Shown here piece by piece: positions 1 through 64,000 of a DNA stretch of 64,000 bases (position 1 is the first letter of the stretch; every line of letters begins with the position of its first letter). Source of the DNA: Caulobacter sp. SLTY (lineage in GTDB: Bacteria > Pseudomonadota > Alphaproteobacteria > Caulobacterales > Caulobacteraceae); contig NZ_JAAALA010000019.1 in assembly GCF_009905535.1 (NCBI RefSeq), positions 1 to 64,000 of the forward strand, in the 5' to 3' direction. Position numbers and translations under genes: made by a program. The notes beneath the pieces are model-generated. The model was not told the DNA's origin. It made no database searches and saw only the letters and a program-made list of their open reading frames with translations.

Positions 1-57
1 ACCCCGCCCCACCCGGACTTCGCGGAAAAGTTCAACATCGAGCTGGCGCCGAACTAG
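1..57 (+). CDS. 3' end of an unidentified gene (partial)
   Basis: An open frame runs from the window edge to a TAG at 55-57 and ends in [15 protein letters not shown]. It lies 46 bases before trmD on the same strand. In many bacteria rimM precedes trmD, but this tail does not resemble a RimM C-terminus that I know, so I give no function. Confidence 0.45.
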
Positions 58-103
58 GCTCGCCTTCGACTCTTCAGGGGCTTTGGGCTATAGCCCCCGC
101 CCC

Positions 104-823
104 ATGCCCTTCACCGCCACCGTCCTGACCATGTTCCCCGAGGCCTTCCCCGGCCCGCTGGGTGTCAGCCTGATCGGCACGGCCTGGCGGGAACAGGACC
201 TGTGGCGCCTTGAAACAGTGGACATTCGGACCTTTTCCAAGGATAAGCGCGGCTTCCTCGACGACACCCCCGCGGGTGGCGGTCCTGGACAGGTGATGAA
301 GGCGGACGTGATCGCGGCGGCGCTCGACAGTGTCGACCTCGCGGGACGGCCGCTTTTGTGCATGAGCGCCCGGGGCAGGCCCCTGACCCAGGCGCGAGTT
401 TCGAAGTGGGCCGAGGCGCCGGGGATCATCGTCCTCTGCGGCCGGTTCGAGGGGGTGGACCAGCGGGTGCTCGACGCCCGGGGGTTCGAGGAGGTCTCCG
501 TCGGAGACGCGGTCCTGGCCGGTGGCGAGGCGGCGGCAATGGTGGCGATCGAGGCCTGCGTTCGTCTTGTTCCGGGGGTGCTCGGGCAGGCGGACAGCCT
601 CAAGGAAGAAAGCTTCGAGGACGGGCTCCTCGAGCATCCGCAGTTCACCAGACCGCGGACGTTCGAAGGGCTGGACATCCCCGAGGTGCTGCTGAGCGGC
701 GACCACAAGCGGGTCGCGGCCTGGCGGCAGGAGCAACGTGAACTGACGACCCGCGAGCGGCGGCCCGATCTCTGGGCGGCCCACCTCGCCAACTTACAGG
801 CAAACGGCGCCCGCAAAGGGTAA
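104..823 (+). CDS. trmD: tRNA (guanine-37-N1)-methyltransferase
   Basis: TrmD methylates N1 of G37 next to the anticodon, using S-adenosylmethionine, and prevents +1 frameshifting in the cytoplasm. The 239-residue product has the usual length. It shows the SPOUT trefoil-knot signatures: GGGPGQVM near residues 58-65, [10 protein letters not shown] near 112-121 and the [11 protein letters not shown] knot loop near 132-142. I chose the ATG at 104 ([15 protein letters not shown]); an in-frame TTG at 83 would add seven residues with no visible benefit. rplS follows 23 bases downstream on the same strand, the standard trmD-rplS arrangement, so the two are probably co-transcribed. Confidence 0.97.
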
Positions 824-846
824 GCCCTAAAATTGGAGTAGAGACT

Positions 847-1245
847 ATGGCTGCCAACATCATCAAGCAGCTGGAGAAGGAAGAGGCCGAGCGTCTCGCC
901 GCCCAGCGCAAGACCCCTGACTTCCAGGCCGGCGACACCCTGCGAGTGAACGTCCGCATCAAGGAAGGCGACCGTGAGCGCGTACAGGCCTACGAAGGCG
1001 TCTGCATCGGCCGCCAAGGCGCCGGGATCCACGAGAGCTTCACCGTCCGCAAGATCAGCTTCGGCGAAGGCGTGGAGCGGGTATTCCCGATCTTCTCGCC
1101 GAACATCGAAAGCATCGAAGTGAAGCGTCGCGGCGTCGTCCGTCGCGCCAAGCTCTACTACCTGCGCGACCGTCGCGGTAAGTCGGCCCGGATCGCCGAA
1201 CGCGCCATGGGCGCCAAGAAGGAAACCGCCGACGCCGGCGAATAA
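847..1245 (+). CDS. rplS: 50S ribosomal protein L19
   Basis: L19 sits at the 30S-50S interface. The 132-residue product begins with a helix ([14 protein letters not shown]). It then carries the family core: [30 protein letters not shown] near residues 28-57 in pieces, and [33 protein letters not shown] towards the C-terminus. A short acidic tail (KKETADAGE) follows. It is preceded by an AATTGGAGTAGAG ribosome-binding region and followed by a strong intrinsic terminator, so it ends the trmD operon. Confidence 0.98.
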
Positions 1246-1270
1246 GCCGCCGTTTCAGGCTGGAATTGGA

Positions 1271-1301
1271 AAGGCCCCGCTGGAAACGGCGGGGCCTTTT
1301 T
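1271..1301 (+). terminator. Rho-independent terminator of trmD-rplS
   Basis: A 9-bp GC-rich stem (AGGCCCCGC at 1272-1280 pairs with GCGGGGCCT at 1289-1297) has an 8-base loop and runs into a T tract at 1297-1301. It lies 25 bases after the rplS stop. Confidence 0.9.
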
Positions 1302-1367
1302 CATTCTCAGTTGCTCCCCCCTCGGGCAGGGCAATCGCATATGGCCGTCGGTTCTAGGTTTCTTTCC

Positions 1368-1614
1368 CTTCTCCCTAAGGGGGAAGGAGGGGCCCGCCGC
1401 GAAGCGGTGGGAGGAAGAGGGTGTAGGGACGGTGGGAATAGGGCAAGCAGCGTAAACCCTCTCCCTCCCACGCTGCTTTCGCAGCGCGGGCCCCTCCCTC
1501 TCCCTCGCGGGAGAGGGTTTGAAGGTAGCTTGCCGCCATATGCGATAGTCCTGCCTCCTCGGAGGAGCTGTCAGCCGCTTCGCGGCCACCTCCCCCGATG
1601 GGGGAGGAGCGTCT
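1368..1614. repeat. Intergenic inverted-repeat cluster (gap 1302-1621)
   Basis: This gene-free stretch holds two GC-rich imperfect inverted repeats. In the first, the left arm near 1382-1421 (GGAGGGGCCCGC, then GTGGGAGG and GAGG) is mirrored near 1457-1505 (CCTCTCCCTCCCAC, then GCGGGCCCCTCC). In the second, 1551-1613, CCTCCTCGGAGG and AGCCGCTTCGCGGC are followed by CCTCCCCCGATGGGGGAGG, itself a hairpin. I see no coding sequence, only the kind of dispersed palindromic element common in caulobacterial intergenic space. Confidence 0.65.
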
Positions 1615-1621
1615 CGCTTCC

Positions 1622-3442
1622 TTACTTCGCCCCAGCGATATAGGCGTCCACCTGCTGCTCCAGCACGTCCAGCGGCAGGGCGCCGTCCTTCAGCACCGCG
1701 TCGTGGAACGCCCGGATATCGTACTTCCCACCCAGGGCTGCCTTGGCCTTCTGGCGCAGCATCAGGATCTTCTGCTGGCCGACCATGTAGCTGGTCGCCT
1801 GGCCGGGCCAGCAGATGTAGCGCTCGATTTCCTTGACGATGTCGCGCTCGCTGAGCAGCGAGTTTTCCTGGAAGAAAGCGATGCTCTGCTCGCGGGTCCA
1901 CTTCTTGGCGTGCAGACCGGTGTCGGTGACCAGGCGCACCGCGCGCCAGGCCTCCAGCGACAGCCGGCCGAAGTCGGAATACGGGTCGGTATAAAATCCC
2001 ATCTCCTTGCCCAGCCGCTCCGAATACAGCCCCCACCCCTCGATGTAGGCGCCATAGCCGCCGAACCTGCGAAACTTCGGCAGCCCCTGGAGTTCCTGGG
2101 CCAGGGCGATCTGGAAATGGTGCCCCGGCGCGCCCTCGTGATAGGCGATGCCCTCGGCCTGGGGCTTCAGCACCTGGGTCATGTCGGCCAGGTTGACGTA
2201 GTAGATGCCGGGGCGAGACCCGTCCGGCGTCGGCCGGTTGTAGAAGGCCACGCTCGCCGTCTCCTGGCGCCATTCCTCGACCGCCCGCACCTCCAGCGGC
2301 GCCTTGGGCAGACGCATGAAATACTCCGGCGCCTTGGCCATCACCTGGGCGATGTAGCCCTTGGCGTCGGCCAGGTACTGCTGCTTGCCGGCATCGGTGT
2401 TGGGGTACTGGTATTTCGCGTCGGTCTTGATGGCCTTGAAGAAATCCTGCAGCGAGCCCTTGAACCCGACCTTGGCCATGATGGCCCGCATCTCCCCCTG
2501 CACCCGCTTGAGGTTAGCCAGCCCCAGCTGGTGGATCTGCTCGGCGGTCATGTCGGTGGTGGTCGAGACCTTCAGCCGGTAGGCGTAATAGGCCTCCCCG
2601 TCGGGCAGCGCCCAGGCGCCGTTGTTGCCCTTGGCCTGGGCCTGGACCTTCTTCTGGGTGGCCAGGAAGTGCTCGTAGCCTTCCTTGAACGGCCCGGTCA
2701 GCGCCGCCCTGCCCTCCGCCAGCAGCCGATCCTTGTCGGCCTGCGACGCGGTCAGCTTGCCGACCTTGGCCTTGAAGTCGGCCCAGACCGCCACGTCCTC
2801 TCCGTCGGTGAACGGCGCCCCGGCCAGCACGTTTCGGGCGTCCTTCTCGACCGGCGGAAAGGTGAAGGCCGGAGCCACGATCCCCTTGGACGCCGACTTC
2901 TCGATCGAGGCGGACACCTCGATCATCACCCGCTTGGTGTCCTTCAGCCGGCTGATGTAGGCCTCGGCGTCGCCGACCCCATCGACGCGATGCTGGTTGA
3001 TCAGGAAGACCGGGATTTCCCCGGCGTGGCTGCCGTTGACCGTGGCCTGATAGCCGTGGTCCCGCCAGCGCACGCCCTCCTTGGCCACCGCCACGGACTG
3101 CTCGAACAGCCGCCAGCTGATCTGCGACTGGGACCCCAGCTTGTCGTAGGAGAACTGCGCCTTCATGGCCGCCAGCTGCGTCTCCGACAGCGCCAACCCT
3201 TTGTCCGCCCCCGCGTCGGTGTAGTCGTCCAGCTTGCCGTAGTCGGTCTTCATGCCCAGCGAGGTCATCGTTTCGGGGCTCAAGGCGATCGCCTGGTCGA
3301 ACGCCGCGTCGAGGAAGGCGGTGAACCTGGCGTCCTCGCTTCCCTGAGCGAAGGCGATTCCACCAAGGGAGACCTGGGCCAGCGGCCCCGCGAGAACCAG
3401 CCCGGCCAGCGCCAGGCGACGGTTGATGAGCAGTTGGGTCAC
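1622..3442 (-). CDS. Exported DUF885-family putative metallohydrolase
   Basis: A 606-residue protein of the DUF885 family (PF05960). These proteins are about 600 residues long, usually exported and zinc-peptidase-like; their substrates are mostly unknown. The N-terminus (INRRLALAGLVLAGPLAQVSLGG, split here by its twin Arg) is a signal peptide with a Tat-like RR. The family metal motif AYHEGAPGHHFQ lies about two thirds along, and IEGWGLYSERL follows 30-40 residues later. I chose the GTG at 3442 because GAGAGGGA lies 7 bases upstream and the signal peptide then starts correctly; a longer frame to 3502 adds non-signal sequence. It stands alone between two repeat elements. Confidence 0.85.
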   Translation of the reverse strand: MTQLLINRRLALAGLVLAGPLAQVSLGGIAFAQGSEDARFTAFLDAAFDQAIALSPETMTSLGMKTDYGKLDDYTDAGADKGLALSETQLAAMKAQFSYDKLGSQSQISWRLFEQSVAVAKEGVRWRDHGYQATVNGSHAGEIPVFLINQHRVDGVGDAEAYISRLKDTKRVMIEVSASIEKSASKGIVAPAFTFPPVEKDARNVLAGAPFTDGEDVAVWADFKAKVGKLTASQADKDRLLAEGRAALTGPFKEGYEHFLATQKKVQAQAKGNNGAWALPDGEAYYAYRLKVSTTTDMTAEQIHQLGLANLKRVQGEMRAIMAKVGFKGSLQDFFKAIKTDAKYQYPNTDAGKQQYLADAKGYIAQVMAKAPEYFMRLPKAPLEVRAVEEWRQETASVAFYNRPTPDGSRPGIYYVNLADMTQVLKPQAEGIAYHEGAPGHHFQIALAQELQGLPKFRRFGGYGAYIEGWGLYSERLGKEMGFYTDPYSDFGRLSLEAWRAVRLVTDTGLHAKKWTREQSIAFFQENSLLSERDIVKEIERYICWPGQATSYMVGQQKILMLRQKAKAALGGKYDIRAFHDAVLKDGALPLDVLEQQVDAYIAGAK

Positions 3443-3518
3443 TTGGGCGTCCCTCTCGAGGTTTAAGGGCGCGCAGTCTCCACGGTTCGGGCAGGCTGTC
3501 ACCTGTTGTTTCCCGCCC

Positions 3519-3653
3519 CGTCATCCTCGGGCTTGTCCCGAGGACCCATTTGTCCGCTCGCACAATGCAATGGGTGGAGGCGCGCCCGCGCCTCCATGGC
3601 AAGGGTTCGCGGTGGCTGAACGATGGGTCCTCGGGACAAGCCCGAGGATGACG
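3519..3653. repeat. Long inverted repeat (REP/MITE-like), 31-bp perfect arms
   Basis: Positions 3519-3549 (CGTCATCCTCGGGCTTGTCC, then CGAGGACCCAT) are exactly complementary to 3623-3653. The arms enclose about 73 bases with inner GC hairpins. It fills most of the gap between the DUF885 gene and leuC. The rest (3654-3770) shows a short hairpin near GGGCAAGTCCTTGCCC and no obvious leader peptide. The element's outer sequence (GTCATCC...) recurs at 16074, 22919 and 29789. Confidence 0.85.
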
Positions 3654-3770
3654 GTGTGGTGGGATAAGTCGGGGCAAGTCCTTGCCCGCGACCGGCCGCC
3701 GCGTCTGATCCCGCGCACTTTTGTTGCGCCGCTCTGGACGGCGCGCCCTCGCCCGTCCTAAACCGCCTGC

Positions 3771-5201
3771 ATGGCCGGCAAGACACTCTACGACAAGATC
3801 TGGGACGCGCACGCCGTCGCTCAGGATGGCGGCGAGACAGTTCTCTACATCGACCTGCACCTGATCCACGAGGTGACCACGCCCCAGGCCTTCGCGGGCC
3901 TCCGGGCCGCGGGCCGCAAGGTGCGCCGGCCCGACCGCACGCTCGCGGTTGCCGACCACAACACCCCGACCATCGGGCAGGCGCTGGGCGTCGACGCGGT
4001 CGAGGACCCGGAGGCGCGGCTGCAGCTGCAGACCCTGGGCCGCAACGTCGCCGACAACGGAATCGAATACTTCCCGATGGGCGACATCCGCAACGGTATC
4101 GTCCATGTGGTCGGCCCCGAGCAGGGGCGGACCCAGCCTGGCATGACCGTCGTCTGCGGCGATTCTCACACCTCCACCCACGGCGCGTTCGGCGCGCTTG
4201 CGCAAGGGATAGGCACCAGCGAGGTCGAACACGTCCTGGCCACCCAGACGCTGCGCCAGGCCAAGTCGATGAACATGCGCGTCACGGTGGACGGCGAGCT
4301 TGGTCCCGGCGTCACCGCCAAGGACATGGCCCTGGCCATCATCGGCAGGATCGGCACGGCGGGCGGCACCGGTTCGGTGATCGAGTTCGCCGGCGAGGCC
4401 GTGCGGGCGCTGTCGATGGAGGGCCGGATGACCCTCTGCAACCTGACCATCGAAGGCGGCGCCCGCGCCGGCCTGATCGCCCCGGACCAGACCACCTTCG
4501 ACTACATGATGGGCCGCCCGGCCGCGCCGAAGGGCGCCGCCTGGGACATGGCGATGAGCTACTGGCGCACCTTCTTCACCGACCCCGACGCGGTGTTCGA
4601 CCGTGAGGTCCGCCTCGACGCCGCCGACATCGTCCCCACCGTCACCTGGGGCACCAGCCCGGAAGACACCCTGCCGGTCACCGGCCATGTCCCGGACCCC
4701 GCCAGCTTCGAGACCGCCGACAAGCGGGCCTCGGCCGAGCGCGCCCTGGAGTACATGGGGCTGACGGCCGGTCAGCCGATCACCGAGGCGAAGATCGATG
4801 TGGTCTTCATCGGCAGCTGCACCAACAGCCGCATCGAGGACCTGCGCGCCGCCGCCAAGGTGGCGCAGGACGCCTTCCTGCACGGCCGCATGGTCGCTCC
4901 GCACGTCCGCGCCATGATCGTGCCGGGCTCGGGCCTGGTCGCGGCGCAGGCCGAGGAAGAGGGCCTGGACGCCATCCTGAAAGCCGCCGGCTTCGAATGG
5001 CGTGAGCCGGGATGTTCGATGTGCCTGGGCATGAACCCCGACAAGCTGACCCCCGGCCAGCGCTGCGCCTCCACCTCCAACCGCAACTTCGAAGGCCGCC
5101 AGGGCCGTGGCGGCCGCACCCACCTGATGAGCCCGGCAATGGCCGCGGCGGCGGCGATCGCCGGCCACATCGTCGACGTGCGGACGTTCCTGGAGCCATG
5201 A
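3771..5201 (+). CDS. leuC: 3-isopropylmalate dehydratase large subunit
   Basis: LeuC and LeuD together isomerise 2-isopropylmalate to 3-isopropylmalate in leucine synthesis. The 476-residue product is full length for this aconitase-family subunit. It shows VADHNTPT near residue 60, [13 protein letters not shown] near 129 and the three [4Fe-4S] cysteines at about 350 (GSCTNSR), 415 and 418 ([10 protein letters not shown]). The typical ending [23 protein letters not shown] is present. Its TGA overlaps the ATG of the next gene (ATGA at 5198-5201), indicating translational coupling. No leader peptide or riboswitch was recognised upstream. Confidence 0.97.
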
Positions 5202-6010
5202 TCACCGCCCTCGACCACATCGCCCTGGTGGTGAAGAACCTCGATGCGGCCCTGGACGGCCTCACCCGCCTGCTCGGCCGCGAGGCCGACTGGCGCGGGT
5301 CCGGCGGCGGGACGCGGCATGTCTGGTACCAGCTTGGCAACACCGCGCTGGACGTCATCCAGCCCGGCGAGGGCAACCCGATGTTCGCCGGCGCCGGCGG
5401 TCTCTGGGCCCTTGCCTTTGCCACCGACGACATGGAGGGCGACCGCAAGCGGCTGTCCCGCCTTTCCGTCGCCTCGATGGACCCGATGCCGGTGCGCACC
5501 AAGACCGAGGACGGCCAGACCCGCACCTGGCCGACGGCCATCGTCACGGACGGCGCCAACGGGGTCACCACCTTCCTGGTCGGGGAGACGCCCGCCTGGC
5601 CCGCCTCCCCCGCGGTCGGCGATGAGGCCGGCGCGGTCAGCGGCCTGGACCATGTGGTGGTCTCCACCCGCAACCCCGACCGTGCCGCCGCCTTCTATGG
5701 CGCGCGGCTTGGCCTGCCGTTCAAGCTCGATCGCAGCAACCCCGACTGGGGCACGCGGCTGATGTTCTTCCAGTGCGGAGACCTGATTGTCGAGGTGGCC
5801 CAGCAGCTGAAGCAGGAGCCCGGCGACGACCCCGACAGCCTCTGGGGCCTCTCCTGGCGCGTACCCGACATCGACGCCGCCCACGCCCGCATCGGCCAGT
5901 CCTTCGCCGTCTCCGACATCCGCGATGGCCGCAAGCCCGGCACCCGCGTCTTCACCGTCAAGGACGCCCCGGAGGGCGTTCCCACGCTTATCCTCGGACG
6001 AACCGGATGA
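5198..6010 (+). CDS. Two-domain VOC (glyoxalase-like) protein inside the leu operon
   Basis: The 270-residue protein contains two vicinal-oxygen-chelate-like modules. One starts at residue 1 ([20 protein letters not shown]). The second starts near residue 150 ([20 protein letters not shown]) and has the second-half features [29 protein letters not shown] proteins bind a metal and include dioxygenases, isomerases and glyoxalases; I cannot assign a substrate. It sits between leuC and leuD, with ATGA overlaps at both ends, so it is made together with the isopropylmalate isomerase. A role in handling a reactive by-product is only a guess. Confidence 0.85.
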
Positions 6011-6615
6011 AAGCCTTCACCCGCCTCGACGGCCGCGCCGCTCCGCTAGGCCTCGCCAACATCGACACCGACCAGATCATCCCGGCCCAGTTCCTCAAGA
6101 CGGTGGAGCGCGAGGGGCTGAGCAAGGGCCTGTTCTTCGCCCTGCGGTTCGACGACCAGGGCGGCGAGCGGCCGGACTTCGTGCTCAACCGGCCGGAGTA
6201 CCGGGGGACCAACATCCTGATCGCCGGGGACAACTTCGGCTGCGGCTCCAGTCGCGAGCATGCGCCCTGGGCCCTGATGGACTTCGGCATCGATTGCGTG
6301 ATCTCCACCAGCTTCGCCGACATCTTCAAGAACAACTGCCTCAACAACGGCCTCCTGCCGGTCATCCTCAAGCCGGAGGAGGTCGAGGCCCTGATGGACG
6401 AGGCCAAGGGCGGCAACCACGTCTTCACCGTCGACCTGGAGAGCCAGACGGTCACCGCCCCGTCGGGCGCCAGATACCGTTTCGACATCGACCCGGACCG
6501 CAAGGCCAAGCTGCTCAAGGGCCTGGACGCCATCGGCGAGACCCTGCAGCACGCACCCGACATCGATCTCTACGAGAGCCGGCGCGCCCTGGCCACGCCC
6601 TGGATGGAAGCCTGA
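6007..6615 (+). CDS. leuD: 3-isopropylmalate dehydratase small subunit
   Basis: The swivel domain of isopropylmalate isomerase, 202 residues, as expected. Family landmarks are [18 protein letters not shown] near residues 19-36, [17 protein letters not shown] near 77-93 and the NNGLLPV loop near 115. The ATG at 6007 overlaps the preceding TGA, and its own TGA overlaps the next ATG (TGATG at 6613-6617). It works as a heterodimer with LeuC, from which it is separated by one gene. Confidence 0.97.
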
Positions 6616-6911
6616 TGGTCATCGTCATGGGAACCGTCCGGGTCGATCCGGACGCCATCGAACGCCTGCGCCCGGCCATGGAAGCGATGATGGCCGCCAG
6701 CCGCGCCGAGGACGGCTGCCTGACCTATGCCTATGCGCTGGACCTGCTGGAGCCGGGCCTGGTCCGCGTCTCCGAGTTGTGGACCGACCGCGCCGCGCTG
6801 GAGGCCCACTTCAAGACCGCCCACATGGCGACCTGGCGCACGGCCCTGGCCGGCCAGATTCGCGAGCGCGACATCAAGCTCTACGACTCTTCCGAAGGCG
6901 AAGCGTTTTGA
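6615..6911 (+). CDS. ABM-domain (antibiotic biosynthesis monooxygenase-like) protein
   Basis: A 98-residue dimeric alpha-beta-barrel protein. It has the typical ABM pattern: [20 protein letters not shown] at the start, [12 protein letters not shown], then [21 protein letters not shown]. The family includes quinol monooxygenases, haem-degrading enzymes and proteins of no known activity. It is embedded between leuD and leuB with overlapping codons at both ends. A cytoplasmic housekeeping role linked to leucine synthesis is possible but not shown by the sequence. Confidence 0.85.
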
Positions 6912-7966
6912 CCACCCTGCTCCTCCTCCCAGGCGATGGCATCGGCCCCGAAGTCTGCGCCCAGGTCCGCCGCGTGGCCGCCGCCCTGGCCCCTGACATC
7001 CGGATCGACGAGCGCGACTTCGGCGGCTGCTCCTTCGAGCGCCACGGGGTTCCGATCACCGACGAGGCGGTCGCCGCCGCCCTCGCCGCCGACGCGGTGC
7101 TGATGGGCGCGGTTGGCGGGCCGCAATGGGCCGGCGCGCCGCGCGACAAGCGGCCCGAGGCCGGCCTTCTGCGCCTGCGCCAGGAAATGCAGGTGTTCGC
7201 CAACCTGCGCCCGGCCCTCTGCTTCGACGCCCTGGCCGACGCCTCCAGCCTCAAGCGCGAGCTGGTCGCCGGCCTCGACATCATGATCGTCCGCGAGCTG
7301 ACCGGCGGGGTCTACTTCGGCCAGCCCCGCTTCATCGAGACCCTGCCCGACGGCCAGCAGCGCGGCGTCGACACCCAGGTCTATACGACCAGCGAGATCG
7401 AGAGGGTGTCCCGCGTCGCCTTCGAGCTGGCCCGCGGTCGGCGCAACAAGGTGCACAGCGCCGAGAAGTCCAACGTCATGGAATCGGGCCTGCTTTGGCG
7501 GCAAGTGGTCACAAGTCTGCACCAGCGCGACTACCCCGACGTCGAGTTGGAACACATCCTGGCCGACAACGCCGCCATGCAACTGGTCCGCGCGCCCACC
7601 CAGTTCGACGTCCTGCTGACCGACAACCTGTTCGGCGACATCCTCTCCGACGCCGCCGCCCAGCTGACCGGCTCGCTCGGCATGCTGCCCAGCGCGGCAT
7701 TGGGCGAGCCCGGCCGTCCCGGCCTCTATGAGCCGATCCACGGCTCGGCCCCCGACATCGCCGGCCAGGGCGTCGCCAACCCACTGGCGGCCATCCTGTC
7801 CTTCGAGATGGCCCTGCGCTGGAGCCTGAACCGCGCCGCCGAGGCCGACCGCCTGTTCGGCGCGGTTGAAGCCGCCTTGGCGGCCGGCGCCCGCACCCGC
7901 GACCTTGGCGGCCGGCTCACCACGGTCGAAATGGGCGATGCGGTGCTGAGCGCGTTAAAGGCCTGA
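6908..7966 (+). CDS. leuB: 3-isopropylmalate dehydrogenase
   Basis: LeuB oxidises and decarboxylates 3-isopropylmalate with NAD+. The 352-residue product has [12 protein letters not shown] at the N-terminus, [10 protein letters not shown] near 68, [13 protein letters not shown] near 130 and the signature [24 protein letters not shown]. The NAD-site pattern [18 protein letters not shown] lies near residue 275. The likely start is a TTG at 6908 that shares two bases with the upstream TGA (TTGA). The stop TGA overlaps the ATG of the next gene. Confidence 0.96.
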
Positions 7967-8700
7967 TGGCTCGCCTCGACGCCCACGAAGAGACCGCCCA
8001 GGCCGAACTGGCGGCCTGGCGCGAGAAGGTGCTCAAGCCTCCCGGCCCCATGGACCGCGCCGCGCGGAACATGCAGCAGACGGTCAACAACCTGATCCCG
8101 GAGGGGATCCACGCCGCCGTCACCAAGGTGATCGAGGGCCTGACCCGCACCATTCTGACCGGCTCCGACCTGACCACCGCCCAGCCTCTGGTCAACGCCT
8201 CGCTCGGCGCCCGCGAGAGCCTGGTCAAGCAGCGCATCGCCGCCTACCGCACCATGGCCGCCGCCGAGGGCGGGGTGGCCGGCGCGGGCGGCTTCCTGCT
8301 GGCCGCGGCGGATTTCCCGGTGCTGATCGGCTTCAAGATCAAGCTGCTGTTCGAGATCGCCGCCCTCTACGGTCACGATGGCGAGACCTGGGACGAGCGG
8401 CTCTACATCCTGTCGATCTTCCAGCTGGCCTTCTCCAGCGGCGACCATCGCCAGGCCGTCTATCGCACCCTGGAAACCTGGGCCCAGACCGCCGAGGCCC
8501 GCCCGGCCTCCCCCCGCGACTTCGACTGGCGCACCTTCCAGCAGCAATACCGGGACTATATCGACCTGGCGAAGCTGGCCCAGCTGATCCCCGTGGTCGG
8601 CGCCCCCATCGGCGCCTTCGTCAACTTCCGCCTGCTCGACCACCTGGGTGTGGCGGCGATGAATGCCTATCGCCTGCGGTGGTTCAGCGACCGCGCCTAA
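7966..8700 (+). CDS. EcsC-family protein
   Basis: A 244-residue protein of the EcsC family, named after a Bacillus protein encoded with an ABC transporter; its biochemical role is unknown. Landmarks are a Gly/Ala-rich hydrophobic stretch near residues 95-120 (GGVAGAGGFLLAAADFPVLIGFKIKL, written in parts), LFEIAALYGHD, and LAQLIPVVGAPIGAFVNF near the C-terminus. It is the last gene of the leucine operon, coupled to leuB through TGATG. Its stop overlaps the convergent gene by four bases. Confidence 0.85.
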   Translation: MARLDAHEETAQAELAAWREKVLKPPGPMDRAARNMQQTVNNLIPEGIHAAVTKVIEGLTRTILTGSDLTTAQPLVNASLGARESLVKQRIAAYRTMAAAEGGVAGAGGFLLAAADFPVLIGFKIKLLFEIAALYGHDGETWDERLYILSIFQLAFSSGDHRQAVYRTLETWAQTAEARPASPRDFDWRTFQQQYRDYIDLAKLAQLIPVVGAPIGAFVNFRLLDHLGVAAMNAYRLRWFSDRA

Positions 8701-9203
8701 CCCCTGCGTCCCCGAAGGGGGTCATGGACCTGGGCCTCGGCCACCACCTCGATATTGGCGACATGCGCCATGCGCAGGGCTTCGGGAGGGCCCACGAGCG
8801 TAAAGCTCATGCGGTTGAGGGCCTCCGGCCGCAACTGACCGCCGGGGGTCCGATAGGCGCCCACGCGCCAGCAGGCCACGCAGACGGCAACTTCCGGCGC
8901 CAGCGGCGTCAGGCGTTCGACCTCAACCAGCTTCAGGGGAACACCTTTGAACATGATGTCGAAGTAGACCCGGTGCGCCGCCTCGACCTCGGCACGGCCG
9001 CGCCAGTGCATGCCGACCACATTGACCCAGTGAACATCCGCTGTCGCCCAGTCGAACATCGCCTTGGCGTCGGCGGCGTTCCAGGCGTCCTCATGCGCCT
9101 GCAGAAAGGCCCGAACCCCTCGTGCAAGCCGGTCATCGGCCGCTTCGACACTGCCTGCCGTGATCATCGCTCCCATCCCTGCCAGCACCGCTCGCCTCTG
9201 CAC
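8697..9203 (-). CDS. Exported SnoaL/NTF2-like protein (SgcJ/EcaC type)
   Basis: A 168-residue protein. A twin-arginine-like signal (MQRRAVLAGMGAMITAG) is followed by an NTF2-like fold of the DUF4440/SgcJ type: FLQAHEDAWNAADAKAMFDW, then a conserved HWVN, GRAEVEAAH and a C-terminal strand region. The family contains small ligand-binding or isomerase-like proteins, and no reaction can be inferred. The start is the GTG at 9203, which gives the signal peptide and has GGGAGA upstream; an internal ATG at 9176 would remove the RR. Confidence 0.75.
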   Translation of the reverse strand: MQRRAVLAGMGAMITAGSVEAADDRLARGVRAFLQAHEDAWNAADAKAMFDWATADVHWVNVVGMHWRGRAEVEAAHRVYFDIMFKGVPLKLVEVERLTPLAPEVAVCVACWRVGAYRTPGGQLRPEALNRMSFTLVGPPEALRMAHVANIEVVAEAQVHDPLRGRRG

Positions 9204-9270
9204 GTCACAGTTCTCCCAACGTCTCCGGGAAGTTTGCCGGACCTGTGAGGACCCCAATTGTAAAAATCGG

Positions 9271-10065
9271 TCACCCCAGGACGGCCTGGGCGGCGAGTGC
9301 GCCGGGCGACGCCCCGCCGAAGGCGCGGCAGTCGCGGGCGAAATGGGCGTCGTCGAAATAGCCGGCCTCCTGGATAAGGCGCGTCCAGCTCTCGCCCGGC
9401 CGCATCGCTCTCTGATCAAGCACCCGGTTGAACCGCAGCGTGCGCGCGTAGAGTTTCGGCGGCAAACCCACGGAGTCGGTGAAGCGCCGATTGAACTGGC
9501 GCACGCCAAGGCCGCTGCGGATGGCCATGTCTTCGACCCGCATGGCGCCGCCCACACGCGCCAGCAGCCGGGCCGCGCGGTCCACCTCCGACTCCCCACG
9601 CGCGCCTTCCAGCATCCCATGGACCCACGCCGCCGCCACCAGGACCCTTTCGTCGAAGCCGACCGCCCGCCGGATCGCTTCTCTCAGCGGGGCGGCCCGT
9701 CGGCCGACCACGTCCATCGCATCGAAGGCCTGATCGGCAAGCTCGCGCATCGAAGGCCCAAACAATCGATGGAAGCCGGTCGGGGCGAAATGAATGTGAA
9801 AGGCGAGCACCTCCCCGACCATGTCCAATTCCACCCGGCGATAGCTCTGCGGCCCGACGACCACCAATTCCGGGGCGGGGCTGGGCGGGCCGCCATCGAT
9901 GCGCGGGCGATAGGGTTCAGCCAGGTAGATTTCCAGGAACTGGTCAGGCCGCCCGGGAAGCGCGAGAGACAGGGGCCGGCCGGTCAGGTCGCCTCGGCGT
10001 TCGGCGAAGTGGCTGACCACCCCGCGAAGCACGGGCGGTGCCCTTTTTTCCTTGTAGGTCAGCAT
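9271..10065 (-). CDS. AraC-family transcriptional regulator
   Basis: A 264-residue cytoplasmic regulator. The N-terminal sensing region carries conserved ELVVVGPQSYRRVELDM. The C-terminal AraC double helix-turn-helix spans about residues 165-255 (RVEDMAIRSGLGVRQFNRRF, then LIQEAGYFDDAHFARDCRAFGG). It is transcribed away from the dienelactone hydrolase gene (124-base divergent gap), the most likely neighbouring target. The NTF2-like gene lies downstream on the same strand. Confidence 0.9.
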   Translation of the reverse strand: MLTYKEKRAPPVLRGVVSHFAERRGDLTGRPLSLALPGRPDQFLEIYLAEPYRPRIDGGPPSPAPELVVVGPQSYRRVELDMVGEVLAFHIHFAPTGFHRLFGPSMRELADQAFDAMDVVGRRAAPLREAIRRAVGFDERVLVAAAWVHGMLEGARGESEVDRAARLLARVGGAMRVEDMAIRSGLGVRQFNRRFTDSVGLPPKLYARTLRFNRVLDQRAMRPGESWTRLIQEAGYFDDAHFARDCRAFGGASPGALAAQAVLG

Positions 10066-10188
10066 CGACAGGCCCTCGGCAAAACCATCGCTCGCCGCCT
10101 GCCGGCTGGCAATGCTTCGCCATCACGCCATCTTTGGATGAAGTCCACATCGCAGCCGGTCAGTATGACCCGACATCAGGAGCACCCC

Positions 10189-11046
10189 ATGGCCCGAGAC
10201 GACGACATGCCTCCCGGCATCGCCCACGATCCAAAAATTTCCCGCCGAGGCTTCGGCCTGGCCTCCCTTGCGGTGGGTTCGGCGGTCGCCGCGCCGGCCC
10301 TGGCCGAGGACGGGATCATGGAGATGGACGTCAACGTCCCCACGCCCGACGGGACCTGCGACGCCGCCTTCTTCCACGGCAAGGGCGCCAAGCCGGGCGT
10401 GGTGATGATCCCCGACGTGGTCGGCCTGCGCCCGGCCTTCCGCCGCATGGGCCGGCGGCTGGCGACGGCCGGCTACAGCGTGCTGGTCATCAACCCCTAC
10501 TACCGCGAGAAGAAGGCGCCGGTGGTGTCCGAGACCTTCGACTTCGCCAACCAGGAAGACCGGGCGGCGGTGTTCGCACTTCGGTCCAAGCTGACCAACG
10601 CGACCATCGACACCGACACCGCCGCCTTCGTCGATTGGCTGGCCAAGAACCACCATGTGTCCAAGGCCAAGATGGGCTTCACCGGCTATTGCATGGGCGG
10701 CGCGATCGTCATGCGGGCCGCCGCCATCCGGCCGGACCGCGTGGGCGCCGGGGCCAGCTGGCACGGCGGCGGCCTGACCACCGACAAGCCCGACAGCCCC
10801 CACCTGCTGGCGCCGAAGATCAAGGCCAAGATGGTCTTCGGCGTCGCCCAGGATGACGATGCCAAGCAGCCGGAGAGCAAGACCATCCTCAAGGACGCCT
10901 TCGACAAGACCGGCAATCCGGCCATCGTCGAGGTCTACAAGGCCAATCACGGTTGGTGCGTGCCGGGCTCGGCCGCCTACAACGAGGCCGAAGCCGAGCG
11001 CGCCTGGGCGGAACTGTTGAAGCTGTACAAGGGCGCCCTAGTCTAG
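10189..11046 (+). CDS. Exported dienelactone hydrolase-family protein
   Basis: A 285-residue alpha/beta hydrolase. A Tat signal near residues 18-45 (SRRGFGLASLAVGSAVAAP) predicts periplasmic location. The catalytic cysteine lies in GYCMGG and the histidine in NHGWC, as in dienelactone hydrolases; the acid is probably in the QDDDAK segment. Typical substrates are enol-lactones and related esters, and the real one is unknown. The ATG at 10189 is supported by AGGAG six bases upstream; an in-frame ATG at 10165 is less likely. It is divergent from the AraC regulator. Confidence 0.9.
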   Translation: MARDDDMPPGIAHDPKISRRGFGLASLAVGSAVAAPALAEDGIMEMDVNVPTPDGTCDAAFFHGKGAKPGVVMIPDVVGLRPAFRRMGRRLATAGYSVLVINPYYREKKAPVVSETFDFANQEDRAAVFALRSKLTNATIDTDTAAFVDWLAKNHHVSKAKMGFTGYCMGGAIVMRAAAIRPDRVGAGASWHGGGLTTDKPDSPHLLAPKIKAKMVFGVAQDDDAKQPESKTILKDAFDKTGNPAIVEVYKANHGWCVPGSAAYNEAEAERAWAELLKLYKGALV

Positions 11047-11429
11047 CCGAGCACCATCTGCGTCTGGGTCACCAGCCCGACCAGCTTGCCGTCCTCGCGC
11101 TCGATCCGCGTCTGCCAGACGCTGGTCCGGCCGCCGATGTGCAGCGGGGTGGCGGTCCCGATCACCGTCGTCCCGGCCTTGGCGGCGCCCAGGAAGTTGG
11201 TCTTGCTCTCCAGCGTGGTGGTGTGCTGGCCGGCGCTCAGGTTCAGGAACGCTCCCACGGCCCCCAGGCTGTCGGCGAAGGCCATCACGGCCCCGCCGTG
11301 CAGGATGGCGCCGGCGGTGCAGAGGTCGTCGCGGACCAGCAGGCGGCCGACGACCTTCTCCTTGGTCGCCTCAACGAACTCCACGCCCATCAGCTTGGCG
11401 AATGGCAGGGCGGCGGCGTCGAAGGTCAT
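11043..11429 (-). CDS. Hotdog-fold thioesterase (PaaI/YbgC-like)
   Basis: The 128-residue product is a single hotdog domain, with the phenylacetate-thioesterase-type catalytic region AILHGGAVMAFADSLGAVGA near residues 41-60 (in pieces) and the strand TLESKTNFLGAAKAG. Such enzymes hydrolyse acyl- or aroyl-CoA thioesters as tetramers in the cytoplasm. GAGGAGACCC precedes the ATG. The stop codon overlaps that of the convergent dienelactone hydrolase gene by four bases (CTAG). Confidence 0.88.
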   Translation of the reverse strand: MTFDAAALPFAKLMGVEFVEATKEKVVGRLLVRDDLCTAGAILHGGAVMAFADSLGAVGAFLNLSAGQHTTTLESKTNFLGAAKAGTTVIGTATPLHIGGRTSVWQTRIEREDGKLVGLVTQTQMVLG

Positions 11430-11494
11430 GGCGGGTCTCCTCTGGCGCCAGCATGCCAGCCCCGGACAGAGCCCGCCATAACCACGCGGGTAAG

Positions 11495-12490
11495 CTACCG
11501 CTCGCTGTCCAAGTGCTGCATCATCGCGGTCGGATAACGGTCGCCACGGGCCGCCCCATTCGGCGCCGCCGCCTCGATGGCCGCCAGGTCCGCCCGCGTC
11601 AGGGTGACGTCCAGCGCGCCTAGCGCCTCGCCCAGCCGCTCGCGCCGCCGCGCGCCGATCAGGGGGAAGATGTCCTCGCCCTGCGCGGCCACCCAGGCGA
11701 TGACCAGCTGGGCGACGGTCACGCCCTTGGTCTCCGCCACCGCCCGCAGCGCCTCCACCAGGGCCAGGTTGTGGTCGATATTGTCGCCTTGATAGCGCGG
11801 GTTGAAGCCACGGATGTCGCGCCCCGCCGCCGTTCGGTCCTTGCTCCAGTGGCCGCTGATCAGCCCCCGCGCCAGCACGCCATAGGCGGTGATCGCGATC
11901 CCCAGTTCGCGGCAGGTCGGCAGGATCGCCGCCTCGATACCCCGGCTGATCAGCGAATACTCGATCTGCAGGTCGCAGATCGGATGCACAGCCGCCGCCT
12001 TGCGGATCGTCTCGGCGCCGACCTCCGACAGGCCAATGTGGCGGACATAGCCAGCCTGGACCATCTCGCCGATCGCCCCGATGGTGTCCTCGATCGGGAC
12101 CTGGGGATCCAGCCGCGAGGGCCGGTAGACGTCGATATGGTCGACCTGCAGCCGCTTCAGCGTCATGGCCAGGAAGTTCTTCATCGAATTGGGCCGGTTG
12201 TCGTAGCCGACGAACCCGCCGTCCGGGCCGCGCAGGCCGCCGAACTTGACGCTCAGCTGATAGCGGTCGCGCGCCACCCCCTTCAGCGCCTCGGCCAGCA
12301 GCATCTCGTTGTGGCCGCTGCCGTAGAAGTCGCCGGTATCGATCAGGGTGACGCCGGCCTCGAGCGCAGTGTGGACGGTGGCCAGGCTCTCGTCCCGGTC
12401 GGCGGGGCCGTACATGTCGCTCATCCCCATGGCGCCGAGGCCGAACTGGGAAACGGTCGGGCCGGTGGCCCCCAACTGACGGGTCTGCAT
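11495..12490 (-). CDS. Aldo/keto reductase
   Basis: A 331-residue NADPH-dependent oxidoreductase of the AKR13 / YajO-like type. It has FGLGAMGMSDMYGPADRDES near the N-terminus, the catalytic-region pattern LIDTGDFYGSGHNE (Asp and Tyr), VKFGGLRGP and the C-terminal cofactor site PLIGARRRERLGEAL. One unusual point is VYRPSRLDPQVPIEDT where related enzymes often read YQPHR/YRPARLD. The ATG at 12490 has AAGGAGATCGCC directly upstream. It is divergent from a LysR gene 95 bases away, the classic regulator-target layout. Confidence 0.92.
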   Translation of the reverse strand: MQTRQLGATGPTVSQFGLGAMGMSDMYGPADRDESLATVHTALEAGVTLIDTGDFYGSGHNEMLLAEALKGVARDRYQLSVKFGGLRGPDGGFVGYDNRPNSMKNFLAMTLKRLQVDHIDVYRPSRLDPQVPIEDTIGAIGEMVQAGYVRHIGLSEVGAETIRKAAAVHPICDLQIEYSLISRGIEAAILPTCRELGIAITAYGVLARGLISGHWSKDRTAAGRDIRGFNPRYQGDNIDHNLALVEALRAVAETKGVTVAQLVIAWVAAQGEDIFPLIGARRRERLGEALGALDVTLTRADLAAIEAAAPNGAARGDRYPTAMMQHLDSER

Positions 12491-12585
12491 GGCGATCTCC
12501 TTGCGGCTGCGAGGCGGGTTATGCGCCTGATGCCGCTGTGCGATAATCCGCTGCATTCGAGACGACCTGTGCGGAAATTCGAACA

Positions 12586-13494
12586 ATGATCCAGCCGGAC
12601 CTAGCCGACCTCGACGCCTTCACCGCCGTCGCCCGCGCGCGCGGCTACCGCTCCGCCGCGTCGGCCCGCAACGTCTCCGCCTCCTCCCTCAGCCAGGCCG
12701 TGCGCCGGCTGGAGGACCGCCTCGGCGTCCGCCTGCTCAACCGCACCACCCGCAGCGTCACCCTGACCGAGGCCGGCGCCCGGCTGCTCGAACGGCTCGA
12801 ACCGGCGCTCGGCGGGGTGGCCATCGCCCTGGAGGCGGTCAACGCCTTCCGTGACACCCCGCTGGGGACCCTCCGCCTCAATGTCTCGGGCATCGTCGCC
12901 CGCCTGCTCCTCCCGCCCCTCCTCGCGCCCTTCATGGCCGAGCACCCCGGCGTGACGGTGGAAATCGTGGTGGACGACAGTTTCGTGGACATCTTCGCCG
13001 CCGGCTTCGACGCCGGCGCGCGGTTCGAGGAGGCCCTCGACCAGGACATGATCGCCATCCCGCTGGGCCCGCCGATGCGCTTCGCCCTGGTCGCCGCGCC
13101 CTCTTACCTTGCCCGCTACGGAACGCCGGCCCACCCCGCCGACCTGGCCCACCACGTCGCCGTCCGCCACCGCTTCCCCAGCGGCTCCATGACCCCCTGG
13201 GAATTCGAGAAAGACGGCCAGATCATCCGCGCCACCCCGCCCCGCACCCCGCTGGTCACCAACGCCTTGGAGGCCCTGGGCCGCGCCGCCGTGGACGGCG
13301 TCGGCCTGATGTTCACCTTCTCCGGTCTGGTTGAACGCGAGCTGGCCGACGGCCGGCTGGTGGAGGTGATGGCCGACTGGTCCCAGACCTTTCCAGGGCC
13401 AAGCCTATACTACCCCAGCCGAAGGTTGGCGCCGGGCCCGCTGCGGGCCTTCGTGGACTTCCTCCGGCGGCCTAGACCGGCTCCGCCACGATGA
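12586..13494 (+). CDS. LysR-family transcriptional regulator
   Basis: A 302-residue regulator with an N-terminal winged HTH at about residues 6-65 (FTAVARARGYRSAASARNVS, then LSQAVRRLEDRLGVRLLNRT). A periplasmic-binding-like effector domain follows from about residue 90. It diverges from the aldo/keto reductase gene and probably controls it, and itself, from the 95-base interval. The 3' end overlaps the convergent HapK-like gene by 23 bases. Confidence 0.93.
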   Translation: MIQPDLADLDAFTAVARARGYRSAASARNVSASSLSQAVRRLEDRLGVRLLNRTTRSVTLTEAGARLLERLEPALGGVAIALEAVNAFRDTPLGTLRLNVSGIVARLLLPPLLAPFMAEHPGVTVEIVVDDSFVDIFAAGFDAGARFEEALDQDMIAIPLGPPMRFALVAAPSYLARYGTPAHPADLAHHVAVRHRFPSGSMTPWEFEKDGQIIRATPPRTPLVTNALEALGRAAVDGVGLMFTFSGLVERELADGRLVEVMADWSQTFPGPSLYYPSRRLAPGPLRAFVDFLRRPRPAPPR

Positions 13495-13783
13495 ATTCCG
13501 GATTGTCCACAAAGCCCATGAATTCGCCCATGATCTTCTGAACCACCGCGCCCGGCATATCCTCGCCGACGAAACCCGCCAGGTCGGGAATGTCGAACAC
13601 CTCGATGTAGTCGACGCTGGGCGTTCCCTCCCCCATCAGCAGGCCGGTGACCCGGTGGGTCACGAAGCTGCTGACTCGGGTCAGGCCCCGCATCCCCGGA
13701 TAGTCGACCGACCGTATCCAGGCCTCGTAGTCTTCCGGTGCAGTTCCGGGTTTCAGCTTGTAGGTCAGGAACACGGTCGCCAT
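13472..13783 (-). CDS. REDY-like/HapK-family small protein
   Basis: A 103-residue protein of the dimeric alpha-beta-barrel type, resembling the REDY-like HapK family (PF11639) named from prodigiosin clusters. Landmarks are VFLTYKLKPGTAPEDYEAWI at the start, MRGLTRVSSFVTHRV in the middle and VDYIEVFDIPDLAGF later. No prodigiosin genes are nearby, so a pigment role is not implied. The ATG at 13783 has GGAG eight bases upstream; a GTG at 13792 is an alternative. Confidence 0.7.
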   Translation of the reverse strand: MATVFLTYKLKPGTAPEDYEAWIRSVDYPGMRGLTRVSSFVTHRVTGLLMGEGTPSVDYIEVFDIPDLAGFVGEDMPGAVVQKIMGEFMGFVDNPEFIVAEPV

Positions 13784-13918
13784 ATCTGCCACTCCATCAG
13801 GAGCAAGAGACCTACAGACCTTTTCGACGGGCCATACCGTCCAAAAGGGGGCCTTAAAGGGTCTAGAGGTTTCCTTGCCTTGCTTGCGACCGGGCGGGGG
13901 CGTATCGCTCCGCGCCTT

Positions 13919-13944
13919 GATCCTCTTGGCAAGCCAAGAGGATC
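13919..13944. promoter_or_regulatory. 26-bp perfect palindrome upstream of asd
   Basis: GATCCTCTTGGC (13919-13930), AA, GCCAAGAGGATC (13933-13944) form a perfect 12-bp inverted repeat ending 83 bases before the asd ATG. No T tract follows, so it is not a normal terminator. It could be an operator or an mRNA hairpin in the asd leader. Confidence 0.5.
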
Positions 13945-14027
13945 GAAATGTATCGTTGTGAGCGCGTCGGGCGGCGGAACCGCGTGCACTTCCGCCTGCC
14001 GCGCTCGCGCACTTTAGGAGACTACCG

Positions 14028-15065
14028 ATGGGCTACAGAGTGGCCGTCGTCGGCGCCACGGGCAACGTGGGCCGCGAGATGTTCAACATCCTCGAGGAAC
14101 TGGAATTTCCGGTCGATGAGATTCACGCCATCGCCAGCCGCAAGTCGGTCGGCATGGAAGTCTCATTCATCAACCAGACCCTGAAATGCAAAGACCTGGA
14201 GCAGTTCGACTTCTCCACCGTCGACCTGGTGCTGATGAGCGCCGGCGGGTCGGTATCCAAGGCCTGGGGCGAGAAGATCGGCCGCGCCGGTCCCATCGTG
14301 ATCGACAACTCCAGCCACTTCCGGATGGACCCGGACGTGCCGCTGGTCATCCCGGAGGTGAACCCCGACGCGGTCGAGGGCTTCCGGAAGAAGAACATCA
14401 TCGCCAACCCCAACTGCACCACCGCCGGCCTGCTGGTGGCGCTGAAGCCGCTGCATGACGCGGCCAAGGTGAAGCGGATCGTGGTCTCCACCTTCCAGTC
14501 GGTGTCCGGCACCGGCAAGGAGGCGATGGACGAGCTGTGGGAGCAGACCAAGGGGGTCTTCGTCCTCGGCGCGCCGGCCCCAAAGGTCTACCACAAGCAG
14601 ATCGCCTTCAATGTGATCCCCCAGTGCGACGTCTTCCTCGACGACGGCTCCGGCGACACCAAGGAAGAGCGCAAGATGCGGGACGAGACCCACAAGATCC
14701 TCGATCCCAACATCAAGGTCTCGGTCACCTGCGTGCGCGTGCCGGTCTTCGTCGGCCACAGCGAGGCGGTGAACATCGAGTTCGAGAGCGCGCTGGACGA
14801 CGATGAGGCCCGCGAGATCCTGCGCGAGGCGCCCGGCGTGATGGTCGTGGATAAGCGCGAGGACGGCGGCTACGTCACCGCCAAGGAAGTCCAGGGCGAG
14901 TTCCCCGTCTACGTCAGCCGCATCCGCAACGACCCGACCGTCGAGCACGGCCTGTCGATCTGGGTGGTTTCCGACAACCTGCGAAAGGGCGCCGCCCTCA
15001 ACGCCGTCCAGATCGCCCAGCTGCTGCACGACCGCGGCCTGATCAAGCAAAGGGCCCTGGCCTGA
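14028..15065 (+). CDS. asd: Aspartate-semialdehyde dehydrogenase
   Basis: Asd reduces aspartyl phosphate to aspartate semialdehyde, the branch point to lysine, diaminopimelate, methionine and threonine. The 345-residue product carries the NADP-binding start VAVVGATGNVGREMFNIL, SAGGSVS near residue 71 and the catalytic cysteine in ANPNCTTAGLL near residue 130. The active-site arginine and histidine segments follow (MRDETHKIL; VRVPVFVGHSEAVNIEF, in parts). A TTTAGGAGACTACCG ribosome-binding site precedes the ATG, and the gene ends in a terminator. It is monocistronic. Confidence 0.97.
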   Translation: MGYRVAVVGATGNVGREMFNILEELEFPVDEIHAIASRKSVGMEVSFINQTLKCKDLEQFDFSTVDLVLMSAGGSVSKAWGEKIGRAGPIVIDNSSHFRMDPDVPLVIPEVNPDAVEGFRKKNIIANPNCTTAGLLVALKPLHDAAKVKRIVVSTFQSVSGTGKEAMDELWEQTKGVFVLGAPAPKVYHKQIAFNVIPQCDVFLDDGSGDTKEERKMRDETHKILDPNIKVSVTCVRVPVFVGHSEAVNIEFESALDDDEAREILREAPGVMVVDKREDGGYVTAKEVQGEFPVYVSRIRNDPTVEHGLSIWVVSDNLRKGAALNAVQIAQLLHDRGLIKQRALA

Positions 15066-15097
15066 TCGAATAGCCCCGCAACAAGCGGAGCGTATCG

Positions 15098-15128
15098 AGA
15101 GGCCCGGACCCACAAGGTCCGGGCCTCT
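15098..15128 (+). terminator. Intrinsic terminator of asd
   Basis: A 13-bp perfect stem (15098-15110 with 15116-15128: AGAGGCCCGGACC and its complement) has the loop CACAA. The following tract (TACCTTTC) is only weakly T-rich. It lies between asd and rarD. Confidence 0.75.
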
Positions 15129-15148
15129 TACCTTTCGGAGTGTGTGTC

Positions 15149-16054
15149 TTGCCTGAGTCCAAGGAAGGCCGGTCCGCCCTGTTCGCGGGGCTCGGGGCCT
15201 ACGGCATCTGGGGATTCCTGCCCCTCTACTTCCACCTGCTGAGCGGGCTGGGCGTCAGCAACGGCGAGATGATCGCCCACCGCACTCTGTGGAGCGTCTT
15301 CTTCGCCGCCGCCCTGGTCTGGCTGTCGCGCCAGGGGCCGGAGGTCCGGCGGGTGCTGACCGAGCCGCGCACGCTGGGCCTGCTCGCCCTCTCCACTTTG
15401 GCCATCCTGATCAACTGGACCATCTATGTGGTCGCCGTGAACAGCGGGCGGGTGATCGAGGCCAGCCTCGGCTACTACATCAACCCGCTGCTCAACATGG
15501 CGGTCGGGGCGCTGTTCTTCCGCGAGCGGATGCCGCTGACCGGCAAGATCGCCATCGCCCTGGCTGCCATCGGGGTGGCGGTCCAGACCGTGGCGCTGGG
15601 CCACCTGCCGCTGATCTCGCTCGGCCTGGCGGTCAGCTTCTGCGCCTATGGCGTAATCCGCAAACAGGTGAAGGCCGACGCCCAGACCGGGCTGTTCTTC
15701 GAATGCGCCTACCTTGCCCTGCCGGGCCTGGCCTACGTGCTGTGGCTGCAGTCGAGCGGCCAGGGCCATTTCCTGGACGGCCCGGCCCTCGCCCTGCTGC
15801 TGCTCGCCGCCGGTCCCGCCACCGTGGCGCCCCTGGCCCTGTTCGCCTGGTCGGCCCGCCGCCTGTCGCTGACCGCGCTGGGCTTCCTGCAGTTCGTCGC
15901 CCCGACGTTGCAGTTCATGGTCGGCCTGGCGCTCGGCGAGGCCTTCACCCCGATGCGGGCGCTGAGCTTCGCCTTCATCTGGGCCGGTGTGGCGGTGTTC
16001 GCCTGGGGGGCGTGGCAGGCGTCCCGCAGGACTGTGGTGGCGCCTGCCCAATAG
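15149..16054 (+). CDS. rarD: RarD-type EamA/DMT-family inner-membrane transporter
   Basis: A 301-residue, roughly ten-helix membrane protein of the drug/metabolite transporter superfamily. It has the RarD hallmarks: GLGAYGIWGFLPLYFHLL at the N-terminus, HRTLWSVFFAA, NWTIYVVAVNSGRVIEASLG (in parts), YYINPLLNMAVG and, late, LGFLQFVAPTLQFMVG. The natural substrate of RarD is not established. I favour the TTG at 15149 because GGAG ends eight bases upstream; a GTG at 15140 would overlap that site. Confidence 0.88.
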   Translation: MPESKEGRSALFAGLGAYGIWGFLPLYFHLLSGLGVSNGEMIAHRTLWSVFFAAALVWLSRQGPEVRRVLTEPRTLGLLALSTLAILINWTIYVVAVNSGRVIEASLGYYINPLLNMAVGALFFRERMPLTGKIAIALAAIGVAVQTVALGHLPLISLGLAVSFCAYGVIRKQVKADAQTGLFFECAYLALPGLAYVLWLQSSGQGHFLDGPALALLLLAAGPATVAPLALFAWSARRLSLTALGFLQFVAPTLQFMVGLALGEAFTPMRALSFAFIWAGVAVFAWGAWQASRRTVVAPAQ

Positions 16055-16073
16055 ATTCCTCGGCCCAACATTC

Positions 16074-16210
16074 CCGTCATCCCGGAAAGCGCGTAGCGCT
16101 TATCCGGGACCCAGGGGCTGCAGCGCACCGGCCGGAAAGCTGTGTTCGATAGCGAGATCATGCACCCCTGGGTCCCGGATAGCCCGCTTCGCGGACTTCC
16201 GGGATGACGG
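16074..16210. repeat. Nested inverted-repeat element
   Basis: The outer arms CCGTCATCCCGGAA (16074-16087) and its complement (16197-16210) enclose a second perfect 17-bp pair (TATCCGGGACCCAGGGG at 16101-16117 against 16165-16181). Outer and inner arms are separated by a CGCTTCGCG-like mini-hairpin. It fills the rarD to serine-hydrolase gap and shares its design with the elements at 3519 and 29789. Confidence 0.85.
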
Positions 16211-16287
16211 ATTTGGGACCCTTGGGTGTTCACAGTCCCCTGCGGCGAGGACCTGTGTATGCTGATCTCTCACCGGAGGCCCTGAGC

Positions 16288-17601
16288 GTGATTTCCAGAC
16301 GGACCCTGATGGCAAGCGGCGTCGCCCTCGCTGCCGCTCCAGCTTTCGCCCAGGACGACCCCTTCTCCCGCCTGCAGACCGGCACGGGCGAGCCCAAACG
16401 CGCGGTCCCCGGCTATGCGACCATCGCCTTCCGCCGCCCGGACGAGACCGCGACCTTCGCCAAGGCCGGAGGCTACGCCATCGCCGGGCCGACCGGCCGG
16501 ATCATGCGCCTCGACTCGCCGATGCGCATCGCCTCCATCTCCAAGCTGGTGGCCGCGATCGGCTTCATGAGCCTGCAGGAACAGGGCCGTGTCGGCCTGG
16601 ACGAAGACGTCTCCGAACTGCTCCGCTTCCCCCTGCGCCACCCGCTGTTCCCCGATGTCCCGATCACCCCGCGCATGCTGCTCAGCCACACCAGCGGCCT
16701 GCGCGATGGCCCCAGCTATCCCGTCGGCCTCGGCCGCAAGCTGGCCGACGCCCTGACCCCCGGGGGCAAACAATGGGACAACGGCGCCTGGTTCGGCCCG
16801 GCGAGCGAGCGACCGGGTGAGTGGTTCGCCTATGCCAACGTCAACTTCGCGGTCATTGCCGAGCTGATCGAGCGGATGACCGGCGAGCGGTTCGACCTGT
16901 TCATGGCCCGCCGGGTGTTCAAGCCGCTGGGCCTGGAGTGCGGCTACAACTGGTCCGGCGTTCCCCAGCGCCTGCGCAACTACGCCGCCGCCCTCTATCG
17001 CAAGGCGCCCGACGAGGATGGCCCCTGGGACGCCAAGGGTCCCTGGCTGCCGCAGTTCGACGCGGCCGTCCCAGCCGCCCCGGAAATCCTGGTCACCCGG
17101 TCGCCGGAGGGCGAGACCCTGCGGCTGGCCCCGGACGAGTATGACGGCGGCAACGGCTTCGTCTTCTCCCCCCAGGGCGGCCTGCGCGCCAGCGCCCGCG
17201 ATCTGGAGGTCTTCGCCCGCCTGCTGGCCGGCGGCGGCCAGGTCGACACCGTCCGCATCCTCAAGTCCGAAACCGTCGCCCTGATGGCCCAGCCGATCTG
17301 GACCTACACGCCCGCGCGGCCGAACGGCGAGGCCTATGGCGGAATGATCCTGGCCTATGGCCTGGGCTGCCAGATCCTCACCGACAGCGGAGGCGACAGC
17401 TTGTTCCCCGGGTGCGCCGGCTGGATCGGGCATGCGGGTGACGCCTATGGCCTGGTCTCCGGCCTATGGGTCCAGCCGACCACCGGCAGGGGCATGACCT
17501 ACCTGGTCAACGGCCTGGCCGCCCCGCTGGCGGAGTTGCGCGAACGGTCGAAGTTCACCGTCGTCGAGGAACAGATCGCCGGCGTCCTCGCCACCGCCTG
17601 A
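16288..17601 (+). CDS. Exported class C beta-lactamase-like serine hydrolase
   Basis: A 437-residue S12-family protein. A Tat-type signal (MISRRTLMASGVALAAAP) is followed by the active-site serine in SISK (IASISKLVAAIGF, near residue 87), the YANVN motif and the third motif HAG (IGHAGDAYG). Family members are beta-lactamases, DD-peptidases and esterases; without the classic KTG it is probably an esterase or D-amino-acid peptidase. The GTG at 16288 is supported by CGGAGG eight bases before it. It ends exactly where the convergent hydrolase gene begins. Confidence 0.88.
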   Translation: MISRRTLMASGVALAAAPAFAQDDPFSRLQTGTGEPKRAVPGYATIAFRRPDETATFAKAGGYAIAGPTGRIMRLDSPMRIASISKLVAAIGFMSLQEQGRVGLDEDVSELLRFPLRHPLFPDVPITPRMLLSHTSGLRDGPSYPVGLGRKLADALTPGGKQWDNGAWFGPASERPGEWFAYANVNFAVIAELIERMTGERFDLFMARRVFKPLGLECGYNWSGVPQRLRNYAAALYRKAPDEDGPWDAKGPWLPQFDAAVPAAPEILVTRSPEGETLRLAPDEYDGGNGFVFSPQGGLRASARDLEVFARLLAGGGQVDTVRILKSETVALMAQPIWTYTPARPNGEAYGGMILAYGLGCQILTDSGGDSLFPGCAGWIGHAGDAYGLVSGLWVQPTTGRGMTYLVNGLAAPLAELRERSKFTVVEEQIAGVLATA

Positions 17602-18723
17602 TCAGAGGGCCTCGTAGGCCGCCGAGATCAGCCGGCGGCTGCGCGGATCGCCGATCAGGTGCACGTCCTGGCGGTTCATCACATAGGCGCCGCCGACCCG
17701 CGCGTCGGGATCGGCGAAGGCGCAGCTGCCGCCCCAGCCGCTGTGGCCGATGGTCCGCTCGCCCGGGCCGAAGAAATGGTTCGGCGCCGCCCGCATGAAG
17801 CCCGCCGCCCAGGACAGCTCGTAGGGCAGCACCAGGTCCTGCCCGCGAATACGCTCGGCCGAGGCCAGGTCGCGCACCGCCGGCGAGAGAACCTGCACCC
17901 CGCCGATCGACCCGTCCCCGGCCAGAGCGCCCATGAACCGCGCCAAGGCTTCCGCAGTGGCATGCCCGTTGGCGGAGGGGACCTCCAGCCGGCGCCACTC
18001 TGGGCCCCGGCCGTTCGGCGCCGCCCAGGGGGACAGGAAGGCGGCCCGTTTGGGATCGGTGATCTCGCCGAACACCGGCAGGGCGGTCGGCGGCTTCAGC
18101 TCCGCGACCCGGCCGTGCTCGCTGTCCGGCAGGCCGATCCACAGGTCCAGCCCGGCCGGGTGGCAGATGTCGGCCTTCAGCGCCTGGCCCATCGTGCGGC
18201 CATCCGCGCGGCGGAAGATCTCGCCGGTCAGATAGCCCACGGTCAGGGCGTGGTAGCCGCTGGCCGAGCCAGGCGGCCACATCGGCGCCAGCGCCGCCAG
18301 CTTCGCGGCAATGGCCTGCAGGTCGAACCAGAGGGCGGGATCCATCTCCGCCGTGAAACCCGGCAGGCCGGACTGGTGCGACAGCACCTGTTCGACGGTG
18401 ATCGCCTGTTTGCCGTTCTGGGCGAATTCCGGCCATAGGCTGGCGACCGGCTGATCGTAGGCCAGCTTCCCCTGTTCCACGAGCCGGGCGATCATGGTCG
18501 CCGCCACCGCCTTGGTGGTGGAGTAGATCATGGTCAGGGTGCGGTCGTCGAAGGGCGTAGTCTGTTTGCGATCCGCCCAGCCGCCCCACAGATCGACGAC
18601 CAGCTCGCCGTCGACAACGAGGGAGAAGCGAGCCCCGAGCTCCAGGTTCTCCTCGAAATTGGCCTCGAAGGCGTCGAAGACGCCCGAGAACCGCGGACTG
18701 CAGAAGCCGCCGATGTCGGTCAT
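17602..18723 (-). CDS. Cytoplasmic beta-lactamase-fold esterase (EstB-like, S12)
   Basis: A 373-residue protein without a signal peptide. The nucleophile lies in STTK (IYSTTKAVAATM, near residue 68). A tyrosine follows in SGYHALTVGYLTGEI, and HSGWGGS replaces the KTG motif, the pattern of EstB-type carboxylesterases rather than true beta-lactamases. The WPEF, LSHQSGLPGF and WPPGSASGYH segments are typical of the family. Its ATG overlaps the pdxY stop (ATGA), so the two are one operon on the minus strand. Confidence 0.88.
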   Translation of the reverse strand: MTDIGGFCSPRFSGVFDAFEANFEENLELGARFSLVVDGELVVDLWGGWADRKQTTPFDDRTLTMIYSTTKAVAATMIARLVEQGKLAYDQPVASLWPEFAQNGKQAITVEQVLSHQSGLPGFTAEMDPALWFDLQAIAAKLAALAPMWPPGSASGYHALTVGYLTGEIFRRADGRTMGQALKADICHPAGLDLWIGLPDSEHGRVAELKPPTALPVFGEITDPKRAAFLSPWAAPNGRGPEWRRLEVPSANGHATAEALARFMGALAGDGSIGGVQVLSPAVRDLASAERIRGQDLVLPYELSWAAGFMRAAPNHFFGPGERTIGHSGWGGSCAFADPDARVGGAYVMNRQDVHLIGDPRSRRLISAAYEAL

Positions 18724-19568
18724 GCCAGCCGCTCCATACGCACCGTCGGACTGGCGTTCTTGATCTTCGCCCCGACCGCCACGATCGGCAGTTCCGGCGA
18801 CTGCCAGATGCCGGCCGCCGCCACCGTTTCGGCCAGACCGCCGACCGCCCGCGCCAGGCCGTAGGATGGCGTCTGCCCCTCCAGCATGGCCGCCGCGAAC
18901 AGCGCCGCCAGCAGATCCCCGGTGCCGCTGGGCACATTGTCGGCCTTCAGGTGCGCCGCCAGCCAGGCCTCGCGCTTGTCGGCGTAAACCACCCCGATCT
19001 CGCCGCCCCGATGCACCGAGGACACCAGCGCCGGACGGCCCATCAGCCGTGCGGCCCGCACCGCGGAGGCCGGATCGCGCACCTCCGTGCCGCTGAGCCG
19101 CTGAAGCTCCCAGGCGTTGGGGGTGATCAGGTCGGCCAGTGGAACCAGCACCTCCGCAATCGCCTGGGCCACGCCCGGATCGACATAAAGCCCCTTGCCC
19201 GCATCCCCCATCACCGGATCGACTACGATGTAGGGCTTGCGCGCGAAGGCCCCCTCGCGCGGCGCGCCGCGCACCGCCTCGATGGCGCGCCCGGCCGCGC
19301 GCACCTGTTCGACGGAGGCGAAGTAGCCGGTGATCACCAGGTCGGTCAGGCCGAACAGCCCGTTGGCCTCGATCCCGTCCAACATCCCCTCGAACGCCTC
19401 GATCGGCACCTGGGCTCCGCCGGGCGCGCCCCAGCCGGGATGCCGGCCGTAGAGCACGGTGGGCACGGCCACAGGGTCGATCTTGAACTGGGCGAGCGCC
19501 AACGCCTGGGCCGAGCCGCCCACGCGGCTGCCGGCAACGTGGCTGGAAAGGAGAAGCGCCATGGGCAT
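18720..19568 (-). CDS. pdxY: Pyridoxal kinase
   Basis: PdxY phosphorylates pyridoxal to pyridoxal 5'-phosphate in salvage. The roughly 282-residue product has SSHVAGSRVGGSAQ near the start, TVLYGRHPGWG, VDPVMGDAGKGLYV near 118 and NAWELQRLSG. The ribokinase-type anion hole and catalytic Asp lie in VPSGTGDLLAALF near 225 (family GxGD). Two close ATGs exist (19568, 19562), with no clear ribosome-binding site to decide. The gene is coupled to the downstream esterase. Confidence 0.92.
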   Translation of the reverse strand: MPMALLLSSHVAGSRVGGSAQALALAQFKIDPVAVPTVLYGRHPGWGAPGGAQVPIEAFEGMLDGIEANGLFGLTDLVITGYFASVEQVRAAGRAIEAVRGAPREGAFARKPYIVVDPVMGDAGKGLYVDPGVAQAIAEVLVPLADLITPNAWELQRLSGTEVRDPASAVRAARLMGRPALVSSVHRGGEIGVVYADKREAWLAAHLKADNVPSGTGDLLAALFAAAMLEGQTPSYGLARAVGGLAETVAAAGIWQSPELPIVAVGAKIKNASPTVRMERLA

Positions 19569-19640
19569 GGGGGATGGGATTAGCCGAGCAGCGTTCGCCG
19601 CGCCATGCCCAAAAGCGGGGTAGGGTCCACAGTCCACACA

Positions 19641-19674
19641 AAGAAAAAGGGCGGAGGCCTGCGCCTCCGCCCTT
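19641..19674 (-). terminator. Intrinsic terminator downstream of ahcY
   Basis: On the minus strand a 12-bp perfect stem (AAGGGCGGAGGC with GCCTCCGCCCTT, plus-strand 19647-19658 and 19663-19674) has a 4-base loop. It is followed by CTTTTTC-like T-rich sequence down to 19641. It separates ahcY from pdxY. Confidence 0.9.
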
Positions 19675-19697
19675 CCGGTCTCGCGATTCGCGAAATC

Positions 19698-21089
19698 TTA
19701 GTAGCGGTAGTGGTCCGGCTTGAACGGGCCTTGCTCGGGCACGCCGATGTAGTCGGCCTGATCCTTGCGCAGGGTGGTCAGCTTGGCGCCCAGCTTTTCC
19801 AGGTGGAGCATGGCCACCTTCTCATCCAGGTGCTTGGGCAGGGTGTAGACGCTGTTCTCGTACTTGGACCGATTGGTCCACAGCTCGATCTGGGCCAGGG
19901 TCTGGTTGGTGAAGCTGGCGCTCATCACGAAGGACGGGTGGCCCGTGGCGTTGCCCAGGTTCACCAGACGGCCTTCCGACAGCAGGATGATCTTCTTGCC
20001 GTCCGGGAATTCCACGTGGTGGACCTGCGGCTTGATCTCGTCCCACTTGAAGTTCTTCAGGCCGGCGACCTGAATTTCCGAGTCGAAGTGGCCGATGTTG
20101 CAGACGATGGCGTTGTTCTTCATCGCCCGCATGTGGTCGACGGTGATCACGTCCTTGTTCCCCGTCGCGGTGACGAAGATGTCGGCGCGGCCGGCGCTGT
20201 CGTCCAGGGTCTGGACTTCATAGCCTTCCATCGCCGCCTGCAGGGCGCAGATCGGGTCGATCTCAGTGACGATCACGCGGGCGCCGCCCTGGCGCAGCGA
20301 GGCGGCTGAGCCCTTGCCCACGTCGCCGTAGCCGCAGACCACCGCCACCTTGCCCGACAGCATCACGTCGGTGCCACGGCGGATGGCGTCGACCAGGCTT
20401 TCGCGGCAGCCGTACAGGTTGTCGAACTTCGACTTGGTGACGCTGTCGTTGACGTTGATGGCCGGGAACGGCAGGTCGCCGGCGGCGGCCATCTGGTAGA
20501 GGCGGTGAACCCCCGTGGTGGTCTCTTCCGACACGCCGGTGACGCTGTCGCGGATGGCGCTGTAGAAGCCGGGCTTCTCGGCCAGGTAGCGCTTCATCAC
20601 CGCGAACAGGGCTTCTTCTTCCTCGTTCTGCGGGTTGTTCAGCACCGACGGATCCTTCTCCGCCTTGGGGCCCAGCACGCAGAGCAGGGTGGCGTCCCCG
20701 CCGTCATCGAGGATCAGGTTCGGGTAGCCGCCGTCATGCCACTCGAAGATCTTGTGGGCGTAGTCCCAGTACTCGACCAGGGTCTCGCCCTTGACCGCGA
20801 ACACCGGGGTGCCGGTGGCGGCGATGGCCGCGGCGGCGTGGTCCTGGGTGGAGAAGATGTTGCAGCTGGCCCAGCGGACTTCCGCCCCGAGAGCTTGCAG
20901 GGTCTCGATCAGCACCGCCGTCTGGATGGTCATGTGCAGGGACCCGGCGATGCGGGCGCCCTTCAGCGGCTGATCCTTGCCGAACTCCTCGCGCACGGCC
21001 ATCAGCCCCGGCATTTCGGTTTCGGCGATGGCGATTTCCTTGCGGCCGAAGTCGGCCAGCGAGATGTCGCGCACGATGTAGTCAGCCAC
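19698..21089 (-). CDS. ahcY: S-adenosyl-L-homocysteine hydrolase
   Basis: AhcY splits S-adenosylhomocysteine into adenosine and homocysteine with tightly bound NAD, keeping methyltransferases active. The 463-residue protein is the long bacterial form. It has [16 protein letters not shown] near 49, the catalytic-region [13 protein letters not shown], and the NAD fold [13 protein letters not shown] near residue 250. It ends with the obligatory KPDHYRY-type tail. The ATG has AAGGAGCC upstream. A promoter and palindromic operator lie about 35-85 bases before the start and suggest repression by a methionine-cycle regulator. Confidence 0.98.
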
Positions 21090-21122
21090 GGAAGGCTCCT
21101 TGCGGATTGAAAGATTGGCGCC

Positions 21123-21174
21123 TCTATAGCCGCCAAGCCCTCCGGGAGCAATAAGGATATAAAGATATCCTTAT
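21123..21174 (-). promoter_or_regulatory. ahcY promoter with palindromic operator
   Basis: Reading the minus strand, TTGCTC (21151-21146), 17 bases, then TATAGA (21128-21123) form a good sigma-70-type promoter. Immediately upstream, plus-strand ATAAGGATAT (21151-21160), AAAG, ATATCCTTAT (21165-21174) is a perfect 10-bp inverted repeat. A third half-site, ATAAAGATAT, lies across its centre at 21159-21168. The operator touches the -35 box, a placement that fits a repressor. ArsR-type regulators that sense S-adenosylhomocysteine (SahR) use AT-rich palindromes upstream of ahcY in other proteobacteria; assignment here is inference. Confidence 0.7.
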
Positions 21175-22874
21175 ATGCCGGCGATGGCTTTCCGGCATCG
21201 TTCCTTCCCCGCCCGGTCGAGCCCGCTCGCCAATCGCGCCGTGCGAAGGTCGAACCGCGCCTTGCCGGCCGGATAGAAGCGGATCACCCGCTCGGTCTCC
21301 CCGTCCTTGACCCGCAGCACATACTTCACCCGGGAATCACCGATGACGCCGCCCTCGCGGCGCACGATCTTCATCCCGTCGCGCAGGCCGGCGGCATAGG
21401 CTGGGCTAGCCGGATCGACGCCGTTCAGCACGCCCTCCTTGGTGTTGGCAGGGTCCCAGCCCCGCTCGAACACCGCCACCCTGGCGGTCTCGATGACAAG
21501 GCAGCCGCCGAACCAGTCCCCATCCAACGGGATGACCTCGCCAGCGTCGACATAGCGGGCGATGTCCGCCGTCGGGTCCAGCCCTTTTGAGACCATCATG
21601 GCCGTCAGTCCGGACCGCACGCCGGGGATGTCGTCGGGCGTCCGCGCATTGCGCACCTGATTGCGCATGCCCAGCACCACATTGTCGAGGTCGACCATGC
21701 CGCCGCTGCCGCGCCGCAGCGCCTCGTCCCAACGCAGGGCCAGGAAGGCGCCGCGCCGATAGGGAATCCGCTGGGCGTCGCGATTGGTCCAGTAGCCCTC
21801 CGCCACCCGCACATTGTCCCAGGTCCGGGCCGCCGAGGTGTCATACTCGCGGAACGCCTCGTTCAGGGCCGCCAGATACTGATCCAGCGTCCAAACCCCG
21901 CCGCGCAGCTGGGTCCGCCAGGCGTAAAAGTCAGTGAACCCCTCGCCGAACCAGTAGTCCAACGCCTCATTGTCCGGCATCCGCGCCAGCTGTCCGGGGA
22001 TCCAGCTGTGCACATGCTCATGGCCCAGGATGCCGCCGATATCGTCCTCGACATCGCCCCGCGTCGAGAACAGCGCAAACGCATCGCTCCGCCCGGTGCC
22101 GCCCACCGACCGCCAGCCCTCGGGCGCCTCGACGGGGATCAGGGTGACCAGGAACGGCCCCTCCACGTCGTCGAAGAAGTCGCGCTGGGCCGTGATCACC
22201 TTGGCCACATCCCCCGCGAAATCGCCCTGCTTGAACGGCCATTCCCCGCGCATCGCCACCCGCAACGTCCCGCCCGGAATCCGCCGCGTCGCCACCCGCA
22301 CATCCGGCCCGCCCAGGGCCACGCTCTCGATCACCCCGCCGATGTCCAGAGTACCGGCGCCCGCGTGCTGCAGGTCAGAGGCGATGGTCCAGTCGGCTGG
22401 CCAGCCGGTCCAGGTCACCCGCGCCGCCTGTCGCGTCTTCAGGACCGGCTGCACCACCCAGGCGTTGCCGAGCAGATGGAACCACCTTGGCCGCACCACC
22501 GGCCGATAGGGATTGTCATTCTCCGCGTTCGGCTCGCCGGCATAGGCGTTGACCACCCGATAGCGAACCACCACCGCCGCCCCCGGCGCATGCCGCACCA
22601 GCCGCCGCGCCGGCCCCGTTTGGCTCAGAGTTCCGCCCTCGACGGTCATGCCCTCCAGATGCTGATACAGCCTGTCCTTGCCGCCCCAGCTGTCGGGCAG
22701 CACCAGTTCGGTTTCTCCCTCATCCTCCGCCCGGAACCGCAGGGTTACGGCTACCGCCGTCAGCTCGCCGTCGCGCATCACGGGGGCAAGGTCGTAGGCG
22801 ATCACCGACGGGGCGGCGGCGCCCATCAACGGCAGGACGAGCAGCAGGGCCAGCAGTGAAAGAACGCGGGTCAT
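21171..22874 (-). CDS. Exported M61-family (glycyl aminopeptidase-like) metallopeptidase
   Basis: A 567-residue protein with a signal peptide (VLSLLALLLVLPLMGAAA). The N-terminal beta domain is followed by the zinc-binding HEHVHSW (HExxH) near residue 285 with its glutamate in FGEGFTDFYAWR about 25 residues on. A PDZ-like C-terminal segment (VDPASPAYAAGLRDGMKIV) completes the M61 arrangement. M61 peptidases remove N-terminal Gly or Ala. The stop codon lies inside the ahcY operator, so the two genes are packed without a spare base. Confidence 0.88.
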   Translation of the reverse strand: MTRVLSLLALLLVLPLMGAAAPSVIAYDLAPVMRDGELTAVAVTLRFRAEDEGETELVLPDSWGGKDRLYQHLEGMTVEGGTLSQTGPARRLVRHAPGAAVVVRYRVVNAYAGEPNAENDNPYRPVVRPRWFHLLGNAWVVQPVLKTRQAARVTWTGWPADWTIASDLQHAGAGTLDIGGVIESVALGGPDVRVATRRIPGGTLRVAMRGEWPFKQGDFAGDVAKVITAQRDFFDDVEGPFLVTLIPVEAPEGWRSVGGTGRSDAFALFSTRGDVEDDIGGILGHEHVHSWIPGQLARMPDNEALDYWFGEGFTDFYAWRTQLRGGVWTLDQYLAALNEAFREYDTSAARTWDNVRVAEGYWTNRDAQRIPYRRGAFLALRWDEALRRGSGGMVDLDNVVLGMRNQVRNARTPDDIPGVRSGLTAMMVSKGLDPTADIARYVDAGEVIPLDGDWFGGCLVIETARVAVFERGWDPANTKEGVLNGVDPASPAYAAGLRDGMKIVRREGGVIGDSRVKYVLRVKDGETERVIRFYPAGKARFDLRTARLASGLDRAGKERCRKAIAGI

Positions 22875-22918
22875 GCCGCCTTCCTAGCAATGCTTCGCCC
22901 TCCCGCCTTCTTAAATCC

Positions 22919-22946
22919 CCGTCATCCCGGACAGCGAGGATGACGG
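22919..22946. repeat. Short relic of the GTCATCC inverted repeat
   Basis: CCGTCATCC (22919-22927) and GGATGACGG (22938-22946) form a 9-bp hairpin with the same outer sequence as the larger repeats. It lies between the divergent M61 and amidohydrolase genes and may be a deleted copy. Confidence 0.6.
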
Positions 22947-22993
22947 ATGCCGGCGAGGCCCGTAGGCTCCCGTCACCTTGCTGGGGAGTTCGC

Positions 22994-24301
22994 ATGTTCC
23001 GAAAGTTCGCCACCCTCACCGCGGTTGCGGCCGCCGCCGTCCTGGCCGGTTCCGCCATCGCCCAAACCGAAGCCGGTGACGTCACCGTGGTCCACGCCGG
23101 AACCCTGCTCGACCGCCCGGGCACGGCGCCGCGCAAGAACGCCTCCATCGTCATCCGCAACGGCAAGATCGAAGCCATTCGCGACGGCTTCGTCGATATC
23201 CCCGGCGCCAAGATCGTCGACCTGAAGGACAAGTTCGTCCTCCCCGGCCTGATCGACAGCCACGTCCACCTCGACAGCGACCGCGCCGGTGTCGAAGGCT
23301 TTGTCGCGGGGGTCAGCGAGTCGGTTCCCGCCCACGCCTACGAAGCCCAGATGAACGCGAAGAAGACGCTGCAGGCGGGCTTCACCACCGTGCGCAACCT
23401 GGGCAGCGGCGACGGGGTCACCCTGGCCCTGCGCGACGCCATCGCCAAGGGCTGGGTCGATGGCCCCCGGATCCTCGACGCCGCCAGTTCGATCTCCACC
23501 AGCTCCGGTCACATGGACCAACGCCTGGGCCTGAACGAGCAGTTCCGCGAGGTGGTCTCCACCAGCAACGTCTGCGACGGCCCCGAAAGCTGCCGCCAGG
23601 CCGTCCGCCTGCAGATCTCCCGCGGCGCCGACGTGATCAAGATCGCCACCACCGGCGGGGTGAACAGCATCATCGGCGCCGGCGTCGGCAAGCAGATGTT
23701 CGACGACGAGGCCAAAGCCCTGATCGAGACCGCCCACCTCTACGGCAAGAAGGTCGCCGTCCACGCCCACGGCGCCGACGGCATCAAGCTGGCCCTCACC
23801 TACGGCGCCGATAGCATCGAGCACGGCACCATCATGGACGAGGAAACCATCCGCCTGTTCCTCAAGACCGGCGCCTACTACGTCCCCACCCTCTCGACGG
23901 TGAACGGCTACCTGGAGCGCATCGCCAAGGATCCCAACGCCTATCCGCCCTCGGTCCGGGCCAAGATCGACTGGCGCATCAAGATCACCGGCGAAAGCCT
24001 TCAGAAGTGCGTCCCACGCGGCGTGAAGATCGCCTTCGGGACCGACGCCGGAGTCTCCAAGCACGGCCGCAACGCCGACGAGTTCGAACTGCTGGTCAGG
24101 TATGGCCTGACCCCCATGCAGGCCATCCAGGCTGCCACGGTGAATGCGGCGGACCTGCTCGGCCTCTCGGGAGAGGTCGGCAGCCTGGAGCCCGGCAAGC
24201 AGGCCGACATCATCGCGGTCTCGGGCGACCCGTTGACCGACGTGCGGGTGCTGAAAAGCGTCGGCTTCGTGATGCGCGGCGGGCGGATCTACAAGGGCTG
24301 A
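22994..24301 (+). CDS. Exported metal-dependent amidohydrolase (Xaa-Arg dipeptidase-like)
   Basis: A 435-residue amidohydrolase-superfamily enzyme. A signal peptide ([20 protein letters not shown]) precedes the TIM barrel. Metal ligands appear in order: HVHLD (near 93), the lysine in [20 protein letters not shown] and the catalytic aspartate in FGTDAG. Caulobacter has characterised secreted relatives that cleave Xaa-Arg/Lys dipeptides (Cc2672 type), which makes a periplasmic dipeptidase the best guess. The ATG at 22994 has GGGGAG six to eleven bases upstream. Confidence 0.88.
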
Positions 24302-24380
24302 GCTCACTGAGGGGCAGAGGCTTTCCCTGAACGCCGCTCGCCCCTACAACCGCCCCGCCAAGACGCCACATGAGGCCCAC

Positions 24381-25382
24381 ATGAACGCCCCCGTCCAGTT
24401 CGCCGACCCCGCCCTGCCGCGCCACGACTGGACCAGGGACGAGATCGAGGCCCTCTTCGACCTGCCGTTCACCGAGCTGGTGTTCCAGGCTGCCCAGGTC
24501 CACCGCCGCTGGTTCGACCCCACCGAGTTGCAGCTCTCCCAGCTCCTCAGCGTCAAGACCGGCGGCTGCGCCGAGAACTGCGGCTACTGCAGCCAGTCGG
24601 CCAGCTTCAAGACCGGCCTGCAGGCCAGCAAGCTGATGGACGCCGACACCGTGATCGCCGCCGCCCGCGAGGCCCAGGCCGGCGGGGCGCAACGCTTCTG
24701 CATGGGCGCCGCCTGGCGCGACCTGAAGGACCGCGACCTGCCCAAGGTCGCGGCGATGATCGGCGGGGTGAAGGCGCTGGGCCTGGAGACCTGCGCCACG
24801 CTGGGCATGCTCACCGCCGACCAGGCCGTGGCCCTCAAGGCCGCCGGCCTCGACTACTACAACCACAACCTCGACACCTCGCCCGAGTACTATGGCGAGG
24901 TCGTCACCACCCGCACCTACCAGGACCGCCTCGACACCCTCGAACACGTCCGCGACGCCGGCATGTCCACCTGCTGCGGCGGCATTGTCGGCATGGGCGA
25001 GACCCGCGTCGATCGCGCCGGCCTGCTGCATCAGCTGGCCATCTTGCCGGTGCATCCCGAGAGCCTGCCGGTCAACGCCCTGGTGCCGATCGCCGGCACG
25101 CCGCTGGGCGACAAGATCAAGGTCGAGGGCGAGATCGACGGGCTGGAATTCGTCCGCACCATCGCGGTCGCCCGCCTGGTCTGCCCCAAGTCGATGGTCC
25201 GCATCGCCGCCGGCCGCGAGACCATGAGCCGTGAGATCCAGGCCCTCTGCTTCCTCGCCGGCGCCAATTCCATCTTCATCGGCGGCAAGCTGCTGACCAC
25301 CCCGCTGCCGGGCGCCGACAAGGACTCTCTGCTGTTGGCCGACCTCGGGATGCGGCCGATGGGGGCGGGCGCTCCCGCCTGA
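24381..25382 (+). CDS. bioB: Biotin synthase
   Basis: A radical SAM enzyme that inserts sulfur into dethiobiotin. The 333-residue product has the radical-SAM cluster CAENCGYC near residues 56-63. It also has the conserved YNHNLDT, a second-cluster Cys segment ([20 protein letters not shown], in parts) and AAGRE near the C-terminus (the Arg ligand of the [2Fe-2S] cluster). No bioF, bioA, bioD or BioR site is seen in this window, so the rest of biotin synthesis must be elsewhere. Confidence 0.97.
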
Positions 25383-25487
25383 TCCACCCACTCCATGACA
25401 AAACCTTAATCCACGCCCCTTCTCTCTCGAAGTAGGTTGCGCCATCTCGCGAGGGGAGGCCTCCTCGCGCCGCTTCTGGGGACTTCC

Positions 25488-28259
25488 ATGCATCTCGCCA
25501 AACGCCTGCTCGCGGCGACCGCCGTCGCGGCCATCCTCGCCATGCCCGCCGTCGCCCTCGCTCAAGCCAAGCCGAAAGCGGCCGCCGCGGCGCCGGCTCC
25601 GGCCCTGCCCAGCATCGACATCCCCTACACCAAGTTCACCCTGTCCAACGGCCTGACGGTGATCGTTCACGAGGACCACAAGGCCCCCATCGTGGCGGTC
25701 AACATCTGGTACCACGTCGGCTCCAAGAACGAGCCCAAGGGCAAGACCGGCTTCGCCCACCTGTTCGAACACCTGATGTTCAACGGCTCCGAAAACGCCA
25801 ACACCGACTGGTTCAAGGCGCTGGAAAAGCTCGGCGCCACCGACATGAACGGAACCACCAACACCGACCGCACCAACTACTTCCAGAACGTGCCTACCGC
25901 CGCCCTGGACCAGGTGCTGTGGCTGGAAAGCGACCGGATGGGCTGGCTGGTCGGCGCCATCGACCAGGCCCGGCTGGATGAACAGCGCGGCGTCGTCCAG
26001 AACGAAAAGCGCCAGGGCCAGAACCAGCCCTACAGCATCGCCTGGGACATCATCACGGCCAGCACCTACGACGCTGACCACCCCTACGGCCACACCGTCA
26101 TCGGCGAGATGGCCGACCTCGACGCCGCCTCCCTGCAGGACGTCAAGGACTGGTTCAAGACCTACTACGGCCCGGCCAACGCCACCCTGGTCCTGGCCGG
26201 CGACATCACCCCGGCCGAAGCCAAGGCCAAGGCGGAAAAGTACTTCGGCAAAATCCCCGCCGGCCCGCCGGTGGCCAAGCAGAAGGTCTGGGTCGCCAAG
26301 CGCACCGGCAGCCAGCGCGCCGAGGTCCAGGACCGCGTCGCCCAGGCCCGTTGGTACCGCGTCTGGAACGTGCCGGAAGGCGGCAGCGCGGATGCCGACT
26401 ATCTGTCCCTGCTGAGCGACGTCCTGTCCTCGGACAAGACCGCCCGCCTCTACAAGCGCCTGGTCTATGAAGACCAGATCGCCACTGGCGTCGGCTCCTT
26501 CCTGGCGGAAGGCGAGATCGGCTCGACCTTCCATATCCAGGTCACCGCCAAGCCGGGCGTGCCGCTCTCCAAGATCGAAGAGGTCGTCGAGGAAGAGCTC
26601 GCAAAGCTGCTGCGCGAGGGCCCCACCCAGGCCGAGCTGAACAAGATCAAGGTCGACCGTTCGGCCGCCTTCGTCCGCGGCGCCGAGCGCATCGGCGGCT
26701 TCGGCGGCAAGTCGGACATCCTGGCCGAGAGCCAGGTGTTCCGCGGCAGCCCGGACGCCTACAAGATCACCCTCGAGCGCTGGAAGACCGCCACCCCGGC
26801 CGACCTGAAGAAGGCCGCCAACACCTGGCTGACCGACGGCGACTTCACCCTCGACCTGACGCCCTACCCGTTCCAGGAGGCCGCCCTGCCGGAAGGCAAG
26901 CGTGAGCCCGCCCCGCCGGTCGGCGCCATCGCCGCCCCGGCCTTCGACAAGTACGAGACCGCGACCCTGTCGAACAGCATGAAGGTGATGCTGGCCCGCC
27001 GCACCGCCGTGCCGGTGGTCGAGCTGCAGATGATCTTCCCGACCGGTTTCGTCGGCCAGCCGGCCGAGGACCGCTCGGTCGCCGGCCTGGCCATGGGCAT
27101 GCTGGACGAGGGCGCCGGCAAGCGCGACGCCCTGACCATCAGCCGCCAGCAGTCCGAACTGGGCGCCACGCTGTCGACCGGTGCCGGTCCGCTGTTCTCG
27201 TCGGTCGGGCTGTCGTCGCTGAAGACCAACCTGGATCCCTCGCTCGACCTGATGGCCGACGTGGTCCTGCGGCCGACCTTCCCCGAGGCCGAGCTGGACC
27301 GCCTGCGCAAGCTGGAGGTCGCCGCCCTGCAGCGGGCCAAGCAACAGCCAGGCGCCATCGCCTCGCGGGTGCTGCAAAACAAGGTCTTCGGCGAGACCCA
27401 CCCCAACGGGATCCTGGTCACCGAACAGACGATCAACAGCGTCACCCGTGAAGACCTGGTCGCCTTCCACCAGCGCCAGCTGAACCCGAACGGGGCCATG
27501 ATCGTGGCCGTCGGCGACATCACCCTGCCGGAACTGACCGCAAAGCTGGAGGCCCGCTTCGGCGGCTGGAAGTCGCCCACCGCGGCGACCCGCGCCCAGG
27601 TGCCGCCCTTCGCCTCAGCCCCGCGCGCCATCTATCTGGTCGACAAGCCCGGCGCCCAGCAGACCACCATCATGGCCGCCATCCCGGCCGCCCCGCGGGA
27701 CGAAAGCGACGAGCGGGCCGTCGAGCTGATGAACAATGTGTTCGGCGGGGCCTTCGTCAGCCGCCTGAACATGAACCTGCGCGAGGACAAGCACTGGTCC
27801 TACGGCGCCGGCAGCTTCATGAACGGCGCCATCGGCCCCCGCGCTTTCGTGGCCACCGCCGGGGTCCAGACGGACAAGACCAAGGAATCCATGGTCGAGT
27901 TCAAGAAGGAGCTGGACGGCGTGGTCGGCAAGAACCCGATCACCGCCGAGGAGCTGGCCAAGGCCCAGCAGGACATGACCCAGTCCCTGCCCGGTCAATG
28001 GGAAACCGGCGGCGCGGTCCTGGGCTCGCTGTCCAGCCTCTACACCCTGGAGCGCCCGGCCGACTTCTGGGACGGCTACGCCCCCGGCCTGAAGGCCGTC
28101 GACGTAGCCGGCGTCAACGCCGCCGCCAAGAAGGTGATCAAACCCGACCAGATCACCTGGATCGTGGTCGGCGACCGCGCCAAGATCGAAAAGGACCTCA
28201 AGGCCTTGGACTATGGCCCGGTCATCGTGGTCGACGCGGACGGCAAGCCGGTGCGGTAG
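25488..28259 (+). CDS. Exported M16-family zinc peptidase, tandem modules
   Basis: A 923-residue insulinase/pitrilysin-type protein with a cleaved signal (KRLLAATAVAAILAMPAVAL). The active N-terminal half carries the inverted zinc motif HLFEH (FAHLFEHLMFNGS, near residue 87) and a downstream glutamate in VVQNEKR. The second M16 module (from about residue 490, TLSNSMKVMLARRTAVPVVE) lacks HxxEH, as is usual for the non-catalytic half. It is probably a periplasmic oligopeptidase. The ATG at 25488 fits the signal peptide; a frame from 25437 adds an Arg-rich tail. A strong terminator follows. Confidence 0.93.
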   Translation: MHLAKRLLAATAVAAILAMPAVALAQAKPKAAAAAPAPALPSIDIPYTKFTLSNGLTVIVHEDHKAPIVAVNIWYHVGSKNEPKGKTGFAHLFEHLMFNGSENANTDWFKALEKLGATDMNGTTNTDRTNYFQNVPTAALDQVLWLESDRMGWLVGAIDQARLDEQRGVVQNEKRQGQNQPYSIAWDIITASTYDADHPYGHTVIGEMADLDAASLQDVKDWFKTYYGPANATLVLAGDITPAEAKAKAEKYFGKIPAGPPVAKQKVWVAKRTGSQRAEVQDRVAQARWYRVWNVPEGGSADADYLSLLSDVLSSDKTARLYKRLVYEDQIATGVGSFLAEGEIGSTFHIQVTAKPGVPLSKIEEVVEEELAKLLREGPTQAELNKIKVDRSAAFVRGAERIGGFGGKSDILAESQVFRGSPDAYKITLERWKTATPADLKKAANTWLTDGDFTLDLTPYPFQEAALPEGKREPAPPVGAIAAPAFDKYETATLSNSMKVMLARRTAVPVVELQMIFPTGFVGQPAEDRSVAGLAMGMLDEGAGKRDALTISRQQSELGATLSTGAGPLFSSVGLSSLKTNLDPSLDLMADVVLRPTFPEAELDRLRKLEVAALQRAKQQPGAIASRVLQNKVFGETHPNGILVTEQTINSVTREDLVAFHQRQLNPNGAMIVAVGDITLPELTAKLEARFGGWKSPTAATRAQVPPFASAPRAIYLVDKPGAQQTTIMAAIPAAPRDESDERAVELMNNVFGGAFVSRLNMNLREDKHWSYGAGSFMNGAIGPRAFVATAGVQTDKTKESMVEFKKELDGVVGKNPITAEELAKAQQDMTQSLPGQWETGGAVLGSLSSLYTLERPADFWDGYAPGLKAVDVAGVNAAAKKVIKPDQITWIVVGDRAKIEKDLKALDYGPVIVVDADGKPVR

Positions 28260-28283
28260 CGCTGGGCGCCAGCTCCAAAAGCG

Positions 28284-28319
28284 AAAGCCGGCCCCGCAAC
28301 GGGCCGGCTTTTTCTTTTT
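28284..28319 (+). terminator. Intrinsic terminator of the M16 peptidase gene
   Basis: An 11-bp perfect stem (AAAGCCGGCCC at 28284-28294 with GGGCCGGCTTT at 28301-28311) is followed by TTTCTTTTT. Confidence 0.92.
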
Positions 28320-28353
28320 CCTTCTCCCGCTTGCCGGGAGCAGGACCGAGACT

Positions 28354-28656
28354 TCACCCCATCCCCTCCACCAGCCGCTTCATCGCATCCAGATACGCCG
28401 TGAACGCCTTCCGCCCGGCCTCGGTCAGGCTCACCTTGGTGAGCGGCTTGCGATCGACGAAGCTCTTGTCGATCGCCACATACCCCGCGTCCTCCAGCTT
28501 CCGCAGGTGGGCCGACAGGTTGCCGTCGGTCGCTCCCAGCCGGGCCTTCAGCCCGTTGAAGTCCGCCGAGTCCGCCCCCGACAGGAAGGCCATGATGCCC
28601 AACCGGATACGGCCGTGGATCACCTCGTCGATCTTCTCGATATCGAAGTCGTCCAT
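28354..28656 (-). CDS. Small winged-helix transcriptional regulator (HTH_34-like)
   Basis: A 100-residue single-domain regulator: IDEVIHGRIRLGIMAFLSG, FNGLKARLGATDGNLSAHLR as recognition helix, KLEDAGYVAIDKSF as wing, then LTEAGRKAFTAYLDAM. The pattern matches the PF13601-type winged helix often encoded next to a small membrane protein. GAGGAG precedes the ATG at 28656 by eight bases (a GTG at 28659 is possible). It lies 33 bases downstream of the membrane-protein gene, probably in one operon controlled by the palindrome at 29371. Confidence 0.87.
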   Translation of the reverse strand: MDDFDIEKIDEVIHGRIRLGIMAFLSGADSADFNGLKARLGATDGNLSAHLRKLEDAGYVAIDKSFVDRKPLTKVSLTEAGRKAFTAYLDAMKRLVEGMG

Positions 28657-28689
28657 CACGCGGACTCCTCAAGCCTGTTCAGGGTTCGC

Positions 28690-29316
28690 TCAGATTGTTT
28701 CCGCCGGCTCCTGCCGCATCAGGATCACCCCCGGCACGAAGGCCAGCAGGATCAGCGCCGCGGCATAGGCCAGCATCTGCATCGGGTGACTGGTAAGAAG
28801 CCCCATGAGCACCGCCCCGGCGAACGAGCCCAGCGCCACCAGCCGGATCCAGCCCTTGCCGGTGAGGTCGGCCGCCACCGTCCAGGCGGCGCCGTACAGC
28901 GCCAGGATCATCACCGGGAAGATGTAGAAGACCCCGGAGTTCTTGGTCGTGTAGCCGATGGCCAGCATCCCCAGGAAGACGGTGAAGATCGCGAACCCGA
29001 CCGCCGACCAGGCCGACCCGGTCGCCTTGTTCACCACCGAGTTGGCGCCCGCCTGGGTCCGCGTCCGCCGGACCAGCAGCGTGCAGAGGATGCCGAAGAT
29101 GACCCCGGCGCCGACCCAGGTTCCCATCAGGAACCAGGGGCTGACCCGCAGGATCTCGGACTGGATCAGCCAATGGATCACCGACGCGAGCCCGAAGATC
29201 AGCCCGGCCGCGGCGCTGATCCCGCCGCCCAGCATCGGAACCTGGCTGCCCTCCTCGGCGAGCGCCCGCATAAAGGCGATGTCGTCCCGCACCGACTGAA
29301 GCTGTTCCTTGGTCAT
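28690..29316 (-). CDS. Six-helix membrane protein paired with an HTH regulator
   Basis: The 208-residue protein has a short cytoplasmic start (TKEQLQSVRDDIAFMRALAE). About six hydrophobic segments follow, in three hairpins (GISAAAGLIFGLASVIHWLI, WVGAGVIFGILCTLLV, FAIFTVFLGMLAIGY and so on). No enzymatic motif is visible. The ATG at 29316 has GGGAG eight bases before it. Its function is unknown; the constant pairing with a small winged-helix gene suggests a co-regulated membrane response. Confidence 0.8.
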   Translation of the reverse strand: MTKEQLQSVRDDIAFMRALAEEGSQVPMLGGGISAAAGLIFGLASVIHWLIQSEILRVSPWFLMGTWVGAGVIFGILCTLLVRRTRTQAGANSVVNKATGSAWSAVGFAIFTVFLGMLAIGYTTKNSGVFYIFPVMILALYGAAWTVAADLTGKGWIRLVALGSFAGAVLMGLLTSHPMQMLAYAAALILLAFVPGVILMRQEPAETI

Positions 29317-29370
29317 GACGTCAGGCTCCCTGGCCCAAAAGGTCTCTCGTTGAGGCGTGGATACCCGATT

Positions 29371-29389
29371 CACTTTGCATTGTAAAGTG
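29371..29389 (-). promoter_or_regulatory. Candidate operator CACTTTGCATTGTAAAGTG
   Basis: A 19-bp near-perfect palindrome (one mismatched pair around the central T) lies 55 bases upstream of the membrane-protein/HTH operon. It is AT-rich against a GC-rich background. It is a natural binding site for the winged-helix product of the same operon, though that is inference. Confidence 0.6.
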
Positions 29390-29454
29390 CTTTCTAATGA
29401 GGCGCTGCGAGCCGCCCGTTGCCCCCCGTCAAACCCCACGCAACACTGACCCCC

Positions 29455-29775
29455 GTGACCCTCGAAGACGCCCTCGCCATCCGCTTCGCCTTCGAGTCCC
29501 GCATCATCACTTGGCGCGGCCCCTCACCCTTCTTCTTCGCCCCCATCCCGACGCCCCAGTCCGACACCATCCGCCAGGCCGCCCGCGCCGTCTCCTACGG
29601 CTGGGGCGTCATCCCGGTCGAGGCCACCATCGGCGACACCGTCTTCACCACCTCCCTGTTCCCCAAGGACGACGCCTACCTCCTCCCGCTGAAGGACGCC
29701 GTCCGCCGCCAAGCCAACATCACCGCCGGCGACGTGATCGCGGTCACCATGAACCTCCGCCCGCCGAGGCGTTAG
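29455..29775 (+). CDS. DUF1905-family protein
   Basis: A roughly 106-residue single-domain protein of the DUF1905 family (PF08922), showing FESRIITWRGPSPFFFAPIP, GWGVIPVEATIGDTVF, TSLFPKDDAYLLPLKDAVRR (in parts) and GDVIAVTMNL. Function is unknown; the fold is a small beta barrel. The start is uncertain: a GTG at 29455 or a TTG at 29419, neither with a convincing ribosome-binding site. Confidence 0.72.
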   Translation: MTLEDALAIRFAFESRIITWRGPSPFFFAPIPTPQSDTIRQAARAVSYGWGVIPVEATIGDTVFTTSLFPKDDAYLLPLKDAVRRQANITAGDVIAVTMNLRPPRR

Positions 29776-29788
29776 ACCGCCCCCCACG

Positions 29789-29958
29789 GATGTCATCCTT
29801 CGGCCGCCCGCAGGGCGGACCGGAGGACCCACGGCGAGGGCGGAACCGCTTGGAGCCCACAGGCGTCATCGACGGCCGCTCGTCCTCTGCAGCCGCCATG
29901 CGCCAAGCCGACGGGTGGGTCCTCCGGTCCGGGCTCCGCACGGCCGAAGGATGACATC
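29789..29958. repeat. 44-bp-arm imperfect inverted repeat
   Basis: GATGTCATCCTTCGGCCG (29789-29806) pairs perfectly with 29941-29958, and GGACCGGAGGACCCAC (29817-29832) with 29915-29930. Between them lies a less matched GC block. It occupies most of the DUF1905 to GST gap and repeats the nested-arm architecture of the elements at 3519 and 16074. Confidence 0.85.
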
Positions 29959-30035
29959 GGAGGGGCGCGAAAAGGCTTTGCTTGACCCGCCGTCCGTCCG
30001 CCTAGGATGCGTCAAAAGAACGAGGAACCGCCCGC

Positions 30036-30941
30036 ATGACCCCCATCCTGCATCACTTCGACGCCTCCCCCTTCTCGGAGAAGGTCCGCCTCCTCTTTGG
30101 TCTGAAATCCATCGCCTGGCAGTCGGTAGAGATCCCCTCCCTGATGCCCAAGCCCGACTATGTCCCGCTGACCGGCGGCTACCGCCGCACCCCCTCGATG
30201 CAGATCGGCGCCGACGTCTACTGCGACACCCAGGTCATCCTCGCCGAGCTCGAGGCCCGCTACCCCGAGCCGCCCGCCGCCACCGGCCTCGACTGGGCGA
30301 TCAACCTCTGGGCCGACCGCCAGTTCTTCCAGACCACCGTGCCGATCATCTTCGGCGAGCTTGGCGAACACGTCCCCGCCGACTTCATCAAGGACCGTGA
30401 GGCCCTCTCCGGCCGCCCGTTCGACGTCGCCGCGATGAAGGCCGCCGCCGCACCCCTGTCCAGCCAGTGGCGCGCCCAGGCCGCCTGGATCGAGGGCCAG
30501 CTGGCCACCGCCCCCTGGCTCTCCGGCCAGGCGCCTGGCCTCGCCGACATCGCTGCGTACATGAATGTCTGGTTCCTCGGTCGGAACCTGCCGGCCATGC
30601 TCGACCGCCTGACTGACGGCATGCCCGGTCTGGCCGACTGGCGCGCGCGGGTCGCCGCCATCGGCCACGGCGATTTCAAGACGCTCTCAGGCCCCGAGGC
30701 CCTGGCCATCGCCAAGGCCGCCGAGCCCGGCGAGCCTCCGCCGCACGACGCGGCCAATCCCCAACTGCTCTCGCCGGGCGCCGAGGTCACCGTCATGGCT
30801 GATGACTATGGCCGCGACCCGGTGCGCGGAACCCTGGTCGCCGCCGCCCTGGACCGCACGGTCATCGCCCGCGAAGACCCGGCCGTCGGCAAGGTCCATG
30901 TCCACTTCCCGAAGACGGGGTACCTGGTCTTTCCGGGGTAA
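30036..30941 (+). CDS. Glutathione S-transferase family protein with C-terminal extension
   Basis: The 301-residue product starts with a GST thioredoxin-like domain (ILHHFDASPFSEKVRLLFGL; RTPSMQIGADVYCDTQVILA in parts). An all-helical domain to about residue 225 (PWLSGQAPGLADIAAYMNVW) follows. An extra module of about 75 residues at the C-terminus (GAEVTVMADDYGRDPVRGTL, then a KVHVHFPKTGYLVFP ending) looks like a small beta domain. Ser rather than Cys is at the usual catalytic position. The substrate is unknown. Confidence 0.86.
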   Translation: MTPILHHFDASPFSEKVRLLFGLKSIAWQSVEIPSLMPKPDYVPLTGGYRRTPSMQIGADVYCDTQVILAELEARYPEPPAATGLDWAINLWADRQFFQTTVPIIFGELGEHVPADFIKDREALSGRPFDVAAMKAAAAPLSSQWRAQAAWIEGQLATAPWLSGQAPGLADIAAYMNVWFLGRNLPAMLDRLTDGMPGLADWRARVAAIGHGDFKTLSGPEALAIAKAAEPGEPPPHDAANPQLLSPGAEVTVMADDYGRDPVRGTLVAAALDRTVIAREDPAVGKVHVHFPKTGYLVFPG

Positions 30942-30944
30942 GCC

Positions 30945-32741
30945 CTACAGCTTGAACCCGCCCTCCTGGAGCTTGGTGAAGCTGGCCTTGGTCAGCTTCA
31001 CATAGGCCTTTTTCAGCGGGTTCTTGAAATAGATCGGGTCCTTGGTCCGCGTCGGGTCGAAGCCGTCCTCGACGAGGTCCACCTTGCGATACTTGAACGT
31101 GCCCGTGGTCTCGATCTGACGCTGCAACCGCAGGAACAGCGGTTGCGCGTAGCTGGGCATATCCGCCTCGATCCTCGCGTAGAGCACTTCCGGATCGAAG
31201 CTGTCGTCCACGGTCAGGGCTGCCATGCCCGCGCGGCCGTCCTGGCCCGGCACCTCGACGCCATAGACGTTGGCTTCCAGCACCCCCGGCGCCTGGGCCA
31301 ACTGCTCGGCGACCTCGGCGGTGGAGACGTTCTCTCCCTTCCAACGGAAGGTGTCGCCGATGCGGTCGACGAAATAGATGTATCCATCCTCGTCCCGGCG
31401 CATCAGGTCGCCGGTGCGGAACCAGGCGTCGCCTTTCTCAAAGACGTCGCGGAGGATCTTCTTCTCGGTCGCCGCCTTGTCGGCATAGCCGGTGAAGCTG
31501 GTGCGCACGTCGCTGGCGTCGATCTTGCCGATACATTCGCCGACCTGGCCGGCGCCGCACTCGATGCACAGGCCGTTCGGTCCGCGGATCGGCTGTTCGG
31601 TCTCTACGTCGAACTGGACGATGCGGGCGTTGACCTTCTTCTTCAGCCAGTTGGGGATTCGCCCGATGGCCCCCACCGTGCCGTCCCAGTTGAAGGTCGA
31701 CACATTGCCCTCGGTCGCGCCGTAGAACTCCAGCACATCGGGAATGGCGAACCGCTCGACCATCTCGGCCCAGACATCGCCCCGCAGGCCATTGCCAAAG
31801 GCCAGCCGCAACTTGTGAGACCGCTCCTCTGGATGCGGCGGCGCGTTGACCAGGTATCGGCATAGCTCACCGATATAGACGAACATGGTGCAGCCCTCGG
31901 CCGCGATATCGCTCCAGAAATGGGTGGCCGAGAACTTGCGCTTCAGCACGATCGAGCCGCCGGTCAGCAGCGCCGCCCCCATGGCGCACATGCCCCCGGT
32001 GGCGTGGTAAAGCGGCAGGGTCTGGTAGATGCGGTCGGTCTTCACCGCACCGGTCGCCCCGGCGAACCCCCGCATGTAGAGTTGGGCCCGCATGTGGTTG
32101 ATGCGCGCCGCCTTGGGCAGGCCGGTGGTGCCGCTGGTGTAGATGTAGAGCGCCGTATCCTTGGCCCGCAGGTCGCCCCGCGCGCTCTGGCGGTCGGGGC
32201 GAAGCTGGCTGCAGCTCTTCAGCGCCGTGACCAGGTCGCGCCGCTCACCCACCACCGGCCCCAGGGTCCACTGGTTCATATGCCGACCAAGCTGGTCCTT
32301 CACCGCCTCGAACATCGGCGAGGTTTCGGCATCCACCAGACAGTGCATGGCGCCGGAGATGTTCAGGCAATGGGCCAGCGCCGGGCCGGTCAGATTGTTG
32401 TTGATCAGGGCGGTAGCAACCCCAACCTTGGTCAGGCCATACCATATGGCCAGGTATTCCAGCCGGTTGGGCATGAACAGCGCCACCGTCTGGCCGCGCA
32501 TGATCCCCTGGCCTTTGGCCCAGTGGGCGTAGCGGTTGGCGATCTGGTCCAGTTCGCCATAGGTGACGGTGCGGCCCTCGAAGGTGATCGCCGGCCGGTC
32601 GCGATGGGCGTCGACCGCCTTTTCGAGGTCGTCGCAGATCAGGTTGGGCGACTCGGGCGCGATGGGCTTGACCCATTTGAGGGTCCGACGAAGTCCCTGG
32701 AAGAACTTCCAATCCCGCTTCAGCCGCGCCTGCAGCTTCAT
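30945..32741 (-). CDS. FATP/VLACS-type long-chain acyl-CoA synthetase
   Basis: A 598-residue AMP-forming ligase. The AMP-binding P-loop is YIYTSGTTGLPKAA near residue 200. EFYGATEGN and the FATP signature VDRIGDTFRWKGENVSTAEV (near residue 460) separate it from ordinary FadD. It activates long-chain fatty acids, possibly coupled to uptake at the inner membrane. The ATG at 32741 has GGGGCCAGGCG upstream. It converges with the GST gene at a 3-base gap. Confidence 0.92.
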   Translation of the reverse strand: MKLQARLKRDWKFFQGLRRTLKWVKPIAPESPNLICDDLEKAVDAHRDRPAITFEGRTVTYGELDQIANRYAHWAKGQGIMRGQTVALFMPNRLEYLAIWYGLTKVGVATALINNNLTGPALAHCLNISGAMHCLVDAETSPMFEAVKDQLGRHMNQWTLGPVVGERRDLVTALKSCSQLRPDRQSARGDLRAKDTALYIYTSGTTGLPKAARINHMRAQLYMRGFAGATGAVKTDRIYQTLPLYHATGGMCAMGAALLTGGSIVLKRKFSATHFWSDIAAEGCTMFVYIGELCRYLVNAPPHPEERSHKLRLAFGNGLRGDVWAEMVERFAIPDVLEFYGATEGNVSTFNWDGTVGAIGRIPNWLKKKVNARIVQFDVETEQPIRGPNGLCIECGAGQVGECIGKIDASDVRTSFTGYADKAATEKKILRDVFEKGDAWFRTGDLMRRDEDGYIYFVDRIGDTFRWKGENVSTAEVAEQLAQAPGVLEANVYGVEVPGQDGRAGMAALTVDDSFDPEVLYARIEADMPSYAQPLFLRLQRQIETTGTFKYRKVDLVEDGFDPTRTKDPIYFKNPLKKAYVKLTKASFTKLQEGGFKL

Positions 32742-33116
32742 CGCCTGGCCCCTCCGATATGCATGACAGCAATGCCCGGCGCCCCGAGGTCCGGTCAAGG
32801 CGAGCTTGGCCCAAAGCCCTTGAGGCGGTGTGAACGTGGCGCCGACGCCTCACCTGACAGGCGAGTTTTTTCGCATCCGCCCGGCGAGGGTGCGGCCGAA
32901 ACGTGGCGAGAGGCGAGCAGAATAAAGTCGGTCCTGCGCAAGGTCGGCGCAGGTCGACTTTAGCAGTCGAGGCGAGTGCATTAAGCAACTGCCTGTAAGG
33001 CAAGGGAAATCCAAAGTTTCGGTGGCGCCCGGCGCCCTGCGCTAAAAATAAGCGATGGAACCGGCCAGGGTGAACGCCGTTTCCACTTCCGACCGATAAG
33101 AACAGAGGAGGCTGTC
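32742..33116. other. 375-base divergent intergenic region with hairpins
   Basis: This gap between the acyl-CoA synthetase and the Pro-rich protein holds a weak CGCCT/AGGCG hairpin followed by TTTTTT (32846-32871). It also holds a two-part hairpin at 32924-32961 in which AAAGTCG and CCTGCGC pair with GCGCAGG and CGACTTT. The rest should contain the promoters of both genes. I see no ORF or recognised RNA family. Confidence 0.5.
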
Positions 33117-33785
33117 ATGGCCATTTATCGTGAGACCGCTCGCGGCTTGTTTGGTGGCCCGGAAACCGCTCCGGTCCCTGCCCGCACTCCCCAGAAGCCG
33201 GTGACCCGCACCGCCGCGCCCGTCCAGCCTGGTCCGGCGATGGCTGCCGCCGCGACCGCCGACGCCTCTTCCTTCGCCGCGAAGCCGATGTTCGGCGCTC
33301 CGGCCGGCGAGCGCCGCACGGCCCGTTCGACCTCGTCGCGCAAGCCGCTGATGATCGGCGCCGGTATCGCCGTGGCAGCCCTGGCCGTGGCCGGCATCGC
33401 CTTCGTGACGACCATGGACCGCACCCCAGCCGAGTCGGCGTTGCTGACCACGCCGCCGGCGGCGACGCCCACCCCGGTTCCGGCGCCGACACCCGCGCCG
33501 ATCGTCCCGGCCGAACCGATCCCGGCCCCGCCGGTCGCCAGCACCCCGACGCCCGAAGCGGCCCCGCCGCCGGCGCGCCGCACCGCCAGCGCCCCGGCCC
33601 GCCGCACGGCTCCGGTCCGGAGCGCCCCGGCCGCGACCCCGGCTGAGCCCGTTGCCCCGCCGGCGCCGACCCTCGGCGCCCCGGCTACGGTGACCCTGAC
33701 TCCGGCGACCCCGGCGGCCCCGCCGATCGTCACCCCTGAACCGGCTCCGGTCCCGGCCCCCGTGCCCGAGCCCGTGCCGCAGTAA
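33117..33785 (+). CDS. Membrane-anchored proline/alanine-rich protein
   Basis: The 222-residue protein is of unknown function. An N-terminal cytoplasmic part of about 75 residues is followed by one transmembrane helix (LMIGAGIAVAALAVAGIAF, residues about 79-97). A roughly 120-residue tail of Pro, Ala, Thr and Val comes next, with PARRTA-type basic repeats (near 152-168), and the protein ends PAPVPAPVPEPVPQ. The extended tail could reach across the periplasm. AGAGGAGG seven bases before the ATG is a strong ribosome-binding site, and a terminator follows. Confidence 0.8.
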   Translation: MAIYRETARGLFGGPETAPVPARTPQKPVTRTAAPVQPGPAMAAAATADASSFAAKPMFGAPAGERRTARSTSSRKPLMIGAGIAVAALAVAGIAFVTTMDRTPAESALLTTPPAATPTPVPAPTPAPIVPAEPIPAPPVASTPTPEAAPPPARRTASAPARRTAPVRSAPAATPAEPVAPPAPTLGAPATVTLTPATPAAPPIVTPEPAPVPAPVPEPVPQ

Positions 33786-33806
33786 GCTTAATCTCCCGAA
33801 ATGACT

Positions 33807-33838
33807 GGGGCGGCTCCTTCCGGAGCCGCCCCTTTCTT
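33807..33838 (+). terminator. Intrinsic terminator after the Pro-rich protein gene
   Basis: An 11-bp perfect stem (GGGGCGGCTCC at 33807-33817 with GGAGCCGCCCC at 33822-33832) and loop TTCC are followed by TTTCTT. Confidence 0.88.
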
Positions 33839-33842
33839 CGTT

Positions 33843-34769
33843 CTAGCCGATGGCGCCGAAACACCAGGCCAGGATGGACTTCTGAGCGTGGATCCGGTTT
33901 TCCGCCTCATCCCAGACCAGGGAGCGGGGTCCATCCAGCACCTCGTCGGTGACTTCCTCGCCCCGGTGGGCGGGCAGGCAGTGCATGAACTTCGCCCCCG
34001 GCGCCGCCTTGTCCATCAGGGCGTCATCGACCTGATAGGCTTCGAAGGCGTCAAGGCGGGCTTCCCCGTCGGTGTCGCCCATCGATACCCAGGTATCGGA
34101 GACGACGCACTGGGCGCCGGCCACCGCCGCGACCGGATCGTCGGTCATGGTCACCCATTCCGCCCCACGCGCCAGGTCGTGGATGTCGGGATGATACTGC
34201 GGCGGACAGGCGATCTGCAGCTTGAACCGGAACTTGGCCGCCGCCTGGATGAAGGTCGAGCAGACGTTATTGCCGTCCCCGATCCAGGCGATGGTCTGGC
34301 CCTCAACTCGGCCGAGGTGTTCCTCGAAGGTCAGAAGGTCGGCCATGATCTGGCAGGGGTGGCTCTTGTCGGTCAGGCCGTTGACCACCGGCACGCTGCT
34401 GTACTGGGCAAAGCGCTGGACGTCCTCGTGGTTGTTGGCGCGGATCATCACCGCGTCCACCATGCGCGACAGCACCCGGGCGGTATCCTCGATCGTCTCC
34501 CCGCGTCCCAGCTGCATATCCGAGGCGGTTGAGATCAGGGTCGAGCCGCCGAGCTGGGTCATGCCCGCGTCGAAGCTGAAGCGGGTGCGGGTCGAGTGCT
34601 TCTCGAAGATCATCGCCAGGCGACGGCCCTTGCCCGGCGCGTCGTGGTCGACCATGCCAGTGGTCCAGCCCTTGCGGCTGGCCTTGCGGGTATGCGCGTC
34701 GTCGAGGATGGTCCGCAGGACCTCCGGCTCAAGCTTCCAGAGATCGATAAAGTGGCGCAACTGGCTCAT
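33843..34769 (-). CDS. argF: Ornithine carbamoyltransferase
   Basis: ArgF makes citrulline from ornithine and carbamoyl phosphate in arginine synthesis. The 308-residue product has the carbamoyl-phosphate motif STRTRFSF near residue 59 and [11 protein letters not shown] near 134. It also has the ornithine-side SMG loop ([12 protein letters not shown]) and [11 protein letters not shown] near 265. Its ATG overlaps the argD stop (ATGA), so argD-argF is an operon. A terminator-like stem lies in the convergent gap. Confidence 0.97.
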
Positions 34770-35983
34770 GCCGCCGCCTTCGCCCGGACGGCCTCGCAGG
34801 CCTTTTCCAGCTTCTGGACGGCCTCGCGCGCCTCTTCCTGGGTGATCAGCAGCGAGGGCAGCAGCCGCACCAGGTTGTCCCCGCCGCCGGCCACCAGCAG
34901 GCCCTGGTCGCGCGCGATGCCCATGAACTCGCGGTTGTTGGGGATCAGCTTGAGGCCGATCAGCAGGCCCTTGCCGCGGATCTCGCTGATCACGTCCGGA
35001 TAGCGGTCGAGCAGGCCTGACAGCTGCTGGACGAAATAGCCGGCCACCTCGCGCACATGCTCCAGGGTCTCGGGCTTGGCGATCTCATTGAACGCCGCCA
35101 GCCCCACCGCCATGGCCAGCGGGTTGCCGCCGAAAGTGGACCCATGAACGCCCACGGTCATGCCCTTGGCGGCTTCCGCCGAGGCCAGGCAGGCCCCGAC
35201 GGGGAAGCCGCCGCCGAGCGCCTTGGCCACGCACATGATGTCCGGCGCGGCGTCCTCGGCCCATTCGTGGGCGAACAGCTTGCCGGTGCGGCCCATGCCG
35301 CACTGGACCTCGTCGAAGATGACCAGCACGCCATGCTCGCGGGTCAGGGCCCGCAGGCCACGCAGGCAGACTTCCGGCATGGCGCGCGCACCGCCCTCGC
35401 CCTGCACCGGCTCGACGATGATCGCCGCCGTAGTGGGGTCGGCGATGGCCGCCTTGATTGCCTCGTGGTCGCCCCAGGTCAGCTGTTTGTAATTCTCGAG
35501 CCGGGGACCGAAGCCCTCGACGTAGCTGGGGTTACCGGCCGCGTTGATGGCGGCATAGGAGCGGCCGTGGAAGCTTCCATCGAAGCCCCAGATGACCACA
35601 CGCTCGGGGTTGCCGTTGGCCGTGTGGTACTTGCGCGCGGTCTTCAGGGCGCACTCGATGGCCTCGGTGCCGCTGTTGGTGAAGAACACCACGTCGGCGA
35701 AGGTCTCGGCGCACAGTCGCTCGGCCAGCTTTTCCTGGCCGGGGATGCGGAAGATGTTGGAGGTGTGCCAGAGCTTCTCGCCCTGCTCCTTCAGCGCCGC
35801 GACCAGTGTGGGATGGCAGTGGCCCAGACCGTTGGTGGCGATGCCCGCCACGCAGTCGAGGTACTCTCGCCCGTCCTCGTCCCAAAGTCGGACGCCCTCG
35901 CCTCGCGCGACGGCCAGCGGGGCGCGGTTGTAGACGCCCATGATGTGGTCGTTGACGGGCGTGACGGACGTCGGGCTGGACAA
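34766..35983 (-). CDS. argD: Acetylornithine/succinyldiaminopimelate aminotransferase
   Basis: A PLP enzyme of arginine (and probably lysine) synthesis, 405 residues. It shows [33 protein letters not shown] (the PLP phosphate region), [13 protein letters not shown] and the Schiff-base lysine in [14 protein letters not shown] near residue 256. The best start is a TTG at 35983, five to six bases after GGGAGG; downstream GTG codons would cut conserved sequence only slightly. It is first in the argDF operon. Confidence 0.95.
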
Positions 35984-36084
35984 GGTTGCCTCCCAAAAGT
36001 GAAGGCCCCGCAGCGGGATTCGCGGCGGGACCGGAAGGCTTTGCGTTGTCGCGGCGGACCGCCGAAATGTCAATGATTTCGGGG

Positions 36085-36951
36085 CTATTCCGCCGCGTCG
36101 ACCGCCGTCACCAGCTGAACCGCCAGACGCCCGGCCAACTCGACCGTCTTGGGGTCAACCGCTGACAGGGTGTCCTTGTCGGTGTGGATCTGCGCCAGCA
36201 CGCCGGGAACGAACCCCTCGGCGAGGCCGGAGTCCTTGCCAGCGTTCATGAACAGCCACAGCTGGTGAACGTCCTTCTGGCCCATGATGCTGAAGGAGGT
36301 CTCGGGAATGCCCTTGGCCCGGAAGGCCAGATAGTCGCTCGGCGGGTAGACCGGAAAGCTGACGCAGTCGGTCTTCGCCGCCGCGCAGGCCCTGCGCACG
36401 GCGGCCGACAGGGCCGGATCCTTCGGCTCGGAGAAGAAGGGGGTGTTGCCGAAGGCGTTGACGTCGAAGTTGATCACCGCCGCCACACGGCCGGCGTCCG
36501 GCCCGGCGGCATAGGCCTTGGCGCCGATCAGGCCCAGTTCCTCCTGGTCGAAGAAGATGACCCGCAGGCGATGCTTCAGCTTCTGGCCTTTAAGGACCTT
36601 GGCCGCCTGGATGATGCCGACCACCGAGGCGGCGTTGTCCACCACCCCTTCGACCATCTTGCCGTCCTTGAGGAACACCGCATCGTAGTGGGCGGTCAGG
36701 AGGATGTCCTTGTCGCCTGAGCCGATGGTGACCACGACGTTGTAGCCTTTCGCCGGCTTGCCCTTGGCCCCGCCGTCGAAGGTCTGGATCTCGTAGGACA
36801 GGCCCTCGCGCTTGAGCAGAGCTTCGAGCGCCTTGAGCCGCCCGGGTTGGTCTGGCTGGATGAAGGTCGCCACATCCTCGATCGTGCCGGCGCTGGCCGG
36901 ACCCGCGACCAGGGCGATGACCCCGGCCAGAACAGCTGCCAATCGACGCAT
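36085..36951 (-). CDS. Exported M28-family zinc peptidase
   Basis: A 288-residue secreted peptidase with a signal peptide (RRLAAVLAGVIALVAGPASA). The five di-zinc ligands of M28 are visible: His in TAHYDAV, Asp in VVDNAASVVG, the base and metal Glu pair in FDQEELGLIG, Asp in INFDVNAFG and His in QIHTDKD. It probably releases N-terminal amino acids in the periplasm. GGGGGAGG precedes the ATG. Confidence 0.92.
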   Translation of the reverse strand: MRRLAAVLAGVIALVAGPASAGTIEDVATFIQPDQPGRLKALEALLKREGLSYEIQTFDGGAKGKPAKGYNVVVTIGSGDKDILLTAHYDAVFLKDGKMVEGVVDNAASVVGIIQAAKVLKGQKLKHRLRVIFFDQEELGLIGAKAYAAGPDAGRVAAVINFDVNAFGNTPFFSEPKDPALSAAVRRACAAAKTDCVSFPVYPPSDYLAFRAKGIPETSFSIMGQKDVHQLWLFMNAGKDSGLAEGFVPGVLAQIHTDKDTLSAVDPKTVELAGRLAVQLVTAVDAAE

Positions 36952-36996
36952 GAAGGCCTCCCCCGTTTCGAGGAGGACAGGCTTACGCGGCGCGGA

Positions 36997-37818
36997 TCAG
37001 GTCTTCAACCGCCAGCCGGCCCGGAACAGCAGCCAGCAGGTCACCGCCAGCACCACGACCAGCCCCGCGGTCATGAGCACCCCGGCCAGCAGGCTGCCGT
37101 CGGCGTGACCGATGAAGCCGTAGCGGAAGCCATCGATCAGATAGAAGAAGGGGTTGAAATGGCTGGCCGTGCGGAACGGCTCTGGCAGCTTGTCGACCAG
37201 GTAGAAGGTGCCGGACAGGAAGGTCATCGGCATGATCAGGAAGTTGGTGATCGCCGCCAGGTGGTCGAACTTCTCCGACCACAGCCCGGTCAGGATGCCA
37301 ACGAAGCCCAGGATCAGCGAGGCGCCGACCCCGTAGAAGACGATCGCCCAGGGCTGGGCGAAGGTCATGTGGGTGTTGGGCAGGAACGCCACCACCAAGG
37401 CGGTCACGAACCCGACCACCACACCCCGCGTCGCGGCGCCCAGGCTGAACGCCGCCACCTGTTCCAGCGGCGACAGCGGCGGGGTCATGAAGTCCGGCGT
37501 CAGCCCCATCATCTTGGCCTGCAACAGGCTGGAGCTGCTGTTGGCGAAGGCGTTGTTGAGGATGGTCATCATGATCAGGCCCGGCGCGACGAAGGTTGCG
37601 AAGGCCACCCCGTGGATCGGTGGGGCGGCGCCGCGCACGGCGACCACGAACACCATCATGTAGAGCAGGCTGGTCACCACCGGGGCCGCCACCGTCTGCA
37701 TCCCCACCTTCCAGAACCGCCGCACCTCCTTGAGGTACAGGGTGTAGAAGCCCGTCCAGTTGAAGCCTGCGTAGTCGCGCGGCGCCGGCGGCGTGGGAGC
37801 GGTGACGGTGTCCTTCAT
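36997..37818 (-). CDS. ABC-2-type transport permease
   Basis: A 273-residue inner-membrane permease with six predicted helices. The ABC-2 signature region reads MTFLSGTFYLVDKLPEPFRT (near 195-215), followed by NPFFYLIDGFRYGFIGHAD. No ATPase gene adjoins it here, so its partner must be encoded elsewhere or shared. It resembles the YadH/NodJ group of exporters. The ATG at 37818 follows TAGGGG; a frame to 37884 exists but overlaps the gcrA control region. Confidence 0.88.
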   Translation of the reverse strand: MKDTVTAPTPPAPRDYAGFNWTGFYTLYLKEVRRFWKVGMQTVAAPVVTSLLYMMVFVVAVRGAAPPIHGVAFATFVAPGLIMMTILNNAFANSSSSLLQAKMMGLTPDFMTPPLSPLEQVAAFSLGAATRGVVVGFVTALVVAFLPNTHMTFAQPWAIVFYGVGASLILGFVGILTGLWSEKFDHLAAITNFLIMPMTFLSGTFYLVDKLPEPFRTASHFNPFFYLIDGFRYGFIGHADGSLLAGVLMTAGLVVVLAVTCWLLFRAGWRLKT

Positions 37819-37885
37819 GGCCCCTAGGTGCGCGCGCCGGGGCCGTTCCGCAAGACACCGGGCGCATGACCGTTCCGCGAACACC

Positions 37886-37951
37886 GATTCAATATCTTGA
37901 TCCTGTGGATGGAATCACCGCCACCCATTGTATGCCTTAACAAAAGGTTTA
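37886..37951 (+). promoter_or_regulatory. gcrA control region: CtrA-, DnaA- and CcrM-type sites
   Basis: Upstream of gcrA lie two GANTC methylation sites (GATTC 37886-37890, GAATC 37912-37916). A DnaA-box-like TGTGGATGG (37904-37912, two mismatches to TGTGGATAA) touches the second. A CtrA-like TTAA-N7-TTTA (37937-37951; consensus TTAA-N7-TTAA) follows. In Caulobacter crescentus gcrA is activated by DnaA, repressed by CtrA and affected by methylation; the same inputs appear encoded here. Confidence 0.65.
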
Positions 37952-38053
37952 CGATATCTGGTAGTGGGCCGGTCGAAACCGCCACACCAACACAAGATAT
38001 GGGGTTGATCCGTGTGGGGCGGATTCGCCCCGCCTCAGACCAAGGGGTTGCTT

Positions 38054-38572
38054 ATGGGCTGGACCGACGAACGCGTGGATGTTCTCAAGAAGCTGTGGCT
38101 GGACGGGCTGTCAGCCAGTCAGATCGCCAAACAGCTGGGCGGGGTGACCCGAAACGCCGTGATCGGCAAGGTCCACCGCCTGGGCCTCTCCGGCCGCGCC
38201 GCGCCGAGCCAGCCCGCTCGCCCGGTGTTCAAGGCCCCGCGCCCGACCCGCCCGGTTCCGGCCGCGCCGTCGATCCCGCGCCGCCTGGCCGAGCCGGTCG
38301 CCGCCGCGCCCTCCGCCGCCCCGACGCCTCCGCCCGTCCCCGCGCTGCGGGTCGAGGAGCCCGGCACGGCCACCGTGCTGACCCTGGGCGCCCACATGTG
38401 CAAGTGGCCGATCGGCGATCCCTCCAGCGACGAATTCACCTTCTGCGGCCGCCGGGCGAGCGAGAGCCCCTACTGCGTCGAGCACGCCCGGGTGGCCTAC
38501 CAGCCGGCCCAGACCGGCAAGAAGAAGGCCGGGCCGAACGAACTGGCCCGCTCGCTGCGGCGCTACATCTAA
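38054..38572 (+). CDS. gcrA: Cell-cycle regulator GcrA
   Basis: GcrA binds sigma-70 RNA polymerase and activates promoters carrying CcrM-methylated GANTC sites during S phase. The 172-residue product has the N-terminal HTH domain ([20 protein letters not shown], then [19 protein letters not shown] and [10 protein letters not shown]). A Pro/Ala linker of about 70 residues follows. The C-terminal sigma-interacting region contains the conserved CKWPIGDP near 116 and [19 protein letters not shown] near 132-150. The ATG at 38054 follows a control region with CtrA-, DnaA- and methylation-type sites. Found only in Alphaproteobacteria. Confidence 0.97.
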
Positions 38573-38597
38573 GCTTCCGTTCCGATCTCGGGGGAGC

Positions 38598-38630
38598 AAG
38601 GGGCGGGGGCCACGGGTCCCCGCCCTTTTT
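38598..38630 (+). terminator. Intrinsic terminator of gcrA
   Basis: GGGCGGGG (38601-38608) pairs with CCCCGCCC (38618-38625), extended by A-T pairs, and is followed by TTTTT at 38626-38630. Confidence 0.88.
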
Positions 38631-38642
38631 CGTTCAGCGGAG

Positions 38643-39008
38643 TCAACGCGCTCCGGAGAACTCGCCCTTGCGGCCGGCGGCGTCGACGCCGCCCGACATC
38701 GTCGCGCCCCTTACCGTTCCCGAGTAGGTCACGTCGAACTTCTGACCCATGAAGTCCGACCCATAGGTCCAGACCACACGGTCGCCGGTGATCTTGCCGG
38801 ACTTGATCGGGTGAGGCTTGTTGGTCCCGCCGTCGAAACAGGTCCCGCCCAGGCTGTCGCCGGACCGGGTGAAGCGGCAGGTGAGGGTGAAGCCGAAACT
38901 CTGCACCTTGCCTTTCAGCTTCCATGTTCCGGCCACGGGATCACCTTGGGCTTGGGCGGCGGAGCCCAGCATCAGCAGGGCGGCGAGGGAGAGGGCTGCG
39001 GCTTTCAT
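38643..39008 (-). CDS. Small exported protein of unknown function
   Basis: A 121-residue protein with a signal peptide ([20 protein letters not shown]). The mature part of about 100 residues is beta-rich: [20 protein letters not shown], a Cys pair (TCRF and GTCFDGG), [20 protein letters not shown], then [19 protein letters not shown]. The repeated beta strands and the GTWK start resemble small lipocalin-like or DUF-type barrel proteins. No function is assigned. It lies between the gcrA terminator and the divergent xseA. Confidence 0.72.
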
Positions 39009-39074
39009 GCTGATAGACCTAGATCGACCGGCAACGGTTTCCAGCGACTCGGTCGGCGCGCTAGGCTCCCAGGC

Positions 39075-40643
39075 GTGACCGACGCCCCCACCACCAACGC
39101 ACAGGCCTATTCCGTCTCGGAACTGGCTTTCGCCCTCAAGCGCACCCTAGAGGACGCCTACGGCTTCGTCCGCCTGCGCGGGGAGCTCTCCAAGGTCACC
39201 CACCATTCCAGCGGCCACGTCTATCTGACCCTCAAGGACGATAAAGCCGCCCTCGACGGCGTTGTCTGGAAGGGCAGCGTCAAGAACCTCTCCATCCGGC
39301 CCGAGCAGGGGATGGAGGTGATTGTTACCGGCCGGATCACGACCTTTCCGGCCGGCAGCCGATACCAGATCGTCATCGAGACCATGGAAGCCGCCGGCAT
39401 CGGCGCCCTGCTGGCCCAACTCGAACGGCTGAAGGCCAAGCTCGCCGACGAGGGCCTGTTCCGGCCCGAACGCAAGCGACCGATCCCCGCCATGCCGGCC
39501 GTGGTCGGGGTGATCACCAGCCCAACCGGGGCGGTGATCCGCGACATCCTGCACCGCATCCGCGACCGCTGGCCCTGCCGGGTCGTGGTCTGGCCGGTGG
39601 TTGTGCAGGGTGATGCGGCAGCGGGTCAGGTGGCGGCCGCGATCAAGGCTTTCAACGCCCTGGAGGCCGGCGGGGCCATTCCGCGGCCTGACGTTTTGAT
39701 CGTCGCCCGGGGCGGCGGTTCGGTGGAGGACCTCTGGCCGTTCAACGACGAGACCCTGGCCCGCACGGTGGCGGCCGGGACCATCCCCCTGATCAGCGCC
39801 GTCGGGCACGAGACCGACACGACCCTGATCGACTTCGTCTCCGATCGCCGGGCGCCGACCCCGACCGCCGCGGCCGAGATGGCCACCCCGGTGCTGGCCG
39901 AACTGCGCGCGGCGCTGGCCGGGCTGGACCAGCGGCTGGTCCGGTGCAGCGGCCGGCTGATCGAGGACCGTCGCACCCGGCTGGCCGCGTCGGCCCGGGG
40001 CCTCCCCCGCCCCGCCGACCTGACCGCCGCCGCCGGCCAGCGGCTCGACTATGCCGCCAGTCATCTCGCCGCCGGCCTGCGGCGCAATCTGGACCTCCAC
40101 GCCCGCCAACTGGCGGAAACCGCCTCGCCCCTGCGCCCGACGCTGCTGCAACGGCGCGCCGATCTGGGTCGCCAGTCGCTCGAGACCCTCGGCCGCCGGC
40201 TGGATGCGGCGATGAAGCGGGCGTCGGACACCACCGAGCTGACCCGGCGGCTGGAGGATGCCGCGCGTCGGATGGGAAGCTGCCTGCGCAAGGCGGTGAG
40301 CGACCGGGGCCAGCGGCTGGTGTCGCTGGACGCCGAGCGCCGGCTGAAGAACAGCATGGGCAAGGCCATCCAGGACAGCGCCCGCCGTCTCGAAAGCCTG
40401 AACAAGCTGCGCCTGTCGCTCGATCCCAAGCGGCCCCTGCGCATGGGGTTCGCCCTGGTCACCCGCCCGGACGGCTCGATCGTGCGGCATGGGGTGGGCC
40501 TTGAGGCCGGAGAAACCGTCGGCCTGATGTTCGAGGACGTCACCCGCCAGGCGGTGATCGACGGCGAGACTGGACGGGCGGCGCCCAAGCCGGTGGCGAA
40601 GAAGGCCGCAACCCCGTCCTCGCAACAGGGTGATCTGTTCTGA
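39075..40643 (+). CDS. xseA: Exodeoxyribonuclease VII large subunit
   Basis: XseA with XseB degrades single-stranded DNA in repair. The 522-residue product has an N-terminal OB domain ([40 protein letters not shown]). The catalytic domain carries [38 protein letters not shown] (in parts) and [16 protein letters not shown] long helical region with repeated basic heptads and a C-terminal beta tail follow. The start is the GTG at 39075; a longer frame would run into the divergent gene. xseB is not seen nearby. Confidence 0.95.
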
Positions 40644-40690
40644 GGGGTGTGAGGTTGGCCCCCGCCCCGCCAGGCGCTACATTGCCTGCC

Positions 40691-40906
40691 ATGAACGCCT
40701 TCGACCGCGACATGGGCCGTGAGCTCGCGCACCTTCACTACGGCGACGGGGAATTCGCCGTCCTCAAGCATGGCCAGCATGTGATCTGCGCGGTCAGCGG
40801 GGTGAAGATTCCGCTGGAAGCGCTGCGCTACTGGAGCCCGGAGCATCAGGAAGCCTATGCCGGGCCGGCCGAGGCGCTGAAGCGGTGGAAGGACCTGAAC
40901 CCCTGA
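40691..40906 (+). CDS. DUF2093-family small protein
   Basis: A 71-residue alphaproteobacterial protein (DUF2093, PF09866): AHLHYGDGEFAVLKHGQHVI, CAVSGVKIPLEALRYWSPEH, QEAYAGPAEALKRW. The single strand-rich domain has one Cys and no known activity. It follows xseA by 47 bases, a common pairing in this class. Its 3' end overlaps the M23 peptidase start by 22 bases. Confidence 0.88.
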   Translation: MNAFDRDMGRELAHLHYGDGEFAVLKHGQHVICAVSGVKIPLEALRYWSPEHQEAYAGPAEALKRWKDLNP

Positions 40907-41742
40907 ACCGGCGGGGTGTCCTGCTGGGCGTCGCGACCGCGGGTCTCGCGGGGCCGACGCTCGCCGCGCCGCCATCCTTGCGGCTGAGTGGGGTTCAGCG
41001 GCAGGGCGGGTTCGTATTCGGGCGCACCGCGCCGCGTGCCGACATCTGGCTCGACGACGAGGCCATCGGCCGAGCTTCGGGTAGCGGGCTGTTCGTGATC
41101 GGCTTCGACCGGGATGCGCCGCCCAGTCAGACCCTGCGGGTCTCCACGGCCGGCGGGGCGGCGAGTCATCTGCTCAACGTCATCCCCGGCGAGTTCGACG
41201 TGCAGCGTATCGACGGCCTGCCCCAGAGCCAGGTCAGCCCGGACGATCCGGCCCTGCTGGCCAGGATCCGCCAGCAGAACGAGCTGAAGGTCGCCGCTCT
41301 GGCCAGCCGGGTCGACACCGAGGACTTCCGGGGCGGCTTCGCTACGCCGTTGCCCGAGGGCAGCTGGCGGCGGACGGGCCGGTTCGGCGGCCAGCGGATC
41401 CTTAACGGCGAGCCCAAGCGGCCCCATTACGGCACCGACCTGGCCGCGCCGAAGGGCACGGCCATCCTTGCCCCGGCCGGCGGGGTGGTCAGCATGGCGG
41501 CCAGCGGGATGCATTTCGAAGGCGGGCTGACCATGATCGACCACGGCCAGGGCCTGGTCAGCATCTACCTGCACCAGTCGCGCTTGCTGGTCGCGACCGG
41601 AGACCGGGTCGAGCGGGGCCAGAAGATCGGCGAGGTGGGGGCCACCGGCCGCGCGACCGGTCCGCACCTTTGCTGGCGTATGACCTGGCGGGCCCGGCAT
41701 CTGGACCCCATGCTGATGGTCGGAGTGACGGCGCCAGCCTGA
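40885..41742 (+). CDS. M23-family (LytM-like) peptidase with altered zinc motif
   Basis: The 285-residue protein has a Tat-like signal near residues 8-28 (NRRGVLLGVATAGLAGPTLA) and a C-terminal LytM domain. The first metal motif is intact (HYGTDLAAPKGTAILAPAGG, near 181). The central IDHGQGLVSIYLHQS is normal. The final motif reads GPHLCW instead of the usual GPHLHF, so a Cys takes the place of a zinc-side His. It is either a variant hydrolase of cell-wall peptides or a regulatory LytM. The likely start is the GTG at 40885. Confidence 0.85.
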   Translation: MEGPEPLNRRGVLLGVATAGLAGPTLAAPPSLRLSGVQRQGGFVFGRTAPRADIWLDDEAIGRASGSGLFVIGFDRDAPPSQTLRVSTAGGAASHLLNVIPGEFDVQRIDGLPQSQVSPDDPALLARIRQQNELKVAALASRVDTEDFRGGFATPLPEGSWRRTGRFGGQRILNGEPKRPHYGTDLAAPKGTAILAPAGGVVSMAASGMHFEGGLTMIDHGQGLVSIYLHQSRLLVATGDRVERGQKIGEVGATGRATGPHLCWRMTWRARHLDPMLMVGVTAPA

Positions 41743-41800
41743 CACCAGTGGCGTTCTAAAACGACGATTTCCGCAGCGTCATGCTAAACGTTCCGGTAAC

Positions 41801-41870
41801 GAATCCAGCCTTAATTAAGCGACAAAGGGTCGCGGCACACGCATTACGTGCAAAAATGACGATCCGTCAT
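41801..41870 (+). promoter_or_regulatory. AT-rich control region of the receiver gene
   Basis: In the 155-base gap before the receiver gene I see GAATC (a GANTC site, 41801-41805), TTAATTAA (41811-41818) and CACG-CATTA-CGTG (41838-41850). A perfect ATGACG-ATC-CGTCAT palindrome follows (41856-41870), 27 bases before the ATG. The last is a good operator candidate. Confidence 0.45.
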
Positions 41871-41897
41871 ATTCATCGGGTTCCTGGGGGTCGTCGT

Positions 41898-42380
41898 ATG
41901 GCATTTGGGCTGGAGTCGCTTCGCGTTCTCCTGGTGGATGACAATCCACATATGCGCTCCATCGTCGGGACGATCCTGAAGGGCGTGGGCGTCAGCCAGC
42001 TTCGTGAGGCCCAGGATGGGGCCGACGGTCTGCAGGCCCTGCGCAGCTGGCCGGCCGACGTTGCCATCATCGATTTCCAGATGGAGCCGCTGGACGGGGC
42101 GCAGTTCACCCGCCTGGTCCGTAACTCGCCCGACAGCGCCAACCCCTTCCTGCCAATCATCATGATGACCGGGTTCGCCGACCGCAGCCGCGTGTTCGAA
42201 GCGCGCGACGCCGGGGTGACCGAGATGATCGCCAAGCCGCTGACCGCGCGGGCGATCATGGCCCGCCTCGAGGCGGTGATCATGCGGCCCCGAGATTTCG
42301 TGAGAACCGCCGACTACTTCGGTCCGATCCGGCGGGGGATCGACGATGTGATCGAGCAGAAGCGGGCACTGGTGATTTAG
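41898..42380 (+). CDS. Stand-alone CheY-like response regulator
   Basis: A 160-residue single receiver domain. The acidic pair is in VLLVDDNPHMRSIV near 12-18, the phospho-acceptor Asp in AIIDFQMEPLDG near 60, the Thr in IIMMTGFAD and the Lys in IAKPLTARAIM. A 35-residue tail follows (RPRDFVRTADYFGPIRRGID) that resembles the ending of several alphaproteobacterial CheY-like proteins with a conserved FGP-x-RR. No kinase is adjacent. It overlaps the convergent acyltransferase by four bases. Confidence 0.9.
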   Translation: MAFGLESLRVLLVDDNPHMRSIVGTILKGVGVSQLREAQDGADGLQALRSWPADVAIIDFQMEPLDGAQFTRLVRNSPDSANPFLPIIMMTGFADRSRVFEARDAGVTEMIAKPLTARAIMARLEAVIMRPRDFVRTADYFGPIRRGIDDVIEQKRALVI

Positions 42381-43309
42381 CCCAGACCCTTCGCCGCCAG
42401 TTCCTCGTAGGCCTCCTTGGGCCAGCGGCGGTGGACCCAGAACCATTCGCCCGGCCGCTCGCGCACCCGCTCCTCGACGAAGCGGGTGATGGCGGCGACC
42501 CCAGCCGCGATGTCGGCGGACTTGTCGCCGGTATCCGGGATGGCGATGGGGTCGTGGACCACCGCGCGGAAGCGGGCGCCCTTCAGCCGCTGGACACTCA
42601 TTGGCTGCAGCACCGTTCCGAAGCGCAGCGCCAGACGGCTGGGACCTGGCGCGGCCATCACCTGGCGACCGAAGAAGGGGACGGAAACACCGCCCCGGTT
42701 GAACTTCTGGTCGTTCATCAAGGCGACCGACTCGCCTTTCTTCATCCCCTCGAGCAGCTCGCGAGCCCCATCCCCGCCCTTTGGGGCGAACAGCTGCACG
42801 CCGTAGCGGGCGCGGCTGTCGCGGATGCGTTTGTCGACATAGGGGTTGTTCGCGGCGCGATAGGTCATCTGGCAGACCACCCCGCTGTCGACGATCGCGG
42901 CGGGCATCACCTCCCAGTTGGACAAGTGGCCCGACACGAACACCACCGGCTTTCCGCCGGTGCGGATTTCCTCCATCCGCTCGGCGTTGACCAGCTCAAC
43001 CCGACCCGTGGACGGGCGAATGCGGTCCATCTGCGGAAATTCGAAGACAGTGCGGCCGTTGCTGTCCCACTGTTCCTTGAGGATCTGTCGGCGCCAGGCC
43101 TCGTCTTTTTCCGGAAAGGCCAGGATCAGGTTCTGCCAGGCCAGTTTATGGGTCTTGGTCAGCGGGCCCAGCAGCCGGAACAGAGCCCCGCCGACATCGG
43201 ACGCGAAGTCGGTCGGCATCAGCCGCATCAGGAAGGTGAAGACGTCATAGGCCACCGCCTCGGCGCGCCAGGCGAGGTCCTGACCCCATGAGATACGTTT
43301 GTCACCCAT
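42377..43309 (-). CDS. Lysophospholipid/lipid A acyltransferase (LpxL/HtrB-like)
   Basis: The 310-residue protein belongs to the bacterial lipid A acyltransferase family. It has the catalytic HLSNWE (H-x4-E, VFVSGHLSNWEVMPA near residue 130), then YRAANNPYVDKRI, MNDQKFNRGGVSVPFFGR (in parts) and WFWVHRRWP near the end. The N-terminus carries a weak hydrophobic anchor (DVFTFLMRLMP). It probably adds a secondary acyl chain to lipid A at the inner membrane; which position cannot be told. Confidence 0.88.
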   Translation of the reverse strand: MGDKRISWGQDLAWRAEAVAYDVFTFLMRLMPTDFASDVGGALFRLLGPLTKTHKLAWQNLILAFPEKDEAWRRQILKEQWDSNGRTVFEFPQMDRIRPSTGRVELVNAERMEEIRTGGKPVVFVSGHLSNWEVMPAAIVDSGVVCQMTYRAANNPYVDKRIRDSRARYGVQLFAPKGGDGARELLEGMKKGESVALMNDQKFNRGGVSVPFFGRQVMAAPGPSRLALRFGTVLQPMSVQRLKGARFRAVVHDPIAIPDTGDKSADIAAGVAAITRFVEERVRERPGEWFWVHRRWPKEAYEELAAKGLG

Positions 43310-43362
43310 GCTGGCTAACTATGTGACACGCCCCGGGCGCGCAATGTCGCACCGAATCTCGC

Positions 43363-43378
43363 TTGGCACGCGACATGC
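43363..43378 (+). promoter_or_regulatory. Sigma-54-like promoter TTGGCACG-N4-ATGC
   Basis: TTGGCACG (43363-43370), CGAC, ATGC (43375-43378) matches the -24/-12 consensus TGGCAC-N5-TTGC, with GG and GC separated by exactly ten bases and one mismatch. It lies 70 bases before the XRE regulator ATG. A GAATC site at 43354-43358 is next to it. Confidence 0.4.
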
Positions 43379-43447
43379 GGAGTGAAGGCTCGACCGTTTC
43401 GTTTTGGGACGGCCACAGGCTTTCAACCAACAGGGGGCAAGAAGCCC

Positions 43448-43834
43448 ATGGGCAATGACATCGACGTTCACCTCGGCCGGCGCCTGCGCCGCCGCCGTCG
43501 CCTTCTCGGCCTGACCCAGCAGCAGCTGGCCGGTTCCGTCGGCGTTCGCTTCCAGCAGATTCAGAAGTACGAATGCGGCGCCAACCGCATCTCCGCCGCC
43601 CGGCTGTGGCAGCTGTCCGAAGCCCTCGAGGTTCCGGTCGGCTACTTCTACGATGGCCTCTCCGAGACCGACCGTCCGCAGGTCGCCGCCAATGACGGCG
43701 AGGGCGGCGGCGAGATGTTCGCGCGAAAGGAGACGCTGGACCTGATCCGCGCCTACTACCAGCTGGGCGAGCGTCCGCGCCGCCGGCTGCTCGACCTCGC
43801 CAAGTCGCTGAACGGCGAGATCGAGGTCGCCTGA
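43448..43834 (+). CDS. XRE-family transcriptional regulator
   Basis: A 128-residue regulator with an N-terminal Cro/CI-type HTH, residues about 8-66 (HLGRRLRRRRRLLGLTQQQL, AGSVGVRFQQIQKYECGANR, ISAARLWQLSEALEVPVGYF). A short helical C-terminus follows (LDLIRAYYQLGERPRRRLLD). The very basic RRLRRRRRLLG helix is typical of an alphaproteobacterial subgroup. The ATG at 43448 replaces a longer frame from 43382. Targets are unknown. A terminator-like stem follows. Confidence 0.92.
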   Translation: MGNDIDVHLGRRLRRRRRLLGLTQQQLAGSVGVRFQQIQKYECGANRISAARLWQLSEALEVPVGYFYDGLSETDRPQVAANDGEGGGEMFARKETLDLIRAYYQLGERPRRRLLDLAKSLNGEIEVA

Positions 43835-43860
43835 CCTAGACCAGTAAGCTTGTGGCCAGG

Positions 43861-43890
43861 ACCGGGCCGGCGTGCCGCCGGCCCGGTTCT
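43861..43890 (+). terminator. Probable terminator of the XRE gene
   Basis: An 11-bp perfect stem (ACCGGGCCGGC at 43861-43871 with 43877-43887) is followed by TTCT. The T tract is short, so strength is uncertain. Confidence 0.65.
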
Positions 43891-44008
43891 CCCAGCAGGT
43901 TTACGCTTATCTTCGCGTCACGCTTGACGCACCCCCGTATTGCGCCGCACAAACCCGCCCGATCTTCAAACGGGCGCGATGACAGCCCAGCGCAAGGGGA
44001 ATGAATTC

Positions 44009-44914
44009 ATGGCCGACATCCGCTTCGACGGCAAAGTCGCGATCGTCACGGGCGCCGGTGGGGGCCTGGGCCGCCAGCACGCGCTGGAACTGGCCCGTCG
44101 CGGCGCCAAGGTGCTGGTCAACGACCTGGGCGGGTCGATGGACGGCTCGGGCGGCGGTTCCGACGCCGCGACCAAGGTGGTCGAAGAGATCAAGGCGCTC
44201 GGCGGTGAAGCCATCGCCAACGGCAGCAGCGTCACCGACGACGCGGGCGTGGCCCTGATGGTCAAGCAGGCGATGGACGCCTGGGGCCGCATCGACATCC
44301 TGATCGCCAACGCCGGTGTGCTGCGCGACAAGTCCTTCTCCAAGATGTCCATCGAGGACTTCGAGTTCGTTCTGAACGTTCACCTGCTGGGCACGGTCAA
44401 GCCGACCAAGGCCGTCTGGGAGATCATGAAGGAGCAGAACTACGGGCGGATCGTGGTCACCACCTCCTCGTCCGGCCTGTACGGCAACTTCGGCCAGTCC
44501 AACTATGGCGCGGCCAAGCTCGGCATCATCGGCTTCATGAACACCATCAAGCTCGAGGGCCAGAAGAACAACATCCACATCAACGCCATCAGCCCGGTGG
44601 CCGCCACCCGGATGACCGAAGGCCTGATGCCGCCGGAAGTGCTGGCCAAGCTGGCGCCGGAATACGTGACCCCGGGCGTGGTCTACCTGGCCTCGGACGA
44701 AGCCCCCACGGGCGCCATCCTGACCGCCGGCGCGGGCGTCTTCGCCCTGTCGCGGATCATCGAGACCGAGGGCGTCTACCTCGGCGAGGGCGGCCTGTCG
44801 GTGGAGGAGGTCCGCGACAACTGGGACAAGATCACTGGTGAGGAAGGCCAGAAGGCCTATTTCGCCGGCGGCGAACAGGGCCAGAAGTTCTTCCGCAAGA
44901 TGGCCGGCGGCTAA
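44009..44914 (+). CDS. Short-chain dehydrogenase, (3R)-hydroxyacyl-CoA dehydrogenase-like
   Basis: A 301-residue SDR related to the dehydrogenase part of peroxisomal multifunctional enzyme type 2. The cofactor loop is VTGAGGGLGRQHALELARRG near 14-33, then NDLGGSMDGSGGGSDAA (the extended insert of this subgroup) and NAGVLRDKSFSKM. The catalytic Ser-Tyr-Lys are in TTSSSGLYGNFGQSNYGAAK (near 151-170). The roughly 60-residue tail after the SDR fold is also typical. It probably acts in acyl-CoA beta-oxidation. A terminator follows. Confidence 0.92.
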   Translation: MADIRFDGKVAIVTGAGGGLGRQHALELARRGAKVLVNDLGGSMDGSGGGSDAATKVVEEIKALGGEAIANGSSVTDDAGVALMVKQAMDAWGRIDILIANAGVLRDKSFSKMSIEDFEFVLNVHLLGTVKPTKAVWEIMKEQNYGRIVVTTSSSGLYGNFGQSNYGAAKLGIIGFMNTIKLEGQKNNIHINAISPVAATRMTEGLMPPEVLAKLAPEYVTPGVVYLASDEAPTGAILTAGAGVFALSRIIETEGVYLGEGGLSVEEVRDNWDKITGEEGQKAYFAGGEQGQKFFRKMAGG

Positions 44915-44940
44915 ACCCCGCTTCATCGCGAGACACGGCG

Positions 44941-44974
44941 AGGGCCGGGCGGAAACGTCCGGCCCTTTGCTTTT
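44941..44974 (+). terminator. Intrinsic terminator of the SDR gene
   Basis: AGGGCCGG (44941-44948) pairs with CCGGCCCT (44959-44966), extended by two weaker pairs around a GGAAAC loop, and is followed by TTTGCTTTT. Confidence 0.82.
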
Positions 44975-44982
44975 GCGCGGCA

Positions 44983-45010
44983 TTGACAGGTTTATTGTAT
45001 GGCATACAAA
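44983..45010 (+). promoter_or_regulatory. Promoter and operator of the TetR-desaturase operon
   Basis: TTGACA (44983-44988), 16 bases, TACAAA (45005-45010) form a near-consensus promoter. TTGTATG-G-CATACAA (44995-45009) is a perfect 7+1+7 palindrome lying between and over the -10 box. The TetR ATG at 45017 is only seven bases after the -10, so the transcript should start at or beside the start codon (leaderless). Self-repression by the TetR product is the natural reading. Confidence 0.75.
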
Positions 45011-45016
45011 TAGTGC

Positions 45017-45631
45017 ATGTCGAAGGTGACGCCCTTGGCCGAGGTGCGCGCTGTCCGTGAGCCGGGCAAGCGGATGCGGTCGCGCCTGCTGGACGCGGCG
45101 GTGGAGCTGTTCAAGGCGCGCGGCCAGACGGCGGTGTCGGTGGCGGAGATCGCCACAGCGGCCGGGGCCTATCCCAGCCAGGTGACCTACTACTTCCGCA
45201 CCAAGGAGGCGCTGTTCGTCGAGGCCGCCTGCCGCGAGGTGCTGTACGTCGCCAGCCGGGCCGAGGCGTCCGCGGCGCAGGCGGCCACCGGGTCGGACTA
45301 CAACCGCCGGCTGGTTGAAGCGGTGGTCGGATCACCCGGCTTGGCGCTATTCGTGGAAGCCCTTTCGCTGACCCGCCGCCGGCAGGACCTCAGCCCCCTT
45401 ATCGAGCGTACGTTCGAGCGGCTGCACGGCGAGGGCGACCGCGCCTACGCCGAGACCCGCCGCCGGCGCGGCTGGACCGGCCCGGAGGACCCGGCGGTGA
45501 CCGCCCGCCGCTTCTGGACCCTGGCCCTGGGCGTGGCCCTGCGCGAGGGCGCCACCGAGGCAACGGTCCCGCAGGCCGTGGAAGAGATGATCGCCCTGCT
45601 CCGCCTTAGCCCCATCAAGGGAGCCGCCTGA
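45017..45631 (+). CDS. TetR-family regulator upstream of a desaturase
   Basis: A 204-residue repressor. The N-terminal TetR HTH spans about residues 20-65 (RLLDAAVELFKARGQTAVSV, AEIATAAGAYPSQVTYYFRT, KEALF). A helical ligand domain follows. It overlaps the desaturase gene (TGATG), so both are one operon. The perfect palindrome over the promoter suggests autoregulation, perhaps responding to acyl-CoA or membrane fatty acids, by analogy with FabR/DesT; the ligand is inference. There is no Shine-Dalgarno sequence, fitting a leaderless mRNA. Confidence 0.9.
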   Translation: MSKVTPLAEVRAVREPGKRMRSRLLDAAVELFKARGQTAVSVAEIATAAGAYPSQVTYYFRTKEALFVEAACREVLYVASRAEASAAQAATGSDYNRRLVEAVVGSPGLALFVEALSLTRRRQDLSPLIERTFERLHGEGDRAYAETRRRRGWTGPEDPAVTARRFWTLALGVALREGATEATVPQAVEEMIALLRLSPIKGAA

Positions 45632-46581
45632 TGGCCGCCGCCGCCCGAGTCGCCGCCAAGACCTATTTCACGACCGAAGAATGGGCGCCGTTGTCGGAGA
45701 AGTCACGCTGGAAGGGGCCGGCCCTGGTCGCCCACGCCTGGCTGGTCATCTTCGCGGCCGGGGCGATGGCGCTCGTATGGCCGATCACCATTCCCCTGGC
45801 GGTGATGATCATCGGGGCGCGGCAGCTGGGGCTGGCGATCCTGATGCACGACGCCGCCCACGGCGCCCTGCACCCCGACCTGAAGGTCAACGATTTCCTG
45901 GGCGACTATCTGACCCCCGGCGGGCTGGTCGCCTATCGCACCTACCACCTGGGCCACCACAAATTCGCCCAGCAGGGCGAGGACCCGGACCTGGCCCTCT
46001 CCGCCCCCTTCCCGATCACCCGCAAGTCCCTGTGGCGCAAGGTGGTCCGCGACCTGACCGGCCAGACCTACTACAAGCAGCGCTGGGCCGGGCTGGTGAA
46101 GACCCTGCGTGAACGCAAGCCGGACCAGCCCCTGTGGCCGATCCTCAGGAAGGCCGTGGTCAGCCGGCGCCGGTTCTTCATCGGCATGATCGCGACCGTC
46201 GCGGTCACCGCGCCATTCGGCTTCTGGTGGGCTTGGCCGGTGCTGTGGCTGCTGCCCCAGGCCACCTGGCTGCCCCTGGTCACCCGCCTGCGCAACATCG
46301 CCGAGCACGCCTGCATCGCCAAGGACGAGCCCGACCCGCTGCGCCATGCCCGCACGACCAAGGCCAACTTGATCGAGCGAGCCCTGCTGGCCCCCTACTA
46401 TGTAAACTACCACTGTGAGCACCACATGTTCATGCATGTGCCCTGCTACAACCTGCCCAGGGCCCATCGCCTGCTCAAGCAGAAGGGCGTGATGCCCGGC
46501 ATGCTGACCGCGCCGGGCTATTGGGATGTGTTCAAGCTGGCGTCCAGCAAGCCGGAGAAGGCGACGCTGGCAGCCGCCTAG
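45631..46581 (+). CDS. Membrane fatty acid desaturase
   Basis: A 316-residue di-iron membrane desaturase of the FA_desaturase superfamily. The three histidine boxes are HDAAH (near 73), HLGHH (near 107) and HCEHH (near 257). Hydrophobic pairs at about 31-65 and 185-215 span the membrane. Regioselectivity cannot be read from sequence; beta-carotene ketolase or hydroxylase is less likely because the pattern HxxxH-HxxHH-HxxHH with this spacing is that of acyl desaturases. It is second in the TetR operon. Confidence 0.9.
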   Translation: MAAAARVAAKTYFTTEEWAPLSEKSRWKGPALVAHAWLVIFAAGAMALVWPITIPLAVMIIGARQLGLAILMHDAAHGALHPDLKVNDFLGDYLTPGGLVAYRTYHLGHHKFAQQGEDPDLALSAPFPITRKSLWRKVVRDLTGQTYYKQRWAGLVKTLRERKPDQPLWPILRKAVVSRRRFFIGMIATVAVTAPFGFWWAWPVLWLLPQATWLPLVTRLRNIAEHACIAKDEPDPLRHARTTKANLIERALLAPYYVNYHCEHHMFMHVPCYNLPRAHRLLKQKGVMPGMLTAPGYWDVFKLASSKPEKATLAAA

Positions 46582-46940
46582 TCCGCCTTCTGGTAGGCCT
46601 GGAAGGTGCAGGCCTTGGCGTCGACCGGGACGAAGATGGTGCCTTCCTGGTCGGTGTCCTTGAACACCAGCACGCCCTCGAACTCACCGGCCTTTTCTAG
46701 GAAGGAAAGGTCGAACTCACCGAACACTCGGGGGCTCCCCTGCCGCTTGTAGCTGGCCCCGTCGATCGTGACCGGGCGGCCTTGGGCGTACCAGGGCTTG
46801 CCCTGGGCTCCGGCGTAGGGCGCGCCGTCCTTGCGAACGGTGGGCTTGTTCTTGGCGGTGTCGAGGGTGCAGGCCTGGGCGGAGCCGGCGGCGGCGACGA
46901 GGCCCAGGCAGAGGGCGAGGCTGATGGCTGTCCTGTTCAT
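46578..46940 (-). CDS. Small exported protein of unknown function
   Basis: A 120-residue protein with a signal peptide (NRTAISLALCLGLVAAAGSA). The mature part has two Cys (ACTLDTAKNK and AKACTFQAY) and conserved-looking GAPYAGAQGKPWYAQGRPVT, FGEFDLSFLEKAGEFEGVLV (in parts) and EGTIFVPVD. I do not recognise a family. It converges on the desaturase with a four-base stop overlap. The 210 bases upstream (46941-47150) show no further gene. Confidence 0.7.
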   Translation of the reverse strand: MNRTAISLALCLGLVAAAGSAQACTLDTAKNKPTVRKDGAPYAGAQGKPWYAQGRPVTIDGASYKRQGSPRVFGEFDLSFLEKAGEFEGVLVFKDTDQEGTIFVPVDAKACTFQAYQKAD

Positions 46941-47150
46941 AGACGTTTCCCGTGTTCTTGATTGCGGGGCGACCGGAAGGACTGCACGCGGGCCGCCACG
47001 AGGTTTGGCAATGTGGGTGGCTCACCCTCCGCATCTGGCTGAGGGCGATAGGGTGGCGGGCGCCAGGACAGACCTGGAACGCATGGCAGTACCCCCGATG
47101 ACCGACTCTCTCAGGAGCCGACGCCGTTTTATACCATGGTTCGCCGAGGC

Positions 47151-48152
47151 TTAGACAAGAGCCCGCGCGGCCTGTTCGAAGGCCCTTGCGGCCGGGCTTT
47201 GTGAGCCGGCGGCGGTCAGCGGCGTCCCTGCGTCGCCGGCCTCTCGCAGGGGGATTTCCAGCGGCACCTCGGCCAGGAGGGGAACGGAGAGGCGCTCCGC
47301 CTCCGCCGCCGCCCCGCCTTGGCCGAAGATGGGCAGGCGGGCGCCGTCGGGCCCTTCAAACCAGGCCATGTTCTCGATCACGCCCAAGATCGGCGTGCCG
47401 GTCTTGGCGAACATCGCGGCGGCGCGGCGGGCGTCGATCAGGGCGATTTCCTGGGGCGTGGAGACCAGCACCACGCCGTCGATGCCGAGCTTCTGAACCA
47501 GGGTCAGGTGGATGTCGCCGGTGCCGGGAGGCAGGTCGACGATCAGCAGGTCGAGGGGCGCCTCGGCGGTGCCCCAGCGAACGTCCTGCACCATCTGGCG
47601 CACGGCGCTGGAGGCCATCGGGCCGCGCCAGATCATGGGTGAGCCCTCGGCAACCATGAAGCCGATGCTCATCAGCTTCACCCCGTGGGCGAACAGGGGC
47701 TCCAGCTTGCCATCGACGAAGCTGGGCTCGTCGGCGATGCCCATCATCTTCGGCGCCGAGGGGCCATAGACATCCGCGTCGAGCAGCCCGACCTTCAATC
47801 CCAGCCTGGCGAGGGCGCAGGCCAGGTTGACCGAGACGGTGGACTTGCCCACCCCGCCCTTGCCGCTGGCCACGGCGATGACCCGCTTCACATGGTCCGG
47901 CCGCGCGGCCTCGGACGCCTTGGGCTCGGCAGCGTGATCGGGGCTGAGGCGGGCGGTCTTGCGGGGCCGAGCGCCGGCGGGCGGGGCCTCGGCGGTCAGC
48001 ACCACCTGGGCGCGGGTCACGCCCGGCAGGCCCGCCAGAACTTTTTCGGCCGCCTCACGGACGGCGGCGTAGGAGGGCGCGGCGGCGGCGAACCCCAGGG
48101 TCCGGGGTTGGCGTTGTCGTTCCAGGGCATGGACTAGGTGATGTTCCGTCAC
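47151..48152 (-). CDS. mrp: Mrp/ApbC-type Fe-S cluster carrier ATPase with displaced 5' end
   Basis: Mrp (ApbC) is a P-loop ATPase that carries [4Fe-4S] clusters to apoproteins. The ATPase body is intact: deviant Walker A SGKGGVGKSTVS near residue 96 of this frame, LLDADVYGPSAP, LIVDLPPGTGDIHLTL. The N-terminal MIP18/DUF59 domain is not intact. Only its last part (YAAVREAAEKVLAGLPGVTR) is present, and the DP-x-x-G-x-D-I segment is missing. The only in-frame start (GTG 48152) runs through a misplaced hflK start in another frame and has no ribosome-binding site. The true start appears to lie on the other strand at 48230. Confidence 0.85.
   Translation of the reverse strand: MTEHHLVHALERQRQPRTLGFAAAAPSYAAVREAAEKVLAGLPGVTRAQVVLTAEAPPAGARPRKTARLSPDHAAEPKASEAARPDHVKRVIAVASGKGGVGKSTVSVNLACALARLGLKVGLLDADVYGPSAPKMMGIADEPSFVDGKLEPLFAHGVKLMSIGFMVAEGSPMIWRGPMASSAVRQMVQDVRWGTAEAPLDLLIVDLPPGTGDIHLTLVQKLGIDGVVLVSTPQEIALIDARRAAAMFAKTGTPILGVIENMAWFEGPDGARLPIFGQGGAAAEAERLSVPLLAEVPLEIPLREAGDAGTPLTAAGSQSPAARAFEQAARALV
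48017..48130 (-). pseudogene. Displaced hflK 5' end (MPWNDNANPGPWGSPPP) in front of mrp
   Basis: From an ATG at 48130 on the minus strand the frame reads MPWNDNANPGPWGSPPP, the hallmark start of alphaproteobacterial HflK. After about 48082 it runs out of frame into the mrp body and stops at a TGA (48019-48017), giving a 37-residue chimera. It should belong to the plus-strand hflK gene beginning some 150 bases away. Confidence 0.75.
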
Positions 48153-48229
48153 TTGAGGGCGGGCCGGTTGATAACCGGGCTGTAGAAGCGGATATGAGGC
48201 GGCACAGTCGTCAACGCAAGCTGAACCGA

Positions 48230-48313
48230 ATGACCGATGCGCCCGCCCTCGACCGTGAAACCGTGCTCGCCGCCCCCAGTCGAACGGCGAAGGCGTCGAC
48301 CTCAATGAGGTGA
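48230..48313 (+). pseudogene. Displaced mrp-like 5' end in front of hflK
   Basis: From an ATG at 48230 the plus strand reads MTDAPALDRETVLAA, which looks like the first helix of an Mrp/ApbC DUF59 domain. It then continues out of frame into hflK sequence and stops at 48311-48313. That TGA overlaps the GTG (48310) of the hflK remainder, which could allow coupled re-initiation. Confidence 0.6.
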
Positions 48314-49293
48314 TCGAGCGCTGGACCGCCCGCCTGCGCGGCCTGCTGGGTGGCGGCGGCGGCCAGCCCGGCGGCCAGGAAGAGGCCATCCGGCGCTACG
48401 CTCCGCTCGTCGGCGGCGCCCTGGTGGCCCTCTACTTCTTCTCCGGGATCATCATTGTCAGCGCCAAGCAGGAGGCCGTGGTCACCACCTTCGGCGCCTA
48501 CACGCGCAGCTACGGCCCCGGCATCGGCTATCACCTGCCGATCTTCGAGCGGTCGCAGCTGGTCGATATCACCACCATCAACGAGACCACCGTCGGCGGT
48601 CAGAAGGCCGGTTCGGTGCCCGCCGAAAGCCTGATGCTGACGGGCGACGAGAACATCGTCGACCTGGCCTTCGCGGTGAACTGGCGCGTATCCGACCCGC
48701 GCAAGTTCCTGTTCAACATCGACAACACCCGCGACACCGTGAAGGCGGTGGCCGAGAGCGCCATGCGCGAAGTGGTCGGCCGCAGCCAGCTGGACCCGAT
48801 CATCTCCACCGGTCGCGGCAAGGTCCAAGCCGACGCCCAGTCGCTGATGCAGCGCATCCTCGATGACTATGACGCCGGGGTGATCATCGACAGCGTGCAG
48901 ATCCGCGACGCCCAGCCGCCGCAACAGGTCATCGCCGCCTTCCAGGACGTGGCCACGGCCGGTCAGAACTTCCAAGCCCGGATCAACGAGGCCGGCGGCC
49001 AGGCGGCGAAAATCCGCCAGGAGGCCCTCGGCTACAAGGCCCAGGTGGTCAATGAGGCGCGAGGCGAGGCCGAGCGCTTCAACCAGATCTATGAGCAGTA
49101 CCGGCTGGCCCCGGGCGTGACCCGCGAGCGGCTGTACATCGAAACCATGGAACGGGTTCTGGCCAAGTCCAACAAGGTGATCATCGACGGCAAGGGGGTG
49201 ACCGCGCCCATCGTTCTGTCGCCCGACGCCTTCAAGCCACGAAATCCGACCCCGACGACGGCAGCGCCGCGCGCGCCGGGAGCCGCCCAATGA
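48310..49293 (+). CDS. hflK: HflK, modulator of FtsH protease (5' end displaced)
   Basis: HflK is an SPFH-domain inner-membrane protein that assembles with HflC around FtsH. Present are the transmembrane helix (APLVGGALVALYFFSGIIIV, near residue 31), the SPFH core (EAVVTTFGAYTRSYGPGIGY, LTGDENIVDLAFAVNWRVSD) and RERLYIETMERVLAKSNKVI. Coding sense extends upstream in frame (QSNGEGVDLNE, 48277-48309) with no start before a TGA at 48256. The native start and Pro-rich N-terminus are therefore not in place; GTG 48310 is the first usable start. It overlaps hflC by four bases. Confidence 0.88.
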   Translation: MIERWTARLRGLLGGGGGQPGGQEEAIRRYAPLVGGALVALYFFSGIIIVSAKQEAVVTTFGAYTRSYGPGIGYHLPIFERSQLVDITTINETTVGGQKAGSVPAESLMLTGDENIVDLAFAVNWRVSDPRKFLFNIDNTRDTVKAVAESAMREVVGRSQLDPIISTGRGKVQADAQSLMQRILDDYDAGVIIDSVQIRDAQPPQQVIAAFQDVATAGQNFQARINEAGGQAAKIRQEALGYKAQVVNEARGEAERFNQIYEQYRLAPGVTRERLYIETMERVLAKSNKVIIDGKGVTAPIVLSPDAFKPRNPTPTTAAPRAPGAAQ

Positions 49294-50150
49294 ACCGCAA
49301 TACCCTGACCCTTGGCGCCATTGCCGTCGGCGCGCTGCTGCTGGTGGCCAGCCAGACCTTCTATGTGCTCGACCAGACCCAGCAGGCGGTCGTTATCCAG
49401 CTGGGTAAGGTGGTGCGGGTGGTTAACTCGCCGGCCAACCCTGGCCCTGGCCTGCAGGCCAAGTGGCCGTTCACCGAAAGCATCGTGGTCTTCGACAAGC
49501 GAAACCAGATGCTGGAGTCGAACCAGGAAGAGATCATCGCCGGCAACCAGGAACGGCTGATGGTCGACGCCTTCATCCGATACCGGATCCGCGATCCCTA
49601 CCGCTACTTCACCGCCCTGGGGAACGCCGAGACGGCCCGCAGCCGACTGGAACAGCGCCTCAACGCCGCCCTGCGCCAGGCGTTGGGCACGGCCAATTCG
49701 GAGGACATCATCTCGTCACGCCGCTCGGAGTTGATGAAGATCATCCAAGCCAACCTGATCTCTCAGGCCAACAGTTCGCGCCTGGGCATCGAGATCATCG
49801 ACGTGCGGATCAAGCGCGCCGACCTGCCGGTGGCCAACCAGGAAGCCGTCTACGAGCGGATGCAGACCGCCCGCCAGCAGGAAGCCACCCGCATCCGCGC
49901 CGAGGGCGAACAGCGCCGCCGCGAGATCGTCGCCCAGGCGACGGGCGACGCCGAGCGCATCCGAGGTGAGGGCGACGCCGAACGGGCCAAGCTGTTCGCC
50001 GACAGCTTCGGCAAGGACGCGAACTTCGCCGCCTTCTACCGTTCAATGCGCGCCTATGAGACCAGCATGGGCCAGGGCGACGCCACCCTGGTGCTGTCGC
50101 CCGACAGCGACTTCTTCAAGTACTTCGGTCGCGGCCCCAACGCCCAGTAG
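49290..50150 (+). CDS. hflC: HflC, modulator of FtsH protease
   Basis: The 286-residue SPFH-family partner of HflK. It has an N-terminal signal anchor (LTLGAIAVGALLLVASQTFY), VLDQTQQAVVIQLGKVVRVV, NQERLMVDAFIRYRIRDPYR (in parts), GIEIIDVRIKRADLP, then a coiled-coil with ERMQTARQQEATRIRAEGEQ. The ending is SPDSDFFKYFGRG. The ATG at 49290 overlaps the hflK TGA. Its stop abuts the convergent serB gene. Confidence 0.95.
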   Translation: MNRNTLTLGAIAVGALLLVASQTFYVLDQTQQAVVIQLGKVVRVVNSPANPGPGLQAKWPFTESIVVFDKRNQMLESNQEEIIAGNQERLMVDAFIRYRIRDPYRYFTALGNAETARSRLEQRLNAALRQALGTANSEDIISSRRSELMKIIQANLISQANSSRLGIEIIDVRIKRADLPVANQEAVYERMQTARQQEATRIRAEGEQRRREIVAQATGDAERIRGEGDAERAKLFADSFGKDANFAAFYRSMRAYETSMGQGDATLVLSPDSDFFKYFGRGPNAQ

Positions 50151-51026
50151 TCAGTCGGCGGCGAAGGCCTCGGCCCGGTAGCCCTGGAAGTAGAGCAGCG
50201 CGGTGAGATCGGCGTGATCGACCCGCGCATGCGCCTGGGCGGCCACGACCGGCTTTGCGCGGTAGGCCACCCCAAGGCCGGCCGCCTCGATCATCGCCAG
50301 GTCGTTGGCCCCGTCGCCGACCGCCAGTGTCTGGCTGAGGTTGAGGCCCAGGGCCACCGCCTCGCCCCGCAGCGACGCCAGCTTGGCCTCGCGGCCCAGG
50401 ATCGGCTCGCCGACCAGGCCGGTCAACGCCGCACCATCTTCAAGCAGGGTGTTGGCCCGGTCTTCATGGAACCCGGCGGCGGCGGCTACGCGCTGGGTGA
50501 AAAAGGTGAAGCCGCCCGAGACCAGCAGGCAGCGAGCGCCGTGGGCGGCCATGGTGCGGACAAGGGCGTGGGCGCCGGGATTGAGCCGCACCCGCTCGTC
50601 GTAGCAGCGCTGCAGGGCCGCCAGGTCCAGCCCCTTCAGCATGGCCACCCGCTCACGCAGGGCGCCCTCGAAGGCCAGCTCGCCGCGCATGGCCCGCTCG
50701 GTGATTTCGGACACCTGCGCCTTCACGCCGGCGAAGTCGGCCAGTTCATCCAGGCATTCGCAGCCGATGATGGTCGAGTCCATGTCGGCGATGAGCAGAC
50801 GCTTTGCCCGACCCTCCGCCGGCTGGACGCAGTGGTCGACGGGCAGGTCGGCGACCAGCCGATCGACCTCGCCGCGGAGGTCGGACAGCGCACCCTCGAC
50901 GCTCAGGTCGAGGGCGCCGGGGCCGAGTTCGCCCTCGGCTTGGGCGCCGGTCTTGCGACGAACGAGGACGGAAGCCACCGAGACGGCTTGCGGATCGGGG
51001 CTGACCAGGGTGATGGATAGGCGCAT
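50151..51026 (-). CDS. serB: Phosphoserine phosphatase
   Basis: SerB dephosphorylates phosphoserine, the last step of serine synthesis. The 291-residue product has an N-terminal region of about 80 residues followed by the HAD fold. The nucleophile is in [14 protein letters not shown] near 79-92, motif II in [15 protein letters not shown], and motifs III-IV in [11 protein letters not shown] and [20 protein letters not shown] (in parts). The ATG at 51026 follows GGGGCTCC. It overlaps the miaA start codon on the other strand (CATG). Confidence 0.95.
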
Positions 51027-51948
51027 GGAGCCCCGCATCTGGCTGATCGCCGGACCCACCGCAAGCGGCAAGTCCGCCCTGGCCCTGCGCCTGGCCCGAG
51101 AAATCGGTGGGGAGATCGTCAACGCCGACGCCCTGCAGCTTTACGCAGACCTGCGCACCCTGAGCGCGAGGCCCTCGCCGGAGGAGGAGGCGCAGGCGCC
51201 GCATCATCTGTTCGGGACCGTCGATGGCGCCGAAGGTTGGAGTGTCGGGCGCTGGTTGCGGGCGGGGAGCGAGCTGATCGAGGCGATCAATGGCCGGGGC
51301 CGACCGGCCATTCTGGTTGGCGGGACGGGGCTCTATTTCAAGGCCCTGACCCAGGGTCTGGCCGAGGTGCCTCCAGTTCCGGCGGCGGTGCGGGAGGCCG
51401 AGGAGGCGCGGTTCGAGGCGGAGGGCGAGGCGGCGGCGCGCGACCGGCTGCGGATGGCCGACCCGGCAGCGGAGGCGCGAATCGCGCCGGGCGACCGACT
51501 CCGGCTGACCAGGGCGCTTGAGGTGCTGGCCGCCACAGGCAAGCCGCTGAGCGACTGGCAAGCCGAGACCCAGGGTCTGCTGGCGCCGGGCGACTGGCGC
51601 GGCCTGGCGCTGGAGCCGCCGCGCGAGGCCGTTTATGCCCGCTGCGACGCGCGGCTGGCCGGGATGCTGCAGGCTGGTGCTTTGGACGAGGTCCGGAAGC
51701 TGACAGCGCGGGCGCTGGATCCGCGCCTGCCGGTGATGAAGGCGGTGGGGGTGAGGGAGTTCGCCTCCCACCTGGCCGGTGAAATGCCCCTCGACAAAGC
51801 GTTGGACGACGCCCGACGGGAGACGCGCCGGTACGCTAAGCGACAGCTGACCTGGCTGCGTAACCAGATGGCCAACTGGTCGCGCATCAACGCGGTCGAG
51901 CCCGAGGCGCAGTGGTTACAATTGGAACAAACTTGCGCAAATCCCTGA
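51025..51948 (+). CDS. miaA: tRNA dimethylallyltransferase
   Basis: MiaA adds the isopentenyl group to A37 of UNN-reading tRNAs. The 307-residue product has the P-loop [16 protein letters not shown] near residue 8, the substrate segment [20 protein letters not shown] (in parts), [16 protein letters not shown] near 93 and [13 protein letters not shown] near the end. Start candidates are ATG 51025 and ATG 51013. Either overlaps the 5' end of serB, so the two promoters lie inside each other's coding sequence. Confidence 0.95.
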
Positions 51949-52005
51949 CTTGACCCGGCTTTGCGCGCGTGGCATGAAGAAAATCGTGGATTTGGAGCAA
52001 ACTTC

Positions 52006-52035
52006 GTGCGCAACGTGAGACTTGTACTTACCTAG
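52006..52035 (+). CDS. ilvBN leader peptide (MRNVRLVLT)
   Basis: A nine-codon reading frame GTG-CGC-AAC-GTG-AGA-CTT-GTA-CTT-ACC-TAG lies 110 bases before ilvB, with GGAG upstream. It encodes two Val (one internal plus GTA) and two Leu, using CTT and GTA, which are rare in this GC-rich sequence. A hairpin and a terminator follow, so ribosome stalling on Val/Leu codons can control read-through. Attenuation of ilvBN is known in Caulobacter crescentus. Confidence 0.72.
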   Translation: MRNVRLVLT

Positions 52036-52108
52036 CGGCCTCGCGTGGCGTGTCCCCAGCACGCCGCTCAAGGCCGCATGCGCCAAAGGCCCCCCGCGGG
52101 CCTTTTTT
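52036..52108 (+). terminator. ilvBN attenuator: pause hairpin and terminator
   Basis: A first hairpin pairs GCGGCCT (52035-52041) with AGGCCGC downstream, enclosing GGCGTG-TCCCCAG-CACGCC. The terminator is AAAGGCCC (52085-52092), loop CCCGC, GGGCCTTT (52098-52105) with a TTTTTT run to 52108. The GGCC blocks of the first hairpin could pair with those of the terminator and so form an antiterminator. Confidence 0.75.
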
Positions 52109-52144
52109 GTTGCCCGAACGACCCCTGCCTCCCGAGACCGACAG

Positions 52145-53974
52145 ATGACCGAACAGCAAACCGCCCAAACCCCCGCCAGCGAGGCGCCCGCCGTCCAACT
52201 GGACACCCTGACCGGCGCCGAGATGGTGGTCCGCGCCCTGATCGATCAGGGGGTTGAGGTGCTGTTCGGCTATCCGGGCGGGGCGGTGCTGCCGATCTAT
52301 GATGCCCTGTTCCAGGACAACGAAACCCACGGCGACCGGCTGCGCCACATCCTGGTGCGCCACGAACAGGGCGCCGCCCACGCCGCCGAGGGTTACGCTC
52401 GCTCGACCGGCAAGCCGGGCGTCGTGCTGGTGACCAGCGGGCCGGGGGCGACCAACGCCATCACTGGCATTGTCGATGCGCTGATGGACTCGATCCCCAT
52501 GGTCGTGCTGACCGGCCAGGTCCCGACTCACCTGATCGGCACCGACGCCTTCCAGGAGGCCGACACGGTCGGCATCACCCGCGCCTGCACCAAGCACAAC
52601 TACCTGGTGAAGGACGTCCGCGACCTGCCGCGCATCCTGCACGAGGCCTTCCACATCGCCACCAGCGGCCGGCCGGGGCCGGTGCTGATCGACATCCCCA
52701 AGGACGTGCAGTTCTCCCGCGGGGCCTACCAGGGTCCCGACGAGGTGACTTTCGGCCATGGCTACAGCCCCCGGACCAAGGGCGATCCGGCCCGCATCAC
52801 CGAGGCGGCCAAGCTGATCGCCGGCGCCCAGCGGCCGATCTTCTACACCGGCGGCGGGGTGATCAACGCCGGCCCCGAAGCCGCCGCCGCCCTGCGCGAG
52901 CTGGCGGCCCTGACCGGGGCACCGGTGACCTCCACCCTGATGGGGCTGGGCGCCTTCCCGGCGGCCGATCCGGCCTGGCTGGGCATGCTGGGCATGCACG
53001 GCACGTTCGAGGCCAACAACGCCATGCATGACTGCGACGTGATGATCTGCGTCGGGGCGCGGTTCGATGACCGGGTCACCGGGCGGCTGGACGCCTTCTC
53101 GCCGGGCTCGAAGAAGATCCACATCGATATCGACGCCAGTTCGATCAACAAGAACGTCCGCGTCGATGTCGGCATCGTCGGCGACGCCGGCAGCGTGCTG
53201 AGCGACCTGGTCACCGCCTGGAAAGCCGCCGGCCACAAGCCCAACCGCGAGGCGCTGGGCGAGTGGTGGCGGCAGATCGACGGCTGGCGCGCGGTGCAAT
53301 GCCTGCGCTACGGCAAGAGCGAAACGACCATCAAGCCGCAGTACGCCATCGAGCGGCTGTATGCGCTGACCAAGGACCGTGACACCTACATCACCACCGA
53401 AGTCGGCCAGCACCAGATGTGGGCCGCCCAGTTCTATCGCTTCCAGGAGCCCAACCGCTGGATGACCTCCGGGGGCCTCGGCACCATGGGCTACGGCCTG
53501 CCCGCCGCCGTCGGGGTGCAGCTGGCCCACCCCGACAGCCTGGTCATCGATATCGCCGGCGAAGCCAGCATCCAGATGTGCATCCAAGAGCTGTCGACGG
53601 CGGTGCAGTACGACCTGCCGGTGAAGATCTTCATCCTCAACAACGAATGGATGGGCATGGTCCGCCAGTGGCAGGAGCTGCTGCATGGCCAGCGCTACAG
53701 CCACAGCTACTCCTCCAGCCTGCCCGACTTCGTGAAGCTGGCCGAGGCCTATGGCGCCAAGGGCATCCGCTGCGCCGACCCGGCCGCGCTGGACGCCGCC
53801 ATCCTTGAGATGATCGACCACCCCGGCCCGGTGATCTTCGACTGCCGCGTGGAGAAGGCGGAGAACTGCCTGCCGATGATCCCCTCCGGCAAGGCGCACA
53901 ACGAGATGATCCTGCCCGAGGAACTGGACGATCTGGGCTCGGTGATCGACGAGGCCGGGCGTAGGCTGGTCTGA
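52145..53974 (+). CDS. ilvB: Acetolactate synthase large (catalytic) subunit
   Basis: A ThDP enzyme that forms acetolactate and acetohydroxybutyrate, the first shared step to Val, Leu and Ile. The 609-residue product has FGYPGGAVLPIYDAL and the catalytic Glu in VRHEQGAAHAAEGYAR near 75. FAD-domain and DDRVTGRLDAFSPGSKK segments follow. The ThDP site DIAGEASIQMCIQELSTAVQ runs to NNEWMGMVRQWQ. GEA replaces the textbook GDG, a form I recognise from alphaproteobacterial homologues. The start is ATG 52145. It overlaps ilvN and is controlled by the attenuator. Confidence 0.96.
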   Translation: MTEQQTAQTPASEAPAVQLDTLTGAEMVVRALIDQGVEVLFGYPGGAVLPIYDALFQDNETHGDRLRHILVRHEQGAAHAAEGYARSTGKPGVVLVTSGPGATNAITGIVDALMDSIPMVVLTGQVPTHLIGTDAFQEADTVGITRACTKHNYLVKDVRDLPRILHEAFHIATSGRPGPVLIDIPKDVQFSRGAYQGPDEVTFGHGYSPRTKGDPARITEAAKLIAGAQRPIFYTGGGVINAGPEAAAALRELAALTGAPVTSTLMGLGAFPAADPAWLGMLGMHGTFEANNAMHDCDVMICVGARFDDRVTGRLDAFSPGSKKIHIDIDASSINKNVRVDVGIVGDAGSVLSDLVTAWKAAGHKPNREALGEWWRQIDGWRAVQCLRYGKSETTIKPQYAIERLYALTKDRDTYITTEVGQHQMWAAQFYRFQEPNRWMTSGGLGTMGYGLPAAVGVQLAHPDSLVIDIAGEASIQMCIQELSTAVQYDLPVKIFILNNEWMGMVRQWQELLHGQRYSHSYSSSLPDFVKLAEAYGAKGIRCADPAALDAAILEMIDHPGPVIFDCRVEKAENCLPMIPSGKAHNEMILPEELDDLGSVIDEAGRRLV

Positions 53975-54525
53975 TGAGTCTTCCCGCCCAACCCGCCTCC
54001 GCCTACGACCTTGCCCACGAGACCGAGGTTGAACAGCTCGCCACCTTCGCCCTGCTGGTCGATAACGAAGCCGGTGTGCTGCACCGCGTCGTCGGGCTGT
54101 TCGCCGCGCGGGGCTACAACATCGACAGCCTCACCGTCGCCGAGACCGACCGCAAGGCCCACACCAGCCGGATCACCATCGTCACCCGCGGCGCCCACCA
54201 TGTGCTCGAGCAGATCGAGGCGCAGCTCGAGAAGGTAGTCAGCGTCCGCCGCGTTCAGGACGTCACCCGTGATCCCAACGGGGTCGAGCGCGAGCTGGCG
54301 CTGGTCAAGGTAAAGGGCGCCGGGGCCGACCGGGTCGAGGCGCTGCGGGTGTCGGAAATCTTCCGTGCCAAGGTGATCGACACCACGTCGGAGAGCTTCG
54401 TCTTCGAGATCACCGGGGCGCCGGGCAAGATCGACAGCTTCGTCGAGCTGATGCGGCCGCTGGGCCTGGTCGAGCTGTCTCGCACTGGGGTTCTGTCTAT
54501 CGAGCGCGGCCCAGACGCCATGTAG
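53974..54525 (+). CDS. ilvN: Acetolactate synthase small (regulatory) subunit
   Basis: A 183-residue ACT-domain regulatory subunit that gives valine feedback inhibition. The ACT domain spans about residues 20-95 (ATFALLVDNEAGVLHRVVGL, FAARGYNIDSLTVAETDRKA, HTSRITIVTRG). The C-terminal half carries ELALVKVKG and the FEITGAPGKIDSFVELMRPL ending. TGATG links it to ilvB. Confidence 0.97.
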   Translation: MSLPAQPASAYDLAHETEVEQLATFALLVDNEAGVLHRVVGLFAARGYNIDSLTVAETDRKAHTSRITIVTRGAHHVLEQIEAQLEKVVSVRRVQDVTRDPNGVERELALVKVKGAGADRVEALRVSEIFRAKVIDTTSESFVFEITGAPGKIDSFVELMRPLGLVELSRTGVLSIERGPDAM

Positions 54526-54582
54526 GGAGCCGGTTGCGGGGACGGGCGTTGTGCTTGCCGACCCCCAACTCCGGAGACCACC

Positions 54583-55002
54583 ATGAGCGACCTCGACCTC
54601 AAGGACATCGCCAAGAAATTCAAGCACATCGACATCGCCATCCTGACGACCAAGAAGCCCGGCGGCGACCTGGACGCCCGGCCGATGAGCAACAATGGCG
54701 ACGTGGACTATGACGGCGACTCCTACTTCTTCACCACCGATGAGAAGCGTGTGGTCGCTCAGATCAAGGCCGACCCGAACGTCAACCTGGGCTTCACCGG
54801 CAAGCACGGTTTCTGGGCCTCGGTCGATGGCACGGCCGAACTGATCCAGGACAAGGCCGCCTTCAAGGACCATTGGACCAAGGATCTCGACGCCTGGTTC
54901 GAGGACGGCATCGACACCGCCGGCCTGACCCTGATCAAGGTCCACGCCGACAAGATCCGCTATTGGGACAAGATGGACGAGGGTGAACTCACCGTCCGAT
55001 AA
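54583..55002 (+). CDS. Pyridoxamine 5'-phosphate oxidase-like (general stress FMN-binding) protein
   Basis: A 139-residue split-barrel flavoprotein of the GsiB-26/Pyridox_ox-like stress-protein family. Landmarks are FKHIDIAILTTKKPGGDLDA (substrate/FMN strand), RPMSNNGDVDYDGDSYFFTT, VNLGFTGKHGFWASVDGTAE (strand pair) and the C-terminal KVHADKIRYWD. It binds FMN or F420-like cofactors; activity is unknown. GGAGACCACC precedes the ATG. It lies just upstream of the tmRNA gene. Confidence 0.86.
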   Translation: MSDLDLKDIAKKFKHIDIAILTTKKPGGDLDARPMSNNGDVDYDGDSYFFTTDEKRVVAQIKADPNVNLGFTGKHGFWASVDGTAELIQDKAAFKDHWTKDLDAWFEDGIDTAGLTLIKVHADKIRYWDKMDEGELTVR

Positions 55003-55039
55003 CGCCCCTTTCGTTCGGCGGCCCGAGCGCCTATATTGA

Positions 55040-55380
55040 AGGTGTTCGGGCTTGCTCGGACTATGGAGATAAACGCGCACGTAATAAGCGGACTGGACCC
55101 GGGTGCGATTCCCGGCGGCTCCACCAATCTCTCCCGAGTTATCACGGGAAGCGCGGGGCCGATCAGCATCGACAGACGTGTAAAGGTGATTGCTTTCTCT
55201 CGGCTTGACCCACCGTTTCGGGTCTTTAACTAACTGCGAACGATAACTTCGCTGAAGAGTTTGCTGTCGCCGCGTAATGCGGTGCCGGCGAATTCGCCTT
55301 AAAGCCCTGCGGGTTTAGCACCTTCAGGCGGGGCCCGGGGGGAGCCTGGCAACAGAATCTCCCCACCTTTCAAGTCTAGG
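55040..55380 (+). ncRNA. ssrA: Transfer-messenger RNA, permuted two-piece form
   Basis: The gene is circularly permuted as in other Alphaproteobacteria. The acceptor piece comes first: T-arm CCGGG-TGCGATT-CCCGG (55099-55115), then acceptor strand CGGCTCC and ACCA ending at 55126. After a spacer, the coding piece begins near 55155 with GGGGCCG, which pairs with CGGCTCC. The tag frame at 55236-55277 reads ANDNFAEEFAVAA-stop, giving the Caulobacter tag AANDNFAEEFAVAA with the charged Ala. A TATATT -10 box lies at 55032-55037. The outer ends are estimates. Bases 55381-55585 hold no recognised gene. Confidence 0.93.
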
Positions 55381-55585
55381 GGCCACGTCTGCCCCGACCG
55401 GCGGTACATCACGGATCCGTGGCCGGTAACCCGCCCGTGACCGCCGTGAGCGTTGACCTGCCCGGCGATACAGGCCAGTTCCGGACGCTCTGACAGACGG
55501 GCGAAAAGCCCGCAGCAACGGAATTCCGTGAAGCCGGCGGAGAGGCGCGCAAGACCTCCCAACCGGCTCGCGCTTGGGAGCCTCA

Positions 55586-57052
55586 ATGCCCGGTCGTCAC
55601 CACATCCTGCGCCGCCGTCGCGCCAAGGTCGTCGCTACGCTTGGGCCGGCCTCGGCTTCGGCTGAGATGATCGAGACGCTGCACAAGGGCGGGGCCGATG
55701 TGTTCCGGCTGAACTTCAGCCATGGCGACCATGCCGCCCACGCCCAGAACCTGGCCTGGATCCGGGCGCTGGAGAAGAAGACCGGACATCCGATCGGGGT
55801 GCTGGCCGACGTCCAGGGGCCGAAGCTGAGAATCGGCCGGTTCAGCGGCGGCCACGTGACCCTGCAGAAGGGCCAGGCGTTCCGGCTCGACCTGTCGCCG
55901 ACGCCTGGCGATGTGCGCCGAGTGCAGCTGCCGCACCCGGAGATCATCAACGCCGCGACGCCGGGGATGAACCTGCTGATCGACGACGGGAAACTCAAAC
56001 TCCGCGTCGATCATGTGCGTGAGGATCACCTGGAGACCACGGTGCTGGTCGCCGGGCGCCTGAGCGACCGCAAGGGCGTCAATGTGCCTGACGTGATGCT
56101 GCCGATTCCGGCCCTGACCAAGAAAGACCGTGAGGACCTGGCCTTCGCCCTGGAAGCCGGGGTCGATTATGTCGGCCTGTCGTTCGTCCAGCGGCCAGAG
56201 GACGTGGTCGAGGCCCGTGAGTTGGTCGGCGGCCGGGGATGGATCCTCACCAAGCTGGAAAAGCCGCAGGCGCTGGTGAACCTGGACGAGATCGTCGCGC
56301 TCAGCGATGCGGTGATGGTGGCCCGCGGCGACCTGGGGGTCGAGCTGCCGCCCGAGGAGGTGCCGCTGGCCCAGCGTCGCATCGTCCGCAAGGCCCGCGA
56401 ACTGGGAAAGCCCGTGATTGTGGCCACCCAGATGATGGAGAGCATGATCAGCTCCCCTACCCCGACCCGCGCCGAGGCCAGCGACGTTGCTGGGGCGCTG
56501 TTCGAGGGGGCGGACGCGGTGATGCTGTCGGCGGAGACGGCGGCGGGGCAGTACCCGCTTGAAGCCGTCGACATGATGGACCGCATCCTGACCCGCACCG
56601 AGCGGGACGAGGAATGGCGCCGGGTGATCGACGACCGCCCGCTGGCCCCGGAGACCAACTCGGCCGGCGCGATCGCCGCCGCCGCCCGGGCGGTAGCCGA
56701 CAGCAGCGGCGCCAAAGTGATCTGCGCCTTCACCCATGGCGGCTCCACCGCCCTTCGCATCGCCCGCCAGCGGCCGACCGCGCCGATCCTTGGCCTGACC
56801 CCGATCATCGAGACCGCGCGCCGCCTCGCGCTTGTCTGGGGCGTCCATCCCGTTCAGATTCCGCCGCACGACACCATGACCGCCGCCGTGTCGAGCGCCC
56901 TGCAGACCGCCCGCCGCGAAGGCTTCGCCACCTGGGGTGACGAGATCGTGGTCACCGCCGGCGTGCCCTTCAACACCCCCGGATCGACCAACGCCCTGCG
57001 GGTGGCCACCGTCTCGCGCGAACAGCCGAGCCCCGCCGGTGACGAGAAATAG
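55586..57052 (+). CDS. pyk: Pyruvate kinase
   Basis: Converts phosphoenolpyruvate and ADP to pyruvate and ATP. The 488-residue product shows KVVATLGPASASAEMIETLH near the start, DVFRLNFSHGDHAAHAQN, VLADVQGPKLRIGRF, the catalytic lysine in ILTKLEKPQALVNLDEI near 222 and MVARGDLGVELPPEEVPLAQ (in parts). QMMESMISSPTPTRAE follows. The C-terminal domain has FTHGGSTALRIARQRP. The start is ATG 55586. It lies between the tmRNA gene and sspB. Confidence 0.96.
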   Translation: MPGRHHILRRRRAKVVATLGPASASAEMIETLHKGGADVFRLNFSHGDHAAHAQNLAWIRALEKKTGHPIGVLADVQGPKLRIGRFSGGHVTLQKGQAFRLDLSPTPGDVRRVQLPHPEIINAATPGMNLLIDDGKLKLRVDHVREDHLETTVLVAGRLSDRKGVNVPDVMLPIPALTKKDREDLAFALEAGVDYVGLSFVQRPEDVVEARELVGGRGWILTKLEKPQALVNLDEIVALSDAVMVARGDLGVELPPEEVPLAQRRIVRKARELGKPVIVATQMMESMISSPTPTRAEASDVAGALFEGADAVMLSAETAAGQYPLEAVDMMDRILTRTERDEEWRRVIDDRPLAPETNSAGAIAAAARAVADSSGAKVICAFTHGGSTALRIARQRPTAPILGLTPIIETARRLALVWGVHPVQIPPHDTMTAAVSSALQTARREGFATWGDEIVVTAGVPFNTPGSTNALRVATVSREQPSPAGDEK

Positions 57053-57144
57053 CCTTTCGCCCCTCGCCCCCTGAATGAGCGTCTTTGCGACCGCCACGCG
57101 ACCGGCTAGGTTGCGGCTTCAAGACGCAGGAACGTGTGCAGCTT

Positions 57145-57621
57145 ATGGCTCAGGACAAGCCCCCCCAGGACTTGATGCACTATGAGGCCATGGCCCAGGA
57201 CGCTCTGCGCGGGGTGGTCAAGGCGGCGCTGAAGCGGGCCGCGGCGCCCGGCGGCCTGCCGGGCGATCACCACTTTTACATCACCTTCAAGACCCAGGCG
57301 CCGGGTGTGTCCGGCCCGCCGGAGGTGCTGAGCAAGTACCCTGACGAGATGACCATCATCCTGCAGCACCAGTACTGGGACCTGGCGCCGGGCGAGACCT
57401 TTTTCACCGTCACCCTGAAGTTTGGCGGCCAGCCCAAGCGGCTGTCGATTCCCTATGCGGCGGTGGTGCGGTTCTTCGACCCCTACGTCCAGTTCGGCCT
57501 GCAGTTCGAGGCGCCGGAAGTTTACACCCTGGCCGAGGACGAGGCCGAAGAGGCCGCGCCGGCCGCCGAGGGCGGTGAGGAGCCCAAGGTCGTTTCGCTG
57601 GACCAGTTCCGCAAGAAATGA
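57145..57621 (+). CDS. sspB: SspB-type adaptor for ClpXP (ssrA-tag binding)
   Basis: Alphaproteobacterial SspB binds tmRNA-tagged proteins and tethers them to ClpXP. The 158-residue protein has the family N-terminus LMHYEAMAQDALRGVVKAAL, the tag-binding beta fold (HHFYITFKTQAPGVSGP, YPDEMTIILQHQYWDLAPGE) and FGGQPKRLSIPYAAVVRFFD. An acidic linker (EDEAEEAAPAAEGGEE) precedes the ClpX-docking tail VVSLDQFRKK. The ATG at 57145 replaces a longer frame. Encoded 1.8 kb from the tmRNA whose tag it recognises. It overlaps the next gene (ATGA). Confidence 0.93.
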   Translation: MAQDKPPQDLMHYEAMAQDALRGVVKAALKRAAAPGGLPGDHHFYITFKTQAPGVSGPPEVLSKYPDEMTIILQHQYWDLAPGETFFTVTLKFGGQPKRLSIPYAAVVRFFDPYVQFGLQFEAPEVYTLAEDEAEEAAPAAEGGEEPKVVSLDQFRKK

Positions 57622-58088
57622 GCGAAATCGCCTCGGACATGGCTGAAACGCTCAGCGACGAGGCGATCCTTCAGCGATTCCACAGCGCCAAGTCGCTGCC
57701 CAGCGGCTCCCGGACTCTCGGCTTCCGAGTCGAGGCGGTGAGCCAGGCTGAACAGCGGGTCGATATTTCGTTCGAGGCCCGCGCCGACCTGTTGGCCAAC
57801 CCGATGGGCCAGGTTCAGGGCGGCTATGTCTGCGCCATGCTCGACGAATGCATGTCGGTCGCCGGGCTGGTCGCTTCCGGCATGACCTGCGTCATGCCCA
57901 CGCTGGAAATGAAGACCAGCTTCCTCCGGCCCGCCATGCCCGGCCCTCTGCGCGGCGTTGGCAAAGTGGTACGCTGGGGCAAGACCATCGCCTTCCTGGA
58001 AGGCGAATTATACGATGACCAGAACCGTCTGCTGGCCAAGGCGACCGCCACGGCCATGCCGACACCGTTCAAAAGCTTCAGGAAATAG
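57618..58088 (+). CDS. PaaI-type hotdog thioesterase
   Basis: A 156-residue acyl-CoA thioesterase of the hotdog superfamily. The active-site helix is in QVQGGYVCAMLDECMSVAGL near 72-91, with LEMKTSFLRPAMPGPLRGVG (the central strand) and VRWGKTIAFLEGELYDDQNR after it. The usual HGG is QGG here, as in some PaaI relatives. Translationally coupled to sspB (ATGA), but no functional link is evident. Confidence 0.87.
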   Translation: MSEIASDMAETLSDEAILQRFHSAKSLPSGSRTLGFRVEAVSQAEQRVDISFEARADLLANPMGQVQGGYVCAMLDECMSVAGLVASGMTCVMPTLEMKTSFLRPAMPGPLRGVGKVVRWGKTIAFLEGELYDDQNRLLAKATATAMPTPFKSFRK

Positions 58089-58098
58089 GGGCGAGTTG

Positions 58099-58881
58099 AT
58101 GAAGCGCACCATCGCAACCATCGCCGGGGTCGTAGCCCTGGCCCTGGCCGGCGCGGCGCCGGCGGCGCCCAAGGGCTTTTCCGACTGGGCGGCGGTGGTC
58201 GTGGCCGGCGACTTCGTCGGCGCCCGTGGGGGACCGACCGAGACCTTCGACAATGCGCGGCGGGACATCGCCAAGACCCTTGTCGACCGGATGGGCTTCT
58301 CGCCCGCCAACATCCGCACCTATTCGGTGCGGCCGCAGCTTTACCAGGACACCAAGCCCGGCCGCAGCACCCTGTTCGGGGTCCAGAACGGCCTCAAGGA
58401 CCTCGCCGGCAAGGCCAAGGGCGGCTGCCTGTTCTACTTCACCTCTCACGGGGCCAAATACGGCGCTTTCCTCAACGCCGAGAGGGAACAGGACCAGCAG
58501 ATCATCTTTCCGGTGGTGATGGCCGAGATCGTCGACAGCGCCTGCCCGAACCGCCCGACCATCGTGGTGGTCTCGACCTGCTTCTCGGGCGTCAACGTGC
58601 CCCACCTGCAGAAGGGCGACAGGCTGGTGATGACTGCAGCCCGCAAGGACCGCAGCTCCTTCGGCTGCGGTGAAAGCAGTGTCTATCCCTACTTCGACCA
58701 GTGCTTCCTGGAGGAGGCCCAGAAGGCGCGCGACTTCGCCGTCCTGGCCACCGCCGTCAGCGGCTGTGTCTCGCGCATGGAGCGGGAAACCGGCATGTCG
58801 CCGCCCTCCGAACCGCAAATCTGGATCGGCGACGGCATCAAACCGCTGCTCCCGCTTTACGCCTTCCGCAAGGGCGGATAG
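58099..58881 (+). CDS. Exported C13-family (legumain-like) cysteine peptidase
   Basis: A 260-residue protein with a signal peptide (KRTIATIAGVVALALAGAAP) and a caspase-hemoglobinase-type fold. The N-terminal strand WAAVVVAGDFVGARGGPTET leads to the catalytic His in FYFTSHGAKYGAFL near 118 and the catalytic Cys in IVVVSTCFSGVNVPHLQ near 158. MTAARKDRSSFGCGE follows. Bacterial C13 peptidases are little studied; a periplasmic Asn- or Asp-specific protease is likely. The start is ATG 58099, ten bases after the upstream stop. Confidence 0.85.
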   Translation: MKRTIATIAGVVALALAGAAPAAPKGFSDWAAVVVAGDFVGARGGPTETFDNARRDIAKTLVDRMGFSPANIRTYSVRPQLYQDTKPGRSTLFGVQNGLKDLAGKAKGGCLFYFTSHGAKYGAFLNAEREQDQQIIFPVVMAEIVDSACPNRPTIVVVSTCFSGVNVPHLQKGDRLVMTAARKDRSSFGCGESSVYPYFDQCFLEEAQKARDFAVLATAVSGCVSRMERETGMSPPSEPQIWIGDGIKPLLPLYAFRKGG

Positions 58882-58911
58882 GCCTCTCCCTAAGGGCCCG
58901 TCGCAGCCAGG

Positions 58912-61050
58912 ATGGGTGAGGGAGAGTTTGGGTTGAGGCTGAAATCGCTCCTCAAGGGCGGCCTGGCGGCTGTGCTTTCGCTGGTCGTCGGGGCCGGTCC
59001 GATGACCAGCTTCTCGCAAGAGGCGCCCGCTCCCCTGCCCCCGGCCCCGATTCCCTACGCCGGGCCGGCAGCCACTCCGAAAACGCCGCCGGCAAGGACC
59101 CGCTCGGCTGCTCCGCGTCCGGTCGCTGCGCCCGCCGCGCCGGTCGTCCCGACCCCTACCGTGGTCGCCCCGGTGACGCCGCTCGATCCCGTTCAACTCG
59201 AGGCCTACGTCGATGGCGTGGTCGGCGAAGCCATGGCCGGCCGCAAGATTGCCGGCGTCACCGTCTCGGTCGTCCAGAATGGCCAAGTCGTGCTCAAGAA
59301 GGGCTACGGCTTCGACCGGCTGTCGCCCGCCCGCCGGGTCGATCCGGACCGCAGCCTGTTCCGGCTGGCCTCCATCTCCAAGACCTTCACCTGGATCGCG
59401 GTGATGCGCCAGGTCGAGGCAGGCCGCCTGCGGCTGACCGACCCGATCAACCTCTACCTGCCGGAAAGCGTGCGGGTGCATGACCAGGGCTTCGCACGGG
59501 AGGTCCGGGTCATCGATCTGCTGAACCATCGTCCGGGTTTCGAGGATCGGGCGCTCGGCCAGTTGTTCGAGAAAGACGCCGACCGGGTTCGGCCGCAGCT
59601 GCTCTACCTGCGCCAGGAACGGCCACGGCGGATCTGGGAGCCTGGAACCACCCCCGCCTATTCCAACTACGGGTCAAACCTGGCCGGCGCCGCCGCGGCG
59701 CGGCTGTCTGGCAAGACCTACGAGCAGATGATCGAGCAGGAGATCACGGGTCCACTGGGTATGGCCAGCACCACCTTCCGCGACCCCTACCCGGCCCGCG
59801 ACGGCCTGCCCGCGCCGATGCCCGCCAACCTGGCCGCCAACCTGGCCGAGGGCTATCGCTGGTCCGGTACGCGGTTCGTCAAGCGACCCTACGAGTTCAG
59901 CAGCCACGTGGCGCCGGCGGGCGGCGGCTCCTCGACCGCGGCCGACATGGCCCGCTACATGGTCATGCTGCTGAACGGCGGCGCCCTGGATGGCGCGACC
60001 ATCTTCAAGCCCCAGACATCCACGGGCTTCCGCACGGTCCAGGACCGCGCACTGCCTGGCTCAGGCGGATTCGCCCATGGCTTCATGGAATTCAAGCTGC
60101 CTGGCGGCCGCACCGGCTACGGCCACAACGGGGCGACCCTGTCTTTCCGCTCCAACATGACCATTGTGCCGGAGCTAGGCCTGGGTGTGTTCGTAGGCGT
60201 CAACACCGAGGCGGGCGGCGCCCTGACCAGCAGCCTGCCGGGCCGGATCATCCAGCGCTTCTACGTCGGCGGTGATGGACAACGCGCCGTCGCGCCCTCG
60301 CAATGGCTGAAGGACAACCAGAGCGCCTTCGCGGGCCAGTACCTGTCCTCACGCCGCGCCTTCCACGGCATGGAAAAGTTCATCGGCCTGTTCAACGCCC
60401 GCACGACCGTCTCGGTCGATGGCGGCGGTCAGCTGGTGATCAGGGACTTCGGCGACGTCTCGGTCTGGACGCCACTTGATCGCGAAGGCCGGTTCCAGTC
60501 AGTCGCCGACAGCCGGGTGATCGCGTTCCGCATGGAGAACGGTCGCGCGGTCGGCTGGTACGACAGCGCCGCATCGACTTATTCCAAGCGGCTGGGCTTC
60601 TTCGGAGGCACGGCGTGGCTGATATGGGCGGTACTGCTGGCCGGCCTGGCCTCGCTGATCACCGTCGGCGGGGCGCTGGTGCGGCTGCGGCTCAACCTGC
60701 GCCAGACCACGATCCAGGCCCGCGCCAGCCTCATCCAGACCATCCAGGCGGTGCTCTGGCTGATCATGCTGGCCGCCTTCGGCCTTTGGTTCGGCAAGAC
60801 CGGCGACATCGCGGCCATTTTCTACGACTGGCCCGGCCCGTTGCTGCTCACCGCCTCGGCCTGCGGCTTCGTCGCCGCCCTCCTGAGCGTGCTGGTGGTG
60901 GGTTTGACGCCCTTCGTCTGGCAAGGCGGACGCCGCGTGGACAGCTTCACCCAGGGCCGCAAGCTGCGGTTCACCTTCACCGCCGGGGTGTTCCTGCTGT
61001 TCTCGATCGTGCTGGCCTTCTGGGGCGCCATCTTCCCCTGGGCGAACTGA
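58912..61050 (+). CDS. Membrane-tethered beta-lactamase-fold serine hydrolase
   Basis: A 712-residue S12-type protein. The N-terminal signal or anchor (GGLAAVLSLVVGAGPM) and a Pro/Ala linker (residues 35-90) lead to the catalytic domain. That domain has SISKTF near 152, YSNYGSN near 247 and HNG in GYGHNGATLSF near 404. A beta-rich module follows, then four or five transmembrane helices (from about 565, WLIWAVLLAGLASLITVGGA onward), as in PBP4*/EstB relatives with membrane tails. A TTG at 58933 with GGAGAG six bases upstream is an alternative start. Probable esterase or D-peptidase facing the periplasm. Confidence 0.87.
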   Translation: MGEGEFGLRLKSLLKGGLAAVLSLVVGAGPMTSFSQEAPAPLPPAPIPYAGPAATPKTPPARTRSAAPRPVAAPAAPVVPTPTVVAPVTPLDPVQLEAYVDGVVGEAMAGRKIAGVTVSVVQNGQVVLKKGYGFDRLSPARRVDPDRSLFRLASISKTFTWIAVMRQVEAGRLRLTDPINLYLPESVRVHDQGFAREVRVIDLLNHRPGFEDRALGQLFEKDADRVRPQLLYLRQERPRRIWEPGTTPAYSNYGSNLAGAAAARLSGKTYEQMIEQEITGPLGMASTTFRDPYPARDGLPAPMPANLAANLAEGYRWSGTRFVKRPYEFSSHVAPAGGGSSTAADMARYMVMLLNGGALDGATIFKPQTSTGFRTVQDRALPGSGGFAHGFMEFKLPGGRTGYGHNGATLSFRSNMTIVPELGLGVFVGVNTEAGGALTSSLPGRIIQRFYVGGDGQRAVAPSQWLKDNQSAFAGQYLSSRRAFHGMEKFIGLFNARTTVSVDGGGQLVIRDFGDVSVWTPLDREGRFQSVADSRVIAFRMENGRAVGWYDSAASTYSKRLGFFGGTAWLIWAVLLAGLASLITVGGALVRLRLNLRQTTIQARASLIQTIQAVLWLIMLAAFGLWFGKTGDIAAIFYDWPGPLLLTASACGFVAALLSVLVVGLTPFVWQGGRRVDSFTQGRKLRFTFTAGVFLLFSIVLAFWGAIFPWAN

Positions 61051-61173
61051 TCCTGCCTGGATAGCGGCAAAGCGCCGCTATCCTTAACAATTCACAAAGA
61101 TTTGCCGCACGGCCCCTTGTCGGCACGGCCCTGGCAACGCAACCCTTATCGCCAGTGGGTAAGGGGTTGTGTC

Positions 61174-61566
61174 GTGTCAAAAGGGGACGCTTTCGCCTAC
61201 GGGATCGCCGGCGCGATCACTTGGTTGGCGGTTACGGCTTTCTACGGCGCCTTCGGGGGCGGCATCTTGGAAAGCAGCTTCTGGTTCTATGTGCTGAACG
61301 CCGCAATGGCGACCGGGGCCATGCTGGTCGCCTTCTGCTTCACCGCCCGGCTTCGCCGAACCTCGCGCCGCAAGCGCTTCTTCCCGGCCCTGGCCTTCTT
61401 CCTGCCGGGCCTGATCGGCGGCCTGCTGGCGGTGTTCAATCTGGACACCCTGTTTCCTGAACTGGAAGCAGTCAGCCAAGGGCGCTACGCCGCCTTCCTG
61501 GTGGTCGGCTACCTGGCCCTGATCGGCCTCTCCCTGGAAAAGCCGGCGCCCCGCGCCCACGGCTAA
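61174..61566 (+). CDS. Small four-helix membrane protein (DUF5367-like)
   Basis: A 130-residue protein with four hydrophobic segments: YGIAGAITWLAVTAFYGAF, FWFYVLNAAMATGAMLVAF, FFPALAFFLPGLIGGLLAVF and YAAFLVVGYLALIGLSL. A basic loop (RLRRTSRRKR) lies between helices 2 and 3, giving Nin/Cin. It resembles DUF5367 proteins; function is unknown. The GTG at 61174 with AAGGGG upstream is the likely start. Confidence 0.7.
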   Translation: MSKGDAFAYGIAGAITWLAVTAFYGAFGGGILESSFWFYVLNAAMATGAMLVAFCFTARLRRTSRRKRFFPALAFFLPGLIGGLLAVFNLDTLFPELEAVSQGRYAAFLVVGYLALIGLSLEKPAPRAHG

Positions 61567-61919
61567 CCCAGCTTGGTGACGCGGATGGTGATCCGCTCCC
61601 GCTCGCCCTGCCGCCGCTCGACCAGCAACCGGGCGACCTGCGCATCGTCGTGAAAGGCATAGCCCTTGATGGCGTCCAGCAACGCCTTGGCCAGGTTGTC
61701 GAGATCCATCCACGGCGGGTCGCCCGTGTAGTCCATCCAGATTTCGACCCCGAATTCCCCCCAGGCCGGCCGCGACCCGCGCCAGCTCTTGCGGAAGAAC
61801 TCATAGATCAGCGGCTTGTAGTACCGCGCCTGGGTCGTCAGCCCATCGACCACGATCTCCAGCACCCCGCCGATCTCGCGGGCGCGAACCTTGCCGTGAT
61901 GGGTCCAGTCGTCGGTCAT
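61563..61919 (-). CDS. RusA-like crossover junction endodeoxyribonuclease family protein
   Basis: The 118-residue product matches RusA resolvases, which cut Holliday junctions and are usually prophage-borne. The core region is WMDYTGDPPWMDLDNLAKAL, LDAIKGYAFHDDAQVARLLV, with the catalytic Asp residues in DLDN and DDAQ. REG or phage neighbours are absent, and the flanks are ordinary chromosomal genes. It could be a domesticated recombination enzyme. Overlaps the convergent membrane-protein gene by four bases. Confidence 0.78.
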   Translation of the reverse strand: MTDDWTHHGKVRAREIGGVLEIVVDGLTTQARYYKPLIYEFFRKSWRGSRPAWGEFGVEIWMDYTGDPPWMDLDNLAKALLDAIKGYAFHDDAQVARLLVERRQGERERITIRVTKLG

Positions 61920-62001
61920 GAGGCCTTCTAGCCGCGCCCGGTCTTGCAGTCTCGCGTCCCGGCGCTAAACCCCTGCCAACGTTTGTTTCAGGGACCCGCC
62001 G

Positions 62002-63390
<1,389 letters not shown>

Positions 63391-63441
63391 TGGACGCGTC
63401 GTCGACTACCCTCGCTACTGGATAGAGGCGCCGAAGCGGGA

Positions 63442-63843
63442 CTAGTTGGGCTTCTCGACCACCGTCATCCCGACGGGCGCCAGCGCCAGCCTGGCCAGCT
63501 GCAGGTCCTTCAGGGCGAAGGGGATGCCGATGATCGTGACGAACTCGGCCACGGCGATCAGCAGGTGGCTGAGCGCGATGTACCAGCCCGCGAAGATGAA
63601 CCAGATGATGTTCAGCACGAAGCCTAGCGGCCCCGTGCCGACGTCCGCCTGGCCAAGACTTTCACGGCTGACCACGTCCCTGCCGAACGGCCAGAATGAG
63701 AAGGCCGCGATCCGCCAGGCAGCGAAGGTATAGGGCAGCCCGACGATGGTGATCGCCAGGATTGCCCCGCCCAACAGCCACAACAGGCCCGACAGCCAGC
63801 CGCCCAGGATGAACCACAGAATGTTGAGGATCAGGCGGATCAT
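63442..63843 (-). CDS. YccF-family membrane protein
   Basis: A 133-residue inner-membrane protein with two YccF domains. Each has NxxW(F/I): LILNILWFILGGWLSGLLWL at the N-terminus and FVLNIIWFIFAGWYIALSHL near 78. TIVGLPYTFAAWRIAAFSFW and TIIGIPFALKDLQLARLAL follow the respective helices. Function is unknown. GGAGACCCC precedes the ATG. Confidence 0.9.
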   Translation of the reverse strand: MIRLILNILWFILGGWLSGLLWLLGGAILAITIVGLPYTFAAWRIAAFSFWPFGRDVVSRESLGQADVGTGPLGFVLNIIWFIFAGWYIALSHLLIAVAEFVTIIGIPFALKDLQLARLALAPVGMTVVEKPN

Positions 63844-63878
63844 GGCGTGGGGTCTCCAGCGGGCTTATCCTTGAGGTG

Positions 63879-64000
63879 ATGCATATCGGGACAGTTGTCG
63901 AGATGCGCGAGGGGCTCGCCTGGGACCGCGACGGCGTTTTGCCGTTCCGCGGAGCGGTGACGGCCGCGGCGCTGGCCGATCTGGCCGGTCTTGCAACGGA
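63879..64000 (+). CDS. 5' end of an unidentified gene (partial)
   Basis: An open frame from ATG 63879 (or ATG 63903) runs to the window edge without a stop and reads ...EMREGLAWDRDGVLPFRGAV and on. The DRDGVLPFRG stretch is reminiscent of phytanoyl-CoA dioxygenase N-termini, but 40 residues are too few to decide. Confidence 0.45.
   Translation, partial: MHIGTVVEMREGLAWDRDGVLPFRGAVTAAALADLAGLAT

Follow-up and report, generated by a model that had tools for sequence, protein, structure and literature searches.

Background

Chen et al. 2020 (PMC7111523) count local assembly errors among the factors that limit metagenome-assembled genomes and consider that every assembler makes them on occasion. 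According to the part of PMC7954356 that we use, prokaryotes too have yielded examples of local template switching, and the corresponding part of PMC8755829 describes microinversions bounded by short inverted repeats in primates.

The window analysed here, 64,000 nucleotides in all, is bases 1–64000 of contig C11 (88,094 bp) of the source genome, a draft of 4,082,691 bp in 87 contigs. A preliminary description made from the letters of the window alone had claimed that mrp and hflK exchanged their 5′ ends through a small inversion, and this is borne out by alignments with eleven loci from nine genomes. As read from the assembled sequence, the exchange by inversion, together with loss on both sides, is limited to one assembly among those that are readable. 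We favour a local misassembly in the draft genome as its explanation, with a probability of roughly 0.58, in a weighing of explanations whose priors are our own judgement.

The mrp–hflK locus

The features of the region are collected in Table 1. When the translated region was searched against Pfam, as the preliminary description had suggested, both gene bodies matched their families: the mrp body is a NUBPL-type P-loop ATPase (PF10609, ParA, 300.8 bits against a cut-off of 27.1), and the hflK body carries the Band_7/SPFH domain (PF01145, 106.6 bits, cut-off 23.6). The name HflK is one that we take from the start peptide and the gene order, and the next gene downstream is presumably hflC-like, judging from its position and sequence.

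Table 1. Features of the mrp–hflK region in window coordinates.
Feature	Position	Strand	Basis
mrp/apbC body; normal start and about 36 FeS_assembly_P (DUF59) codons gone	47151..48079	-	ORF, Pfam, comparison with relatives
Stranded hflK start MPWNDNANPGPWGSPPP, out of frame into mrp	48017..48130	-	translation and codon frames
Segment inverted by comparison with relatives, comprising the 5′ end of hflK, the divergent promoter region and the 5′ end of mrp	48080..48275		alignments with relatives
Left junction, GC-rich; two L010 alignments overlap by 15 bp with mismatches	48080..48094		alignment with L010
Stranded mrp start MTDAPALDRETVLAA, out of frame into hflK	48230..48313	+	translation and ORF
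Right junction CGCCGCCC; two L010 alignments overlap by 8 bp	48268..48275		alignment with L010
hflK body (Band_7/SPFH); proline-rich N-terminus gone	48276..49293	+	ORF, Pfam, comparison with relatives
hflC-like gene, open, downstream of hflK	49290..50150	+	ORF; inside stretch collinear with relatives

Neither gene begins normally. The mrp frame is open through the whole flipped segment and reaches an ATG at 48389 within hflK (a 412-aa ORF), so mrp has no normal start, as had been noticed from the sequence. The hflK ORF runs from GTG 48310 to 49293; in the same frame upstream there is a TGA at 48256 and then no ATG, GTG or TTG before GTG 48310, again in agreement with the first reading.

The missing starts lie on the opposite strands. 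From ATG 48130 the minus strand encodes MPWNDNANPGPWGSPPPRPPTPPSVRRPKKFWRACRA, which ends at a stop at 48017 after 37 residues and leads into mrp; from ATG 48230 the plus strand encodes MTDAPALDRETVLAAPSRTAKASTSMR, which ends at a stop at 48313 after 27 residues and leads into hflK. Translation thus agrees with the preliminary identification of the former as the HflK start and the latter as an Mrp-like start. In both cases the stop of the leader overlaps a GTG in the frame of the gene that follows, in the form GTGA: the TGA of the hflK leader (48019–48017) overlaps an in-frame mrp GTG (48020–48018), and the TGA of the mrp leader overlaps the hflK-frame GTG 48310 (48310–48313). The MPWN... start of HflK is not joined in frame to the hflK body here, whereas the two are joined in 41 of 41 readable relatives. 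A scan of positions 47950–48450 for promoters and terminators found none.

The stranded hflK start shows zero amino acid changes relative to the common form, and its 51 bases are identical to those of locus L010 at 51 of 51 positions and to those of L037 at 50 of 51, while the stranded Mrp start diverges from its relatives about as much as these diverge from one another. The hflK start therefore lacks the decay expected of an old rearrangement, and the event is either very recent or an artefact.

Orientation and occurrence in relatives

In 11 of 11 loci from nine genomes, all or part of 48080–48275 aligns in the orientation opposite to that of the two gene bodies. The same opposite-strand orientation was found in the five genomes that were compared along the whole contig, and in the rows compared by eye, among the matches listed, the middle segment again ran counter to the gene bodies. 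The searches of the genus covered 61 genomes (the source included) with a 2,901-bp query and 75 genomes with a 401-bp query.

The alignment with relatives that had been proposed alongside the first reading was extended, by script, to 107 locus or genome groups, which were made by hand and in which one genome may count twice; mrp, the hflK start and the hflK body were all readable in 41 of these, the other 66 being incomplete owing to the lack of an mrp match in the locus, the lack of a start peptide fitting the pattern, or a contig end. All 41 are normal, in that each hflK start continues into the body of its own gene and mrp is divergent; the exchanged arrangement occurs in none. The surveyed relatives are other species, with best genus DNA matches of 78–82% identity among the matches listed; most of the nearest loci that carry a name come from metagenome bins of Caulobacter or Caulobacteraceae, with the first labelled Brevundimonas. 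A uniformly normal set of relatives fits a misassembly and is also expected of a recent real event.

Lost sequence and junctions

The preliminary description had stated that a simple flip does not fully restore the frames and that sequence was also lost, and flanking sequence is indeed missing on both sides in comparison with six relatives. On the mrp side 100–175 bp are gone, and on the hflK side 75–98 bp of the proline-rich N-terminus, both figures varying with the ends of the local alignments. The Mrp protein lacks about 36 residues, much of the FeS_assembly_P (DUF59) domain, for which Pfam gives 14.3 bits, under the cut-off of 23.5 and far from the 60.1 bits of relative L010; the earlier claim that part of DUF59 is absent therefore holds. 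The hflK loss has no such Pfam counterpart, since no Pfam family matched residues 1–125 of the intact HflK of L010. A second copy of the missing Mrp part was not found in the source genome when a 136-residue Mrp fragment of L012 was used as the query: the fragment matches only from residue 52 on, at the mrp locus, with an extra weak match on contig C4 (E 0.079, residues 52–133).

At the junctions the two L010 alignments overlap as given in Table 1; those with the remaining five relatives overlap less or not at all. When positions are drawn at random from the two 5′ regions, exact matches of 8 bp or longer occur with a frequency of 0–0.0021 in the six relatives. The 8-bp inverted repeat first noticed at the two junctions (48084–48091 and 48267–48274) is present, as part of an 11-nt repeat with 91% complementarity (48081–48091 and 48267–48277). 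With 13 inverted pairs reported for the same 501 bp, this repeat is not exceptional.

Origin of the rearrangement

Three origins had been offered at the outset, namely a misassembly, a fixed inversion-deletion and an invertible switch; the first two both remain under consideration, and the third proved unsupported. The weighing is delicate, as the sequence expected from a true rearrangement hardly differs from that expected from an error of assembly.

Under the misassembly reading, the assembly would have dropped the stretches flanking the mrp–hflK start region and kept the intervening island of about 196 bp, attached the wrong way round through short GC-rich overlaps (8 bp on the right and up to 15 imperfectly matching bp on the left); the divergent mrp–hflK pair would then be normal in the living cell. 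We infer that the cause was assembly rather than mutation, and favour this reading because the arrangement appears in one draft only, breaks two conserved genes simultaneously, lacks signs of decay and involves very GC-rich sequence. The GC content of the lost hflK part is 0.76–0.83 in the six relatives, that of the lost mrp part 0.66–0.73, and that of the window 0.68. Of 36 contig ends near hflK, collected from 80 loci, 4 lie in a 300-bp stretch at the beginning of the hflK body, against an expectation of 1.68 (P = 0.09). The excess is not significant, the 300-bp stretch was picked after the ends had been seen, and one of the four, L039, is the same record as genome G040. In genome G021 the mrp and hflK bodies lie on separate contigs. 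Together, GC content and contig ends are no more than suggestive of a spot that is hard to assemble.

In five other drafts (G004, G016, G020, G026 and G028) the mrp match starts 100–222 bp from the contig start, among the matches listed, so the 3′ end of mrp is perhaps another difficult spot.

Some observations count against a misassembly. The GC content of the lost mrp part is ordinary and gives no obvious reason for a drop in coverage. An assembler would also be expected to demand overlaps longer than 8–15 bp. The assembly moreover looks good elsewhere, which argues somewhat against an error here. Against five relatives the 88-kb contig is collinear, with 48080–48275 as the only inverted patch and otherwise just matches of 22–29 bp. 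Four contigs were compared with one relative, the single-contig genome G019, and no other single-copy inverted patch was found in the roughly 268 kb aligned of 442,869 bp; the lengths aligned in the collinear chain were 81,761 of 160,000 for C67, 67,700 of 94,775 for C9, 50,855 of 100,000 for C4 and 67,511 of 88,094 for C11. The source contigs examined hold no runs of N. Among 172 gene comparisons with G019 there were 23 short or split matches: in 13 a higher-scoring overlapping G019 frame was covered to at least 97% in the source genome, one is hflK, and nine are partial, with the best frame covered to 29–85%. Apart from these nine, the 172 comparisons show no other broken gene. If the arrangement is an assembly error, the genome wrongly shows two conserved genes as broken, and the locus would illustrate clearly how a short inverted island can go unmarked by N.

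Candidates and features of other kinds were also recorded. Inverted matches to G019 on C9 at 49000–49071 and 51947–52117 were dropped, since both fall within repeats with matches at many sites in G019; the repeat at 51947–52117 does so on both strands. An imperfect palindrome at window positions 16076–16208 is a 92% match to another place in G019 and looks like a dispersed palindromic repeat. A frame change near contig position 71544 turned out to belong to the stretch before an open, presumably ilvC-like gene, and not to a broken gene. That stretch, C11 71545–71634 (L163 7545–7634), lies beyond the window and is not part of the gene; it is conserved enough between species to be detected by protein comparison, has no match in Rfam at gathering scores, and is possibly a leader RNA. 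Within the window, at 55005–55367 on the plus strand, an ordinary alphaproteobacterial permuted tmRNA was recognised (240.4 bits, Rfam alpha_tmRNA).

The rival that survives best is a real and very recent deletion-inversion-deletion by short-range template switching, which we consider plausible but less likely than a misassembly. In a single switch during replication, the new strand would leave its template in mrp, copy the opposite strand backwards, beginning at the start of hflK and ending at that of mrp, and return inside hflK, truncating both genes and exchanging their promoters. In a four-point model the order of the points would be 1-3-2-4, and the fragments L→1, 2→3 (reversed) and 4→R do fit in that order against the six relatives, but an assembly error would look alike. 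Template switching gains further from junctions that lie in similar GC-rich sequence, from the rarity at random of exact runs as long as that at the right junction, and from the good appearance of the rest of the assembly. It has to contend with the restriction to one draft, the undecayed state of the stranded hflK end and the simultaneous breakage of two conserved genes. The 8-bp overlap, besides, cannot be shown for the lost ancestor, and since the longest perfect matches close to the corresponding junction sites within the six relatives reach only 4–7 bp, microhomology in that ancestor can only be presumed. If real, the locus would show neatly how a single error of replication can, in nature, exchange the promoters of two bacterial genes and truncate both genes at once.

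A further version of this reading would have both genes expressed as shortened proteins from the exchanged promoters. Ribosomes would restart at the in-frame GTGs (48310 and 48020) after the leader ORFs stop, and the products would be an HflK without its proline-rich tail and an Mrp without DUF59, with promoters swapped. The two GTGA overlaps are what suggests it; by our estimate such overlaps are common by chance in GC-rich DNA, and we therefore rate the restart reading as improbable.

Far less credible is an invertible promoter switch, or inverton, serving mrp and hflK alternately. The segment, which carries the divergent start region, has an inverted repeat at its ends, but turning it back restores neither gene: both stay incomplete, with the flanks gone on both sides. 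The repeat is short and unremarkable among the 13 pairs of its 501-bp stretch, and the flipped form occurs in 0 of 41 readable relatives. Least probable of all, to the point of being hardly worth entertaining, is an ordinary lineage-specific arrangement with exchanged but intact proteins, for which we found no supporting evidence and which is contradicted by start peptides that run out of frame and end after a few dozen residues and by the normal state of every readable relative.

Comparison with known systems

Invertons and other phase-variable promoters, as treated in the part of PMC11892184 considered here, likewise have a promoter segment between inverted repeats; they differ from this locus, where the flanks are deleted and there is no sign of two states among the relatives. 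The microinversions of PMC8755829 resemble it in the short inverted repeats at their edges, but in the portion of that work drawn on here they measure 17–33 nt and the majority are pure inversions, whereas the patch described above spans about 196 nt and is accompanied by losses on either side.

The four-point template-switch model of PMC7954356 comes closer, in that a reverse-complemented patch replaces a longer stretch and the order 1-3-2-4 can be placed. The part of that study used here concerns great ape genomes, where the majority patterns reported create inverted repeats; in our case the ancestor is lost.

The comparison with local assembly errors brings us back to the reading that we prefer. 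In the sections of PMC7111523 on which we draw, the tell-tale of such errors is sequence without read support, whereas the present case is known from the assembled sequence alone, and inverted islands of about 196 bp are not among the errors described in those sections. What the mrp–hflK locus shares with the errors described there is that it is small, confined to one assembly, destructive of conserved genes and set in GC-rich sequence.
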